Positions 1 to 64,000 of a stretch of DNA of 64,000 bases are shown in pieces (positions within the stretch are counted from its first letter, which is position 1; each line of letters opens with the position of its first letter). The notes below the pieces were generated by a model, which was not told the DNA's origin, ran no database searches, and was given only the letters and a program-made list of their open reading frames with translations. Both the position numbers and the translations under genes were made by a program. The stretch comes from Heligmosomoides polygyrus polygyrus (taxonomy: Eukaryota > Nematoda > Chromadorea > Rhabditida > Heligmosomidae), in the NCBI GenBank assembly GCA_947396885.1, contig OX377205.1:75674969-75738968 (forward strand), read 5' to 3'.

Positions 1-479
1 CGTTCAGAGAATTTCAATGGAGGAGAGAAAAGCAAAAAGCCCACTTAATTGGTCTCCTAAACAAAAAGTGCACTGGCGAAGCGGCAAGGGTTGTCAAGAG
101 TATCTACCGTACTCGCAAGTGTCACACCCACGTGGGACCAGGCAGAACTGTTCTTCGTCACCGCCCCTTGAACCAGTCCTTTGTGTCATTTTTAGTGCAT
201 TTCTCATGTTCGCACTTTCTCCAGACGTACGATCAAACTACGAGAACCGGTCTCTACAGCAATCGGTGATGCGCTCGTGTACAGCAGCGGAATCAAAAAG
301 ATCCAACATTGGAAAGACTCTCAAGGCCTAACATATCTAGTACAATTCACTCTGACGAAATAAAGTTGGGAGGAAGGGCTGTACTCCTGACAAAGTTGGA
401 AAGCGACATTTTATCGTTCCGTTTACCCCTCTACTTACGCACTGCCGGACCTGGCACAAATAGGGTCGAGGAGGGAGGT

Positions 480-610
480 CACCATGTACTCGGTGTATAT
501 TCGGTATATTCGCCTTGGTAGGAAGGCACGTGCATGTCCAATTACGTCAGAAATGGCCTACCTCAGTTCACCATAGGTGTAGAACACACCAGTGTTGCAT
601 AAAATTTACA
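480..610. repeat. Dispersed repeat shared with 41130-41260
   Basis: TTGGTAGGAAGGCACGTGCA, TGTCCAATTACGTC and CAGTTCACCA recur in inverse orientation in lin-35 intron 3. No TIR or coding sequence was identified. Confidence 0.6.
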
Positions 611-666
611 CACGCTCCGTACTTCCTCTGGCGCAACCCCAAAATAAAGGGTTTGGTAAATTTAAG

Positions 667-708
667 TGAGCACCTAGGATGTGACAGGGTACATCCTAGG
701 TGGCTCAT
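667..708. repeat. Short hairpin
   Basis: TGAGCACCTAGGATGT pairs with ACATCCTAGGTGGCTCA across a GACAGGGT-type loop. Confidence 0.7.
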
Positions 709-1030
709 TAACAAAAATCTAACAGCCTCAATCACTCGAATATAGATGAAAAGGAGACGCAAAGCGATTCGGGGGGGGGGGGGGGTCACCTCCAACCGCA
801 GTTATCCACATTATTAGAAGTGCTTCTACGGAGATTGAACATGATAGCTGTAACGTCTCGTGAAGACATGTTCTAATGGGTTAAACGTGTGGAACGTGTG
901 GTCGTTGACAAGTTCGAGCAAGGTGAGTATCGAACCTACCGATTCGATACCTCGACCCTGCAGTGCCTCCGGGCGTCGCTCAGCTCATTTTTTTGTTACT
1001 CCGTGGTTTTTTCTTTTCAGATTTCAGTCG

Positions 1031-1307
1031 GGCGCGTGTAGCGCAGTCGGAGGGGGCGCGACTGTCGCGTGCACCCGATACCAGGTTCCTGGTTCGGATT
1101 TCCCGCCCAGGCCAACCAAGCCTTCCATCCCTCCGGGGTCGGTGAATTGGTACCAGACTACTCTGGGAAGGATAAAGCGCTTACTTGTTCATCGGCTGGC
1201 CACCGCAAGTCATTGTATGGCCAAATACGCTCCCGTAGAAGTAGAATGCGCTGGCGCATCCCAGAAGGGATTGACTAACGCCGTCCTTTATCCCTATCCT
1301 TTAGGTT
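1031..1307 (+). repeat. tRNA-derived SINE, family 1
   Basis: The head has a tRNA-like A box (GTGTAGCGCAGTCGGAGG) and B box (GGTTCGGATTTCC). The body has CCTTCCATCCCTCCGGGGTC and GGCTGGCCACCGCAAGTCAT, ending in short pyrimidine-rich repeats. Confidence 0.75.
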
Positions 1308-1486
1308 TCAGTCCCTAGGAAGCGGATAACGTTAGTGTTCTACTCTTGTTCTCGTTTATAGCATTGGTTCCTTTCCGTTATTGGCATGTTTGAAGATGAC
1401 CCCCCCCCCAACCACAATGGTGCTGGCACGGTTGAGGTCAAATGCTGAATCGTTTTGTATTGCTTATATAAATGTCCAATTAGGTG

Positions 1487-1785
1487 TAAGGATAAGGATA
1501 AAGGACAGCGCTACTTAGTTCCTTTTGTAATGAGCCAGCGCATTCTACTTCTGCGTGATGTCGTGGAGGCGTGTTGAAAGCGTATCTGGCCATACAATGA
1601 CTTGCGGTGGCCAGCCGATGAACAAGTCAGCGCTTTATCCTTCCCAGACAAATGTGTTACCAATTCACCGACCCCGGAGGGATGGAAGGCTTGGTTGGCC
1701 TGGGCGGGAAATCCGAACCAGGGACCTCGTATCGGGTGCACGCGAATGTTGGCGCCTCCTTCAACTGTTTTACACGCGCCCAATT
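1487..1785 (-). repeat. tRNA-derived SINE, family 1, inverted partner
   Basis: Reverse-oriented copy of the element at 1031; the B-box region is GGTCCCTGGTTCGGATTTCC on the minus strand. The two form a potential hairpin with a 180-bp loop. Confidence 0.75.
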
Positions 1786-1831
1786 AGGTATATATATACT
1801 TCTTAACTTCTTACTTCTTATACATCTTACT

Positions 1832-1919
1832 TGCAATACCAGAATAGGGGGTTGGTGAACTTAAGAAGAACTAGGTATATATACTTCTTAAATTCACCAA
1901 CCCCCTATTTTAGTATTGC
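1832..1919. repeat. Short hairpin
   Basis: GCAATACCAGAATAGGGGGT and TGGTGAACTTAAG pair with CTTAAATTCACCA and CCCCCTATTTTAGTATTGC. Confidence 0.7.
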
Positions 1920-1929
1920 GCCCTTCCTC

Positions 1930-2980
1930 CATACGTGCTAAGAATTACGGATAGCTGAGCCTGACTTTTATGTTGTTGCGAAAGCCTTGAGAACCTCGAT
2001 ACGACCTAGTAGGGTTTAAGGCTGTATAAGGATTGCTAATCAACATGAACCGTAACAAAAGTGAAGGCGGCGAGTCGAGATATGCGGTAACAGATGGTCC
2101 AGCATGGAAGAAAAATTGCGCGGACAACTCGTACAGACTATGTTGACGTTAGTCAAGGATCGAAAACAGCGTCACCTTGATACGATGATCTAGCTGGGGC
2201 TTTGAAATGACCATCAGCCAGGAATCTGTCATTGGAAAGCTGCCGCTATTCCTCATTAGTCAATGCCCGCACTACCGGTCGGACGAGTTGCCCACCGCCA
2301 GGATGATAGGGCAGTCCGCCTTTCCGGTCCGATGGAGAACTGGGCCAAGAGCAAGCTTGGTGGTGACAGCCAGATAATGAGTGAGATATGGTCGGGTTTT
2401 CCGCTAGCTTTCGCGTGGAACTACTCCTGCCACTCATTGGGTAGTGGAACGACGTAATGTCAAGTATCAGCGTCCAGAAAAGACAATAGCGCCGGCGTGA
2501 AAGGCCCGAACGGTCCACGGGGAACCCTCCTGCCCCAGATGGCCACCGAATGAGAACCGACCGACCCGTGGTCCGGAAAGAGTGGCCGAAAAAACGTAAC
2601 GCAGCCAGCGCGAAGCACGAGCGGGCGGAGCCGATTTCCGCAGCGGCGACGACGAGCCGCAGAGACGCAGGGCGGCCAGAGCACAGAGGAGCCAGGGCGC
2701 CGACGGCGGCTGACGTCAGGCTCCGTGAAGCGAGCCGTCGGGTACAGAAGCACCTATTGATAAGCGGGACAGGTGCCCTCTAGGACCGAGGACCTTAACC
2801 TGTGGCTGGAGAACGTGACCAAGTGCAACACGGAACGATGTCTTCGGACCAGTCGGACGGACGGTGCCAGCTTTGAGGGTCGCCTCACCTTCACAGGATA
2901 TTGAAGAGCATTTGAACCGAAGGGTATCGATGAGACATAATGGCGGGAAACTCTACGAATAAGAGACACCATCCACTAAT
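1930..2980. other. No gene recognised
   Basis: Unique-looking sequence. 2460-2790 is GC-rich with overlapping frames on both strands, but no domain or splice pattern is convincing. Confidence 0.4.
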
Positions 2981-3029
2981 GACTTTTACATTTTTGTCTA
3001 AGCCTGGAGCGGCTGTTACGGAAGATAGA

Positions 3030-3370
3030 AGCTCTTACAAGGAGAGCCTCCAAACTTGCAGTGAGCTTTTGCGATGGAATTTTTACAGGATGTAGGGTCC
3101 ACCAGGAATGTCCAAAACCACAGTTAATTTTTTCAAAATGATTTTCTGTGGTCGAAAAAAAGGCGCTTGAGATGTAAACGCAGAGTTCGTCACGCCATGA
3201 TGTCACTCGCCGAATACGGTTGGTTGGCGCAGTGGATAGCGATGTCGCATCTCGGGCGTACCGTGTGGGTATTATGGTTCGGTAACCGGTATCGCTAGGA
3301 TTTTCGCACATATCGGGTCGCTACTATTATGCGGTTGCGTGATCACAGGAGTCAATTTCCGAGATTAAAA
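3030..3370 (+). repeat. tRNA-derived SINE, family 2
   Basis: GGTTGGCGCAGTGGATAGCG (A box) and TATGGTTCGGTAACC (B box) follow a body containing TTGCGATGGAATTTTTACAG. An inverted copy lies at 3880-4207. Confidence 0.6.
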
Positions 3371-3879
3371 CATTTAGTAAGTAAATATAGCCCTTTTGTG
3401 CTTTCATTTGAGTTACCTACCATATCGTATTTGCACTGTGTCATCCTGTTGGATCGTTACCATAAAGAGTTTCTCACTCACATGAAGTAACTGTGTTTAT
3501 TGCTGACAATGGAAATGAGCAATTATGATACACCAGCAGCAGTTTGCCAACGCTAGGGACGAGCAATCTTCCTCTCCCTGACAAGGCATCACCACTTCTT
3601 CGTTGAAGACATAATCGGTGAGCGTAGGGAAGGGTCCCGGGTGACCATCAACATATCCGGCTGCCACACACGCGTATGCCAAACATGGGCAGATTACCGG
3701 AGCGCAGAACTGCCGGTAGGTCTTGCTTATAATTTACACTCGGACAAACACGTGCGAATAGAATCCAATTTGTATGGTATTCTATGCTATTTACTTATGG
3801 TTAGTTTCAAGATGCCGTCTCGGCTGTGTGTAGCAAAATCCACACAAACAGCACAAATAGGCTATATATGCTTACTAAA

Positions 3880-4207
3880 GCATTCATCGTGTTCAAATTG
3901 ACTCCTGTGATCACGCAAGCACATAATAATAAGGACCCTATGTGTGTAAAATCTTTGGCGACGCCAGGGACCGAACCATAAAAGCCACTCGGCACATCCG
4001 AGAGGCGACATGGCTACTCACTGTGCCAACCAACCACATTCGGAGGGTGGCAGCAAGGCGTGATCAACTCACGTTTTCAAACACCTTTTTTCGACCACAG
4101 CAGAGCATTCCGAAAAGATTAACTATGGTTTTGGGCTCCCCACACGGGACCCTACAACCTCTAAAAATTCCATCGCAAAAGGTCACTGCAAGTTTGGAAG
4201 CTCTCTA
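3880..4207 (-). repeat. tRNA-derived SINE, family 2, inverted partner
   Basis: The minus strand repeats the element at 3030 (GGTTGGCACAGTGAGTAGCC; TTATGGTTCGGTCCCTGG). Together they can fold over a 500-bp loop. Confidence 0.6.
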
Positions 4208-4234
4208 GGTATGTTTAATTACGAACAAAACTCT

Positions 4235-4306
4235 TGCGCCAGGAGGGACTCGAACCCTCACATTTTGTTTTCCTGCCAGCGATGCTACCCCTTACACCAC
4301 CAGCGC
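4235..4306 (-). pseudogene. tRNA-Gly-like pseudogene
   Basis: 72 nt, the exact length of a tRNA. The 5' half GCGCTGGTGGTGTAAGGGGT resembles tRNA-Gly; the T arm GAGGG-TTCGAGT-CCCTC pairs perfectly, and the acceptor closes with CTGGCGC plus A. The anticodon stem (GCTGG/ACAAA) does not pair and position 33 is not T, so it is probably not functional. Confidence 0.5.
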
Positions 4307-4322
4307 TGTTTGACCAACCAGT

Positions 4323-4472
4323 GGTCGGATTCATCAACGACTTACATAACAGAGAATTCACAGCGGAAAACTCAGATAAATCAAGCGATATGGTGAGCGA
4401 TAAACCGCGTTGTCTGAGTTTTCCGCTGTGAATTCTCTGTTAGTTATGTAAGTCGTTGATGAATCCGATCCC
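4323..4472. mobile_element. GGATTCATCAACGACTTA-family MITE
   Basis: A 150-bp near-perfect palindrome. The arms contain CATAACAGAGAATTCACAGC and its inverse, and the loop contains AAGCGATATGGTGAGCGATA. Confidence 0.85.
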
Positions 4473-4631
4473 AGAACGTTCACGATATCCAATCAATTCA
4501 CTAATTTACATGGGTAATATCAATTTCAATAGTCCACCATATACAAAAGAGCTAATCAGTTGGTGCTCTGTCTGTCGTCAATCTGTGCAAAACTAAATGC
4601 CACTAGGAGGTTCTCATAGGTGGCCTTTTGA

Positions 4632-4905
4632 GGCGCGTGGTAGGTTACAAGAGGAGTCAGCTGTCGCGTGTACCCGATTCGAGGTTCCCGGTTCGGATTC
4701 CGTTTCCTGCTCAGGCCAACCAGAACATCCATCCCTCCGAGTTCGGTGATTTGGAACCAGACTAGTCTGGGAAGGAACAAAACATGACTTGTCCATCATG
4801 TGGCCACCGCTAATATTCCACGACATCCCGTAGAAGTAGAATGCGTGGTGCCTCCTAAAAGGCCTTAATTAACCCCATCCTTTATCTTTTTTATCCTTAT
4901 GTCCT
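4632..4905 (+). repeat. tRNA-derived SINE, family 1
   Basis: Contains GAGGTTCCCGGTTCGGATTC and the body signatures (CATCCATCCCTCCGAGTTCG; GGCCACCGCTAATATTCC), with a TTTATCCTT-like end. Confidence 0.65.
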
Positions 4906-5104
4906 TTAAAAGTGGGAGTTGTCTAACTAGAATATAATTGCAGGTGTCAGAAATCCGAAACACTAACGAGCAAGGGTCTCAGGAGTATGTCTGAGCGACG
5001 AAGATGAATAGCACTGTGAGAATCTCCACAGTTCAAACACTAGAAAAGTGTGTTTTTGCAAAGTCTCTGTACCTACTTCCCGAGTTATGTGCCGTGGAAG
5101 ATTA

Positions 5105-5298
5105 CTATGGAATCGCATAGTCTCACAAGGCAACACCTTCCAAACATCTAATATGCAGAGGAAATTCAAAGATACTTCCTCAAAGCGGCAGAGTCTCGTG
5201 TTCGATTCCTTGCGCTTACAGTGTTTTTGCATTTTTCCGCATATTATACATATGTCTGGAAGGTGTTGTCTTGTGAGACTGTGCGATTCCATAGTAAA
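5105..5298. repeat. Inverted repeat
   Basis: ACTATGGAATCGCATAGTCT at 5105 recurs inverted near 5292, with about 50 bp of arm (GGCAACACCTTCCAAACAT) and an 85-bp spacer. Lies in a fragment of the GGGTCTCAGG family. Confidence 0.7.
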
Positions 5299-5436
5299 TT
5301 TTCAGGACCCTTAAGGCAACAGGTTCCAAGATTGAAAAAATGGAACGTACCCTGCTGGTATTGTATTTAAAAGGTAGTCCTCGCTTCGCAGTGCTATTTA
5401 TTTTCGTGGTTAAGGGATACGCCTGAGAGACTTGAG

Positions 5437-5542
5437 CCTATGTTGTACATATTTCGGCGACGCTGTTGTCGGCGACGTCAGGGGCAGTGTTGAGCGGGTG
5501 CTCCGCAGTGCGTACAACAGCGTCGCCGAAGTAAAACATAGG
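5437..5542. repeat. Small hairpin element
   Basis: CCTATGTTGTACATATTTCG and GGCGACGCTGTTGT pair with ACAACAGCGTCGCC and the inverse of the end. About 33-bp arms around a GC-rich loop. Confidence 0.75.
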
Positions 5543-5559
5543 CCTTACCCGGTAAGGAA

Positions 5560-7079
5560 TTTCGGCAGCTCAATCGATATCTTGCCAATTGATTATCAAT
5601 CAGAACGTATCATGATGTTGAAAATTCTTCTTCTTCTTCTTCAAGAAGAAGAAGAAGAAGTTGAAAATTCTTTCCAAAAAGGTGATCATGATCCAGGAGA
5701 GTTTTTGGACGGAGAACTGATGAGATCAATCAGTCGCAGGGTTTAGAGTTCTGGTAACAGATTTCTCACTCTACAGACTTTCGGAACTCAACGTACTTCG
5801 GTAGATACCACAATGTGATGACATTGGTCTGGAGCAGAGCTATTGCGGTTGAAGTTTACAAATGTGACTGTAAACTAAAGTTCGACGTTTTTATCTACAG
5901 AAGCGCTGAAGGAGACAATGACCGACGCTAGAAAGGACAGGAAGGAGGTGGCAAAGATGACAGAGTTAGTGTACGTCCAAGGCCCCACCGGAATGCCCTT
6001 CGAAAAGGGCACCATTCACTGCACCGCCATTGATATGACCTTTTAACGACGCGCTCAATGTCAGTGACTCAATCGACGAATTCAGTCCGCGTTTTCGTCC
6101 ACTCGTCATCTCCATCGGACCGTTCGGACGGTCGCCGCCGCTTGTGAGAGCTCGAGGGCACCGCGAGCAAGTATGAGACTGTAGATGCGACGAGTCCAGC
6201 AGGGCTTAGCTATCCTTCACAGTCTGCCAAACTACCCACACGACGAGTATAGCCACTTGACGTGCATAACGCGGTCTACTTACGCTGAATTCCTCATTCA
6301 AAGGTCCTTGAAGTGAGGTCGTTCCTATGAAGCCCTGCATTGATAGCAAATTAACTAGTTGAGCTCGACTTACGAGTGCGGAGGTGCCACAGCTTCAACC
6401 TCTATAGCCGAGTAGAAACCCCTGCGGTGGCCGGACTCAACCTTCCGCATCCGTTCACCCGTTGCCATGAGAACACCGGCTTGTTAGATGCAGCAATTAA
6501 AGCTCTTTTGTGTCAAACTTGAAGCGCGCGTTTGGGCTTTCCAGCTTTGTTGATAGAGATTCGGTAGTAGAATGGATATTACATTAGCATTTGAAGATGT
6601 AGAATCGGGAGGACTGGCATAACCACTGAAGGAGACGTGCAGGAACTACCTTGGACTTTATAGTAAGCGCTTTAGCAGATCTGCCTCTGGTAGTGGCCAA
6701 GGAGTCGAAATTCGGGTAGAATTTTTTACAATTTTTAAAATTTTGTTCTGTCCCCATTCCTGTTTATCTGCTAAGATTTTGTGCACACTCGTACTACTAC
6801 CACTATCGATCATGCTGGACCCCGGACGTGGCCATGCAACGAGTTATCAGAGGCGAGTCTGGATCGAACAACATCAAATGTTGACGGCCGCTCTATTTAC
6901 CGGTTGATGCCGCCAGTGTTCGCGATCAACAGCGCCACTCATCGGGATCAGCAAATCGGCAGTAAAAGCCCATCTCTTCGACGAATTCGGTCTCCACTAG
7001 GAGGAACCACTGGGGTGATTCGTATGGTAAGAGACACCTACGTAACGCTGTAAATGGAACCAATTCGGACAATCTAATC
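5560..7079. other. No gene recognised
   Basis: Apart from the TTC/GAA microsatellite, I see no exon, repeat end or RNA gene. Confidence 0.4.
5620..5662. repeat. TTC/GAA palindromic microsatellite
   Basis: A run of TTC triplets switches at CTTCAAGAAG to a run of GAA triplets, making a perfect inverted repeat. Confidence 0.9.
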
Positions 7080-7560
7080 AGGAAAGGGTCTCAGGCGTAG
7101 GTCTGAATTGGGAAAATGGATAGTACTGCGAGAATGTCCACCCTTCGTGTAGCAGAAAAACATGTGCATGCGTGCGCGCGCGCCGTTGTATGGGACGCTG
7201 CTACGCGGCATGCGAGTCGGTGGCTCAGTGGGGTGCGCAGCTACTTTGCAGGTGCTAGGTCAGGTGTTCGACTCCCGTGCTGTGCAGTGTTTTTGCATTT
7301 TTTCATCAATGCCGCTTTATTTACCAATTTGCTTTCTACACATCTCCTACGTATTTATTGCACTCTAAATTGTCAAGTAAAAGTCAGATTCGTGCTCAAC
7401 GCGAAGTTTGGGCAAAAACGGTGACCACGACCTTACCATTAATCACCTTTACCTACTGTAATTTAACATACTTCAGCGTAATATGGAAGTCGGATATCAG
7501 ATTCGTGATCACCATCCCAAATAACCCCTAAGAGAGGTTTGGGCGAAACAGGTAATTACG
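7080..7560. mobile_element. One arm of the GGGAAGGGTCTCAGG element family
   Basis: Begins GGAAAGGGTCTCAGGCGTAG and follows the arm of the 39356-40601 element (TGGATAGTACTGCGAGAAT, TTTTTGCATTTTTTCAT). No opposite arm was seen nearby; a shorter relative is at 4973-5060. Confidence 0.6.
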
Positions 7561-9018
7561 ACAGCGCTTAAGTTTTTGAAGATTCAACTGGGGGGGGGGG
7601 GGGGTGGGATCATTCCTGCCAGGAGCAAATTAGGCTAATTGTAAGCCCAGGAGCGAATGTCGCTCGGGGCAAGACAATTACGGGTTTGCTTATTGTCGGT
7701 CATCTCAACTCAAAAATCTTAAAATGTAATTAAGTTTTACATACAATTGGATAGACATGTTGCTCTGATACTAACCATGTCCATTTCAGTGGATATAATC
7801 GATATTGAAAGAGTTATACATGGCAAAACGGCGGAAATGACGGATTAATCCGCCGCCAGCCACATTTGGACGGTATTTGCAGTCGACACTGTAGAGCAGA
7901 CCAACGAATACTTTTCACCCTCACATTTCGAGTGAAAACTGAACGCGTGGCACAGTTGAAGGAGGATCTGCATGTGGTATGCACTCGGAATCACTTCATC
8001 GTTTGAGCCTCACTAAATCCAAAGCAATCTTCCATTCCTACGGGGTCGGAGGACTAGTATCAGACATGTCTGGAAAGACAAAGTGTAAATCGGCTGGCTA
8101 CCGCAGGTATAGCCGACCTCATGGGCACCCAATTGAAAGGGTATTCATGTTCATCTTCTAGAATTCCATACCATTTACTCAAACTTTCCTTTCATGTAAT
8201 AGCGAATCAGTAAAAGAAGGTGGATTTTACAGCTTAAGTGATTTATTGAAGGCAAACACTAAAAACTCAAAAAAGCAAATCAGTAGAATAAAAAAATTTT
8301 CACGAGACAGTCTTACTCTAAAACGATTGCTGTAAATATTCTTCTTCTCGCACTTCTTCCTTTTTTTGGCAAATGAACTGCAAAATCGCCTTGGAAAAAG
8401 AGCGATTTCTACTTTATGAAAAATATGAAATTTTCTTGCGAACATGACAGATTGCATACACAAGGGGTGTTTTCTATAGAGGTATCGTCGCGTAATTCCG
8501 AGTGAGGTGTGCGTTTCGATTTCTTCCCATTTCATGAGGAAAAGGCCAATAGGTCAAGAACCTCTGCAGCGGTCAGCAATGTCCAAGGAACTTATAAAGT
8601 AGGTTACAGTAGTGGGCTAAAATGGCTTTACGGATACGTTGAAGGAATGGAGAGGCTTTAGTTTATTGTTCTGCTTTTGCCAATCATAAGAAACCACGTT
8701 TGCTGCACTCTTTTGCTGAACCTATTTTGAGTCTCTTTTGGCTCAACAAATGTTCTGTTCCCAACACATGTGCGGTCAGCGGGAAATCCAGTTTTTCAGA
8801 GCAAAAAGCAGTTTACGATCTCAATTTTCCAAACTCATTAAGGCAATATGAAAAAAACTTCTTGACTGGTATCTCTAGGATACAGCTTGGTAACTCCCTC
8901 TTCGGGATCCAATAGGTTGGATATTGTTGCTTGTTTGGATGTCTATGTGCTTACAATGACTTTGAGTAACGTTTCTTTGCTTTGTTTTGTTTGAACGGTT
9001 CTCCATGCACTCAAAAAA
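7561..9018. other. Intergenic; SINE body fragment near 8030-8110
   Basis: A poly-G run at about 7591-7604. ATTCCTACGGGGTCGGAGGA near 8034 matches the family 1 SINE body. The rest is AT-rich and unassigned. Confidence 0.4.
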
Positions 9019-9020
9019 TA

Positions 9021-10302
9021 TTAGGTTGTAACGAAATAAATGGCATTGAACCACTGTAAATTTAAACAGTTAATATCTCGGCTTTTAGGCAAGTTTATTA
9101 ATCGAAATAAAAACCTTCTGATTCTACACATCTTTGCCAACGTGACACAATCTTTTTTATCCCAGTAGCATAAAAATAGAAGTTCTGGAATTGACGAAAT
9201 CTTCGAAGGCACTTTCGGCATCCTGTTGGCATTTGGATATTTCCCCTACCAAGAAGTCGCCAAGATGCTTGAAGAAATGGTAGTCTGTTGGGGAGAGGTC
9301 GGGAGAAAACGGAGGATGTGGTAGAGTTTCAATGCTCAGCTCATTCAATTTCTGCAACGTCATTCGTGCTACATGGGGGCGAGCATTGTCGTGCAGAAGG
9401 AGAACTCGCCTTCGGTTTACCGAGGCCGGCCGGATATCCTTCAACTTTTTCATCATTTCTTCAATTTCAGTGCAGCAGTTCTCTGCCGTGATGGATTCAC
9501 CGGGAGGGAGGAAGCTGTGGTGAATAATTCCCAGCGAACACCACCATACTGTCACCATTACTTTCTTTTGGTGCAATTCCGGCTTCGCAAAAACCTTGGG
9601 GCTCTCATCGCTGTCCACCCACTGTGCCGATCGTCGCCTGTTGTCGTACATTATCCATTTCTCGTCACAGGCTACGATGCGATCAAGGAATGGGTCCGTT
9701 TCGTTCCGTAGAAGCAGTGCGGACGAGATCTCATATCGTCGGTTTCTTTGCTCCTCAGACAGCTCGTGAGGCACCCATCTTTCCAGCTTTTTGGTCTTTC
9801 CAATTTCCTTCAGATGCCGGGCAGCTGTGTTGTGACTGACGCCAAGAACCTTCGCTATCTCCCTGGTACCTTTGTGTGGATCCTCCTCTACCACATCTCT
9901 CAGCTTGTCCTCATCAACATCACTATGCCTCCCACGACCTTCATGTTCTTCCAAGATCTCATCTCCATTCCGGAACTTCTGATACCAACGATACGCCGTC
10001 CGAATTGTGGAACATCCTTGACCGAATGCGGCGTTGATCTTCTCGTCCGCCTCCTTAACTGTGGTGCCCAGCTTGAATTCATACAAGTAAATGCCTCGGA
10101 TTACCCTTTTGTCCATCTGCAGAAAAGTCAATAAAACTCTAAAGTTTTCCCACTTTTACATAGAAAATTTGGTACTTTCCGGTAGAGCAAAGTTTGCGCT
10201 TCTAAATGATATGCCACATGTTACGGTTTGTTCTTGATCAAACGCGTAAAGACGCGCCTAAAAATGGCGCGAGCCAGTGCCATTTAATTCGTTACAACCT
10301 AA
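9021..10302 (-). mobile_element. Full-length cecropia-type mariner transposon
   Basis: The 28-bp terminal inverted repeats start TTAGGTTGTAACGAA and differ at two positions between ends. Both ends are flanked by the TA target dinucleotide (9019-9020 and 10303-10304). The 1282-bp length and single antisense transposase ORF are typical of mariner. The transposase resembles the cecropia subfamily to which human Hsmar1 belongs. Confidence 0.95.
9157..10131 (-). CDS. Mariner transposase, frameshifted near the C-terminus
   Basis: The enzyme binds the terminal repeats and cuts and pastes the element at TA. The ORF has 324 codons; the native start is probably the second Met (MDKRVIRGIY). The N-terminal part contains two helix-turn-helix regions (AYRWYQKF; GVSHNTAARHLKEIGK). 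WVPHEL marks the linker. The catalytic triad is D156 (ACDEKW), D248 (LHDNARPH) and D283 (SPTDYHFF), with exactly 34 residues between the last two: the D,D34D signature. The frame breaks in a T-run near 9172-9178, and the family's C-terminal residues continue in the next frame to about 9107. The damage looks like one missing base; otherwise no stop is present, so the copy is young. Confidence 0.93.
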   Translation of the reverse strand: MTFLQMDKRVIRGIYLYEFKLGTTVKEADEKINAAFGQGCSTIRTAYRWYQKFRNGDEILEEHEGRGRHSDVDEDKLRDVVEEDPHKGTREIAKVLGVSHNTAARHLKEIGKTKKLERWVPHELSEEQRNRRYEISSALLLRNETDPFLDRIVACDEKWIMYDNRRRSAQWVDSDESPKVFAKPELHQKKVMVTVWWCSLGIIHHSFLPPGESITAENCCTEIEEMMKKLKDIRPASVNRRRVLLLHDNARPHVARMTLQKLNELSIETLPHPPFSPDLSPTDYHFFKHLGDFLVGEISKCQQDAESAFEDFVNSRTSIFMLLG

Positions 10303-10596
10303 TAAATAATTGAATAGATATAGGTGGATAAATAAATAAAATGTATGTCGGCTGAGCACGCAGGTATAGACCGCATACGCATTCAAACTCCCTCCACGAT
10401 ACTTCGCTGAACTAGAGGGATTGGTTAACGCCGTAGTTTGTCTCTCGTCTAATTGACTAGGAAAAAGGGTAGTTATTGAAGTGTGGGTCCAAACGCTCTG
10501 TGGAACGCTTTGGTTGGTTTACAAACGAATGCCAATCCGCTCGAAAATCTACTAATAAAGATGACCCTCTTTGGTTTGGTTCTGTGCTCTCCTCAG

Positions 10597-10663
10597 TTGA
10601 TGCAGAGGATGGCACAGATCGAGCAAGGGAACGAACTCCAGAATGTGGCCAGTTTTAAAGCAG
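10597..10663 (+). CDS. Candidate small internal exon, unknown protein
   Basis: CTCTCCTCAG before and GTGAGA after a 67-bp open segment (LMQRMAQIEQGNELQNVASF) make good splice signals. The surrounding frame is open from 10483. Nothing nearby supports a gene, so this is weak. Confidence 0.2.
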
Positions 10664-11439
10664 GTGAGATGGGCCACATGCTGCAGTTCCTCGTACCCGC
10701 ACGAGTCCATAACCTAGGGAACACCTTGTGTCCGAAAATCCAGCGCCAGATGCATTGATCCCAGAAGTAGGGGATCCATAGCGCTAGCAATCCTGCAGAG
10801 GGGACAGTGATTTTCAGTCCTTTCTCACTAAATCACTCTGGTACTCTTCTAGTCCTCTCGATTAGAATCTACTCAGGTAATAGGGGAAAACTGGAAAAAT
10901 CTACTTCAAAACCGTCGATATATTAAACTTCTATTTAAATCTATTAAACCAGTGATCAGTTTGTTATTTCTGCTCGTCATCCGCTCTTTCTTTCTTTGAG
11001 ATATTCTTTTCACTTGCGCACTTCAGGACCCAATAAATAAGCATCCGGCTAAGGGCCAGAAAAAGTCAGATGAAGCGACTTTGATCATTTGGTAAGGAAA
11101 ATATATGAATTTTCTTTTACGAGCTGTCTTGGAGACACCTCGAAAGCGCACGCGGTCTATAAAAATGTAGAAGACACTGTGATATCTCCAAGATGAGCCT
11201 ATTGATAGCGCCGATTTTTGAAAAACACTTTTGGTTATTTTCGGTTGCAGCGAAAACGTTGCTTGAGGAGGGAGATGCTATGAAATATTCTTTCAAGAAA
11301 ATACCTAGGTGTTAATGAAGTTATACTTATAGTTACTTTCTGACATATAACGGTGCAAAGGCTAAAATAATAGAGCAAATAAGACGAACCCAATAATAAA
11401 GAAAAATGAAACTGAGAAACATAAAATTACAAATTTTTT

Positions 11440-11490
11440 CCTTACTAGAAATTGGTTAGTTTCGCCACCTATCTTCAGACGAATCTTTTT
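11440..11490 (-). other. Second copy of the CTGAAGA...GGCGAAAC motif
   Basis: On the minus strand this reads GATTCGT, then CTGAAGATAGGTGGCGAAAC, then TAACC. The 20-nt core is identical to 62501-62520. Sequence around 11640-11800 also matches 62080-62230 (ATAGCGAATA...AGTTATTTTTGT), so both sites belong to one repeat family. Confidence 0.5.
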
Positions 11491-11840
11491 TATTACAACT
11501 CTTTTGGATGTGTTTGAGAGTTTTAATTTATTCCAATTGAGCACGAGGTTTGATACAATCATTTAGACTTAGGAATGGTAGATTAATCGTAAGACCAGAG
11601 GAAGGGATATGAATGTAGAATGATGAATGATGTTAATAGACTCGAAAAAAAGTTTTACACTGTGGTATGATATGAGATATCCTTTCTGATAGCGAATAAT
11701 GGCTTACAGTAGAGTTATTTTTGTTAAAACGAAAACTAGAGTGACTTGATCGACATAAGGTTTCAAAGTCTTCATAAATTTAACCTAACTTTAAAGCTTA
11801 ATTATATTCAAATATATATGGACTGTATATAGTTCATATA

Positions 11841-12896
11841 TTAGGTTCTCCCATAAGTCCCCGCCATTTTTTAAACGTTTCATTGCGGATTTCGCCGGCC
11901 GTCTCTTGCATAGCGCTGCATGGCTTTCGAAAGAGAATGATTGCTCTATCAGAGAATGTATTGCATTTCTTTTTTCATCCTGAATTTTGTCAATTTTTAG
12001 GTCGTTGAAGTGAAAAGTGAAAAAGTGAAAAAGCGGCCATCTGCGCGGTCGCTTCTCTCCTCTAGGTTTGTATTTTTTTGCGCAGTTTTTTATAGCACAT
12101 GGAAGACAATGTTCTGTATTACAAGAATACGTGTTGCTCCTATTTTCTCACTTGTCCTTTATTGATTTTAGGCCATCAAATTGGGAATTCCGATTTTTCC
12201 GTCCGAATTTTTACGAAAACTCCGGTTCTATGGTTGGACTTTTATGTTTGGTGTTATATGTCGTTCGGAAGAGGATGTTTTGCCCAATAAGAACTTTTGT
12301 CGCGTTTATTGGCTCATGCTGATTTCTGTCGAATTTTAACAACTGAGCAAGGAGAAGGAGTTGTTGGTGAAGATGATTTTTCTCTTTTTGGAATTTGTTG
12401 ATATTCGAAAGAAATCAGCATGAGCCAATAAACGCGACACAAAATTCTTACAGAGCAAGACTTTTTAGACCGATTTATAACACCGAGCAAAAAAGCCTTG
12501 CTACAGAACTGGAGCTGTCGGTAAAAATAAATCTTTTCCTTCGGAGGTCCCAATTTGATGGACTAGAAGTCAATAAAGGGCAAGTGAGCAAATATGGCCA
12601 ACACGTATTCTTGTAGTACAGAACATTGTCTTCCAAATGCTTTAAAAAACTGCGCAAAAAATTCCAAACCTAGAGGAGAGAAGCGACTGCGCAGATGGCC
12701 GCTTTTTCACTTTTTCACTTTTCACTTTAACGACCTAAATATTGACACAATTCAGATTGAAAAAAGAAATTCAATATATGCTCTGATAGAGCAAATCATT
12801 CTCTTTCGAAAGCTGTATGGCGCTATGCAAGAGACCGCAGGCGAAATCCGCAATAAATTGTTGAAAGCAAAGGCGAGGACTTATGGGACAACCTAA
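11841..12896. mobile_element. Fold-back element with mariner-type ends, copy 1
   Basis: The ends read TTAGGTTCTCCCATAAGTCC and its near-perfect inverse, flanked by TA. Each half of about 500 bp is an inverted copy of the other: TTTTGCGCAGTTTTTTATAG near 12080 recurs inverted near 12650, and CGAAAGAGAATGATT near 11925 recurs inverted near 12800. It encodes no transposase. The first nine bases match the mariner at 9021. Confidence 0.85.
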
Positions 12897-12989
12897 TATA
12901 TTCGAACTATATGTGGCGGGTTTTTTTGAAGACACTGCACAAGCGCTGCCCGAAAGAGGTATCGTGGGATCAAAGATGTTGAGGAGTTT

Positions 12990-14071
12990 GTGCAAACAAA
13001 GTAGTGGATGTGTCTATGGATATCATAGTGCGTCGAAAACACGTCACACAACTGCCCATTCCCAATTAGCTGAACAAGATCTTTGTGGAACCGGGAAACG
13101 ACCGCCGGACGCCAGAAGCAGAACTGGAATTTCAAGGCAACGACGGCACAAGGCTGTCTAGAACCTCATAGTACAGTTAAGGGTGGATGGAGCCAACCTG
13201 GGGCCGAATTCCTCAATGACTTACGTAACTTTAACGGAGAATTGTAAGCTTATCAAGCGATATGGTGAGCGATAAGCCGCGTTATCTGAGCTTTTCGCTT
13301 ACAATTCTCCGTTAAAGTTACGTAAGTCGTTGATGAATGCGGCCCCTGTAGAAAAACCTACGCTGTAAGGTGTCGCAAAGAGGAATGAAGACATTGACGC
13401 AAGTCGCTGAGTGACGGCTTCGAAAACCTGAAGAGATCGCCTGCTAGAGCAATGCGAGATCGCACTCGTCGGTGCCCCATGAAGTGAGCTGCACTAGTCG
13501 CCCTACCTAGGAGAATACTGGCGACTTCCGTCAATGTGATCGCGATTCCCTACACCGCGCTGCCTAGCCCTTTAGGAGATGCCAGATCACTAGACTCACT
13601 ACATATTGGTGGTGGCGACTCGAAAGAAAACAGCGAGAGGGACGACGAAACGACGGCGGTCGCTGCAACTCGTCTACGATAAATGAGCCTCGTCCAGTCC
13701 GTCCCAGTCGAAGTGCAGGTGACTGGGAGAAGGCCGGCCAGGCGACCAGTCGGCACGCGGTCATTAATCCGCGAAACGACGACTCATTGCGAGTGGTCCG
13801 TCACAGAGGCGTCGCTTCGTGGACGCCGTGGCCACTGGAAGTCGTTAAGTGTCGAGCGTATTACGAGCAGTGGCCGTTTTTCCGTAGTGCACCACCTGAG
13901 CTCGGTCCGGCAGATGGGACCGAGTGACACCGGCCACCACGTCATTTCCCCAGGACCATTAATAGTTGCGCGGGCTTTCCTTGCATACAGCTCTTTGCTC
14001 TTCGGACGGGAATGAGTAGAGGGACCGCGTGCTTAGGCAGCGTGGATAATGCAACCATTGCTTGCTTATGT
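12990..14071. other. No gene recognised, one MITE inside
   Basis: Outside the MITE at 13199, open frames overlap on both strands around 13550-14010 without known motifs. Confidence 0.35.
13199..13346. mobile_element. GGATTCATCAACGACTTA-family MITE
   Basis: Ends GGGGCCGAATTCCTCAATGA and its inverse (TCGTTGATGAATGCGGCCCC), with CAAGCGATATGGTGAGCGAT in the middle. Confidence 0.8.
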
Positions 14072-14715
14072 ACCATTTTCACGTCGAATTGGACACTTTT
14101 CAAATCAAATTAGATACAATCCGAACTCTTCCAAATCGAAATTGCCTTCAGGCACGTTAAACTACAGACTTAATACGATGGTAAGAACAATTTTTTGTTT
14201 AGGGAAAATCTGGAATTACTTCCACAACAACAACTGTAATAATTCTATAAAAGTTTTATTTCTAAAAAAATAATAAATTAAAATTTATCTTCAAGCACAA
14301 CGAAGAAGTAAGCATAGAGCGCATTAAAAGATCAGATCGCACGATGCGCTCGAAAAGCTCGTCGCAATTTTTATTTGATCGACAGTGTAAATGCCAACTA
14401 CATGAACCATCAAAGTGAGGATATACATATGCGCTATTTACAGTTGCTTTTGTTGCATCGCTAACAGGTGTCAAACTCCATGCAAACACAAATTCTGCTA
14501 TCAGTCGAATAAAAATCGCGACGTCTTGAAAGAGATGTATTTATTTATTCGCAACATAATTGTGCGCAACGACAACTGTAAGGACACGGTATACTTAGTG
14601 AAACAAATGAGAGCAAAATGAAAACCTCAACATATCAAAACTTTAAGCTCAGCACGGTATTGAAGAGTGAGGACATCTGCAGAAGAAATAGTCAATTATG
14701 ATATAACAATGATAT

Positions 14716-15458
14716 GGTTTAATTACCCAAGTTTGAGACGAGCGGTGTCGAACCTGAAAGCACAGCAAAATGGACTTCGCCGCTGCTTTCGAAATGACGG
14801 CGCTTGACTGGATTCTTCTTGCATTACTGGTGGTATTATTCTGGAGATGGTTGAAGAGACGTGAAGAACCAGAAGTCACTCCGCCGAAGCCTCGTACGAT
14901 TCCTCCTCTGCCCAATCAAGACATGACACTGGAAGAGCTTCGAAAGTACGATGGCGTTCAAGACGAGCATATACTCTTCGCGCTGAATGGAACTATATAT
15001 GACGTCTCACGTGGACGCAATTTTTATGGTCCAGGTGGTCCATATGGTGCACTGGCGGGAAGAGATGCCACAAGGGCACTGTCCACTATGGATGTAAAGG
15101 ACGTGAGGGATGAATGGGACGATCATGAGGGTCTAACCGAAGACGAGAAGGACACCGCAAAAGAATGGGAGACATCGTTCAAGTACAAGTATCCTGCTGT
15201 TGATAAGCTCATTAAGGACGGCGAGGCACACACTGATTACGGTGGTGTAATATCCAGTACGCTGGGCTAAACAACTTGAGCTTACTTGTACGGTTAATGA
15301 GCCGTAGTTGTCCACCTAAATGGTCGGGCCTCAACTCATGCACTTTTCAGATGTTTTTCAGACAATTTTCCGGTTGTAAATCATTATTGCCCAGATTGTA
15401 ACAGGTATTCACTAATTTGTGTTGTCTTTGTTCATAAAGAGTCTGTATTAAAAAAAAA
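14716..15458 (+). CDS. vem-1: SL1-tagged retrocopy of a PGRMC/VEM-1 gene, intact ORF (14770-15270)
   Basis: The 166-codon ORF is a membrane-associated progesterone receptor component, a haem-binding cytochrome b5-like protein of the ER and endomembranes. It has an N-terminal membrane segment (about residues 10-26), a Pro-rich linker and the core fold from about residue 50. NFYGPGGPYGALAGRD contains the expected haem tyrosines (Y86, Y92), and K140/Y141 match the downstream pair of human PGRMC1. There are no introns. Bases 14716-14737 are identical over 22 nt to the SL1 leader (GGTTTAATTACCC then AAGTTTGAG). They are not followed by GT, so this is not an SL RNA gene. A 32-nt 5' UTR follows, then the ORF, a 179-nt 3' UTR with CATAAA at 15433, and nine A's at 15450-15458. 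I infer a reverse-transcribed mature mRNA. Whether it is expressed is unknown; the open frame suggests youth or selection. Confidence 0.88.
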
Positions 15459-16365
15459 TAAGACAGTAATGAACTGGCCGGAACAATGGGAAACTGTGGG
15501 CAACTGACGAAGAGGAGCAGTTTCCCGCCAAACACTGCAAGTCGTTCGAGAGTAACGGCTACGGATACCTACTTAGTAGGTCCGTCGACTTCATCAGTAC
15601 CCACATAACAGCTGCTTGGGAAAACGTGGGAAAAAAGGGTGAGGAAATTTTGGGGAGGCATTAGTAGAGAGAAGCAAACAACAAACACAAAACAAAGAAA
15701 AAACATAGGAAACATTATTAAAACTAAGTGCTAAGAATAAGGAAATCATCAAGGTGACAAATTAGAAAAGAAAATATAACACTGAAACAATAGAAGGGGT
15801 TGATGAAGGGATATCCAGTAAGACAAAAACAACAGAAAGTGAGAAATTTAGGAAAAATAAAAAGAAAAATAAAATAAGAAATCGAACACTACTTCTAGAT
15901 AATGTCAACAATGTGCAATGTTGCAAGCAAATTTATTTTCTTCAACCTCATTTTAAAAACACCCACATTTGGAGCTTCTAAGAGGCTAGCAGGCAACATC
16001 TGTAACAAACGAGCACCACGGAAGAAAAGGGAGTTAAAGACTTTTTCACGATTCTTTCTCTTTATTTTGGGACAATGGAATCTATAGATATTTCGATGAT
16101 CCATCGTTGGGAGGAATGTCCAATACTTGCTAGCTCTAAGCCGAGATTCCCCTTTCAGAACTTTAAAGCAAAAAACTAAGTCATTGAAAATGCGTCTGTA
16201 AAGGAGGCTCTTAAGGTTAAAAAGCCTGAGCCTCTCTTGTTAATTTGGCAGCTCTCTAAAATCCCTCGTGTAGGATACACAGCTATAAAACAAAATTTTT
16301 GTGAAGGTCTTCTGAACGCTCTCAATTTTGGCTTGAAACTTCTTTGTGAAAGGACTCCAAACCTG

Positions 16366-16896
16366 TCAACAATACTCAACTATTGGAATAACATAAGACT
16401 TATATAAACTAATCAATATGGCTCTGTCACTAGATTTAATGTTTCTATAAACTAGAAAAAGAATGGAAAACGCTTTCCGTACAATAGCATCAATATGGTT
16501 TGCAAATTTAAGCTTATGATCAATAAAAATTCCAAGGTCACGAACCTCATATACAGATTGGAGTTCATAGTTGCTGACTTTGTAACTCATATTAGGCTGA
16601 TTTCCAAGGTGGAGAGTGTAACTTTTGGATAGATTCACAGGTATCTTCCAAGTGCTAGCCCAGTCTACCATAGAATTGATAGACTGGGATAAGTCCTGGT
16701 GGACATGAGTCATATTGTCATTGTTATAAGCCCCATAAATCTTTATATCATCGACATACATCTGTACCCTCACAACAGCATCAGTGGTTAAGCTCGCAGG
16801 GAGATCGCTTGTGTACCCTAGAAACAGAATTAGAGAGTACACCCCCTTGGAAAACTCCACTGCTGCAAGCATAACTTCTCGAGAAAGAGTTACCAA
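16366..16896 (-). pseudogene. LINE reverse transcriptase fragment
   Basis: A 176-codon open stretch. It carries the YVDD catalytic box (QMYVDDIKIYG), the thumb motif WASTWKIPVNLSKSY and DLGIFIDHKLKFANHI, a typical order for CR1/jockey reverse transcriptases. The neighbouring palm motif FDLSKAF is in another frame, so the copy cannot make an active enzyme. Confidence 0.75.
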
Positions 16897-17518
16897 CCTT
16901 AAGCCTTCCAGATAAATAAGACCGTATCCATTCCGAACTGGTATAGCTTATTAATAAGTTTTTCGTGGTCTACTCAAAAGCTTTTGATAAATCGAAATAA
17001 ATGACATCAACTGAATCCCCACTGTTAAGTGCAAGGTTCCAATCAAAAAGACAGTCTGAAAGTTGAGTGGCAGTGGAAGCACCTGACATGAAACCATGCT
17101 TCTGGAACGGAATCGCTAGTTTCTAAATAGAATATGTAGTATTTCTAATGTCTAAATAGAATATGTAGTATTTTGTCTCGAATAATGCTTTCCAACACTT
17201 TTATCGGAGTCGGAGTTATGCTTATGGGGCGATAGGAAGAAACTAACTCTGAATTGGCATTTTTTAGAATAGCAGTGATAATAGATTGTTTCCAGATTTC
17301 GGGTACTTCACTGTAAAATAAAGAGATGTTAAAAATTATGGATAAACGTTTAGAAAGAGAAGGTGCACATTTTTTGTAAACTATTTGTGGAATTCCGTCA
17401 AACGTTGCGTTTAAGTCTCTTCATTATATTTAGAACTTCCCTTGCCTGCACAAGAAATTCAAATCCGCCCTGACTTTTCGGCTCAGCTGTATTCGCATTT
17501 GTGTCAACATTGCTTGGT

Positions 17519-17911
17519 TCAAATGAAGCATTTTCTTGTCTTGAAGTGAGCACGGAGGCAAAAAACCTTGCAGTGCTTCAGCTTTTGGAACTCGTCCTTG
17601 TAGGGAATACCATCGTCATCCTTCAAAGTAGGAAGCGCAGACTGTGATTTTAGTTTAGAGCGCATTAACGAAAATAGGGCCTTTTTGTTCCGACTTCTCG
17701 ACGCAAGCTTTTCTTTGTAAGCTAAAAACCTTCTTAAATGGTGATCCAACTCATCACATATTTTCTTGTACTGCGGGTGGAAGAGTAGGTCAGGCAACAA
17801 CTTATAAAGCCGTTCTTTTTGTGCTATAAGATTTAAGATGTGTTTGGGGAACCTCTGAACAGGAGCTTTTAACGAATCAAACAGTACACGAGTGGATAAA
17901 CCATAGACCAC
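17519..17911 (-). pseudogene. LINE endonuclease-RT linker fragment
   Basis: A 130-codon open stretch rich in Lys, Arg and Leu (HHLRRFLAYKEKLASRSRNK). It lies between the endonuclease end and the RT palm of the same minus-strand LINE. No independent function is implied. Confidence 0.6.
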
Positions 17912-18420
17912 GCGACAAAACCGCTAATACAGGTCATCAATGTTTTGATATCCCTCAAAAACTGCCCACCAATCTATGCTCATAAAATAATTGTCCAAAC
18001 TAGAGTAATCTGCTCTGCTAAAATTTGGGAGGGGTAATGCACGATGGTCAACTGATGGAAGTGGGGCCTCGAACGCTACAATGTTGTGATCAGAGGAAGC
18101 AAAAGGGGGAAGAGTTTATATTATACTGTAGTCTCTTTCTTGCCTTCCTGCTCTTTAAAACAGACTTTAGCCATTTTTCCTAATTTTTTTATAAAATTTC
18201 AAACGATGTGTTCTCTTATAGGCTAGATAAACTTCAAAGAAAGTCATGTTAAAATTTTTCTTGCACAAAAATTTTTCTAACTCTTTGGTAGAGTCTCTAG
18301 TTTAATGTAGAGGAAGCTTATTTTGAATTGGAAGAATTCGCTTTGTGTTTCAAAAGTCTTAAGCCAGCTTAAAAGAGTGGACAATTCAATTTGAAAAGTG
18401 TCCAATTCGGGGTGAAGACT

Positions 18421-19419
18421 ATATAAATTACCAGCCGTCGGTACGGCCGAGAGGCTTCTTGACCGCTTCGCCGTGGTAATAACTTCTCATCATCAATCCA
18501 CCTATGCCACGGTTTTGTCAGGAAGAACATCTTAACTACGTCGAAAAAAGAAATGGACGACACACACAAAAAAACGGTTATTTGACCAATATCGATTGAT
18601 GGTGATCGATTGTTCAAAAACGAACTCCAGATTCGTGTTCAGCGACCTTGATTACCCCTAGGACTGAACTATCGTGCCGCTTGAACGACATCCTCAAAAA
18701 AAAATCGATAATATTGATCGACATCGATTGCCTCCCCTGCTGTGAACGCTTCCCGTCGATGATCATCTAAATCCCCAGGCACGGTCGCCGACGTGTTCGG
18801 CACGTCTACGGCTCGCCAAGCACGGTCGCCGACGTGTTCGCCACGTCTCCGGCTCGCCAGGCACGGTCGCCGACGTGTTCGGCACGTCTACGGCTCGCCA
18901 GGCACGATGTCGATGTTCACAATCGTTTCCAATACGCAGTGCCCCCACTCCAGTAGTGACGGAAACACGTACACACACACGTTTGCTCCTTTATATATAG
19001 TAGGACAGTCCATAGACCTTATAAAGATGCGACTGGTGGGTGATCTAGCGTAGTGATTTCAAGAACCTACCAATCCATTTCACACCAATTCAAACCAACT
19101 GCGATAAAGATGCTTGGGATATGGCTCTGCACCCCCTATAACGGAGCTCTACGTTCAAGGAGACTCCCGACATAACGCCACCTGGGCTCAATTCCGGTCT
19201 CACAGAACTTGAGTAACCAGTCAGGCCTAATCTTCTATGGCTCCGCCACCTCGAAGGGACGCAACGCAATGAATCGGAAGTCGGAAAGTTCTTGATTTTT
19301 TTCGGGTGATCGAGTAAGTCTACCTCCGTTGTTCGTTGTATATCACACATTTTTATTCGTCCGTAGTCTAGAAGTTGCTCACCCGTGCCGCACTGAACAG
19401 GGTTGGCTAAATGCTAGAC
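18421..19419. other. Intergenic
   Basis: Holds the 41-bp tandem repeat at 18776 and otherwise nothing I recognise. Confidence 0.4.
18776..18907. repeat. 41-bp GC-rich tandem repeat, three units
   Basis: Units contain GGCACGGTCGCCGACGTGTT and CACGTCTACGGCTCGCC. The third unit runs into unrelated sequence. Confidence 0.9.
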
Positions 19420-19960
19420 TAAGGGCAGCCATGCGACCAAGCAGGATTTCGAAGAGGATTCAGCACGATCGATCACATACACACCATTACGAATCTAATC
19501 GAAGTGCCGCGAGAGTACAAACTGCCGCTGTGCCTTACATTCATCGACCTGAAGAAGGCATTCGACTCCGTCGAAACTGAAGCGGTCATCGACGCCCTGC
19601 TCACTCAGGGCGTTCCTACTCTGTACGTCAGAGTCCTTCAAGAGCTGTGCAGTGGATTCACAACCAAGATTTCACCATTCCACACCAAGGTCTTTGAAAC
19701 GATGAGGGGACCATGAAAAGCGTTCACTGATACCTACTGGAAGAGAGCCGTCCCCGACTGGATTAAAGTCAAGCGAACTCCAGAAGGCTCACCAGCGCGT
19801 TGGTCCGACTTCTTCGTAAAAGCCCTGAGCGGACGATATGACTCTCCTTGTTCCAATCGTTGATCCATTGGAACACTCTGGCACGCGACAGGGATGAACC
19901 GAGACGCTGCTGGTGCCCACGCGAGCAATGCCATGATCAAGAAACAACGATTAATAAAGG
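19420..19960 (+). mobile_element. RTE retrotransposon remnant with internal deletion
   Basis: Bases 19440-19715 match the RT palm of the RTE at 29168 ([20 protein letters not shown]). They jump at about 19730 to its C-terminal region ([15 protein letters not shown]). The intervening part, including the FADD box, is missing. Confidence 0.8.
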
Positions 19961-20024
19961 TGATGTTTATAACTGGTCTCTGAAGACAGGGGCAGTACCA
20001 GCTTTCTGATATTATTATATGGCT

Positions 20025-20250
20025 GAGTGCCTGATAGCGCAGTCGGAGAAGGCGCCGGCCGTCGAGTGCATCTGATTCAAGGTCTCATTCAAGTTTGGAT
20101 TTTCCGCCCTAGCCAGGCAAAATCTGACGAGGACGATTAGTAGGCACCAGAGTTGTCCGGGAAAGATGGAACACTGACCTGGCCACCGGTTAGCCACCGC
20201 AAGTAATTGTATAGGCCAAATATGCATTCAAATTTCCTTCACAGCATATA
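20025..20250 (+). repeat. tRNA-derived SINE, family 1
   Basis: A box GATAGCGCAGTCGGAGAAGG, diverged B box, and the GGTTAGCCACCGCAAGTAAT body motif. Confidence 0.6.
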
Positions 20251-20739
20251 GTTGAAGCAGAATGCACGGAGCATTCCATGGCTTCTATTCTATGGTTACG
20301 AGCGCTTAAATGAATGCTCCATTGCTACTCGCCTACTATGTGAGGTTCAAAAAAAATCTGACTATATTGGAGGGCATAAATTGTCAACTCTTGTTAGGAG
20401 CGGCTCCTGTCATAATGCAGGTTTTTCCGATTCGTTCCAAAGGCGTTTTACCGTAGTGGGTCTATGTTTTGATTCTCATCTTCAAGAAGAAGACGAGGGG
20501 TGTAGGATGTCGCCTTGTCGACTTGCGGCTCGACCTCTGATAGAGTCCTCTTATATGGAGTTCTACCATGATGGATGAATGTGCACTGCCTGTTTTCGCT
20601 TCACTGCCTTACGCACTCGATACGCATTCTACGTAAACACAATCGCCCTCCGTGGGAACTGCGAAGGAATAAAATTCGTGGCGCATCCTCAAGACCTAGT
20701 AGTCTCACTCAGAAGCCACATCACAAAATTAGATGAAAG

Positions 20740-20750
20740 TTTATTTTATT
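20740..20750 (-). terminator. Overlapping AATAAA polyadenylation signals
   Basis: The minus strand reads AATAAAATAAA, downstream of the stop at 20775. Confidence 0.65.
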
Positions 20751-20774
20751 ACATATAATCACATTACTAGTTGA

Positions 20775-20876
20775 CTAGTCGTCACTCGGTGGTCTGGGTG
20801 CCTTGATGTCGTTGTAGCCGGTGGCGTTCTTCGACTTCAGTGAAATCTGCTCGACTAAATGCCCGAGCCCGTAGAA
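20775..20876 (-). CDS. Terminal coding exon of an unidentified gene
   Basis: A good acceptor (CCGTTTTCAG) is followed by 33 codons starting FYGLGHLVEQISLKSKNATG and ending RPPSDD, then TAG. Two overlapping AATAAA signals lie 25-35 bp past the stop on the minus strand (20740-20750), which supports a real 3' end. I do not recognise the protein. Earlier exons should lie beyond the SINE and the assembly gap. It has the same orientation as lin-35, whose stop is 3.8 kb upstream. Confidence 0.55.
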   Translation of the reverse strand, partial: FYGLGHLVEQISLKSKNATGYNDIKAPRPPSDD

Positions 20877-20964
20877 CTGAAAACGGTGTGTAATAGAGAA
20901 CACACATATGCAACTGAAAACAGTTCCCAACCGAAATTGACGAAACAAATATCGAGGGCGTGAG

Positions 20965-21067
20965 AGCACATCGTGGCGCAGTCGGAAACTGCGCCGGCTC
21001 CTCATGTGCAACTCGAATCGGTCACGGTTCGGATCTCATCCAAGCCAATAAATCCGTATCCCAGAAG
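20965..21067 (+). repeat. tRNA-derived SINE head, cut by assembly gap
   Basis: CGTGGCGCAGTCGGAAACTG (A box) and CGGTCACGGTTCGGATCTC (B box) at tRNA spacing. The sequence then enters the N run. Confidence 0.6.
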
Positions 21068-21267
21068 NNNNNNNNNNNNNNNNNNNNNNNNNNNNNNNNN
21101 NNNNNNNNNNNNNNNNNNNNNNNNNNNNNNNNNNNNNNNNNNNNNNNNNNNNNNNNNNNNNNNNNNNNNNNNNNNNNNNNNNNNNNNNNNNNNNNNNNNN
21201 NNNNNNNNNNNNNNNNNNNNNNNNNNNNNNNNNNNNNNNNNNNNNNNNNNNNNNNNNNNNNNNNNNN
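21068..21267. other. Assembly gap
   Basis: Two hundred N's. Frames spanning it are artefacts. Confidence 1.
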
Positions 21268-22049
21268 CCATGCAACGTTTTGGCTTTCGTGAGTTGAGAA
21301 AAATCGAAGAAACAGGCGGGAACCATGACACAAACGACACAGTCGACGAGTTATACTTGCTTATATGTACATATATGGTAACCAAACAGTGAAGACTGCT
21401 AACCACGGCGGAGACATCTATGGGAGCTCGGCAATGCCAAAGGGACAACGAACGATTTGGTTGAGCTAATAACTTAGCGTACAAGATATTATCACTACTA
21501 CACGGGTTTTGGAACCAGTTACACGTAATGGGTTACTTTGAAATCTGGGTAGATTCTAGGCCGCCTCCCAGGAAGGCTTCATGTCACGATTCGATAGCCG
21601 ACCCGTCCGACACGACAGAAGACCGATTCGTGCTGTTCGGGAGTGCTGGGTTCTTGCGCCCCAGCGATCCTGTACAGTGGGCGGCCTCTGTTCAGGAGTT
21701 GGTTTATGGCGCGGAAGTCCTGAAGACCGACAATTAGCACGTAAGCACTTAGAATCAGAACTAATGGCTCATCGAAGCACGGTAAAACATACCCTCGTCG
21801 GACTCTGCGGTATTCTGTACCGTACGATGTTCGGGTCGCCTCGCTGCATGTACGGGATCGGACTGTAGGGCATGACTGTCACCTGGAAGTAGCAGTTTCG
21901 ATCATCTCTTCAGATGGTGGAATGTTAGCCGGCCGAAGGGTCTTTCACTTACACGGTAAGGATAAAACCATTGACCTATTATATGCACAAATTCCTTCCG
22001 CTTATCATGTAAACGCGGAGTGCATGATTGGATAGTAATCGTCTTACTA
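21268..22049. other. No gene recognised
   Basis: A 95-codon frame at 21581 has no known motif. Confidence 0.35.
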
Positions 22050-22400
22050 CATGTACCACTTTCACTTTTGAAGCCAGACTGGACTCATTTCAAACCAAAT
22101 TGGACACTCTTCCAAGCAACCTTGACGATTTTGAAATCAAGCTGGGCATCTTCCAAATCGAAATGAGCTTCCGTCACATCACATTAGCTGAAATAATTTT
22201 TTGTCCAAGGAAAATTTAGTATGACTTTTTTGAAATTTTGTAGATTCAGCTTCCATAGTAAGCGCAAGCGGTGTTAAAAATCTCATAAAATTTTTAATTC
22301 TAAAGAGAAACTGTGGCTTCAAACATATTCTGGAGCACAAAGAGGCAGAAATTTTTTTAGCGACTTGAAAGAAATGATCGAGACATCGTTTCTAGGTACG
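22050..22400. mobile_element. TIR DNA element of the GAATTGGACAC family, left part only
   Basis: Begins TACCACTTTCACTTTTGAAG and continues with AAATTGGACACTCTTCCAAG, like the left arms at 14072 and 26968. No right end found. Confidence 0.45.
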
Positions 22401-22483
22401 AACAGAAGCGGCAACGGTATGAAGCCATAGTGAAGACTAACAATGGTGGGAAACAACCATGACGTTGCAACACCTGACACTGA

Positions 22484-23779
22484 CAAGGGAAGGGTCCGAA
22501 GCGTGTGTCATAACGGTGGGAGCGAGTCATATAGGGAGATTAATTATCAATTAGTACGAAAATGTGTTTATTTTTTGCCAACTCAATAAACCCAAGGAGT
22601 AGGGGTCCTTGAAGTCACAATCGAATACGGCGCATCAGAAGTTTGGTGGTCTTGTACGCCCACGATGCCTCTGCCGGCAAGCGGCTCGGAGCGCAGTGGA
22701 AGTGGGGTTCATGCGAGGAAGGTTGGGGCGTTGGTTCTTCTGCGCTGCTGCATTTTTGCATTTCAATCGACTGGTTGAGATTCGGGGGTTATGACGTCTA
22801 CACCATTTGCAGACGTTTTTATGCCTAATTTTCCAGCTGAATGCTGTGGTATTCAACATGATGATGTATAAATGTTCAACATCAGTGATACACAGGTACA
22901 AAGTGCATGAAGCACCACTGGGCACAATACGGGCAGCGTATAGAGGCTACAGGCTCCTTACAATCCGTTTCCATACATGGACCAATGAACTCGGAAAAAG
23001 CCATCCTGTTTGCATTTTCAAAAGAGACCACGATGTGACGACCGAGGTGGTTCAAGTGTGAGACGCGGTCTGTTGATCCCGCAAACTAACCTAAACAGCA
23101 TCGATACACTCTTTCTCTCATCTTTGCCTGTCACCTGGAAATCAGAGGTCTGCAGGGGGTTTTCTAAAACCTAATACCAACAATGTCTGAAGATGCTCGA
23201 GTGGTCACCTGCTCTGCTCCCGCTGAAGTGTGGCCCACCTTTACACAAGGAACGAGGGAAGAAATCAAGCTGGCCGAACGGACAACCAGCATACTAAAAA
23301 ACTTCGAAGCACATCAACTTGAAGTTGACGAAGACGTTGTGGTTGAAAATCCGGTCAGTAATAAGCAAGTCGCAAGAAAGGTACCTTCACAGCGTACAGC
23401 TAGGAAATGCGCAGAAAACGTCTGAAAATGGTATAGACGTCAGAATCCCCAAATCTCAACCAGTCAGTCGAAATGCAAAAATGCAGCAGCGCAGAAAAAC
23501 CAACCCCCCCCCCCCAATCCCGACCTTCCTCCCATGAAGCAATCCTACTTGCACTGCGCTCCGAGCCGCTGCCGGCAGAGGCATCGCGGGCGTACAAGAC
23601 CACCAAACTCCTGATGCGCCGTATATCCATTGTGACTTCAAGGACTCCCCTACTCCTTGGGTTTCACGACTTGGCAAAAAATAAACACATTTTTATACTA
23701 ATTGAGGGGTGCGAATTCTCCCTACATGACTCGCTCCCCCCCCCCCCCGTTCAGATATACGCTTCAGACCCTTCCCTTG
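22484..23779. mobile_element. Long-TIR element with coding-like interior
   Basis: The ends CAAGGGAAGGGTC and its inverse and the 350-bp arms are well conserved (for example GTGGTCTTGTACGCCC at 22645 against GGGCGTACAAGACCAC at 23589). The middle 22840-23395 is single copy and contains the candidate exon at 23183. Confidence 0.75.
23183..23380 (+). CDS. Candidate first coding exon, unknown protein
   Basis: From an ATG, 66 codons of balanced composition (MSEDARVVTCSAPAEVWPTF; LEVDEDVVVENPVSNK) end at AAGAAAG followed by GTACCT, a plausible donor in phase 0. It lies in the single-copy interior of a long-TIR element. It could be a captured gene fragment or a transposon-encoded peptide; no family is recognised and no second exon was found. 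Confidence 0.3.
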
Positions 23780-24706
23780 TGAGTAAAGGACGGCCTTTTT
23801 TTGAGCAGTGGATCGAGGTTGTGAAAACCTCTTTGGAGTCAGAGAAAGGAAAAGGTTGAGATCGCGGCTCCCCAAGCACCATTCAAAATTGTAGTTCGAA
23901 GCTTTATCTATTAAGATCTCCTACGACTACGACACAAACATCACTTATATAATACAAGAGAAGTTCTAAGTGTCAGTGTCTGTTTGTTGTTTGTCTAAAA
24001 GTATGTTTGCGGCTAAGACGACAAGAATTCTATGACTATTCGTTAGATTAGACTTTTTTCGATGTCACATTTAGCCCCATCCCCTCAATTATAACATCTC
24101 AGGTCCTCTCTTAGCAGTTTCGAGAATCATTTCTAGTACGAGCTGCTAGAACATGAAATAACACACCGATTTCCGCAGTCTCCCCGACAACTCCGGCTAC
24201 ATTCAATCGCAGATTGGAGTTTCATTTAAAAGAGCAGGGGTTCCTTTAGAGTAATGTTTCTTCTCGAAGATTTGCAACGACGAATATTACACAAACGTTT
24301 CAATGTCTTCCTCGAACGATCTACTTCAACTTCAAACACATTTCCTCACATCTGTTATGATTCAGTTCTCCTAATTTTCTCCTTTGAAGTACTACGATAT
24401 CGCGCATTACCTTATTCTTGAACGCACTCGCGCCTAATTTTTAAGAGATAGTCTGAGGTGTGTACCAGTTCAAAAAAGCCTTTGAATAGATAGGACCCAT
24501 CCCTAAATGACATTGTCAGTTGCGTGCTTAATTGGTCGTAGAACTAGCATGCCTTCAAAATCTAAAACCTGTGCCTCGCATTTTTTTTTGCTCAACACTG
24601 CTATATTTAAGGTCATGGGCTGCTCTCGAGCTGCGCTAACTTCACCTCTAACAGGCACTGCTTTTGTCGAGCTATAGCGTGGCGAATGTCAAAACTACCT
24701 TTTTTC

Positions 24707-25433
24707 CTATCTTCGTTCTGTTGAAGCTACCGACTAAAAAATATAAATAAATCAACATTTTGCATGACGAAGTGATGTTTTTCGGAAGAATATAACCAGC
24801 TCCTCGATCCTTCCAAAGTTTAACGAACTACCTTGTCCGAAAGGCTTCGTCTGAAAGGTACACTCCGCGGAGTTCGCCGAACGGGCATCGGTGTCAGACT
24901 GGCCAACGTGGCGTTGTCGCTAATGCTCCTCATAAAATCCTCCACTCTAAAGAAATCCTCATTAGTGACAGCTCACTATTTACCTGCTTAATCGGATACC
25001 AGGCGCTATCACTCACCTAGCCAGGAACACTTTATTGTAGTAGACGATCAGATCCACGTAGTGCCCTGACACCGGCTCCGGCTCCGGTGTGCTCGGAACC
25101 AGCATGGCTGCACAGCCATCGGTGGAATTAGGAGCCTCTGGCGATGAGCCGACAGCCGACCGACTCCGAAGAAGCTGAGAATCTCCTCGGGATGAAGAGT
25201 CGCGGGAGTTTCCGTCATCGTTTGGAGAAGTCTCCCTCGGCGAACACCTGAACATAGTCCGATGAAAGCTGAGTAAACACTTTACCATATCTATAGTTGC
25301 TTAAGAAACCCACACGCTCGAATTCACACGAACTCTTCGATAGATGTGCGATTGCGCCTGAGGCTGACAGCGATAGTGTGCCATTATGTCGTGGAACGAA
25401 ACGTTCGCCTTGTTCGCTTTACACACCACGTAA
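24707..25433 (-). CDS. lin-35: lin-35 exons 17-20: end of pocket B and C-terminal tail
   Basis: Exon 17 reads [20 protein letters not shown] followed by YRRV, a textbook pocket B motif (FxxIMxxYRxQPQxxSxVYRSV). Exon 18 carries a Ser/Thr/Pro-rich stretch with SPR and TPEPEP sites, then [14 protein letters not shown]. This aligns with the VFYNSVF segment of human pRB, whose Tyr and Asn contact LxCxE peptides; both residues are present. Exon 19 has [14 protein letters not shown] with two TP sites, as in the tail after pocket B. The last exon (24707-24733, ending TAG) is very short and less certain. I saw no canonical AATAAA shortly downstream. Confidence 0.83.
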
Positions 25434-28400
25434 CTGCAAGTAGAAGCAGCTTTTTTCTTTAATAACACTTGCACCATTTAGCCTTAGCAATCACCACTTT
25501 CCTAAGTTTGCACGCTATTCTTGAGTTCTTATGCGTTTTGGGATGCAAACACGTTATTTTTGAGTTCTTATGTGTTTTGGGATTCAAACAAAGGACGGCG
25601 TTGACTGACCTTTCGGTGAATGCGTCACTCGTTCTCCTTCTACTGTTAGTTATGATAGATGTTTAGTAACTGATCGGTACTAATTGTTTTAACTAGGAAA
25701 TGTCTAATGGATTATAATGAAGAATTTATGTAACGATAACATAACAAAATACCGAGGAGACTGGGAGGATGGGTGGCACGGCATCCGGGCGGCCAGCCAA
25801 AGGGCGTGTTGATATGATCTGAAGCAGGTGACCGCCTCTGATGATCGAGCGCGGAAAGGCTGGCCATGATGTCCGGACCACCCACCTACAGAGTCTTGGC
25901 CTGACTAGGATAGACGTAGGTCCCACTGCGCGACCCCGTTTTGTGTTTTGTAATTACTCTATTGCTTTGGACGCGCATTGTGAACAAATTGCAAATAAAG
26001 CGATAGCTGTGGTACACAATCTCTTTAGAAGTCTTTCCACAAAAAAACCCATCTGCCCTTGTCAAAGCTTATAAGACTTACGTTAGGCCGATACTTGAGT
26101 ATGGAACAACAGTTTTTTACCCAGTTAAGAAGAAAAATATACTTCGACTTGAAAAAGTCCAAAATAGCTTCACTAGAAAACTGTTTATCAGGAAATGTGG
26201 CTTTGATTACCGTGCTATTCCCAGCAGTGAAGTAAGAAACAAACAACTTGGGCTACAGACGCTTTCATACAGACGAAGAATATACGACCTCGTAATGGCA
26301 CACAAAATTCTCCATGGTTTCTGTGGACTTGACAAACGTGATTTCTTCATGGTGAGACCATCTAGAACCCGAGGTGGAGGAGAGAAGCTTTCACTAAGCA
26401 CTGCAAAATCTTCAATTCGACATAATTTTTTTGTCAATAGAGTAGGTTCGGATTATATGAAACTTGCCAAAAACTCAATTATTCCGTACAACCTGAAGCC
26501 ATTTATTACGAATGCAAGTCGATTCATAAATAATTCTAGGACATAACGAGATCTTGTGGCAGAGCCCCTCTTGGTCTGTTCTCCTTTCTATTCTTCATTC
26601 TCCGGGTGTTTGTTATCACATATACTTTCTAATCATTCTATTGCACTTTGGTCTGGATCGTTAGCCAATGTCATATGGATGTCATTGTATACTGTTTCTA
26701 ATTACATTGTTCTTCACATGGATTTTAGCCATGTAATAAATAATAATAATATTGCCTACTTCGATTGTTATCCTTTGATTTTCTGTCTGTTTTGCGATAA
26801 ACTGTGTGTTGTTCAAGCGTTCTACATCTGTCTTCGGATCGCCGTTTACATACTGGGTTAACCTGAAGTGAATGCGCGGCGAAGTGAATGCGTGGTGGAC
26901 CTATGCACCCGTAGTGACCAGCCGATGAACGCGTCAGTGCTGTAGTCCTCCCAGACAATTGATATATACCATTTTCACTTCGAATTGGACACTCTTCTAA
27001 GCTAGTCTAAGACTTTTGAAATAAAAATAAACTCCTGCAAACCGAAATGAGCTTCCTCCACATTAAACCCTCCAAGACTCTTCGAAACTCTCCAAAAACG
27101 TTAGAATAATTTTTTAAGGAAAATTTTAGTATAATTTCCTTGAAGTTTTAAATTCACTTCCCAATAAGGGAACAGGTAGTTTAAAATATATAATATATAT
27201 AAATTTATAAATAAATTATAAATACATTCAATATTTTATAGAGGTTGCACTTTTTGAGGAAAAACAATGATTTAAAGCTTATTTTAAAGAACAGAAAAGC
27301 AGCCATTTTCTACTGCCAAAACAGACTGCGCCATGCCCCCGTCCGAAACTTAGCGATTTTTATTCGATTAATAGCAAAATTTGTTTTCATGGAACTTCGC
27401 ACCTGCAAACGGCGCAACATAAACAGTTGTAAAAACACAAATCCTAACTTTCTTGCCGCATGTAAGCAGTGTTTACACTGTCGATCGAACAAACGTTGCG
27501 ACTTGCTTTCCGAGAGCATGACGCAATCCGGTATTTTAAACCACTACATGATTGCTGCCTTGCTGCGCTTCAAAACAAAATTTAACTTATTATTTTTTCT
27601 CAAAAAAATTATAAAATTATTACACATCTTGGGGCAGGTGAAGTAAAGATTTTCAATAAAAGCTCTACCAGATTTTTCTCGAGCAAAAAATTATTCTAAG
27701 CATCTTAGTGAATCTTTAGTTTAACCTGCTTAAAGATTTGGAAGACTTCGCTTTGATTTTGAAAGTCTCATGCTGGCTTGGAAGAATGTCCAATTCGACG
27801 TGAAAATGCTATGTGCCAATGCATCGACCAGCCGGTCTGGGCATGTCCTTATCAAGAACCTGTGTTCGATGCGCATGCAACAACTTTCGCCTCCTCCTAT
27901 CGCGCTACCACGTGCCCAGAAGTGGAATAAGCCACATTGAATAGCTGATGCAGATCATTACGCTTGACGATGTCCACTTGTTTCGAAACAACCACTATGG
28001 GCAACTATTAGGTTGATAAGAAAGTATTCCCCCACTCACTTAGGCCTTCCGCCAAATTTTTGAAAATTGTTCTGAAACAGTCTCCCAATAACGCATATGT
28101 AGGCTGACCTATGACCTACATGTATCACATCGGCAGAGAAAATCGTTCTCGCCGCAAGCAAGTTCGGCAGCTTCTGCTTTACGCGGAGCAGTGCAAGAAT
28201 CGGGGTGGATAACATATGCGGAACCATGGCTCGTACCACTTTCTCCTGTGACACAGCGAAAGCACGGTTCATGAAACTCAAGAACCGAGACTTTTGCTTG
28301 GAGGACCAAGCACGGTTTGGAAGGCCAGTTGCGGTGAACGAGGAGCGCCTTCTGGTATGTTGTAGATAATATTGGCGCATATGTTCGTTAATTCTTGTAC

Positions 28401-31400
28401 GTATGGAACGAGAGAAATAAATTTGAAGACAAATGCACAAGTGGCGGGATACTTTCCTTACAAGTTAGTGTAAGATACATCTGCTCAATCGGCACGGTTC
28501 AGTACATTGTAAACCGAACTCCTTGAAGATGATGACATATGAAATATAGGCGATACCTTGTTGTGTCAAGAAATTTCAGCCATAAGAAATTGGCGCCTTT
28601 GGTGTTCAAAACGAGCTAGAGCAGCTGCTAATTTCAAACTTCACACCCTTTCTCAAAGAAGAAGGAAATTCGACCTCATCTTATTCTATAAGATTCTTCA
28701 AGGAGTCACTGGTCTGCTGATTGATCAGTTTTGTACCCACAGAACATCATATACTAGAAGTGGAGCTTCGTCGTTAGTGCTTCCGTGTGCCAGACGTAAT
28801 CTTCGGCAGCGTTTCTTTACAATTAGAGCAGGGTCTGACTACACTATACTTCGGACCGAATCGAATAATTTCGAATGAATATTCGAATAAATTCGAATAT
28901 TCGATGAGGCCAAAAATTCGAAAATATTCATTATTCGAATATTCGCTGAGGCCCAAAATTCGAATATATTCGTTATTCGAATATTCGGTGAGGTCCAAAA
29001 TTCGAATATATTCATTATTCGAATATTCGATGAGGCCAAAAATTCGAAAATATTCATTATTCGAATATTCGCTGAGGCCCAAAATTCGAATATATTCGTT
29101 ATTCGACTATTCGACGTGCCCCAAAATTCGAATATATTCGAATATATTCGACGCTACTGAGATAGACACGGATCTCCCTCGATAGAGAGCCTTCGGGCTC
29201 TTTTGTTAAGAAGAATCTCGGGCCGCTTGTCGCAGGGCCACCTGGCACGTCCCCGGGTGGTGGATAAGGGAATTAAACGCGAACCAAATGCGACCGTGTA
29301 CTGCCCAGAGACGCAGGTGGGATGCAGGGGATGGACTCCTTGCTCCTGCTGTGTCGGGTCGACGCGTTCCTTGTGCGTGGGAGCGGCATGTTCGTGCACA
29401 GTGTGCGTGGATGTGTCCGTGACTGTGCGGATTGTAACTGTGTCGGCTCGGCCAAAAGCTTGCACTCGGTAGACTGGGAGTACATGTAAGGCGATTCGAG
29501 GCCGCCTTAAGTCTCGCCCCGTCCCTTCGAGCAGTCTGGCTGGCTGCCCGGAGTACCCCGCCTGCACGACAGAGCCTGACTAGCTACCCGTGTTGTATTC
29601 CAGTCAAACACAGCAGCACTAAAGGGCCTCATTCCCCTGACCCCGAAAGAGCCCCCATTTCTGCAGCGATGGGAAGGACGAGTACGGAGAGGCTGCTAAA
29701 ATCTCAGGGCCTAACCAGGCTGCGCAAACTGAGGACTAGGATGACGATCTGTACTTACAACGCCCGCACGCTTGCGTCGGAAGCATCCGTCGAGGACCTG
29801 ATGATGCAAGCCAGGAAGATCAAGTACGATGTCATCGGACTGACCGAGACGAGAAGACACCACCCCCTACACGCCGCCTACGACTCCGGAGAAGAACTGT
29901 TCCTCGGAACATGCGACAGCAGGGGAGTAGGCGGCGTTGGTGTCCTCGTCAACACGCACTTGGCCATGAACATCGATTCGTACGAGTCTCTGACAAGCCG
30001 AATCGGACGTCTGCGACTGAAGCGATGTGGCTCCGTGCCAGCCTTGACTGTGTTCGTCGCGTATGCCCCAACATCCGACTACGACGACGAAGACGTCGAG
30101 GCCTTCTACGTGGAGCTGGAGAAGTTCTATAAGGAAGATCACACCTTCTACAAGGTGATCGTCGGCGACTTCAACGCCAAGATCGGGCCACGAAGGTCGC
30201 CGGAAGAACTTCACATCGGAACCCACGGTTTGGAGTGGAACGAGCAAGGTGAAAGGCTGTCTGAGTTTATCATGTCGACCAAGACCATCCATGGAAACTC
30301 GCAGTTCCAGAAGCCTCCCTCCCTACGATGGACCTGGTAATCTGACCGACGTCTCCGTTGTCCCCAAGTTCTACACGGGATCGGACCACCGCCTCCTTCG
30401 CGCGAGTTTCGCTTTTCGCGTCAAGGAGAGAAGGCCGCGAAGTTCAAGAAGAGGAATCCCAGAACGACCATCAACTGGGGCCTTTACACCTCTCTTGCCG
30501 GTCTTTGGGAAGATGGAGTCATGGACAACGTCGATGAGGAATACGACCGCTTCGTGCACCATCTCCACGATAGTGCTAAGGGAGCCGAGAGCTTGAAGAC
30601 CACCAAGAGGCGCCTGTCTCCGGAAACTCTCGAGCTTATACGCCAGCGTGGAGCAGCACGAGAGTCAGGCAACTATCAGCTGACGTCCGAGCTTGCGAAG
30701 CTATGCAGAGCGGCGATAAAGGAAGATCTCAAGGAGGGAAGGGCGGAAGTGTTGGCTGAAGCAGCAGAGGCAGGGTTGAGCATCCGCAGTGCCCGCCGAA
30801 ACTTCGCCAACTTCAAGACCAAGATGACCGCTCTCCGACGTCCTGACGGAACCGCCACCTCTTCCAGAAGGACCATGGAGAAGGTCATCCACGACTTCTA
30901 CTCCGATCTCTTCGATAGCCACGTCCACCTGCCCCCATGCCATCTTCCGCAGGATGGATACGTCGTTCCCTCTGTTCTCCCTTCCGAGATCCGACACGCC
31001 ATCTCGTCGGTGAAGAAACGTACAGCACCCGGCCCTGACAGGATCAGACCCGAACACCTGAAGAACCTCCCGCCAGCGCTCATCAACACCCTGGCGCGGC
31101 TCTTCACACAATACCTGTCGGAGTGCAAGGTTCCATCTCAGTGGAAGACCAGCAAGACCGTCTTGCTGTACAAGAAGGGAGACGTGCATGACATTGGCAA
31201 CTATCGCCCGATCTGCCTGCTGTCCGTAGTCTACAAGCTGTTCACTCGAGTCATCCTGAATAGGATCAGCAGAACGCTGGACGAAGGACAGCCACGCGAA
31301 CAAGCAGGATTTCGGAGAGGATTCAGCACGATCGACCACATACACACCATTACGAAGCTCATCGAAGTGTCGCGAGAGTATAAGCTGCCGCTGTGCCTTA

Positions 31401-34064
31401 CGTTCATCGACCTGAAGAAGGCATTCGACTCCGTCGAGACTGAAGCGGTTCTCGACGCCCTGCTCACTCAGGGCGTTCCTACTCAGTACATCAGAGTCCT
31501 TCGAGAGCTGTACAGTGGATTCACGACCAAGATCTCTCCATTCTACAACGACGTCGTCATCGACGTAAGGAGAGGGGTTCGGCAAGGGGATACCATATCC
31601 CCGAAGCTCTTCAGCGCCACCCTCGAAAACGTCATGCGCGAACTAGAATGGGAAGACATGGGAGTGAAGGTCGACGGCCAGCAGCTGCACCATATTCGTT
31701 TCGCTGACGACACCGTGCTCATAACACCAAGCATAAGCCAGGTGGAGCGAATGCTCGCCGACTTCGATCGTGTATGTGGGTACGTTGGACTGCAGCTTAA
31801 TCTTACGAAGACGAGTTCATGAGGAACGGACAAGTTTCTGGTGCCCCATTCTCGCTCAACGAAACGAATCTCTCCGAATGCTCCAGCTACGTGTATCTGG
31901 GTCGCGAAGTCAATACGAGGCCAACGACCTAGCGCCGGAGCTGAGCAGGAGGAAACGAGCGGCTTGGGGAGCTTTAAAGAGCGTCGAAGAAGTCGCGAAG
32001 AAGACGAAGAACGTCCGACTCCGTGCCCACCTATTCGACTCTACCGTTCTTCCTGCCCTAACATACGCCTCAGAGACCTGGGCTATACGAAAGCAGGATG
32101 AACACGCGATCAGCGTTGCGCAGCGTGGAATCGAGAGGACGATGCTCGGAGTGACACGACTCACGCAAGTGAGAGAAGGCCTCCGGAGTTGCGAGCTTCA
32201 CCGACGTTCGAAGATCAGAGACGCTGTCGCGTGAGCCAAGTTGTCGAAAATTAGGTGGGCCGGCCACGTAATGCGCTTCGCAGACACCCGCGGGACGAGA
32301 GTCGTTACCGACTGGATTCCGCGAAATGTCAAGAGAACACCGGGACGCCCACCAACGCGTTGGTCGGACTTCTTCGTGAAAGCCCTGAACGCCCGATATG
32401 ACGCTCTTCGTGTCCCTCGAGCGAGGAGGATCCATTGGACCACTCTGACACGCGACAGGGACGAACGGAGACGCTGCTGGCGCCCGCTCGAGCAAGTCGA
32501 TGATCAACGGGACGACAGGTGATACAGGTGATACTGAGATAGACTACTGGGAGTCAGTTTTTGCGCATTCTGGATATAACTCGCCTAAAGTCAAGTATAT
32601 GAAAAACCAAGGTTTGAGCTCATCAGCTCGAGCTCTATCGTTTGGTATACATATTTCATATGGAGCCATGAAAATATTCGAAGTGGGAAACATGTTTAAT
32701 TACCCAAGCGAAGGCCGACCAATGGACTTGAGAAACATGAACGATGCGGCCAAGGTCGACCTCTGTCGAAAGTACTTCATCGTCGGTTTGTTTGGCCTAC
32801 CGTTGGTGTGGCTTAGGAACACATCCTGGTTCTTTGGTTGAGGCTTTCTTCGACCGCAATCACCGGCCACCAATACCAATCGGAAGTATGTCACGCTGAG
32901 TGCCAAGGAGCGATCTTCTGGTTAAAAGTAATATGTGTTTGGGAGACCATCTTCCAGTCGTACCGTTCGAGAAGTGTCGCATGGGCAGACTATTTGACAT
33001 TCATTTTCTCAGTCGGAAGGGTATAGACTGGCTGCGATCTCACCCCAAATTGCCACAGCATCATTCATCCTTCTCAAAGTCCTTTTCTGTGATTCACTTG
33101 TAGGAGACCTTATTTCTCAGCTTAACGGCGAGGTGTTTCCTCACTCAATTGTTGTTTTTTCTTGTCCGGGTTTGTAACATAAAACATCATATACATATTA
33201 ACATAATGCCTTTAAATAACATGTCGTGTTTGAGATTACGTTTATTTCTGTATTTGCTTTACGAGGGTCATCAGAAGCCGTAGAATATCTACAATTTCAA
33301 CCAAAGTATTCGCTATTGATAAATTTTGTGGCACTATGTCAGTTGTGCGTTACGGTCGGAATTCATTAAGATTAGAAGAGTTTGGATTTGAAAATTGAAG
33401 ACACGATCTTACAGAAGAATTTAGGAAAGGCATTTAGCCTAGGGCTCAATTTGACTTTCATTTCAAATACATCTGTCGTATGCTTCGGACCGAATCGAAT
33501 AATTTCGAACGAATATTCGAATAAATTCGAATATTCGAATATTCATTATTCGAATATTCGATGAGACCCAAAATTCGAAAATATTCATTATTCGAATATT
33601 CGATGAGGCCCAAAATTCGAAAATATTCATTATTCGAATATTCGATGAGGCCCAAAATTCGAAAATATTCATTATTCGAATATTCGACGAGGCCCAAAAT
33701 TCGAAAATATTCATTATTCGAGTATTCAACGAGGCCCAAAATTCGAATATATTCATTATTCGAATATTCGACAAGGTCCAAAATTCGAATATATTCATTA
33801 TTCGAATATTCGGTTTTTCGTGAAACCGAATATATTCGATTATTCGTTTATTCGAAAATTTTTTGGAAGGACACAAGTATAGACTACACCCGACTCAGCA
33901 AGAAAAGAATACTTCGAGCGGAATTATGTCCTTTAAAAACACGATAGATAAATATTTGGTTCTTAGTTGCTATTCCTGCGTTGTATTCATTCATAGATGG
34001 TAATGTCCAAATAACCAATTTGTTGTTTTTAGTGTTTGATGCGTTATTTGCTAACACATGAGTG

Positions 34065-34139
<75 letters not shown>

Positions 34140-37100
34140 AGAGAGAGAGCAGCTGTTGAGCCAATATTTCAGCCGGTAAACTGTGCACCACAATAGTTGA
34201 CAGCATCAGAACTTAATACTACTGTTCGACAGCACGTTAAGATTGAAGGACAGTCGAAAGTGGAATAATGTAATCAGTTCTTATGGCGAAGCAGACTCAT
34301 GGGCTACAACAAAGTCCAGGAAAATAACATCTATCGCACCCGTGTCAAAGTTGCCCACACTGTGAAATTCCTTTCATTTCTAAGCCAAAGAGATTAGCAT
34401 GAGCAAAGGAGAGCACAGCATCCAGTAAAGCCTTTATTTTATCAATGCAGGCCTGTTTTCCTATAATATCGGAGTAGTTCAGGTTACGGGAGATCTGACG
34501 GGAAGGATCTACAAGATACTAGATCTACAAGATCTACCTGCAAGATTATGGTGAACAGCGCTAGACTTTCTTGGAAGAAAGTCACTATGTTGACAGAACA
34601 AAGAGCGCTACCATACGCCACATGAACTGCTTAGCAATACTTATTAGAGCTTGAAGCAAACCTAAACCCTGGAAATAAGGAAACCAAGAATGCTCGCTGT
34701 TGCCGGTACATTAGGTATCCTAGGATATACAGCTTATCATTCTCATTTTATCTAATACAGTTTATCATTCTCATTTTATCTACTTTAATGCAAATAAGTG
34801 TAAAAGCACAAGACTTATGAATGACTAAAGAACCTACACGATACACAGAAGATTCTGATCGAGATGCCGATCCATGAATAACGACCGCTCATCCTTCAGA
34901 ATGTATTCGAACACTGTCCACATCATTCGTCGACCACGCTCGTCTATTCGAATCCTTTCGCAAAGGTCAGAAAGACGCTTGGAAGCCAGGAAGTACAACT
35001 GAAACGCTACTAGTAAGAAATATCCTCGAGAATCTGGTCCCAGCGTTGTGCTACGAAAGCTCACTTTACTGAAGAAAGACATTTGTGCACTACACGGTGG
35101 CAGCTGACACTGACTTAGACTACTCTGCTCCAACTCGAATCGCCTGAAAATCTGCCTTGAGTAAAGGGACATGCATAGTGATAAAAGAAAACATACATTC
35201 TCTTTGCAGGAGAAGCACTGGTGGGAGACCTGGGGTTGCCCCATGCCTCTTCACAGGAAGGAACACTATCTGGTTTACGACTCAGCGACGTCCAAAGGGG
35301 GCTATCCTGCGTCCACGCCAACTCCTCCAAAACTCGTTCTTCCAGCTGTAACGATACAAAGGTACATAAACAGCACGAAGCGAATAAGAACCTACAAGCT
35401 CACTCGGTTAAGGTGGCGGGCCATGTCTCTGGTCAAATGCGGCTCGTTTCGAACGATTACTTCAATGATTTTCTGGAAACTCACTGCAGGCAGACCGCAC
35501 ACCTGGAATCACTTGCTGGCTAAAGCCACAGAATGGCATAACCGTGTCTCGTTAGCTGCACAGTAGAAAGTACACAGGCCTATATATGGCCCTTTCCTTC
35601 CACAAGTTTCATACAGTACCAACAGCGCAAAATGAATTCGTGATAATAATAGAAAGAGGGGCGTTACGCAACGCACAGTAATTAACGGCGGCATTACCAC
35701 CACAATTCATTGTATGGCCAAATACGCATTCAAATCGCCTCCAAGACACCCTGTAGAAGTAGGAGGCCGCCTAAACTGGGTCCATGGGCTCGTCGTTAAC
35801 GACGTCATCTATGGGATGCGCCAAGAATTCTACTTCTATGTGAAATAATGGTCGAAACGGCATCTGATCACTCAGTGACTTGAGGTGCCCAGTTAAAGGA
35901 AACTCATTTCCTTATCCTCCCTAAGTAAATCTGGTACCAATTAAGGAGCGTGAAGGAAAGGGCTCGAAGGACTGGTTGGCCTACACAGCACCCAAACCTT
36001 GAATTCGAGATTCGAGGTGCATGTGGCAGCCGGCGTCTTCTTAAACACGTACTGTGACGAGGATACAAACAGTTCCAAATATCCAAACACCACAGAGAAG
36101 GACTACAAGGAAATAGGGAGTTGCACATCTTGTCAGCTAAAACAAGATAGATTGTTAAAGGCGAGAGTGCCACAGAATGCAGAAGGGTTTAAGAATCATG
36201 ATTGTCAAAGGCGGCACCTTTCTATAAGGATTTTGGATTGCTAGACACTCCACCCAATAATACCAATAGTATCTCAAGTTCGGGACGGGAAGAGCCTACC
36301 TCTAAACACCAAGGAAACTCCCGCTCGCTGTCCTGCACGAACAACACCAGTTCCATTGCACAGCAAAACACTGCCGACAGAAACTCCTCCTTCCGCAGCA
36401 AACCCTGGAATACACATGAATATCGGGTGATCGATAACATGGGTCGAATTAGCCATACTTGGGGATCTCGATCCGGATTCTGCTTCCTCTCTCCCAAGAC
36501 TATGTGCTCAACCAGCACGTAGAATAACATCGTCATCGCCTTGCGATGCTCATCCGGAGACTGCGATATAGTGGGATCGACCAATTCCTCCTGACACTCT
36601 GCAGCTACCCTTTCTACAAACCTGGAACGTTCGCATAGTTATCCGAGGTTATTGAATTCATGCGAATGCCTGATAAAGGAGAAACCGACCTCTCTCCGAT
36701 CATGTACGCACTCAGCTCGATCACAGACAACGGGTTATCCTTTGTTTGGAAGCAATAGCGCTGCAGAGCCGATCCTTCAAGCTTGTAATCACTGGGCACA
36801 ATAGCGCTTAGCCGCTGAGCCGACGTCGCATCCGCTTCTGTTTGAACAATCGGACAGAGTGGCCGCAGTTGCTGGGAAGAGATTATATAGCTGAATACAA
36901 CAACATCAGACGGTTATCAGATGTGGACAACAAGGCAGTAAACAAACGTTCTAGCGTCTCCTCTAGAAGGGGAATGCCTTGGCTCGGCGAGCTTCTCCAA
37001 ACAGTTCTGAAAGATCAGTTGTTGTAAAAACAGGATATACGATCACCAACAATTCTATTTTTCTATCTCGTAAAAAATCCTTTCTTCAAGTAGTTTACTG

Positions 37101-40100
37101 AAAAGAAATGAGAAATTCGAATGTGTTAATTTCTAATATAATATATTTGATCTCCTATTCTTATAAATTGAGAAGCTATGGTAATTAACCCCAAGGCACT
37201 TGGCCTCTATGTCAACAGCTGTAACTAATAAGATTCCATTTCTCGGAAAATATCACACTGGGTAGAAAACACACCTGGGTGGACATTGTCAGGAGAAGCT
37301 CAGCATCAGCGAACCTAGTATCGGTAGAACCTCGACGCAGCAGCTCAATAGCCGATGCTAAAACAACGCGTCAGTTAGAACTTTCATGAAGAGATATGCC
37401 TTGAAGTTTTTCGAGCATTTGGATACCTATACAAATTTCAGCTCTATGGAATATGGTACTTGTGGTGAGCAACGTGGATCCAGGGAGGAGGGTCTTAATC
37501 AGTAGAGTCGGAAGCTAGCTACTAGACCTGATATACCTAGCACAAACTGTCCATCGGCAACTGACAATCAAAAGCTGAAATTCTATGGGAGTGTGAAAGG
37601 GGTTGAAAAGCTCTTTTCACTAAACCCAATTCGAAACCAAACCCGATCCGAGATGTGCTGTATGCCGACGTCTCTTACTGACAGAACCACCTTGCATACC
37701 AGTGTAATTCTAAAAATGAAACAAAGAAATGTAGTACAATGAAACTGGACTCACAATCGAAGGCTGGTTCGAAAACGTTAGAAATATCCAAGGGCAAGAA
37801 CATGCGTTCGTCTAGTTCCCCTTTTTTCAGCATCAAGCTACTATACATATCGTTAAGTGAAGAACTGAAATTCGAGATTTTCACAAACACACTGCCACAA
37901 CGAATACTAACCACAAGCGATATGAACCCACATATAGCCTTTGTAATTAGAAGAGATATTTAGATCCTTGTGGTCAATATGAGGCAGAGCACTCTCTCGT
38001 TTTTGGTTAAACCAATGGGTACGAAAATGCTTAGCGTCCAGAAGTACACCGCCAAATGAGCGGCACAACACTTCCAGCACTCGCACACCGTCTTTGCTCT
38101 CCATCATATGATTCACTGGAATCATTGGATCGTTGAGCCATACAGCCATCTCAGCAGACACGAACATACCAGATTCCGGTTCGATATGATTTTCAATATC
38201 GTGAAAGCAGAGATCCTTGTAAACCCATTCAATTATACACAATAGCAGATGAAAAGAAGTTAAGAGATCCTCTGATGGTGTCGATTCTGCAAGGAAAACG
38301 CAAGGCTGCAGTGATCTCTCAAATAATCTTCAACTGATGTTGAAAACGGCAACAACTTACTTTTCATGATTATTAGCATTAGCCAGATTATGGTAAACAA
38401 ATGGTTCGAATCGAACGACTCATCCTGGTCGCTAGGCACAAACTGGAAGAGGCTGCGGAATATGGGCAGCAGCTTCTTGTAGAGCACGACGGAGACACAG
38501 AGCGATGACTGAAATAGTGAAATATTTATGACACCGAAAACATTGAACAAGGAAGAAAAATGAAAGAGTCATTGGCTGAGTGAGGAAGAGAATGGGGAAA
38601 AAGAAAAACGCACGTTCTTTCTTTTAAGGATAAACCGCGTCTTCCACTCTATGTGAGATGGTGATATTCAAAAAATTTTAGTCCATGAAATCTAAGCATA
38701 ATAAGTAATATAATTCTTGGGAGGGGGAGGCTCTAAATGCTAAGGAAGTGCCGAGGGAAACAAAGACTGTACATAATTATTCGACTCTTGTCCTTGCTGC
38801 GCGAACGGTTGTCTCAGAAATCTACCTGCTTTTAAAGCAAACGTACCATCACTGTTGCAACGACTGCTCAAGGGATCGTACTATAGTAGTCGCTCTGGGT
38901 CTAAGGAAAAAGGCAAAACCAAGGTCACGGCCTTGGTGCAATCACGCAAGGTTTAGCTCATTTAAGTGAAAAGTCAGAGCATAACTCGTCATTTGAAAGA
39001 CGGAACGGCAGAACAGAACGAGAAAATTTAGACTAAAATACTAGTTCAGTTCGATACAGGTAGTAACATGTGTCAAGCTCTGTCTGTAGAACAACGACAG
39101 ACGGAGAACGCAGTGCGGAGACTTGAACTCACAGGCACAAACCTCTTGTCTTACCTCAATCCTGTGAGAGTGGTCTGCAATCTTCTTCGATGCAGTGGCG
39201 ATATCTACCCAACGTCGCAACTTGTCGAAAAACTCAACCACACTGAAAGGCAATGCAGTTTAACTATATGGGAGAAAACAACGAGTTCAAATCCTTTTCC
39301 ACTATCCAGCCTACTGCTGACTACTAGTCGCCATCGGAAACAGTCGGAGTAGTCACCAGGGAAGGGTCTCAGGAGTAGGTTTGAACGTGAGAAATGGATA
39401 GTACTACGAGAATCTCCACCATTCATGTAGTAGAAAAACATGTTTCGTTTTTGCTGAGTCCTTGAACCAAAAGAGCTACTGGCCCTCGAAAGTGGGGAAG
39501 GTGCTCCACCAGATGTTCGACTCTCGTGCTATGCACTAATTTTGCATTTTTTCATAACCGCTGCCTCCTTCACCACTTTGCTTCCTACACATCTCCTACA
39601 CACTTATTTCACTCTAAATTGTCAAAGGGGTCAGATTCGTGATTAACACCTCAGATTCGTGATTAGCACTCCATGACTACGAAAGCCCGAGTTACCCGTA
39701 CCTGCTATAACCTGTCGTAATCGGCATAAATTTCAAAAGCGGATGTCAGATTCGTGATCAGCACCCCAGCTAACCCCTTGCAGAGGTTTAGGAAAAAATT
39801 CAACCTCTCCTCCACCTCTGGAGTCGTGAAAGTACAACAGTGCGTTGATGGTGGTTTCAATCAGCTTACTTCCTACACATCTACTTCACTCTAAATTCTC
39901 AAATAAGGGTTTACTTTGAGATCTGCTTCACTCAGTTCTTTCACTTTCTGTATTATACGTTTTGTGTTTCTCAGCGAATGTTAAACAGTGACCTTACAAC
40001 AGGTACGGGTTACAGCAGGTACGGATGACTAGGGCTGTCGAGGTCATAATCCCGATTCTTCGCAAACTTCTCCCAGATGGGTCATTTGGGGTGCTGATCA

Positions 40101-42489
40101 CGAATCTGACATTCGTTTTTGAAATTTCGGCTGATTACGGCAGGTTACTGCAGGTACGAGTGATTAGGCAGTCGAGGTCATGGGATGTTGATCACGAATC
40201 TCACCCTTTTGACAATTTAAAGTGAAATAAATATGTGGAAGATGTGTAGGAAGCAAATTGGTGAAGGAGGCAGCAGTTATGAAAAAATGCAAAAATAGTG
40301 CATACCACAGGAGTCGAACATCTGGTCTAGCATCTTTGAAGCAGCCCCGTACCATGCTGAGCCACCGACTCGCTTGCTGTTGATTCTTCCGCGGCGTCCA
40401 ATACAACATCACGCGCGCTCGTATGCACGTGGGCACGTGCTGCCCGTGTGCTACTGTACGCCCGCCTTGGAGGGCCCGTAGCTCTTTTGGTACAAGGACT
40501 CAGCAAAAACAAAGCATGGTTTTCTGCTATATGAAGGGTGAAGAGTGTCGCAGTACTACCCATTTCCCCCCTTCGCACCTACGCCTGAGACCCTTCCCTG
40601 GTCAGATTTTCAAGAATATGATTCAGGGTTTTAAACCAGAAAAAGGGAGCGTAGAAATGAAAGTGCAGTAAAAATTTTAAAAAATCCGAGGAATTTCAAG
40701 TACCTGACGCCACATATCTTCAAAATCGTGTGCATAGAATAGGGGAAGGGGCGCTGATGAAACTTCTCCGTCTCCATCATCACACAGTAAAACGCACAAG
40801 CAACATATGCAATAGTTTCATCCTGAAACGCAAGAGTAGTCCACATATTCCGGTGCAAAGCCAAAAGATCAGCTTAAACAACAAACAGCTTCAAGATGTT
40901 GTTTCTACGCTTTCTAAATATTATAACATCATTTCGGAAACTAAATAGCCCGGTCGATCGTTCGAAACGCTTCCTCCACGTCGATAGGAACTACGCGACT
41001 CAGCACCAAGCGGAAACCAGAAAACGATAAGGGGTGGCGTAGTTGGGTACGTATTCTAATATCCTCTTGTTCTTACCATATACCATGTGCTATGCCTTAC
41101 ATGACGTTTTGTGTTGTAAGAAACCAAAAAATAAGGCAGCACTGTTGTGTTCTGCAGCTGTGGTGAACTGATATAGACCATTTCCGACGTAATTGGACAT
41201 ACGTGTGCCTTCCTACCAAGGGGAATATCCACTGAATACATGATCACCTCCCATCCCCCGAGCCTACGACAAGTCTAGTAGACACCACGGGGCTAGAAGG
41301 CTTGCTTGATCTGAGCCCGACCCGAACAACATCGAATCGAAGTGCACACGACAGCCTACGCCTCCTCCTACTGCGCTACTAAGCGCAGTGACAAGCACCA
41401 CACTTAAAAAGAGCCTTCGTAAGAATTACAACGCCGTCTATATCTGATTGTTCGCACTGGAACAATTGGATTCCTCAACTATGATAGAGATTGGAAACTT
41501 AGTTGCACCACAGTCCCACAAATGAGAGAATAAGAATAAATGTCGAATTTAGTCAATCCTTTGCGGGATGCGCTACGCACTCAGCCTACGAGGTATCAGG
41601 GATGCAATTTGAGTGCGTACTTGGTCTATACAATGACTTGGGCAAATGTGTAGGATCTAGAACTTACAACCTCAGAGTAAACCACTAAAGCCGTCTAAAT
41701 TGCGCTACCACGAGCCCTCACTCCGTGATGGCAATCGTATACCGTCGGGTGTCTATGCAGAAGCCAAAGCAAGCTAAGAGAAACTCACGTCCAAATCGAC
41801 CTTATCGAGCATCGTGCACACCTGTGTCCAAACACCCTCCTTGAGTTCGTCGGACATACCGGGATCAATTGCGGAGCACACATGGAGGAAGCCTTCGTCG
41901 GGTGGTCCAATCTGGTGAAACTTCACTATGGCGAAGCATTTCGAAAGAATAAAAACAAAACAACATAACGCGTACCTCCTGCGTGTACTCCAGGACTTCG
42001 TCACTGACACCGACATCACCTTCATCGACTATCTGAGAATGAAGTCTTAAGCACATAGAACAACGAACAATGAACAGTTGCTTCACAAAACTAGAATATT
42101 CCATGGGACTCTTAAGGATCAGTGCTACTCGGAAGCGATCATTGGATGTTCTGCTTCGCCGTCCCCTTCCTGAACTGTATCTGAAGCTGCATACTGCAGC
42201 TGCCCATACTATGGGATCACTCGGGGAAACTCGAAGAGAGCGATCTAATCGGGTATGTATGATGTTATTAACATTCTCATGCCACCCCACTCTCGACTAG
42301 GATTGATCCGCCTATAATTTTGATATTTTACTGGCATGAAATGTGACGAAAATGGAGGCATGGTTCTCTTGATACTACGAACTCTAACCTCAAAGTGTTC
42401 TGCGACTGTTTTCAGCTGATGCCCTTCCTCGAGAGACTCCTCAATCTCAGCCTCCTCCATCGCATCCGAGAGGGCTGTTGCGCTTCTCC
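24707..42489 (-). CDS. lin-35: LIN-35/retinoblastoma-family pocket protein gene, 20 exons
   Basis: Pocket proteins bind E2F/DP and LxCxE proteins in the nucleus and repress cell-cycle genes; in C. elegans LIN-35 acts in the DREAM complex. Coding exons, high to low: 42460-42389, 42032-41976, 41911-41789, 40822-40704, 39242-39155, 38508-38361, 38286-37932, 37864-37755, 37357-37275, 36871-36690, 36621-36459, 36404-36300, 35502-35404, 35345-35197, 35143-35065, 34998-34838, 25433-25314, 25247-25017, 24946-24832, 24733-24707. All have GT/AG edges. Phases join into 2586 bp (861 codons plus stop) without an internal stop, against roughly 960 residues in C. elegans from memory. The weakest joins are the exon 7 donor (GTGGGT at 37931), the exon 18 acceptor (25247 or 25268) and the very short last exon. 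An AG at 42491-42490, 29 nt before the ATG, could be an SL1 trans-splice acceptor. The family assignment is firm from pockets A and B; I infer a functional gene. Confidence 0.88.
26030..26547 (+). pseudogene. LINE RT C-terminal tail in lin-35 intron 16
   Basis: Frames read [20 protein letters not shown], then [20 protein letters not shown] and [20 protein letters not shown], the usual tail of CR1-like reverse transcriptases, ending at a stop at 26545. Frameshifted and 5'-truncated. Confidence 0.65.
26968..27807. mobile_element. TIR DNA element of the GAATTGGACAC family, complete copy
   Basis: Starts ACCATTTTCACTTCGAATTG and ends with the inverse (ATGTCCAATTCGACGTGAAA). The AT-rich interior has no convincing ORF. 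It shares internal blocks with the copies at 14072 and 46729 (for example a TTTTTATTYGAT block). Confidence 0.65.
27815..27925 (-). repeat. SINE head beside TIR element
   Basis: The minus strand reads CACGTGGTAGCGCGATAGGA and a diverged B box (CAGGTTCTTGATAAGG). Confidence 0.45.
28009..28470. mobile_element. Short mariner-type MITE in lin-35 intron 16
   Basis: The left end TTAGGTTGATAAGAAAGTAT recurs inverted, with differences, at 28443-28470 (ACTTTCCTTACAAGTTA). A 134-codon minus-strand frame inside has no recognisable transposase motifs. Confidence 0.5.
28558..28860 (+). pseudogene. Second LINE RT tail fragment in lin-35 intron 16
   Basis: [20 protein letters not shown] then [13 protein letters not shown] aligns with the tail at 26030-26547 ([19 protein letters not shown]). 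The fragment runs directly into a TTCGAA satellite array. Confidence 0.55.
28852..29154. repeat. TTCGAA-rich 42-bp satellite, array A
   Basis: About six 42-bp units containing AAAATTCGAAAATATTCATT and ATTCGAATATTCG, separated by GAGGCCC-like linkers. The linkers run GATGAGGCC, GCTGAGGCC, GGTGAGGTC and then start again, so a trimer of units seems to repeat. 42 is 14 codons, which creates open frames on both strands. RTE-A abuts it. Confidence 0.9.
29168..32531 (+). mobile_element. Full-length but inactive RTE-clade retrotransposon (RTE-A)
   Basis: Flanked by a perfect 13-bp target duplication (TACTGAGATAGAC at 29155-29167 and 32532-32544). About 500 bp of 5' UTR precede an endonuclease-reverse transcriptase frame. 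The 3' end carries short GGTGATA repeats, as in RTE elements. It lies antisense in lin-35 intron 16 and directly abuts a TTCGAA satellite array. Confidence 0.88.
29669..32522 (+). pseudogene. RTE-A endonuclease/reverse transcriptase, multiply frameshifted
   Basis: The APE-type endonuclease shows TYNARTL, LTETRRH, AYAPTS and GDFNAKIG in 29669-30310, and the final SDHR-type motif (GSDHRLL) in another frame near 30380. The RT occupies 30521-31822 with [39 protein letters not shown] and FADD. The C-terminal part ([21 protein letters not shown]) follows in other frames. I count at least four frame changes (about 30315, 30435, 31810, 31920) and a stop at 32232. Family assignment is by motif order. 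Confidence 0.88.
32693..33026 (+). pseudogene. pen-2: SL1-tagged retropseudogene of pen-2 (presenilin enhancer 2)
   Basis: PEN-2 is the small two-helix subunit of gamma-secretase. From the ATG at 32722 the frame reads [19 protein letters not shown], then [13 protein letters not shown], the conserved N-terminus. Three frameshifts follow (near 32832, 32875 and 32910) with frame fragments EAFFDRN, RKYV, and then [20 protein letters not shown] and [14 protein letters not shown] before a stop at 33024. This order and spacing cover the whole family length of about 100 residues without introns. Bases 32693-32708 match the first 16 nt of SL1 at 15 positions (the first G is T); the last six leader bases have decayed. 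No A-tail is recognisable. It lies antisense in lin-35 intron 16, just downstream of an RTE element. Confidence 0.8.
33483..33862. repeat. TTCGAA-rich 42-bp satellite, array B
   Basis: Same unit and same leader (CTTCGGACCGAATCGAATAA) as array A, about seven units with more uniform GATGAGGCCC linkers. Located between the pen-2 retropseudogene and an AT microsatellite. Confidence 0.9.
34069..34137. repeat. AT dinucleotide microsatellite
   Basis: An uninterrupted AT tract of about 69 bp, followed by a short GA run. Confidence 0.98.
34838..35345 (-). CDS. lin-35: lin-35 exons 14-16: A-B spacer and first half of pocket B
   Basis: Exon 14 ends pocket A with [13 protein letters not shown] and runs into a short Ser/Pro spacer, ending PTSASPAKR. 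Exons 15 and 16 give FFSK then [16 protein letters not shown], the pocket B helix that lines the LxCxE groove. [10 protein letters not shown] and the invariant [10 protein letters not shown] follow. The exon 16 donor is taken at GTAGGT (34837-34832): only this choice joins in phase to the exon at 25433 and keeps the family spacing between RHLDQ and the IMxxYRxQP motif. The coding sequence then stops for 9.4 kb. Confidence 0.88.
35404..36871 (-). CDS. lin-35: lin-35 exons 10-13: pocket A
   Basis: Exon 10 begins with [19 protein letters not shown], the start of the A pocket (TPVxTATxSVxRLxxIV in relatives). Exon 11 reads [17 protein letters not shown]. Exon 12 reads [17 protein letters not shown] and then FPWCLE, the most conserved A-pocket signature. 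Exon 13 supplies [19 protein letters not shown], matching FYKVIEVVIRSEEGLSRDM of p107. The 54-nt intron between exons 11 and 12 (36405-36458) is a multiple of three and open, so it could be mistaken for coding sequence. Removing it restores the family alignment. Confidence 0.9.
35700..36030. repeat. tRNA-derived SINE pieces in a lin-35 intron
   Basis: ATTCATTGTATGGCCAAATACG at 35707 and GTAGAAGTAG match the SINE body in plus orientation. At 35915-36020 a head part lies on the minus strand (GGTACCAATTAAGG, GGTTGGCC). Confidence 0.5.
37755..42460 (-). CDS. lin-35: lin-35 exons 1-8: N-terminal cyclin-like domain
   Basis: Exons 1 and 2 give an acidic start ([13 protein letters not shown]). Exon 3 reads [20 protein letters not shown], the usual N-terminal pocket-protein helix. 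Exon 4 contains [11 protein letters not shown], matching the LACALYVAC stretch of p107/p130. Exon 5 has [15 protein letters not shown]. Exon 6 has [13 protein letters not shown], and exon 7 has [19 protein letters not shown] followed by [19 protein letters not shown], both diagnostic of the RB N-terminal domain. Exon 8 has [12 protein letters not shown], like the GDFDERIFL of p107. Intron 4 (39243-40703) holds a fold-back DNA element. The exon 7 donor is uncertain because no GTAAGT-like site gives the right phase. Confidence 0.85.
39356..40601. mobile_element. Long-TIR element in lin-35 intron 4
   Basis: The left end CCAGGGAAGGGTCTCAGGAG is mirrored at the right end (CTGAGACCCTTCCCTGG). The inverted arms extend several hundred bases, including TTTGCATTTTTTCATAAC (39541) against its inverse (40277). 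No transposase frame. Confidence 0.75.
41310..41720 (-). repeat. Two SINE heads in lin-35 intron 3
   Basis: On the minus strand, TAGTAGCGCAGTAGGAGGAG with GTTGTTCGGGTCGGGCTC (around 41400-41305), and CGTGGTAGCGCAATTTAGAC with GGTTGTAAGTTCTAGATCC (around 41713-41650). Both have A/B-box spacing. Confidence 0.5.
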
Positions 42490-42841
42490 CTGATTAGAGA
42501 GACACCTACAAATGACTCCTTATGATGCTAGTCTAGTAGTGCCACACATTATAAACGACAAATCCATGGGAATACTCTCCCCGTCTGTTCTGACGCAATA
42601 TGGGAAAAAAGTCGGTCGATTTAATAACTGATGGCAACGAACAATTTAAGAAATGTTAGATGCAATCCTTAAACTGAATCCAAGACATCTCAGATACACT
42701 CTCACAACACGAAGGCAGCTGAGAAAAACGTGAAAATCAAGGCGAAGCTCTTCAAGAAAGCTCGCCCGCGACTAATCCTCCAACGGAGCGATAAGCTGTC
42801 AGTCAGATAGGATGCGCTTTTCCTGTAGTCGATGTGAATGT

Positions 42842-42956
42842 CACGAGATTTGGAGAAAAAGAGGAAAGACGAAGCCGACCCTATCAGCGCCTTTCATACA
42901 ATGAAAGGCGCTGATAGGGTCGGCTTCACTTTTCCTCTTTTTCTCCAAATCTCTGT
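42842..42956. repeat. Near-perfect 55-bp hairpin
   Basis: GAGATTTGGAGAAAAAGAGG at the left pairs with its inverse at the right, and GAAGCCGACCCTATCAGCGC with its inverse nearer the centre. The loop is a few bases and mismatches are very few. It lies about 350 bp upstream of the lin-35 start. Likely a recent MITE; a dsRNA source is possible. Confidence 0.85.
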
Positions 42957-42989
42957 GGATCCTGCTAGCGCATCTTCGCGTTGTTGGGG

Positions 42990-44640
42990 GGTTCTCTTCG
43001 TGTTTTTTTTTTTTCAAATGAGTGGGCATAGCTCTTAAAAAACGCATACCATTCTCATGATTTGGAGACGGACTTTGGTCTTTCAGCGTGTTGGACACTG
43101 ATAGCTGAACCACTGATACCTGTCGGGTTCTGTCCATAAACTACTTATAAAGTTGTTTTCAGTGAAATGTGTAATCCCAAGTTTGAACCTTCCACCGTAC
43201 TCCATATCCTTCCACTCACAACCCTCTACAAGATCAAAAACACGCGAAAGGAGCCCGAAATTGGAAGCTACAATCAACCATTGACTGATGAATGAACGTC
43301 GGCATATTCCCATTTCTTGCTACCCCAAGAGACTCTCAGCTGTTCAAGTTATCGTTAGTGAACCGTTGTACTACTGCCAGACAGGCAGTCGAACACCACA
43401 GCAACGACAACTGGAACACTGGTCCATGTGTTTAGGTAGGCGGATGTGCTTTATTGAAGGGATCGGACTGATCAGAAGCTGTTGGGCAATTTGCTGACTC
43501 TTGTATACAGTGGGAATGACTCGAGGGAGAGTGGTAACGATCCCCTTGTGATCTGTTAACATCTATTTCGATCAAAAACAGCAGAGTAGCACCTACATCA
43601 GGAGTCGTTCATAGCACTAGTAAGGCATCACCGTAGTCAAAAATTCGCATTTTATGCAGACAATCCCTCAATACATAGGATCAAACAATCAGAAAACATT
43701 CCGATTGCGCCATAAGTGTTGTGTTCTAAAATAACTGTTTCGACACTTTTGAAGACGTACATCACACTTGCATTCTTCGAGTGTTTGATAAACTTACAAC
43801 CGAAAAAAAACGTCTGAGTTGTCCACCGTAGTTTCAGAGAGAAATTCAGGGAAATCGTCACGGAACTGAGTTGCCTATCCCTCTGCTAATCAGTCGCTGC
43901 AGCTAGTGAGATTTGCTTGCGTGCTTCTCCGGCGCAAATAGGGTCGGGGGAGGGCCTTCTGATGGGCAGAAAATCCCATAGAGCGTCGTAGCGTCGTCAA
44001 TGTCCTTTATTCCTGGCTCCAACGTATAAGGGCGTTCCATGGTTAATAAAAACCATGTTTGATTCGCGCGGCTGTGGGCGTTACACCCCGGACAACTCGG
44101 ACGGTTTTTTTTCGGTTGTAAGTGTATCGGCGAGTCATTCTTCGTCGGACTGTTAGGGTTCAACACTCAGATTTTTCGCGTCTTAAGATCAGCTTAGTGT
44201 GGCCTCGAAATAAATTATTCGCAGAGCAACGTAATGTTTTCTAAAACACCCTGGTAGACACAGTTCGATCCCCCTCAACACTGGCGGCGGCCCATTTATG
44301 CGAATAGACTTCTATCGAAGCTGACAGTTTGATGCATAAGGTCCTCGCAAAAGAGCTTCTCTAATGCAGTCGTTGTTTGAGGCTTTTTAGAACCTTAATT
44401 ATCCTCAACACTCTCACCGGCTGGAATGAACCGAAGAAACCAAATGAGGGACATTGCCGACACGGCCAGACAAGCTTCCAATTACAATTGCATAGTAATA
44501 TGACCACGGCACTTCTAGTGATGATATAAAGCGCTGCTTTCTTTTCATTCGATGTTAAAGCGCACAAACATGTGCAATATAAAGAGTAAAAATAAAATAG
44601 CTACGATGACCTACCAGACCACAGACCTCGAAAGGTCCTA
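42990..44640. other. Upstream of lin-35, no gene recognised
   Basis: Short frames on both strands, none with domain or splice support. The stretch includes the weak leader-like sequence at 43168 that I rejected. Confidence 0.35.
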
Positions 44641-44905
44641 ATCAGGGGCCAAATTCATCAACGTCTTACCGCCCTCTAACGGGGAAAATACCGCCAAGTC
44701 CCCTGGGCCAGATTCATCAACTATACCGCCGGTATCACCTCACTGCGGATTCACCATGTCGGTCTACCTAGTAACAAATACAGACAGATACAAAGACATA
44801 TAACTAGATATCGACGACCAATAAGCGGTTGCGGTATATGTCGCGTAGGTGAGCAGCACTTGGTGGGTGGAAACGCCTGAACCAATTAGACCGCATTAAA
44901 GGGGC

Positions 44906-44967
44906 ATGCCGTTCAGAGAGAGCGTACTCAGTTGGTATGCCGTTCAGAGAGAGCGTACTCAGTTGGT
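44906..44967. repeat. 31-bp direct duplication
   Basis: ATGCCGTTCAGAGAGAGCGT plus ACTCAGTTGGT occurs twice in tandem without change. Confidence 0.95.
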
Positions 44968-45103
44968 ACCCCAATGCGCTGGCATGTGTTCGGGCTGTGC
45001 TCTGACTGGTTATTATTGGCTGGTGCTCTCACCTACCAATGCTGCTCACCCACCCATGTACCGCGGTGATAAATTGGCCCCTGATATGACATCCATCAGC
45101 ATC

Positions 45104-45274
45104 AGAAGCCAGATTCATCAACGACTTATAGAGATTTAACGGAGAAATTACAGCCCAAATTCCTAATAACGCCAACATTGCACCATATCGCCAGTTGAAA
45201 AGCCGGTTAATTCAGGAATTTCGGCTGTAATTTCTTCGTTAAATCTCTGTAAGTCGTTGATGAATCTGGCCCCA
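45104..45274. mobile_element. GGATTCATCAACGACTTA-family MITE
   Basis: Palindrome with GCCAGATTCATCAACGACTT and its inverse. The arms pair through CGGAGAAATTACAGC. Degraded relatives lie at 44645-44755 and 45276-45335. Confidence 0.8.
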
Positions 45275-45531
45275 GGTCTGGCAGTATTTTCACCGTTAAA
45301 GGGCGGTAAGCGGTTGATGCCTCTGGCACAGGAATAACCGAAAAGCAAAAACGGAAAAAGCGGCGAGGTAGAGAAGGTTCACAGATAAGCAGCAGTTGTG
45401 GTGAGAGCCAGCTCCAGCCCATGATGATGCTCAACTTCGTTGGACCATATGTCCGACTTCTTGCAGATCTGCTAATTTCATTTCATGCTTTGAGGGCCAA
45501 ACCCGTTTGGACACCCCTTCATCCGATGTGC

Positions 45532-45701
45532 TGGGGCCGGATTCATCAACGACCTACAGCAATTTAACAGAGAAAATACAGCCGAAATCCCTGATAAGCG
45601 CGGGTCATCAAGCGATATGGTGAGCGATAAGCCGCGTTATGATTTTTCCGCTGTGAATTCTCTGTTAAAGTTATGTAAGTTGTTGACGAATCCGGCCCCT
45701 G
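45532..45701. mobile_element. GGATTCATCAACGACTTA-family MITE
   Basis: Ends GGGGCCGGATTCATCAACGA and its inverse; shares the centre CAAGCGATATGGTGAGCGAT with copies at 4323 and 13199. The two arms differ, suggesting arm exchange between family members. Confidence 0.8.
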
Positions 45702-46078
45702 GCTGCCACGCCAATGGAAGGATCGAATTCACAAGACTGCGTTGGCCCCACGTCGTGACCACGTCTTGACGTGAAAGCTTCAGTGACGTATCGGTGTAAT
45801 CCACGTCCCACCGACAAAACGTCACTAGCTACTTAATAGTTTACTTGTAAAGACATGTATAGGACCTGAATAAGACACGTGCAGCATCACAGACAGCATG
45901 GAGCTTGCGAGTGGTGGACGTGGGTCACGTATGCCGGAAAGACATCGGAGTCGGGATCCACGACTGGTAAGGTAACGGATTAACGGTAATGGATGAGTAT
46001 ACCATCAGAGGATAGTGGGCAGACGATGCTATAATTCTACCCCACCATTCGCCCACCTCCGCGCTCCCAGGCAATGCT

Positions 46079-46613
46079 TCACCTTCTACCCACATAACCC
46101 TGGGTAAAGTCATTCATGAACCCGACCTCAGACGAAGGAGTGTCGGAACGGATCTGGCCTGCGTTGAGTCTGAAAGAAATAACGGCTAAAGAAGCCTCCG
46201 GCCGGCTAATCACAGGGGTGGGCGAGCCCGCCGGGCTGGGAGCAGGGGCGGGAAGGTTCGAACGGCGGTGGGTCGATTTGGCGCCCGAATACGAATCCCG
46301 CGCCCGCCTCGAGACGAGCCACCCCGAACCGATCGGGAGGTCGCGCCCACTTTCGAATTCTCCTCTGGGCCTTATCTCTGAAGGCTGGCGGTCAGTGATG
46401 AAAAAAGGGGTGTGGAAGGCTTCGTTGACGAACCAGCACCGAAGCGGGCCGAGGAGGGCTCCGGTCCCCACGGTCTGGGTGCAGTGCTTCTTGTGTAGCT
46501 TGCCAGCCTCGAGATATGAAATAATACTGAAGTGCAGAGCTGAAAATGGAGGTCTGGCAAGAGGGCTTCTGCCTATGAAAGGAGACTTGCAACTTCCATT
46601 CCACGATTCCTAG
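46079..46613. other. GC-rich patch with long overlapping frames on both strands
   Basis: Around 46115-46490 the base composition is clearly more GC-rich than the flanks. Open frames of 165 codons (plus) and 130 codons (minus) overlap. Neither shows a known domain, signal peptide or splice context. It may be repeat-derived or a transferred fragment; I cannot tell. Confidence 0.4.
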
Positions 46614-46728
46614 TGCCTTATTTTTCGAATTAACAAATTGGAATCACCTATTAACAGCAAGGAAGAATTTTAACATGCGATGAGTCCCATCACTGTAAAT
46701 GATAGGCCGCTGAACGTGGTTGTGGTAT

Positions 46729-47560
46729 ACATGTCATTTCAAAATCAGATTCGACACTTCCATGCAAGCTTGACGCTTTTAACGTTAAGCTGCACATTTT
46801 TCAAATCAAAATGAGCTGCTTATACATTAATGAAGACTCTGTGAAACGGTTAGAATGATTTCTGGCTGAGGAACTATTTAGTATAGCTTTCTTAATTTTT
46901 TTAAAATTCACCTCTCCCAATAAGAAAATAAATAGCTTGAAATTAAAAAAAACTTTTACTTTTTGGGAAAAATAATGGATTAAAATTTGTTATGGAGTGC
47001 AAAAAAGAAGCTATTTATTTGGGCACACCAGATGGAGAGATAATGCTATGCATCGACCAAGTCGTCGCTGTTTTTATCTGATCGATAGCGCAAATGCGAC
47101 TTACTTGAAACACCGGTGTTAGGATGTGTGTTTCTTTATAACTGCTCTTTTTACCATTTACATCTTTATTACTCCACGCGACGAGTTTTTACTATCAATC
47201 AAATAAAAATCGACGATATAGTCGAATGCACGGCGCGATCTCTTGTTTAAATGCACTAAATCATTGCGGCTCTCTTGCGCTTCAAAACAGAATTTACTTC
47301 ATAATTTTTCTTAAAAATGAAATTTTTATAAAGCTCCCAATTGGAAATTAAATTAAAATAGAGTTCATTTTTCTAATTTTAACTAAATTAAAATTTAGAA
47401 AATCTGTTAAGTTATTAGAGCAAGAAATTTTTTAAAAAATTGAAGAAATGTCACTAAATTTCTCCCGAACAAAAAATTATTCTGCTTGTCTCGGAGAGTC
47501 TATCCCATGTGCATACGCTGGTTTTAATTGTGGAAGGTGTTCAGTTTGACTTCAAAGGTG
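46729..47560. mobile_element. TIR DNA element of the GAATTGGACAC family, diverged copy
   Basis: The left end TCATTTCAAAATCAGATTCG and right end GTTCAGTTTGACTTCAAAGG are weak inverses, and the interior aligns with the copy at 26968-27807. Non-coding. Confidence 0.5.
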
Positions 47561-47587
47561 GCCTTTTGCTTAGAAAGAAACCGACAA

Positions 47588-48412
47588 GCTTCCTTAAGGT
47601 CTCCGCACACTTTTGCGGCAGCGTGGCTGCCCTATCTTTAAGCAATGGGCAGAGAAGCAGAGTTAGCCGCTGATGTGCCTCCTGGGCAGCAGAGCGGCGC
47701 CGCCAAAGCGGCAGCAACTGCCCCACACGCGGCAGCGGCAATAGTGATCCAAGGCATTATAGCCTCTGCAGCCGCTTTGCCGCCGACAGAGTTCTGTCTG
47801 GGCTCTAGTTGATCGTGGCGGGATCTAGAACGGAACCTGATAATGGTAATGAAACCGCGTTGGTGATGACGCCTAGAACTGGGGCCGAATTCATCAACGA
47901 GTTACAGCAATTTAACAGAGAAAATACAGCCGAAATACCTGATAGCGCGGCTTATCAGGCGACATGGTGAGCGATATAAGCCGCGCTATCAGGAATTTCG
48001 GCTGTATTTCTCTGCTAAATTGCTGTAAGTCGTTGATGAATCCGGTCCCTGAAGATGAGCGCCTCCTCCGAAGCAGTTTGGCTGCCTCCCACGTGACGCG
48101 TTGCCGCAAAAGTGTGCGGAGACATACCGACCTCATTGCCAAAACGGTTCCATTGTCATTATCAATATCAGTTTCCGTTCTAGATCCCGCCACGATCAGC
48201 TAGAGCGCAGACAGAACTCTATCGGCGGCAAAGCGGCTTCGGAGGCAATAATGCCTTGAATTATTATTGCCGCTGCCGCTTCGGCGGCGCCGCGCCTGCC
48301 GCCCAGGCAGCACATCAGCGGCAAACACTGCTTCTGTGCCCTATGCTTAAAGATAGGGCTGCCGCGCTGCTCCAAAAGTGCGCGAATGCCTGTAAGGAGA
48401 CTAACCATTTTG
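47588..48412. repeat. Fold-back repeat with a MITE in its loop
   Basis: The arms at about 47590-47840 and 48060-48412 are inverted copies with GC-rich cores (for example GGCGGGATCTAGAACGGAA at 47817 against TTCCGTTCTAGATCCCGCC at 48173). Each arm is rich in GCCGCTGCCGC-like sequence. The spacer is the MITE at 47880. Confidence 0.8.
47880..48050. mobile_element. GGATTCATCAACGACTTA-family MITE
   Basis: Palindromic element of about 170 bp. Ends GGGGCCGAATTCATCAACGA and its inverse, centre GGTGAGCGATATAAGCCGCG. Confidence 0.85.
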
Positions 48413-49499
48413 ATTCGGAAATTAGCTAATCTGACGTCAAGGTGGTATGTACAGGGTGTCTCAAAAAATGTACACACTGCTTGAAGGGCGATAACTTTGC
48501 AATTAAAGAAGAATTACTGAAGAAGTTAATGGCCTCAAATGAAGGCTTAAGAGGACAGAATTTTTTTGACATATGAGCGGCATGGGTTGCGCCATGCACT
48601 CGTCTGAATTCTTGCGTTTTCCACTCGATTGATTATTTTTCGTTTGAATTCTTGTTATAATTTCTCCACCAAGTGGTCTATCGATTGATTTGTGCCTCTT
48701 TTAAGGTTTAAAACTTAAAAACACTACGGTTTGCGAAAAATGCAGGGTATCCTAAAAAACGCAGGTACCCTTTGAAAGGTTCCATCTTTGCTGCTAGTGA
48801 AAGTTTTGAAGAGGCTTGAGACTCATATGAAAGGGGGGACCGAACTTACGAATGCCATCTCTAATTGCGGCGACCCGCTGCGGCCAGTGTGACACTGCCG
48901 CGGCCGCGACGACATCCGTTGGTATTGGGCACAGGTGAAGAAGACCCAGAATGGATTAGGTTTCTACAATACATTTTAAGAGCTTGCGAATCCTTGAGAT
49001 CTTCAAGTCAACTTTGATTAGGACTGCTTTCCTTTTACTCTCTTCATACTTCTTCTTTAGCATTATTTTTAAAGATTTTCCTACGCTTTTTGCAACAAAT
49101 TGGCAACCAGTTTCGCCTTTATTTCCGACCCTAGGGTTCTGCTATTAATCTGGATCATTTTTCCATGAAATATTTCCAAGTCCTACATAGTGGTCCGTGG
49201 TATTCGTTCGATACCTTCTTTAGCGTCCGGTCCTGCTTCCTTGCCAGCTGTGACCAATTAGCTTAGCCTACCCGACCGCTTTCCATCCTAGAAGGTAGCC
49301 AGTGGCCTTTTTGACGAAAGGGAACCTGAGTTGGCTAAATACAGTACCGCGCATGTCTTTTGGTCAATTCCTGAAAAAGCCGCTTTGGAGCGTTCCAAAG
49401 CGGCTTTTTTAAATACCTTTCTTTAAAATCAAGCACTTGTAAAAAGAAACATATATTTGAGCTCAGCAGGCCAAGCTCTATCTTCTGATATATAAATCA

Positions 49500-50240
49500 A
49501 TAGAGATGAACAATGCATATAGGCCCGACATAATCAATCGAGTGGGCGCGAGAGCCTGTAGAGTGACAGTTTGCGGAATTTTATTGAAATTCCCAGCCGC
49601 CCTACTCAGAAATTGCCTTAAGACTGTCTAGCTTGCCTTTGGAGTGCGCCGTGAACAATGCATATAGAGGTACTTATGAAGCAGAGGGCCCGTGGTGCCG
49701 GGGGGCAGCCGGAAAACATGCTAACGCGGCAACGGCAACGGAAACGCGGCAACCCACGGCAACCGAGGACGGGTGCTTCATAAGTACCGGCCCCGTGGTG
49801 CCGTGGGTTTGCCGCGTCAACATGTTTACCGGCAACCCCACGGCACCACGGGCCCTTTGCTTCACAAGTACCCATATAGAATCGAACCTATCAATCGAGT
49901 GGGCGCGACCACTCGCAGGGTGAGGTCGGATGGGCGCGAGAACCTTAGAGTGACCGTTTGGGGAATTTCATTGAAATTCTCGGCCGCCCTACTCAGAAAT
50001 TGTCTTAAGCCTGTCCAGCTTGCCTTTGGAGTGCGCCGTAAACAATGCATATAGAATCGAACCTATCAATCGAGTGGGCGCGAGAACCTGTAGAGTGACC
50101 GTTTGAGAAGTTTTATCGAAATTCCCGGCCGTTCTACTTAGGAAATGCTCTTAGCCTGTCTAGCTTGCCTTTCGAGTGCGCCGTAAACAATGCATACAGA
50201 ATCGAACTTATCAACCGAGTAGGCGCAACCAATCGTAAAT
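49500..50240. repeat. 147-bp tandem repeats, left arm of palindrome
   Basis: About four units marked by ATCAATCGAGTGGGCGCGAG and AACAATGCATAYAGAATCG, period 146-152 bp. One unit is split by a MITE at 49669. Confidence 0.85.
49669..49872. mobile_element. MITE with 8-bp target duplication (hAT-like)
   Basis: The TIRs GGTACTTATGAAGCAGAGGG and its inverse are flanked by CATATAGA on both sides (49661-49668, 49873-49880). The element is itself largely palindromic (GGGCCCGTGGTGCCG). An 8-bp duplication is typical of hAT elements. It is absent from the opposite palindrome arm. Confidence 0.8.
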
Positions 50241-53064
50241 TGCACGCGCGAGTATGTTCGGAGCGTTTGTAGGCAGTGCAAAGCTTTAATACTCCGTGAA
50301 ACTGAAGCGTTATAGCTTATAAACAAGCGAAATTATAGCGGCGCGAAAATGCAGATTAGCCGTGTGTGACACGATTTTCTCCGATTTCAGTCGACCCCTG
50401 CAGGAAGACCGGCGTGCTAACGGCATGGAAACGCGTATGCTAGCAGAACATTGAGGGCACTTTACGATGACGCGCTCATAACTCCTCAGCTTTCTGAACT
50501 GCCTTGGCTTCATCTGCTAGTTTAGAGCGGCGTAAGATAGAGGTTGGAGTTTCTTGCGCTCTTACTCACCCAGATTTAAGCCTTCAACTCTCGCAATGGT
50601 ACCGTTTTCTTCAGCTCGAAGACATCTATCAAACGGTGTGACTCTCGACCAATTACAGAAAATGGATTTTTCGATGATTTCCCATCGAAGACGTGGACGC
50701 CCAGGCCGAGCCAGCGCGGACGATGACGTCATAGAAAATCGATATCTTACAATTGGGCCATGCTAGATACCATTCGGGCCAGCTTTTCATGCTGAATTGA
50801 ATGGTGTTATTGGGATTAGGGAAAACTGTAATCTGGGCGAGTAAGAGCGAGGAGAACATGGACCGTTGTCGTACTGCACTGCACGCGCGGCCGTGTTCTG
50901 AGCCTGATAACTCTGTCATGTGTAAATCTTTCCGGTTGCAGCTTGTGGGTTTTGTAGGTAGTAAAACGTTCTAATAGTGCGCCGAAACAGAGCCAGGTAG
51001 CTTATGATTGGACTAAGATACGGCGCTGCGAAAATGCAGGTTAGCCTTGTGTGACACGATTTCTTCCAATTTCAGTCGACCCCCGCGAGAAGACGCGGAG
51101 AGATACCGGCCTACAAATGCATGGGCAAGCAGAACGCTTAAGGTACTTTACGATAGCATGTTCACAACTCCTCAGCTGCCTGAACTGCCTTGGCCTCATC
51201 TGCCAGTATAGAGCGGCGTAAGATAGCGGTTAGAGTTTCTTGCGCTCTTACTCACCCACATTTGAGTTTTCGACACTCGCAATAACACCGTTAGCTTCAG
51301 CACATAAAGCTCTATGGAATGGTGCCACTCTCGACCAATTACAGAAAAATGGATTTTTCGACGATTTCCCATCGAGGACGTGGGCCGAGCCTGCGCGGAC
51401 GATGACGTCATAGAGAGTCGATTTTTTCGAAAATGGCCAAGTTTTCTCGTTTAAAATCATCTAGTGGTTATTTTGTGCGCTGATTACGAATCCAACGTCC
51501 ATTTTTGAAAATTTCGCCGATTTCGGTAGGTTACCTGCCGTTTGAGGGTGGTCGTGTCAGGATCACCGATCACCCTCAGTCATCAGTATGGGTGTCTTCT
51601 CCCATAATCAGCCAAATGGACTTCTTCATCGTGTTAGACACCCCGAATAACCCTTGCCCTTAGATGAAGTTTGAGCAAAATCGGTGACCCTGACACGACC
51701 ACCCTCAGTTATCCAGAAGAAAATCCAAATTTACCGAAATCGGCCAAATTTTCAAAAACGGACGTCGGATTCGTAATCAGCGCACAACATAACCCCCAGA
51801 TGATTTTGGTCGAGAAAATTTCGCCAATTTCGAAAATATCGATTTTCTATGACGTCATCGTCCGCGCAAGCACGGTCCACGTCCTCGATGGGAAATTGTC
51901 AAAAAATAGCTTTTTCCAGAATTGGTCGAGAGTAACACCATTCGATAGAGCTTTTCGTGGTGGAGCTAACGGTGTTATTGCATGTGCCGAGAACTCAAAT
52001 ATGGGCGAGTAAGGGCGCAGGAAACTTCAACGCTAAGTTCACCGCCCTAAAATGGCAGCTGGGGCTAAGGCGGTTTAGGCAGCTGAGGGCTCATGAGCAT
52101 GTCATCGTAAAGTACCTTAAGCGTTCTGCTCGCCTATGCATTTGTAGGCCGGTATCTCTCCGCGTCTTCCCGCGGGGGTCGACTGAAATTGGAAGAAATC
52201 GTGTCACACAAGGCTAACCTGCATTTTCGCAGCGCCGTATCTTAGTCCAATCATAAGCTACCTGGCTCTGTTTCGGCGCAGTATTAGAACGTTTTACTAC
52301 CTACAAAACCCACAAGCTGCGACCGGAAAGGTTCACACATGACAGAGTTATCGCGCTCAGAACACGGCCCCGCGTGCAATGCAATACAACAGCGGTCCAT
52401 GTTCTCCTCGCTCTTACTCGTCCAGATTACAGTTTTCCCTACTCCCAATAACACCATTCAATTCAGCATGAAAAGCTGGCCCGAATGGTATCCAGTATTG
52501 CCCAATTGTAAGACATCGATTTTCTATGACGTCATCGTCCGCGCAGGCTCGGCCTGGGCACCCGCGTCCTCGATGGGAAATCATCGAAAAATCCATTTTC
52601 TGTATTTGGTCGAAAGTGACACCGTTTGATAGAGCTCTTCGAGCTGAAGAAAACGGTGCCATTGCGAGAGTTGAAAGCTTAAATCTGGGTGAGTAAGAGC
52701 GCAAGAAACTCTAACCTCTATCTTACGCCGCTCTAAACTGGCAGATGAGGCCAAGGCAGTTCAGGCAGCTGAGGAGTTGTGAGCACGTCATCGTAAAGTG
52801 CCTTCAATGTTTTGCTAGTGTACGCGTTTGCATGCCGTTAGCACGCCGCGTCTTCCTGCAGGGGTCGACTGAATTCGGAAAAAATCGTGTCACACACGGC
52901 AAACCTGCATGTTCGCGCCGCTATAATTTCGCATGTTTAGAAGCTATAACGCTGCACTTTCGCGGACTACTAAAGCTTGATACTGCCTACAAAATCCACG
53001 AGCCGCAGCCGGAGCGATTCGATCTCTACAGAGTTATTGCGCTCCGAACACACTCGCGCGTGCA

Positions 53065-53740
53065 ATTTGCGAGTTGTCGCGCCTACTCGATTGATAGGTT
53101 CGATTCTGTATGCATTGTTTACGGCGCACTCCAAAGGCAATCTGGACAGTCCTAAGGCAATTTTCCAAATAGGGCGGCTGGAATTTCCAATAAAACTCCC
53201 GAAACGGTCACTTTAAAGACTCTTGCGCCCACTCGATTGATAGGTTCGATTCTATATGCATTGTTTACGGCGCAGTCCAAAGGCAAACTAGACAGGCTTA
53301 AAGCATTTCCTAAGTAGAACGACTGGGAATTTCGCTAAAACCCCCTAAACGGTCACTCTACAGCTTCTCGCGCCCACTCGTCCTCACTCCGCGAGTAGTC
53401 GCGCCGACTCGATTGATAGGATCGATTCTGTATGCATTGTTTACGGCGCACTCCAAAGGCAAGCTGGACAGGCTTAAAGCATTTGCTAAGTAGGACGGCT
53501 GGAATTTCCAATAAAACTCCCGAAACGGTCACTTTAAAGGCTCTTGCGCCCACTCGATTGATAGGTTCGATTCCATATGCATTGTTTACGGCGCACTCCA
53601 AAGGCAAGCTGGACAGGCTTAAGACAATTTCTGAGTAGGGCGGCCGAGAATTTCAATGAAATTCCCCAAACGGTCACTCTAAGGTTCTCGCGCCCACTCG
53701 ATTGATTATGTCCGGCCTATATGCATTGTTCAACTCCATT
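53065..53740. repeat. 147-bp tandem repeats, right arm of palindrome
   Basis: About five inverted units of the left-arm repeat (TATGCATTGTTTACGGCGCA spaced about 147 bp apart). Confidence 0.85.
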
Positions 53741-54139
53741 GATTTATACGTCAAAAGATAGAGCTCGGCCTGCTGAGTTCAAATATATGTTTCTTTTCAC
53801 AAGCGCTTAATGTTGAAGAAAGATATTTAAAAAAGCCGCTTTGGAACGCTCCAAAGCGGCTTTTTTCGGAAATTGACCAAAAGACATGCGCGGTACTGTA
53901 GCTGGGCAAAACCACTGAGGGAGTCAAGCCAAGTCCCAAGAAGTGGTCATCGCGTTAGCAGCACGGGCTTCCGCACCTGCGACGGTGATCAGTGACGGCG
54001 CAGCAGCAGCTAATTACAACGCGGCGGTGGCTGCCGCAGCCGCGATGACCAATTCGTAAGTTCGATCGCTCCCCATATGAAAGCGCAGGGTAACGAGATT
54101 TCTTAGTCGTGCAAACAGTCAAGATTGCGCCATGCACAG

Positions 54140-54484
54140 CCTGAAGCCTTGCATTTGAGACTAGATTGATTGTGCATGGGCCTTAGAAGCTTGTGCTGTC
54201 GTTGCCGTGATTGGGCGGTGCATGACCGGTGGGTGCTCCGAGTGGTAGAGATTGGCTGGTGAGTTCCCGCATCACAGTGTAGGCCACCTTAAGGACCACT
54301 CATTTTTCTTCAGACATAAATTCCACTTCCACCTCGATGACACCAGATTTGATTCCGGTTTCATTTATGAAGAGGGTTGCTCATGTTGTCGCTTCTCCTC
54401 TGACGTATATATTTAATCAGTCACTGATGTACTCCGAAGTCCCAAGAAGACGGAAACGTCTATATACCACAATCTATCCATCTG

Positions 54485-54516
<32 letters not shown>

Positions 54517-55568
54517 CCACTATATCTACCACTATATAATTGAGTTAGCGATCGATAACGTTTGAGTGATTTAAGCTAAGTGAGATACGCCGCCTCATCC
54601 ACAGGAGGGCGGTCGAGTGATCTAATCTAAGTGAGATACGCCTCATCATCTACAGCGCGGACAAAGTTTGCATTTCAACGTGGGATATTGCTGCAGCAGT
54701 GGAACCGCAGCCCTTTACTGCCGTACCATTAGCATGAGATGACCACTAAAGGGGGACTAAGAGTAGAAGGAGGACTTCGGGGGTGGAGAACCGACAGCGA
54801 TCAGGAGGGAGCGACCTGGAGGAGGCATCGGGATGGGGAGAGGGTCGATAGGGGGAACACTGAAGCAAGCCAGGAAGTGGCACCAGGAAGGGTGTAGGCA
54901 ATAAGGAGGACCAGTAGGGAGTTACCAGTCAGGGGAGGACAATAAGGAGAATTAGTAAGGGGATCCATTACCAGTAAGAGAGACCGGATTTAGAAGATGT
55001 GAGACCGGCGTCGCGCAATGTGCGTTCGCTCGCCGTCATCGTGTCGTGAGCGTGTGAGGGCTACTTAATTTGGGTAGAGTAGTAAGGAGGATCCCGAGCG
55101 GGGAGGGATCTACCTGGAAGAAGGGACCTGGAGGCGGGACCAGGATGGGAAACTAACAAAAAGCGAGCCTTAAGGGAATTCATACGGAGAACGAGGAATC
55201 TGCCGTATGCATAGCCTCTTCGTGCTCGACACAGCGGCGACTGCGAGTGCTTCCGAGCTTCTGGATTCGGAAGACGGGTCCTCTACGTCGCACAACGAGC
55301 GTCCTGATTCTGAATACGTGTCACCGACGTCTACCGTGAGCATGGGAGGACCACTAAGGGAGTGGTGGAGAAGGACAGTAGAGGGGACCTCTAGGGTGGA
55401 CCAGTAAAGAGACCAGGAAAGAAAGGAACAACCTGAAGAAGGGCCAGGACAGGGAAACCGGCAAGAAGAAACCAGTAGGAAGTCAATAGTGGTTACAAAG
55501 TGGGCCAGGAGTGGGACCAGGAAGGTAGGGGACTAGGGAGATAAGACGGGTAAAGGCGGGCCAGCAAT
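54140..55568. other. No gene recognised
   Basis: 54720-55560 is purine-rich (AGGAGGACC, GGGAGGGATC) with no repeat unit I can define; the TCTA microsatellite is at 54480. Confidence 0.35.
54480..54540. repeat. TCTA tetranucleotide microsatellite
   Basis: Repeated CTAT units with a few interruptions (ACCACTATATCTACC). Confidence 0.9.
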
Positions 55569-55570
55569 TA

Positions 55571-56597
55571 TTAGGTTGTCCCATAAGTCCCCGCCGTTTT
55601 TTTCAACGATTCACTGCAGATTTCGCCGGCGGTCTCTTGCATAGCGCTGCATAGCTTTCGAAAGAGAATGATTTGCTCTATCAGATCATGTATTGCTTTT
55701 TTCACCACGGATTTTGTCAATTTTTAGATCGTTGAAGTGAAAAGTGAAAAAGTGAAAAAGTAGCCATTTGCGCACTTGTTCTCTCCGTTTAGGTTTATAA
55801 TTTTTTGCGCAGTTTTTTATGGCACTTTGAAGACAATGTTCTGTGCTACAAGAATGTGTGTTAGTGCTATTTGCTCATTTGTCATTTATTGATTTTTAGG
55901 TCATCAAATTGGGACGTCCGAAGGAGGGTGGTTATTTTTGCCGACAGCTCCTGCTCTGTGGTTGGACGTTTTGGGTTGGTGTTATATGTCAAGAAAATGC
56001 CTTGCTCTATAAGAATATCATTTAATGATTTCTACCGAATATCAACAAAATGCCAAAAAGAGAAAAATCGTCTTCACCAACAACTCCATCTCCTTCTTCA
56101 GTTGTTGATATTCGACAGAAATCAGCGTGAGCCAATAAACGCGACACAAATTCTTACTGAGCAAGACATCCTCTTCCAAACGACATATAACACCAAGCAA
56201 AAAAGTCCAACCACAGAACCGGAGTTTTGGTAAAAATTCGGACGGAAAAGTCGGAATTCCCAATTTGATGGCCTAAAAATCAGTAACGGGCAAGTAAGAA
56301 AATAGGACCAACACATATTCTTGTAGCACAGAACATTGTCTTTCAAGTGCTATAAAAAACTGCGCAAAAAATTACAAACCTAAGCGGAGAGAACAAGTGC
56401 GCAAATGGCTACTTTTCCACTTTTCACTTCAACGGCCTAAAAATTGACAAAATCCATGATGAAAAAAGTAATGCAATACACGATCTGATAGAGCAAATCA
56501 TTCTCTTTCGAAAGCTATGCAGCGCTATGCAAGAGACCGCCGACGAAATCTGCAGTGAATCGTTGAAAAAACGGCGGGGACTTATGGGACAACCTAA
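55571..56597. mobile_element. Fold-back element with mariner-type ends, copy 2
   Basis: A second copy of the 11841-12896 family. Its TIRs start TTAGGTTGTCCCATAAGTCC, it has TA flanks at 55569-55570 and 56598-56599, and it has the same palindromic organisation (1027 bp). The halves are more alike at the termini than in the middle. No ORF. Confidence 0.85.
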
Positions 56598-56849
56598 TAG
56601 ATCCAGTAAGAAGAAACGAGTGAGGGGAAACCTGCTTTCGGAAGACATGTCAACGATATCTGGAAACGCTAGCTGTTGAGCATGAGAACGGTTGCGGAGG
56701 AGCAACCTGAGGGAAGGAACACTGCGCAGCACAAACCAATGACGTTAATGGCGGTCCGGAGAGAATGTCTATGATGAATGCACGGAAGTGGTGTTCGGCT
56801 TGATGACGATAAAGTAGAGCTCCTAGATGTTAGCAAATTTTATGTTTCA

Positions 56850-57299
56850 CAAAAACTACTTTCCATAGTTCAGTGGCGCTGCAAAGTCGCTCGGAGCACT
56901 TGTTCCTTTATCACTCCTTTACTGAAGAGAAGCCCTGCAGCTGATGTAGGCTACTACAGATCCGTGAGTATTGTTCCATCCTATGTAGGGTATTTGAATG
57001 GGCAGTGAAAATCATTTGTAGACTTATTTACACTCTAATCACTTGATACTGCCTTGCCAGCATGGGTTTATTCTAGGCAGGTTTATTCAAACTAATATGT
57101 TAGAGAGTATTAATGGCTGGTCCAACAGCTTAGATTCGAAGAGACCATTGGCTGTAGTATATTTAAATAAATAAATAAATAATTAAATAGATGTTTCGAT
57201 TTCTCGAAAGCTTTGGATCGCGTTAGTCATAAAAATTGCTTCACAAAATTTGCAGGTTTGGGTGTGTGTAGCTATTTACAAGTGGCTAGGAGATTACCT
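56850..57299 (+). pseudogene. LINE reverse transcriptase fragment, palm region
   Basis: Reads CSFITPLLKRSPAADVGYYR then SVSIVP, the RT entry motif, followed out of frame by a degraded SKALDRVSHKN (palm). Several stops. Probably the same family as 62620-63520. Confidence 0.6.
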
Positions 57300-58368
57300 T
57301 ACTATTTATTTATTTATTTGCACCATAATTGTCCGCACAGACAAAGATATTGACACATTATACTTAGAAAAAAAAACAATGTGAGAAACAAAACGAAATG
57401 AAAACTTCAACATCAAAACTTCAGGCTCAGCTCGATATTGAAGAGTGTGGAAGAGACAGCTTAACAGCTCAACAATGATTTAACGAAAAAGTTCTGAACT
57501 GGATGGTACAGTGGGAAACAGTGGGAAACTGAATGAAGATGAGCAGTGGCCCGCCAAAACTGCAAGTCGCCCGAGGATAACGACTCCGGATACCAACTTA
57601 GTAGGTCCGTCGACTTCATCAGTTCCCACATAACTGCTGCTTGAGGGAACACGTGAAAATAAAGAGTTAGGAAATTTCTGGGAGGAATTAGAGGAAAACA
57701 GAACAAGGAAAACGTGGGAAAAACTATTAAAGCTATGCGAAGGTTGCAATTTAGTAAAGAAAACATAACAGTAAAACAAAAGCAGGAGTTAATATAGAAC
57801 TGGAACAAAAATAATAAAGTGAAAAATTCAGTGTAATAGAAAAACCAGGCGCTGCCTCTAGGTAATGTCAACAATGTGCAGTGTTGCAAGCAAATCAATC
57901 TTCATCAACCTCATGTTAAAAATATCCACATTTGGTGCTTCTAAGAGACTAGGAGGCAACATCTGTAACCAACGAGCACCACGAAAGAAAAGAGAGTTGA
58001 AGACTTTTTCACGATTTTTTCTCTTCATTTTGGGACAATGGAATCTATAGATGTTTCGATGACCCATCGTTGAAAGGAATGCCCAATAATTGCTAGCTCT
58101 AAGCCGAGATTCCCCTTTAGAACTTTAAAGCACAAAACTAAGTCATTGATAATACGTCTATAAAGGAGGCTTTTAAGTTTAAAAAGCCTGAGCCTCTTTT
58201 GATAATTTGGCAACACTCTAAAATCAGTCGTGTAGGATACACACCTATAAAACAAAATTTTTGTAAAGGTCTTCTGAACGCTCTCAACTTTTGCTTACAA
58301 CTTTGTGAAAGGACTCCAAAGCTGTGAACAATACTCAACTATTGGAATAACATAAAACTTATATAAAC
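57300..58368 (-). mobile_element. 5'-truncated second copy of the same LINE 3' region
   Basis: Matches 14534-16390 along the RT C-terminus (SLYKFYVIPIVEYC near 58350) and the 3' UTR, ending in an AAAT-type tail at 57303-57320. It lacks the vem-1 insert, so bases near 57470-57510 show the empty-site sequence. The junction near 58368 abuts a Penelope-like fragment. Confidence 0.7.
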
Positions 58369-58371
58369 TAA

Positions 58372-58583
58372 TTAACCTATCCTTAAAAATTGTAAATAAC
58401 CAAGTAGAAACCAACTTGTATAATAAAACAGATTCTTTTAGCTTTAAAGTTAATAGGTTCCCACACATGGATTCTGAAGTTTCTGTCAGAGTTAAACGTA
58501 ACGTCATATACACAGAAATCCTTAGAATAGCAAATGCTTGCTCAAAATTTGAATATTTTTGTAATAAATTAGAAGATTTTTAT
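58372..58583 (+). pseudogene. Penelope-like (or related) RT fragment, left part
   Basis: The open frame reads LSLKIVNNQVETNLYNKTDS, then VNRFPHMDSEVS and ILRIANACSKF. It resembles the post-catalytic region of retroelement RTs that carry a YDKRDDFNF...NFPHLDSNIP block, which I tentatively place with Penelope-like elements. It is cut at codon LEDFY by RTE-B, and the frame continues at 61739. Confidence 0.5.
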
Positions 58584-59760
58584 GGTGGCGATGTCCGTTC
58601 CTCCACGTGGTGCCACTGGAAACTACTCGCTCTGCGAGTTAAGCCGAACACGGACAATCGAATGCAGGCGACAGGCCCTAGTGACAGGCCGGCCTACGAA
58701 CATCCTGTGTCACATCATATGGTCGATGACGTTTCAGAGTTCTCGAGATAATGCTACGGCGTCCGCGGGAACCGACGCGCACTCGCAAAGCCCGGCGGGT
58801 GTGAGAAGTATGCGAGGGTCCCTGATGCGAGGACGGCATCGGGGGGCAACTGAGCTAGTCCGAAAGTCCCGTAACGTAGGCAAGACCCGCGTAGCAACGT
58901 TGAATGTGGGTACGTTGACGGGCCGCTCGTGCGAGTTGGTAGAAGCACTGGAGCGAAGAAAGATAGATTTCTGTGCGGTGCAGGAGACGAGGTGGTCCTG
59001 CAGCAAGTCAAGGGACATAGGACGTGGCTTCAAAGCCGTTCTATGTGGAAGTCCCAGGACCACCAGTGGTGTCGGTATGATCGTCTCCGAGCGTTTCCGT
59101 GACGCGATTGCAAGCGTAGAACGTTTCGATGACCGCTTGATGAAGATTGTTGTCGCCGTAGAAGAGCGACGGTGTCATTTCTTTTCCGCGTATGCTCCGC
59201 AGACAGGTTGCTCCGAGCAAACCAAGGACGAGTTCTGGTCCCTGCTTGATGAGAAGACAGCGGAAGTGCCGTCACAAGACATGATTGTTGTGGCAGGTGA
59301 CCTTAATGGTCACGTCGGAGCAACGAAAGATGGTTACAGCTGTCATGGTGGTTTTGGCTATGGGTCACGCAACGCCGATGGTGAGCGTATACTTGAGTAT
59401 GCAGACTCACACGACCTCACCATCGTGAACACCAAGTTTCGAAAGCGTGACTCCCACCTCATCTCGTTTTATAGCGGGAACGCCAAAACGCAGATTGACT
59501 ATGTCCTTGTTAGGCGTCGCGACCAAGGTCTTGTCACAGACGCGAAGACCGTGCCGTATGAGACGGTTGCCACGCAACACCGTCCACTTATCTGCTCGCT
59601 GAAGATCACACCTCCGAGGTGTAAACGTGTTGAGCGTTGCGGGACGGCTAGAATCAAATGGTGGCGACTGAAAGAGAAGGAAGCAGCTGTTATTTCTCGC
59701 ATTCGGTTGCCGACTGTAACAACTGTCGACGAAACCTGGAAGGATGCACCGATGCGATAA
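58584..59760 (+). pseudogene. RTE-B endonuclease domain
   Basis: APE-like endonuclease that nicks target DNA for reverse transcription. Motifs in order: LNVGTLTG, VQETRW, SAYAPQ, AGDLNGHVG, QIDYVLV and QHRPL, which cover the catalytic Asn, Glu, Tyr, Asp/Asn, Asp and His. The frame stops at 59758-59760, while the RT continues in a second frame that overlaps from 59658. I read this as one frameshift near 59740 in what should be a single ORF. Confidence 0.88.
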
Positions 59761-61517
59761 CTCGGGCTGCGCGCCTCGAACTCGGCACAACGAAGCCTGG
59801 ACGGCGTTGGGTCGACAAGCAGGCTTGGCTGTGGACTGACGATGTCAGAGAGAAGGTCAGGGAAAAGAAACGGCTATATCACGTATTTATCGGTGATAAA
59901 ACAGTCGATAATTGGCGGAATTATCGAGAAGCGAAGAAAGCGGCAAAGAAGGCAGTGGCCGGTGCTAAAGCCGCACACTACGCTGATGTGAATGAAAAAC
60001 TGGAGACGCGCGATGGCGAGCGTTATCTTTACCGCCTCGCCAAAGCTCGCTGTCGCCAAGCAGAAGACATCGAGAAGTTCTTTGGCATTAACGACGAGAA
60101 CGGTCATCTTCTGATGGATCGTAAGAGGGCTGTGAAGAGATGGCGCGAATACTTCGAGGAAGTCTCGAATGTAGAATTTGAACATCCCGCAGTTCCTTTT
60201 GCATCACCTGTGTACGGTCCCGTTCAGAAGATCACAGTGAGCGAAACTGAAGCAGCCCTGAGGAAGATGAAGTCAGGCAAAGCCACTGGTCCCGATGACC
60301 TGCCAGCTGACCTGTGGAAGTCGAAGGGCTGGTGCCCTGCTGACTGGCTGACTGAGTTTTTCAATCAGGTTGTTGCTGAAATGAAAGTGCCTGAGGGTTG
60401 GCAGCAAAGCACGACTATTCCGATTTGGAAGAAGAAGGGCAGTCCTGCAGACTGTGCTAGTTACCGACCAATTCGCCTTCTTTCGCACACCATGAAAATT
60501 TTTGAGCGAATTGTCGATGGACGTATTCGGGATGTCGTCCAGCTTTCCACGAATCAGTGTGGTTTCGTCTCTGGCTGTGGCACTGTTGATGCCATTCACG
60601 CTGTTCGTCTTTTGCTAGAGAAACACCGCGAGAAACAGAAACCGGTGCATTTTGCCTTCCTGGACTTGGAGAAGGCCTTCGACCGCGTTCCGCGGGAAGT
60701 GATATGGTACGCGTTGCGACGACATGGTATCCCTGAAGAGCTTATTGAGTGGGTGCGCATCCTCTACTCGTGCCCAATAAGCCGAGTGCGAGCACCAGCG
60801 GGCACCTCGATGGAGTTTCCAATCTCTGTCGGAGTGCACCAGGGATCTGCGCTCTCCCCACTGCTCTTCGTGATCGTCATGGATGCAATTACACGCGATC
60901 TCCAAAGGGCAGCTCCTTGGACGCTGCTGTATGCCGATGACGTCATGCTTGCATGCGAAGACAAAGCAGAGCTCGAGCGACAGGCACAGGCGTGGTGCGA
61001 TCGCTTAGCATTGTTCGGACTCAAGCTAAACGTCAAAAAGACGGAATACTTGACGACGGATGTGAATGAGCATGGATCCATTAAGATCAATGGTACTGAG
61101 CTCTCACGAGTTACATCTTTCAAGTATCTTGGATCAACAGTCACGTCCGATGGCAGTCTAAAGTTGGAGGTGAACGCACGTGTGAGTGCAGCCTGGTCCA
61201 AATGGCGTTCATTGACTGGGGTGCTTTGCGACAAGACAATACCTGAGTACCTCAAGTCCAAGGTGTATAGAGCAGTCGTCCGCCCAGTAGCGACGTACGG
61301 TGCTGAGTGCTGGCCTGTGACGAAGGAAATTGAAAGCCGCCTCAGTGTAATGGAGACGAAAATGCTAAGGTGGACGGCTGGAGTAACGCGATTGGACCGC
61401 GTTCGCAATGAAACCATGCGAGAAAGGTTCGGTGTCGCCTCGATAGCTGACAAGTTGCGCGAAGCACGTCTACGATGGTATGGTCACGTCCTTCGCGCTA
61501 ACGACGACACCGTGTGA
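59658..61517 (+). pseudogene. RTE-B reverse transcriptase domain
   Basis: A 619-codon open frame with all palm motifs: SYRPIRLLSHTMKIFERI, FLDLEKAFDRVP, GVHQGSALSPLLF and YADDVMLA. A thumb region and FKYLGSTVTSDG follow. The TGA at 61515 interrupts a C-terminal region that remains readable (RPRGRPKQRWLDTL) up to another stop near 61648. Lesions are few, so this copy is much younger than RTE-A. Confidence 0.9.
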
Positions 61518-61738
61518 AAGATTGGCCTGAATCTTGAAGTCCCTGGAAAACGGCCCAGAGGACGCCCGAAACAACGTTGGCTAGATACGTTGCATATGGA
61601 CTTGAAGTTAGCTGGTGTCCATCCCGACCAAGCGTTTGATCGGGAGTAGTGGCGTCACCAGACCAGAAGAGCAGACCCCGCCACCAAGCGGGACAAACGC
61701 TATTGAAAATGATGATGATGAAATTAGAAGATTTTTAT

Positions 61739-61885
61739 AAAGTTCTTGTAAATAATGGATTTAATAGAAATTTTATCGTCAGTAACATTGGTAAGTGTAT
61801 TTTTAAAAATAGACAAATATTGTATAAATACAACTTGCTAGACCATAGCAAAAAGGCTATAAACTCTGTGAAAACATTAAGCTGA
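61739..61885 (+). pseudogene. Penelope-like RT fragment, right part
   Basis: Continues the frame of the 58372-58583 fragment (KVLVNNGFNRNFIVSNIGKC) after removal of RTE-B and one target copy, ending in TGA at 61883. A small motif-bearing hairpin lies 600 bp further on, at 62489. Confidence 0.5.
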
Positions 61886-62488
61886 ATTTGAAAATTTTCT
61901 AAAATATACTCGTCATTAAATTGTTCACATGTGTATGTTTATATTCATGAAACTGCTTTTGTAATTTAATACAAAACTTAAATCAATCATTTAAACTTGA
62001 AAATAATAAATTAAAGCCAAAAAACAAGATTAAGATAGAAAATAATGCCGCCGTGATATCATTCCTAGAAAAGCAAAATGACTTACACTGCGGAATGATA
62101 CGAGTTATTCGTTCTGATAGCGAATACTGTACTACAGTTGAGTTATTTTTGTCAAACGAAGACTAGAGTCAGCTGATCGTCAGCTGATCGACTAGTGTGA
62201 GTTCAAAAATCTTTATAAATTTAACTTAATTCCAAATGTTAGTAAAACAAATTATATATCAATATAATACACTTTTAAACAAATTATATATCAAATAAAA
62301 CAAATTATATATCAATATAATAAACTTTTAAACTTAACATAAAATATAAAAATAAAATTTTAAAATTTTTTAAGTTTAATAAACATTAAAATTATCAGAA
62401 ATTGAATTAGTAAATTAATAATTTGCATGTCCAAAAATGTTGTAACACCTTCCTCTTCACTGATGAGCTACCGGGAACATGTTATAAC
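61886..62488. other. AT-rich 3' flank of the Penelope-like fragment
   Basis: Very AT-rich, with tandem ACAAATTATATATCAATATAA at 62250-62330. It may be the 3' end of the host retroelement. Confidence 0.4.
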
Positions 62489-62530
62489 AAAAAGGTTCGT
62501 CTGAAGATAGGTGGCGAAACGAACCTTTTT
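62489..62530 (+). other. 12-bp perfect hairpin with conserved 18-nt loop
   Basis: Stem AAAAAGGTTCGT / ACGAACCTTTTT, loop CTGAAGATAGGTGGCGAA. The loop plus the following AC recurs without change on the minus strand at 11459-11478, where the stem has diverged. CTGAAGA and GAAAC resemble the hammerhead core (CUGANGA, GAAA), but no stem II is evident. Confidence 0.55.
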
Positions 62531-62619
62531 GAAAAAAGAAAATGTATAATTTTATTCACTACGCTTTGAATTTTCTTTAATTAATATGGTTCTACCGTTG
62601 CATTTACTATTTCTATAAA

Positions 62620-63700
62620 TTAGAAAAAGAGTTACTAATAGGACGCTCCAGGTAAAGGTAGGGAAGGATTTTTCAGTGTGAAGGAGGTTAAGAGCGGAGT
62701 GCCCCAAGGAGGGGGCTTTCTCCCCTTCTGTTTATGATTTAAACTTCGGACATTCCAAACTTAATAGAAGATAGCGGCATAGTGGTCAAGCAATTTGCGG
62801 ATGACGTTAAGGTGTACAGAGAAGTCATTTCTTGCGAAGATCTTGCAGCTTGCAATTTATAGGCTGCAATGGTGGTCTTCTAAATGGAGCCTCCCCTTGG
62901 CGCCAGAGAATACACTTTCCATGAGGATTGGTGTCTCTTCGGCCGCCACTGAATATAAGGTCGGAGGATATAATATTGAGAGAGTTAAGGCTGTAAGCGA
63001 CTTTGGATTTCACTATAACCATAAACTTGATTTTTCGGAGCACTATAAAGTTATCAATAGGACGGCTCAGGCGCGGATCTACCAAATCTTCAGAGGCCTT
63101 TCGACTCGAAGTATGAAGGTTTTGCTGCAGGCTTATAAGACCTATGTCCGACCTGTTGTGGAGTGTAGTTCCACAGTATTTTCGCCTTCAATGAAGAAGG
63201 ATGTCGAATTTTTAGAAAAGATTCAGAAAAACTTTACAAGAAAGGCAGTTCTTAGATCTGGGAGTTTTCTTTACTCCAGAGTACCGCGTTGTAACATAAG
63301 AAACAAATATCTCAGTCTGAACACTTTGGGGTGCCGTCGAAAGGTTAGGGATATGTGTGTACTCTTTAGAATGCTTGTAGGAATCATTGACGTGGACATC
63401 TCTCAGTTTTATACAATAAACTCTTCTAAGAAGCGGGTCGGTCGGATTCCTATCGTAGGCCGAGTACAAAACTACGTTCCTCCATGTTTGCTTGTAGGGA
63501 AGCTTCATCCTATTTGAAGTTAAGACACAATTTCATACTTGCTCCTCAGCTTCTGTGCCATTTCAAGCGTATGGTGCAGGAGTTTTCTCTTTCTGAAAAA
63601 CTAGATGTAACATGGTTTGATGATGGGTTTCTTGATTTTCTGTGTCTTAAACCGCGTAATAAATTATTATTATTACTATTATTATTATCATCATCATAAG
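62620..63700 (+). mobile_element. 5'-truncated LINE, RT C-terminal half and 3' tail
   Basis: Begins near GVPQGG (62695), then FADDVKVYR near 62800 in a broken frame. A 240-codon open stretch follows (62795-63517) with QWWSSKWSLPLAPENTLSM, VSDFGFHYNHKLDFSEHY and [19 protein letters not shown]. The 3' end carries TTATTA and TCATCATCA microsatellite tails at 63657-63698. Dead copy. Confidence 0.75.
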
Positions 63701-64000
63701 TGGAATGCCACTTCATCTACATAGTGACCCTTCGCGGAGCCGCGCCAAAAGGAAAATAAAGAGCGTTTTGCAACTTCTTTTTTGGGGATGAGTACCATGT
63801 TGGCATCTGATCTCCTGATATGCATTCTTAGATAGGACCCTCCCTACCGGACTAAACCTTCGCAGGGAGGGGCATTTGAACTTCTCTCGTCCCCTGGCTC
63901 ACTCACCCCAAAGCCTAGGCTGGAGTCTAATGGCTGCCTTACGAAACTTCGAGGACACAAAGCAAATTTTCCCGGTCCCTCGATACGCTAGGATAGAAAC

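What the first reader, a model, noticed from the sequence alone, without database searches (positions are those of the whole stretch)
14716..15458. A trans-spliced mRNA written back into the genome: SL1-tagged, intact vem-1/PGRMC retrogene
All 22 bases of SL1 stand directly before a short 5' UTR, an intronless complete PGRMC-family ORF, a 3' UTR and an A-run. No GT follows the leader, which excludes an SL RNA gene. The only simple explanation is reverse transcription of a mature SL1-spliced, polyadenylated mRNA. The frame is fully open and the haem-binding residues are kept, so it may be a functional new gene. Upstream regulation must come from the surrounding LINE/DNA element, as the leader leaves no native promoter.
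Basis: partly seen in the sequence, partly recalled or inferred. Interest (0 to 1): 0.92.

Follow-up and report, generated by a model that had tools for sequence, protein, structure and literature searches.

The report
SL1-tagged retrocopy of worm vem-1
This worm chromosome carries a DNA copy of one finished messenger RNA of the vem-1/PGRMC gene, with its trans-spliced SL1 leader, joined exons and A-tail, likely written in by a LINE reverse transcriptase; the leader marks such copies plainly, but nothing found here shows that this one works as a gene.

Summary
Confirmed as a retrocopy; not supported as a functional gene. SL1 is exact at 14716-14737. The parent lies on another chromosome-scale contig (C27:99316046-99321313), with four exons and three GT-AG introns, all precisely absent from the copy. 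The parent's first exon starts right after an acceptor (tttattgcag), at the base that follows SL1 in the copy. The copy's A9 is not encoded in the parent. The empty site is seen in four other copies of the LINE tail into which it inserted. There is no proper target-site duplication (5 nt at most), and a 6-nt filler precedes SL1. The ORF is open. Outside a divergent 62-nt 5' patch, however, replacements are as frequent as chance allows (4 of 9, expected 6.1, P 0.11), an open frame is expected in about 56% of neutral copies, and G145D hits a glycine kept in 16 of 16 relatives that cover it. It is not alone: 8 of 100 sampled exact SL1 places look like copies of recognisable host mRNAs, and others sit in LTR retrotransposons. 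SL-tagged retrogenes are known in dinoflagellates; my searches listed no nematode report.

The parts
14122..14535 (.). high-copy interspersed repeat upstream of the insertion
   Evidence: 74-82% matches on many contigs; 6558 first-look candidates, 40 scored
14535..14709 (-). left flank: tail region of a LINE copy (target of the insertion)
   Evidence: 95% over 175 nt to C39:22050583-22050757; 93 first-look candidates genome-wide, 40 scored and listed including self
14710..14715 (+). 6-nt filler TGATAT between target and SL1; repeats the target bases TGATAT that start 11 nt upstream of it
   Evidence: absent from the empty site in four related copies
14716..14737 (+). complete SL1 spliced leader, DNA-encoded
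   Evidence: exact 22/22
14738..14769 (+). 5' UTR; starts at the parent's acceptor position
   Evidence: parent exon 1 begins after tttattgcag| at C27:99316046
14770..15270 (+). intronless ORF, 166 aa plus stop, PGRMC/VEM-1 (Cyt-b5 domain). Positions of the lost introns: after 14898, 14994, 15150
   Evidence: translation; Pfam PF00173; exon lengths 161, 96, 156, 299
15271..15449 (+). 3' UTR, 6 differences from the parent in 179 nt
15450..15458 (+). A9, remnant of the poly(A) tail (then TAA before the target resumes at GACAG)
   Evidence: the parent's DNA continues TATT|TGTTCTG instead
15457..18113 (-). right flank: degenerate LINE copy with reverse-transcriptase remains, antisense to the retrocopy
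   Evidence: three pieces at 88-93% to the same C39 stretch that holds the left flank; RVT_1 3.7e-05, below Pfam's cut-off, in 16366-16947

Best explanation
The stretch 14716-15458 is a complete processed copy of a vem-1/PGRMC messenger RNA (SL1 leader, four joined exons, A-tail) whose intron-containing parent stands on another chromosome-scale contig, and it was likely written into an old LINE copy by target-primed reverse transcription. Steps: the parent pre-mRNA is cis-spliced, trans-spliced to SL1 and polyadenylated (inferred from the parent's acceptor and splice sites and the copy's ends). A reverse transcriptase, likely of LINE type, copies the mRNA from its A-tail to the very 5' end of SL1 (inferred from the tail and the full-length 5' end). 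The product joins the tail region of an older LINE copy with at most 5 nt of target duplication and 6 nt of filler (shown by four empty copies). Afterwards the copy most likely drifted: 12 of the 15 differences outside the 5' patch are G or C in the parent and A or T in the copy, and two conserved residues are changed. The open frame is most likely youth, not selection (inferred).
For: Parent with 3 GT-AG introns, all precisely missing; 712 of 712 positions align without an indel, 28 differences. Parent acceptor tttattgcag abuts the first base after SL1. A9 not encoded at the parent locus. Empty site, target running straight through ...RCAAGACA..., in C39:22.05 Mb and three further copies. Neutral-drift test: after codon 10, 4 of 9 changes replace an amino acid, 6.1 expected, P 0.11; P(no stop) 0.56. 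G145 is G in 16 of the 17 other aligned sequences and a gap in the seventeenth, and D only in the copy; at position 49 N occurs only in the copy. 8 of 100 sampled SL1 places look like copies of host mRNAs.
Against: There is no target-site duplication of the usual 7-20 nt (that range is recalled; longest shared word near the ends 7 nt, reached by 17% of shuffles), so LINE target-primed reverse transcription is not proven; end-joining of a cDNA is possible. Over the whole ORF replacements are fewer than chance (4 of 14, expected 9.15, P 0.0037), which would fit selection if the 5' patch counted as ordinary change. The 5' patch (13 differences in 62 nt against 15 in 650, Fisher P 6e-8) is not explained: no other source for it appeared in the DNA search of the genome (9 candidates scored) or in the loci then held.
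Confidence: 0.9

Rival explanations
1. The copy is a functional retrogene: transcribed from a neighbouring promoter, perhaps re-spliced to SL1 at the AG that ends the DNA-encoded leader, and kept by purifying selection.
For: ORF fully open, no indel in 712 nt; whole-ORF dN/dS 0.11 by NG86, P 0.0037 against neutral placement of all 14 changes; haem-pocket residues kept.
Against: Five of the ten synonymous changes lie in the first 10 codons, inside the anomalous 5' patch; after codon 10 the data do not differ from neutral (P 0.11) and an open frame is expected in 56%. G145D and K49N at conserved residues. No expression data. Directly tandem SL1 relics, the footprint of re-splicing and re-copying, were not found: 4 places genome-wide by exact pattern, none directly adjacent; two of the four hold two SL1 copies 12-13 nt apart and were not resolved into genes.
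Confidence: 0.1
2. An SL RNA gene or an SL1-bearing repeat next to an unrelated intronless gene.
For: SL1 is common here (4594 places) and often lies in repeats: 57 of 100 sampled sites fall in 12 sequence families.
Against: The base after SL1 matches the parent's first base after its acceptor; no GT donor; both flanks join seamlessly in empty copies, so SL1 came in with the cDNA.
Confidence: 0.01
3. Conventional DNA duplication followed by intron loss, or the C27 gene gained introns.
For: None found.
Against: A DNA duplicate would not carry SL1 or an unencoded A-tail, nor end exactly at the acceptor and the poly(A) site.
Confidence: 0.01
4. The cDNA was made by another reverse transcriptase (LTR or Penelope-like) and captured at a double-strand break rather than by LINE target-primed reverse transcription.
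For: No proper target duplication, 6-nt filler that repeats nearby target. Of the 8 other host-mRNA-like copies, 6 have no run of 8 A in the stretch downstream that was read (up to 1.1 kb) and 2 (RACK1, RPL29) have an A8 more than 600 nt downstream. RACK1 and RPL29 have an inverted piece of their own sequence upstream of SL1, as in fold-back cDNA. SL1 lies in LTRs.
Against: This copy is full length with an A-tail, and the empty copies show that its left flank is plain target apart from the 6-nt filler, so there is no LTR and no fold-back piece at its 5' end.
Confidence: 0.25

Closest known systems
Dinoflagellate SL-tagged retrogenes (DinoSL relicts; Slamovits and Keeling 2008, as reviewed in PMC6050394, passages read)
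   Same: a 22-nt trans-spliced leader is carried into the genome at the 5' end of a retrocopy and serves as a tag
   Different: there about 22-26% of genes or transcripts by the passages read, with multiple relicts in some; here one leader, no directly tandem relics found genome-wide, a different leader and an animal host
Retrocopies in Caenorhabditis (PMC3532220; start of abstract, passages)
   Same: RNA-based gene copies in nematodes; one passage suggests that trans-spliced transcripts may be copied back
   Different: 9-48 per species in the abstract; the words SL1 and leader do not occur in the main text; its method section was not read
LINE-made processed pseudogenes of mammals (recalled)
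   Same: intron loss, A-tail, insertion elsewhere, drift
   Different: no leader tag, usually 7-20 nt target duplications, which are lacking here
Thymidylate synthase retrogene of Trichinella pseudospiralis (PMC4022200, search listing only)
   Same: single nematode retrocopy
   Different: 'spliced leader' counted 0 times in the listing; nothing else of it was read

Membership tests
processed retrocopy | intron-containing parent elsewhere, introns precisely absent from copy | tested here: met
   3 introns GT-AG at C27:99316046-99321313
processed retrocopy | A-tail not encoded at the parent | tested here: met
   A9 in copy, TATT|TGTTCTG in parent
processed retrocopy | insertion absent from related copies of the target (empty site) | tested here: met
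   four of the LINE-tail copies, the four that were read, lack it
processed retrocopy | target-site duplication | tested here: not met
   at most 5 nt with one mismatch (AACAA/AATAA). Read here as a point about mechanism, since the three features above define a retrocopy
SL-tagged retrogene (dinoflagellate kind) | complete leader directly before the spliced mRNA body at the acceptor position | tested here: met
SL-tagged retrogene (dinoflagellate kind) | tandem leader relics from repeated rounds (in some members) | tested here: not met
   none at this locus; 4 non-adjacent double SL1 places in 656 Mb, exact matches only
LINE target-primed reverse transcription | A-tail at the primed end | tested here: met
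   A9 then TAA|GACAG
LINE target-primed reverse transcription | target duplication 7-20 nt (recalled) | tested here: not met
   so it is not filed as a proven LINE product
LINE target-primed reverse transcription | active LINE enzyme able to use poly(A) mRNAs | not tested
   no search for intact LINEs was made
functional retrogene | purifying selection on the copy | tested here: inconclusive
   P 0.0037 whole ORF, P 0.11 without the 5' patch
functional retrogene | transcription of the copy | not testable with these tools
   no RNA reads held
SL RNA gene | GT donor and SL RNA body after the leader | tested here: not met
   SL1 is followed by ACGAG, the parent's exon 1

The most novel reading that the evidence does not exclude
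SL1 is a shared address rather than a passive scar: LTR retrotransposons of this worm carry the exact SL1 in their LTRs (shown), cell mRNAs carry it at their 5' ends, and an element's reverse transcriptase may use that shared end to pick up and finish full-length cellular cDNAs, so that SL1-tipped mRNAs are written into the genome by the hundred, the vem-1 copy among them, some as ready-made new genes.
Probability: 0.07. Interest if true: 0.85.

Novelty: new variant of a known kind. Interest (0 to 1): 0.5.

Why it matters
In most animals a retrocopy is recognised mainly by lost introns, so copies of intronless genes and the true 5' ends are missed. Here the leader is a 22-nt stamp that says 'this was an mRNA' and fixes the start of the cDNA to the base. 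A genome with thousands of SL1 places lets RNA-based gene duplication in a nematode be counted directly, its machinery read from the junctions, and the survival of copies compared. The same count shows a trap: SL1 sequence is abundant in this assembly for several different reasons, so SL1 reads or SL1 primers can hit genomic copies.

Tried and rejected
SL RNA gene: a pattern of SL1 plus GTAAACATTG (SL RNA body recalled from C. elegans) gave 4 places, all with one mismatch, so this genome's SL RNA genes were not identified by it. Recycling through SL1: only 4 non-adjacent double places, read; none is a clear re-copied gene, though two hold two SL1 copies 12-13 nt apart. Target duplication: searched with 0, 1 and 2 mismatches, nothing beyond chance. 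Another source for the divergent 5' patch: none; possible causes are a different parental haplotype (hyper-divergent haplotypes are reported for the sister species H. bakeri in PMC10682056, passages) or conversion of the parent; not tested. Five other PGRMC-like places (C39, C52 twice, C13 twice) are degenerate exon-2- or exon-3-like fragments, not full copies. Of ten frames scanned, three gave no family (the ALKBH6 copy and two gag-like frames from SL1-bearing LTR elements, so 'gag-like' rests on recall), and a fourth (L102) gave only sub-cut-off coiled-coil hits. Six further short frames: 0 of 6 reached a curated Pfam cut-off; one of them was then recognised as RPL17/uL22 against solved structures. 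The CCHC-knuckle copy (L100) is called CNBP-like from recall; solved structures gave only retroviral knuckles and AIR2. Literature: (open-licence PMC only) listed no nematode paper on SL1-tagged retrocopies; listings only, except where passages are cited. C. elegans Cer1 mRNA is SL1-trans-spliced (PMC3315495, passages), which is not the same as SL1 encoded in an LTR.

Parents of the other host-mRNA-like copies were not searched successfully (the NEDD8 request did not complete), so their status as retrocopies rests on SL1 directly before an mRNA-like frame, not on intron comparison. The right flank was not searched against the genome on its own.

Full report
WHAT IS THERE. The genome in which the window lies has 656,174,362 bases; its contig C27 is 107,429,949 long and the other large contigs fetched are 100-112 Mb. 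The published Heligmosomoides polygyrus assembly is given as 656.6 Mb with scaffold N50 107.4 Mb and six chromosomes (PMC10682056, passages), so the species is likely H. polygyrus (inferred; the totals differ slightly). The closest proteins are from Teladorsagia (85%), Nippostrongylus (82%) and Haemonchus placei (79%).

THE PARENT. A DNA search of the whole genome with the copy's body found one place at 91-99% identity, in four pieces, on C27; the remaining matches are 84-89% fragments. Read base by base, the exons are C27:99316046-99316206, 99317505-99317600, 99317668-99317823 and 99321015-99321313 (161, 96, 156, 299 nt). Each intron begins GT and ends AG. Exon 1 is preceded by tttattgcag, an acceptor; its first base corresponds to the base directly after SL1 in the copy. 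At the 3' end the parent continues TATT|TGTTCTG where the copy has TATTAAAAAAAAA. The two are 712 nt each without an indel, with 28 differences: 8 in 32 nt of 5' UTR, 14 in 501 nt of ORF (10 synonymous, 4 replacements: G32E, K49N, G145D, M161I), 6 in 179 nt of 3' UTR; 24 of 28 are transitions.

THE EMPTY SITE. The left flank 14535-14709 and the right flank 15457-18113 both match one continuous stretch of C39 near 22.05 Mb, where they abut. A search with the left-flank tail gave 93 first-look candidates, of which 40 places were scored and listed, self included. All four empty copies read ...TATGATAYARCAAGACA.... The filled site reads ...TATGATATAACAA, TGATAT, SL1 ... A9, TAAGACAG.... So the insert brought SL1 with it, there are six extra bases that repeat nearby target sequence, and the target duplication is zero to five bases. 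The right flank holds remains of a reverse transcriptase on the minus strand (RVT_1 3.7e-05, below Pfam's own cut-off; two neighbouring frames gave no family). The copy therefore lies antisense in the tail of an old LINE copy. Upstream, 14122-14535 is a very common repeat, and a mariner-type transposase frame lies at 9157-10155.

DOES IT WORK AS A GENE? The 28 differences are not spread evenly: 13 lie in the first 62 nt (Fisher P 6e-8). Neutral placement of the observed changes on the parent ORF gives, for all 14, 9.15 replacements expected against 4 seen (P 0.0037); for the 9 after codon 10, 6.1 expected against 4 (P 0.11). A stop-free frame is expected in 55-56% of such copies. These tests treat every difference as a change of the copy, which they need not be. 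Of the 15 differences outside the patch, 12 are G or C in the parent and A or T in the copy. In an alignment of 18 proteins, position 145 is glycine in all 16 others that cover it (P0012 has a gap); the copy has D. Position 49 is K in most, R or M in a few, and N only in the copy. Positions 32 and 161 vary among relatives. The open frame and kept haem-pocket residues are thus what a young drifting copy would show; selection is not excluded but not shown. The 5' patch remains unexplained.

IS IT ALONE? I fetched the 100 exact SL1 places that one search listed. They are the first in coordinate order, C1:0.5-34.1 Mb, with 81 of them in the first 17 Mb, not a random sample. 57 of 100 fall in 12 sequence families, 43 are single. 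A rule-based sorting made before RPL17 was recognised gave 28 LTR-type, 22 of a GTAAAC...CTGAACCACC family, 12 of a CTGAAGA...GAAAC family, 7 host mRNAs, 31 other; it is rough, and one LTR-like place (L040) was put in the second class. With RPL17, 8 of 100 look like host mRNAs: NEDD8 (open 76-codon frame), RACK1 (3' part lost), RPL29, RPL38, RPL17, TMA7, ALKBH6 and a CCHC-knuckle protein. Pfam supports NEDD8 (ubiquitin family), RACK1 (WD40), L29e, L38e, TMA7 and CCHC; ALKBH6 and RPL17/uL22 are supported by solved structures, not by Pfam; the exact gene names NEDD8, RACK1 and CNBP are recalled. At that density (8 in about 34 Mb) simple scaling gives about 150 in 656 Mb; this is a crude inference. 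Only NEDD8 of the eight is clearly open over its whole length in what I read; the others show stops, shifts or truncation there.

OTHER SL1 CARRIERS. Of nine pairs compared, four (L093/L094, L117/L118, L096/L097, L113/L114; 7-11 kb apart) share stretches of at least 369-417 nt (some cut by the end of the fetched DNA) at 93-100% identity that contain SL1 82-100 nt before their end, and one member of each pair is followed by TGGTGCATCG or TGGTCCATCG, like a tRNA primer site: SL1 inside LTRs. The other five pairs are less clear. Two of the host copies (RACK1, RPL29) have an inverted piece of their own sequence before SL1 (13 and 15 nt), like fold-back cDNA.

MECHANISM AND KIN. An A-tail and a 5'-complete insert in A/T-rich target point to LINE-type copying; the missing target duplication and the filler leave end-joining open. 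By its defining marks it is a processed retrocopy, and it works like the SL-tagged retrogenes of dinoflagellates (PMC6050394, passages), in a different lineage with a different leader and without tandem relics. A study of Caenorhabditis retrocopies (PMC3532220) suggests copying of trans-spliced transcripts, but the words SL1 and leader do not occur in its main text. My seven literature searches on this (open-licence papers only) listed no nematode report of SL1-tagged retrocopies; a report elsewhere cannot be excluded.

VERDICT. A real, cleanly documented SL1-tagged retrocopy; a new variant of a known kind; functional status unproven and more likely none. The wider finding, that SL1 seems to stamp many retrocopies and also sits in LTRs in this genome, is worth more than the single copy.

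Noticed in passing
L093/L094, L117/L118, L096/L097, L113/L114 (C1 16.12, 33.27, 16.24, 28.71 Mb): Exact SL1 inside LTRs of LTR retrotransposons, 82-100 nt before the LTR end; a TGGTGCATCG-like primer site follows the LTR. In the LTR-type class, 22 of 28 places have GT after SL1. The BEL/Pao survey PMC3118150 holds the words spliced, SL1 and leader 0 times (find).
   Followed up: partly
L045 (C1:3438800-3440600) and 12 other sampled places: A family SL1-GTAAACyGTGTCGAACAACTGGTGTATG..., 18 of 100 sampled places, six of them in a tandem array of about 200-bp period; not placed in any known class.
   Followed up: no
L027, L030, L035, L036, L043, L067 and others (12 of 100 sampled sites): SL1 followed by CTGAAGA...GAAAC, the core motif of a hammerhead ribozyme (recalled), some with head-to-head inverted SL1 copies, as in Penelope-like elements (recalled).
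   Followed up: partly
L063 (RACK1 copy), L064 (RPL29 copy): Inverted piece of the copy's own sequence just upstream of SL1 (13 and 15 nt), suggesting fold-back second-strand synthesis.
   Followed up: partly
window 14738-14799: 13 of the 28 parent-copy differences fall in this 62-nt 5' patch; cause unknown.
   Followed up: partly
L108 (C1:23720400-23721900, minus): SL1 directly before an open 76-codon NEDD8 frame; its parent could not be searched because the request did not complete.
   Followed up: partly
L120 (C52:3047800-3050000): Two complete SL1 copies 13 nt apart, a possible re-spliced and re-copied transcript; no gene recognised after it.
   Followed up: partly
window 9157-10155 minus: Nearly full-length open mariner-type transposase frame, 332 aa.
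   Followed up: no
window 18772-18906: Three copies of a 53-nt repeat at 41-nt spacing.
   Followed up: no
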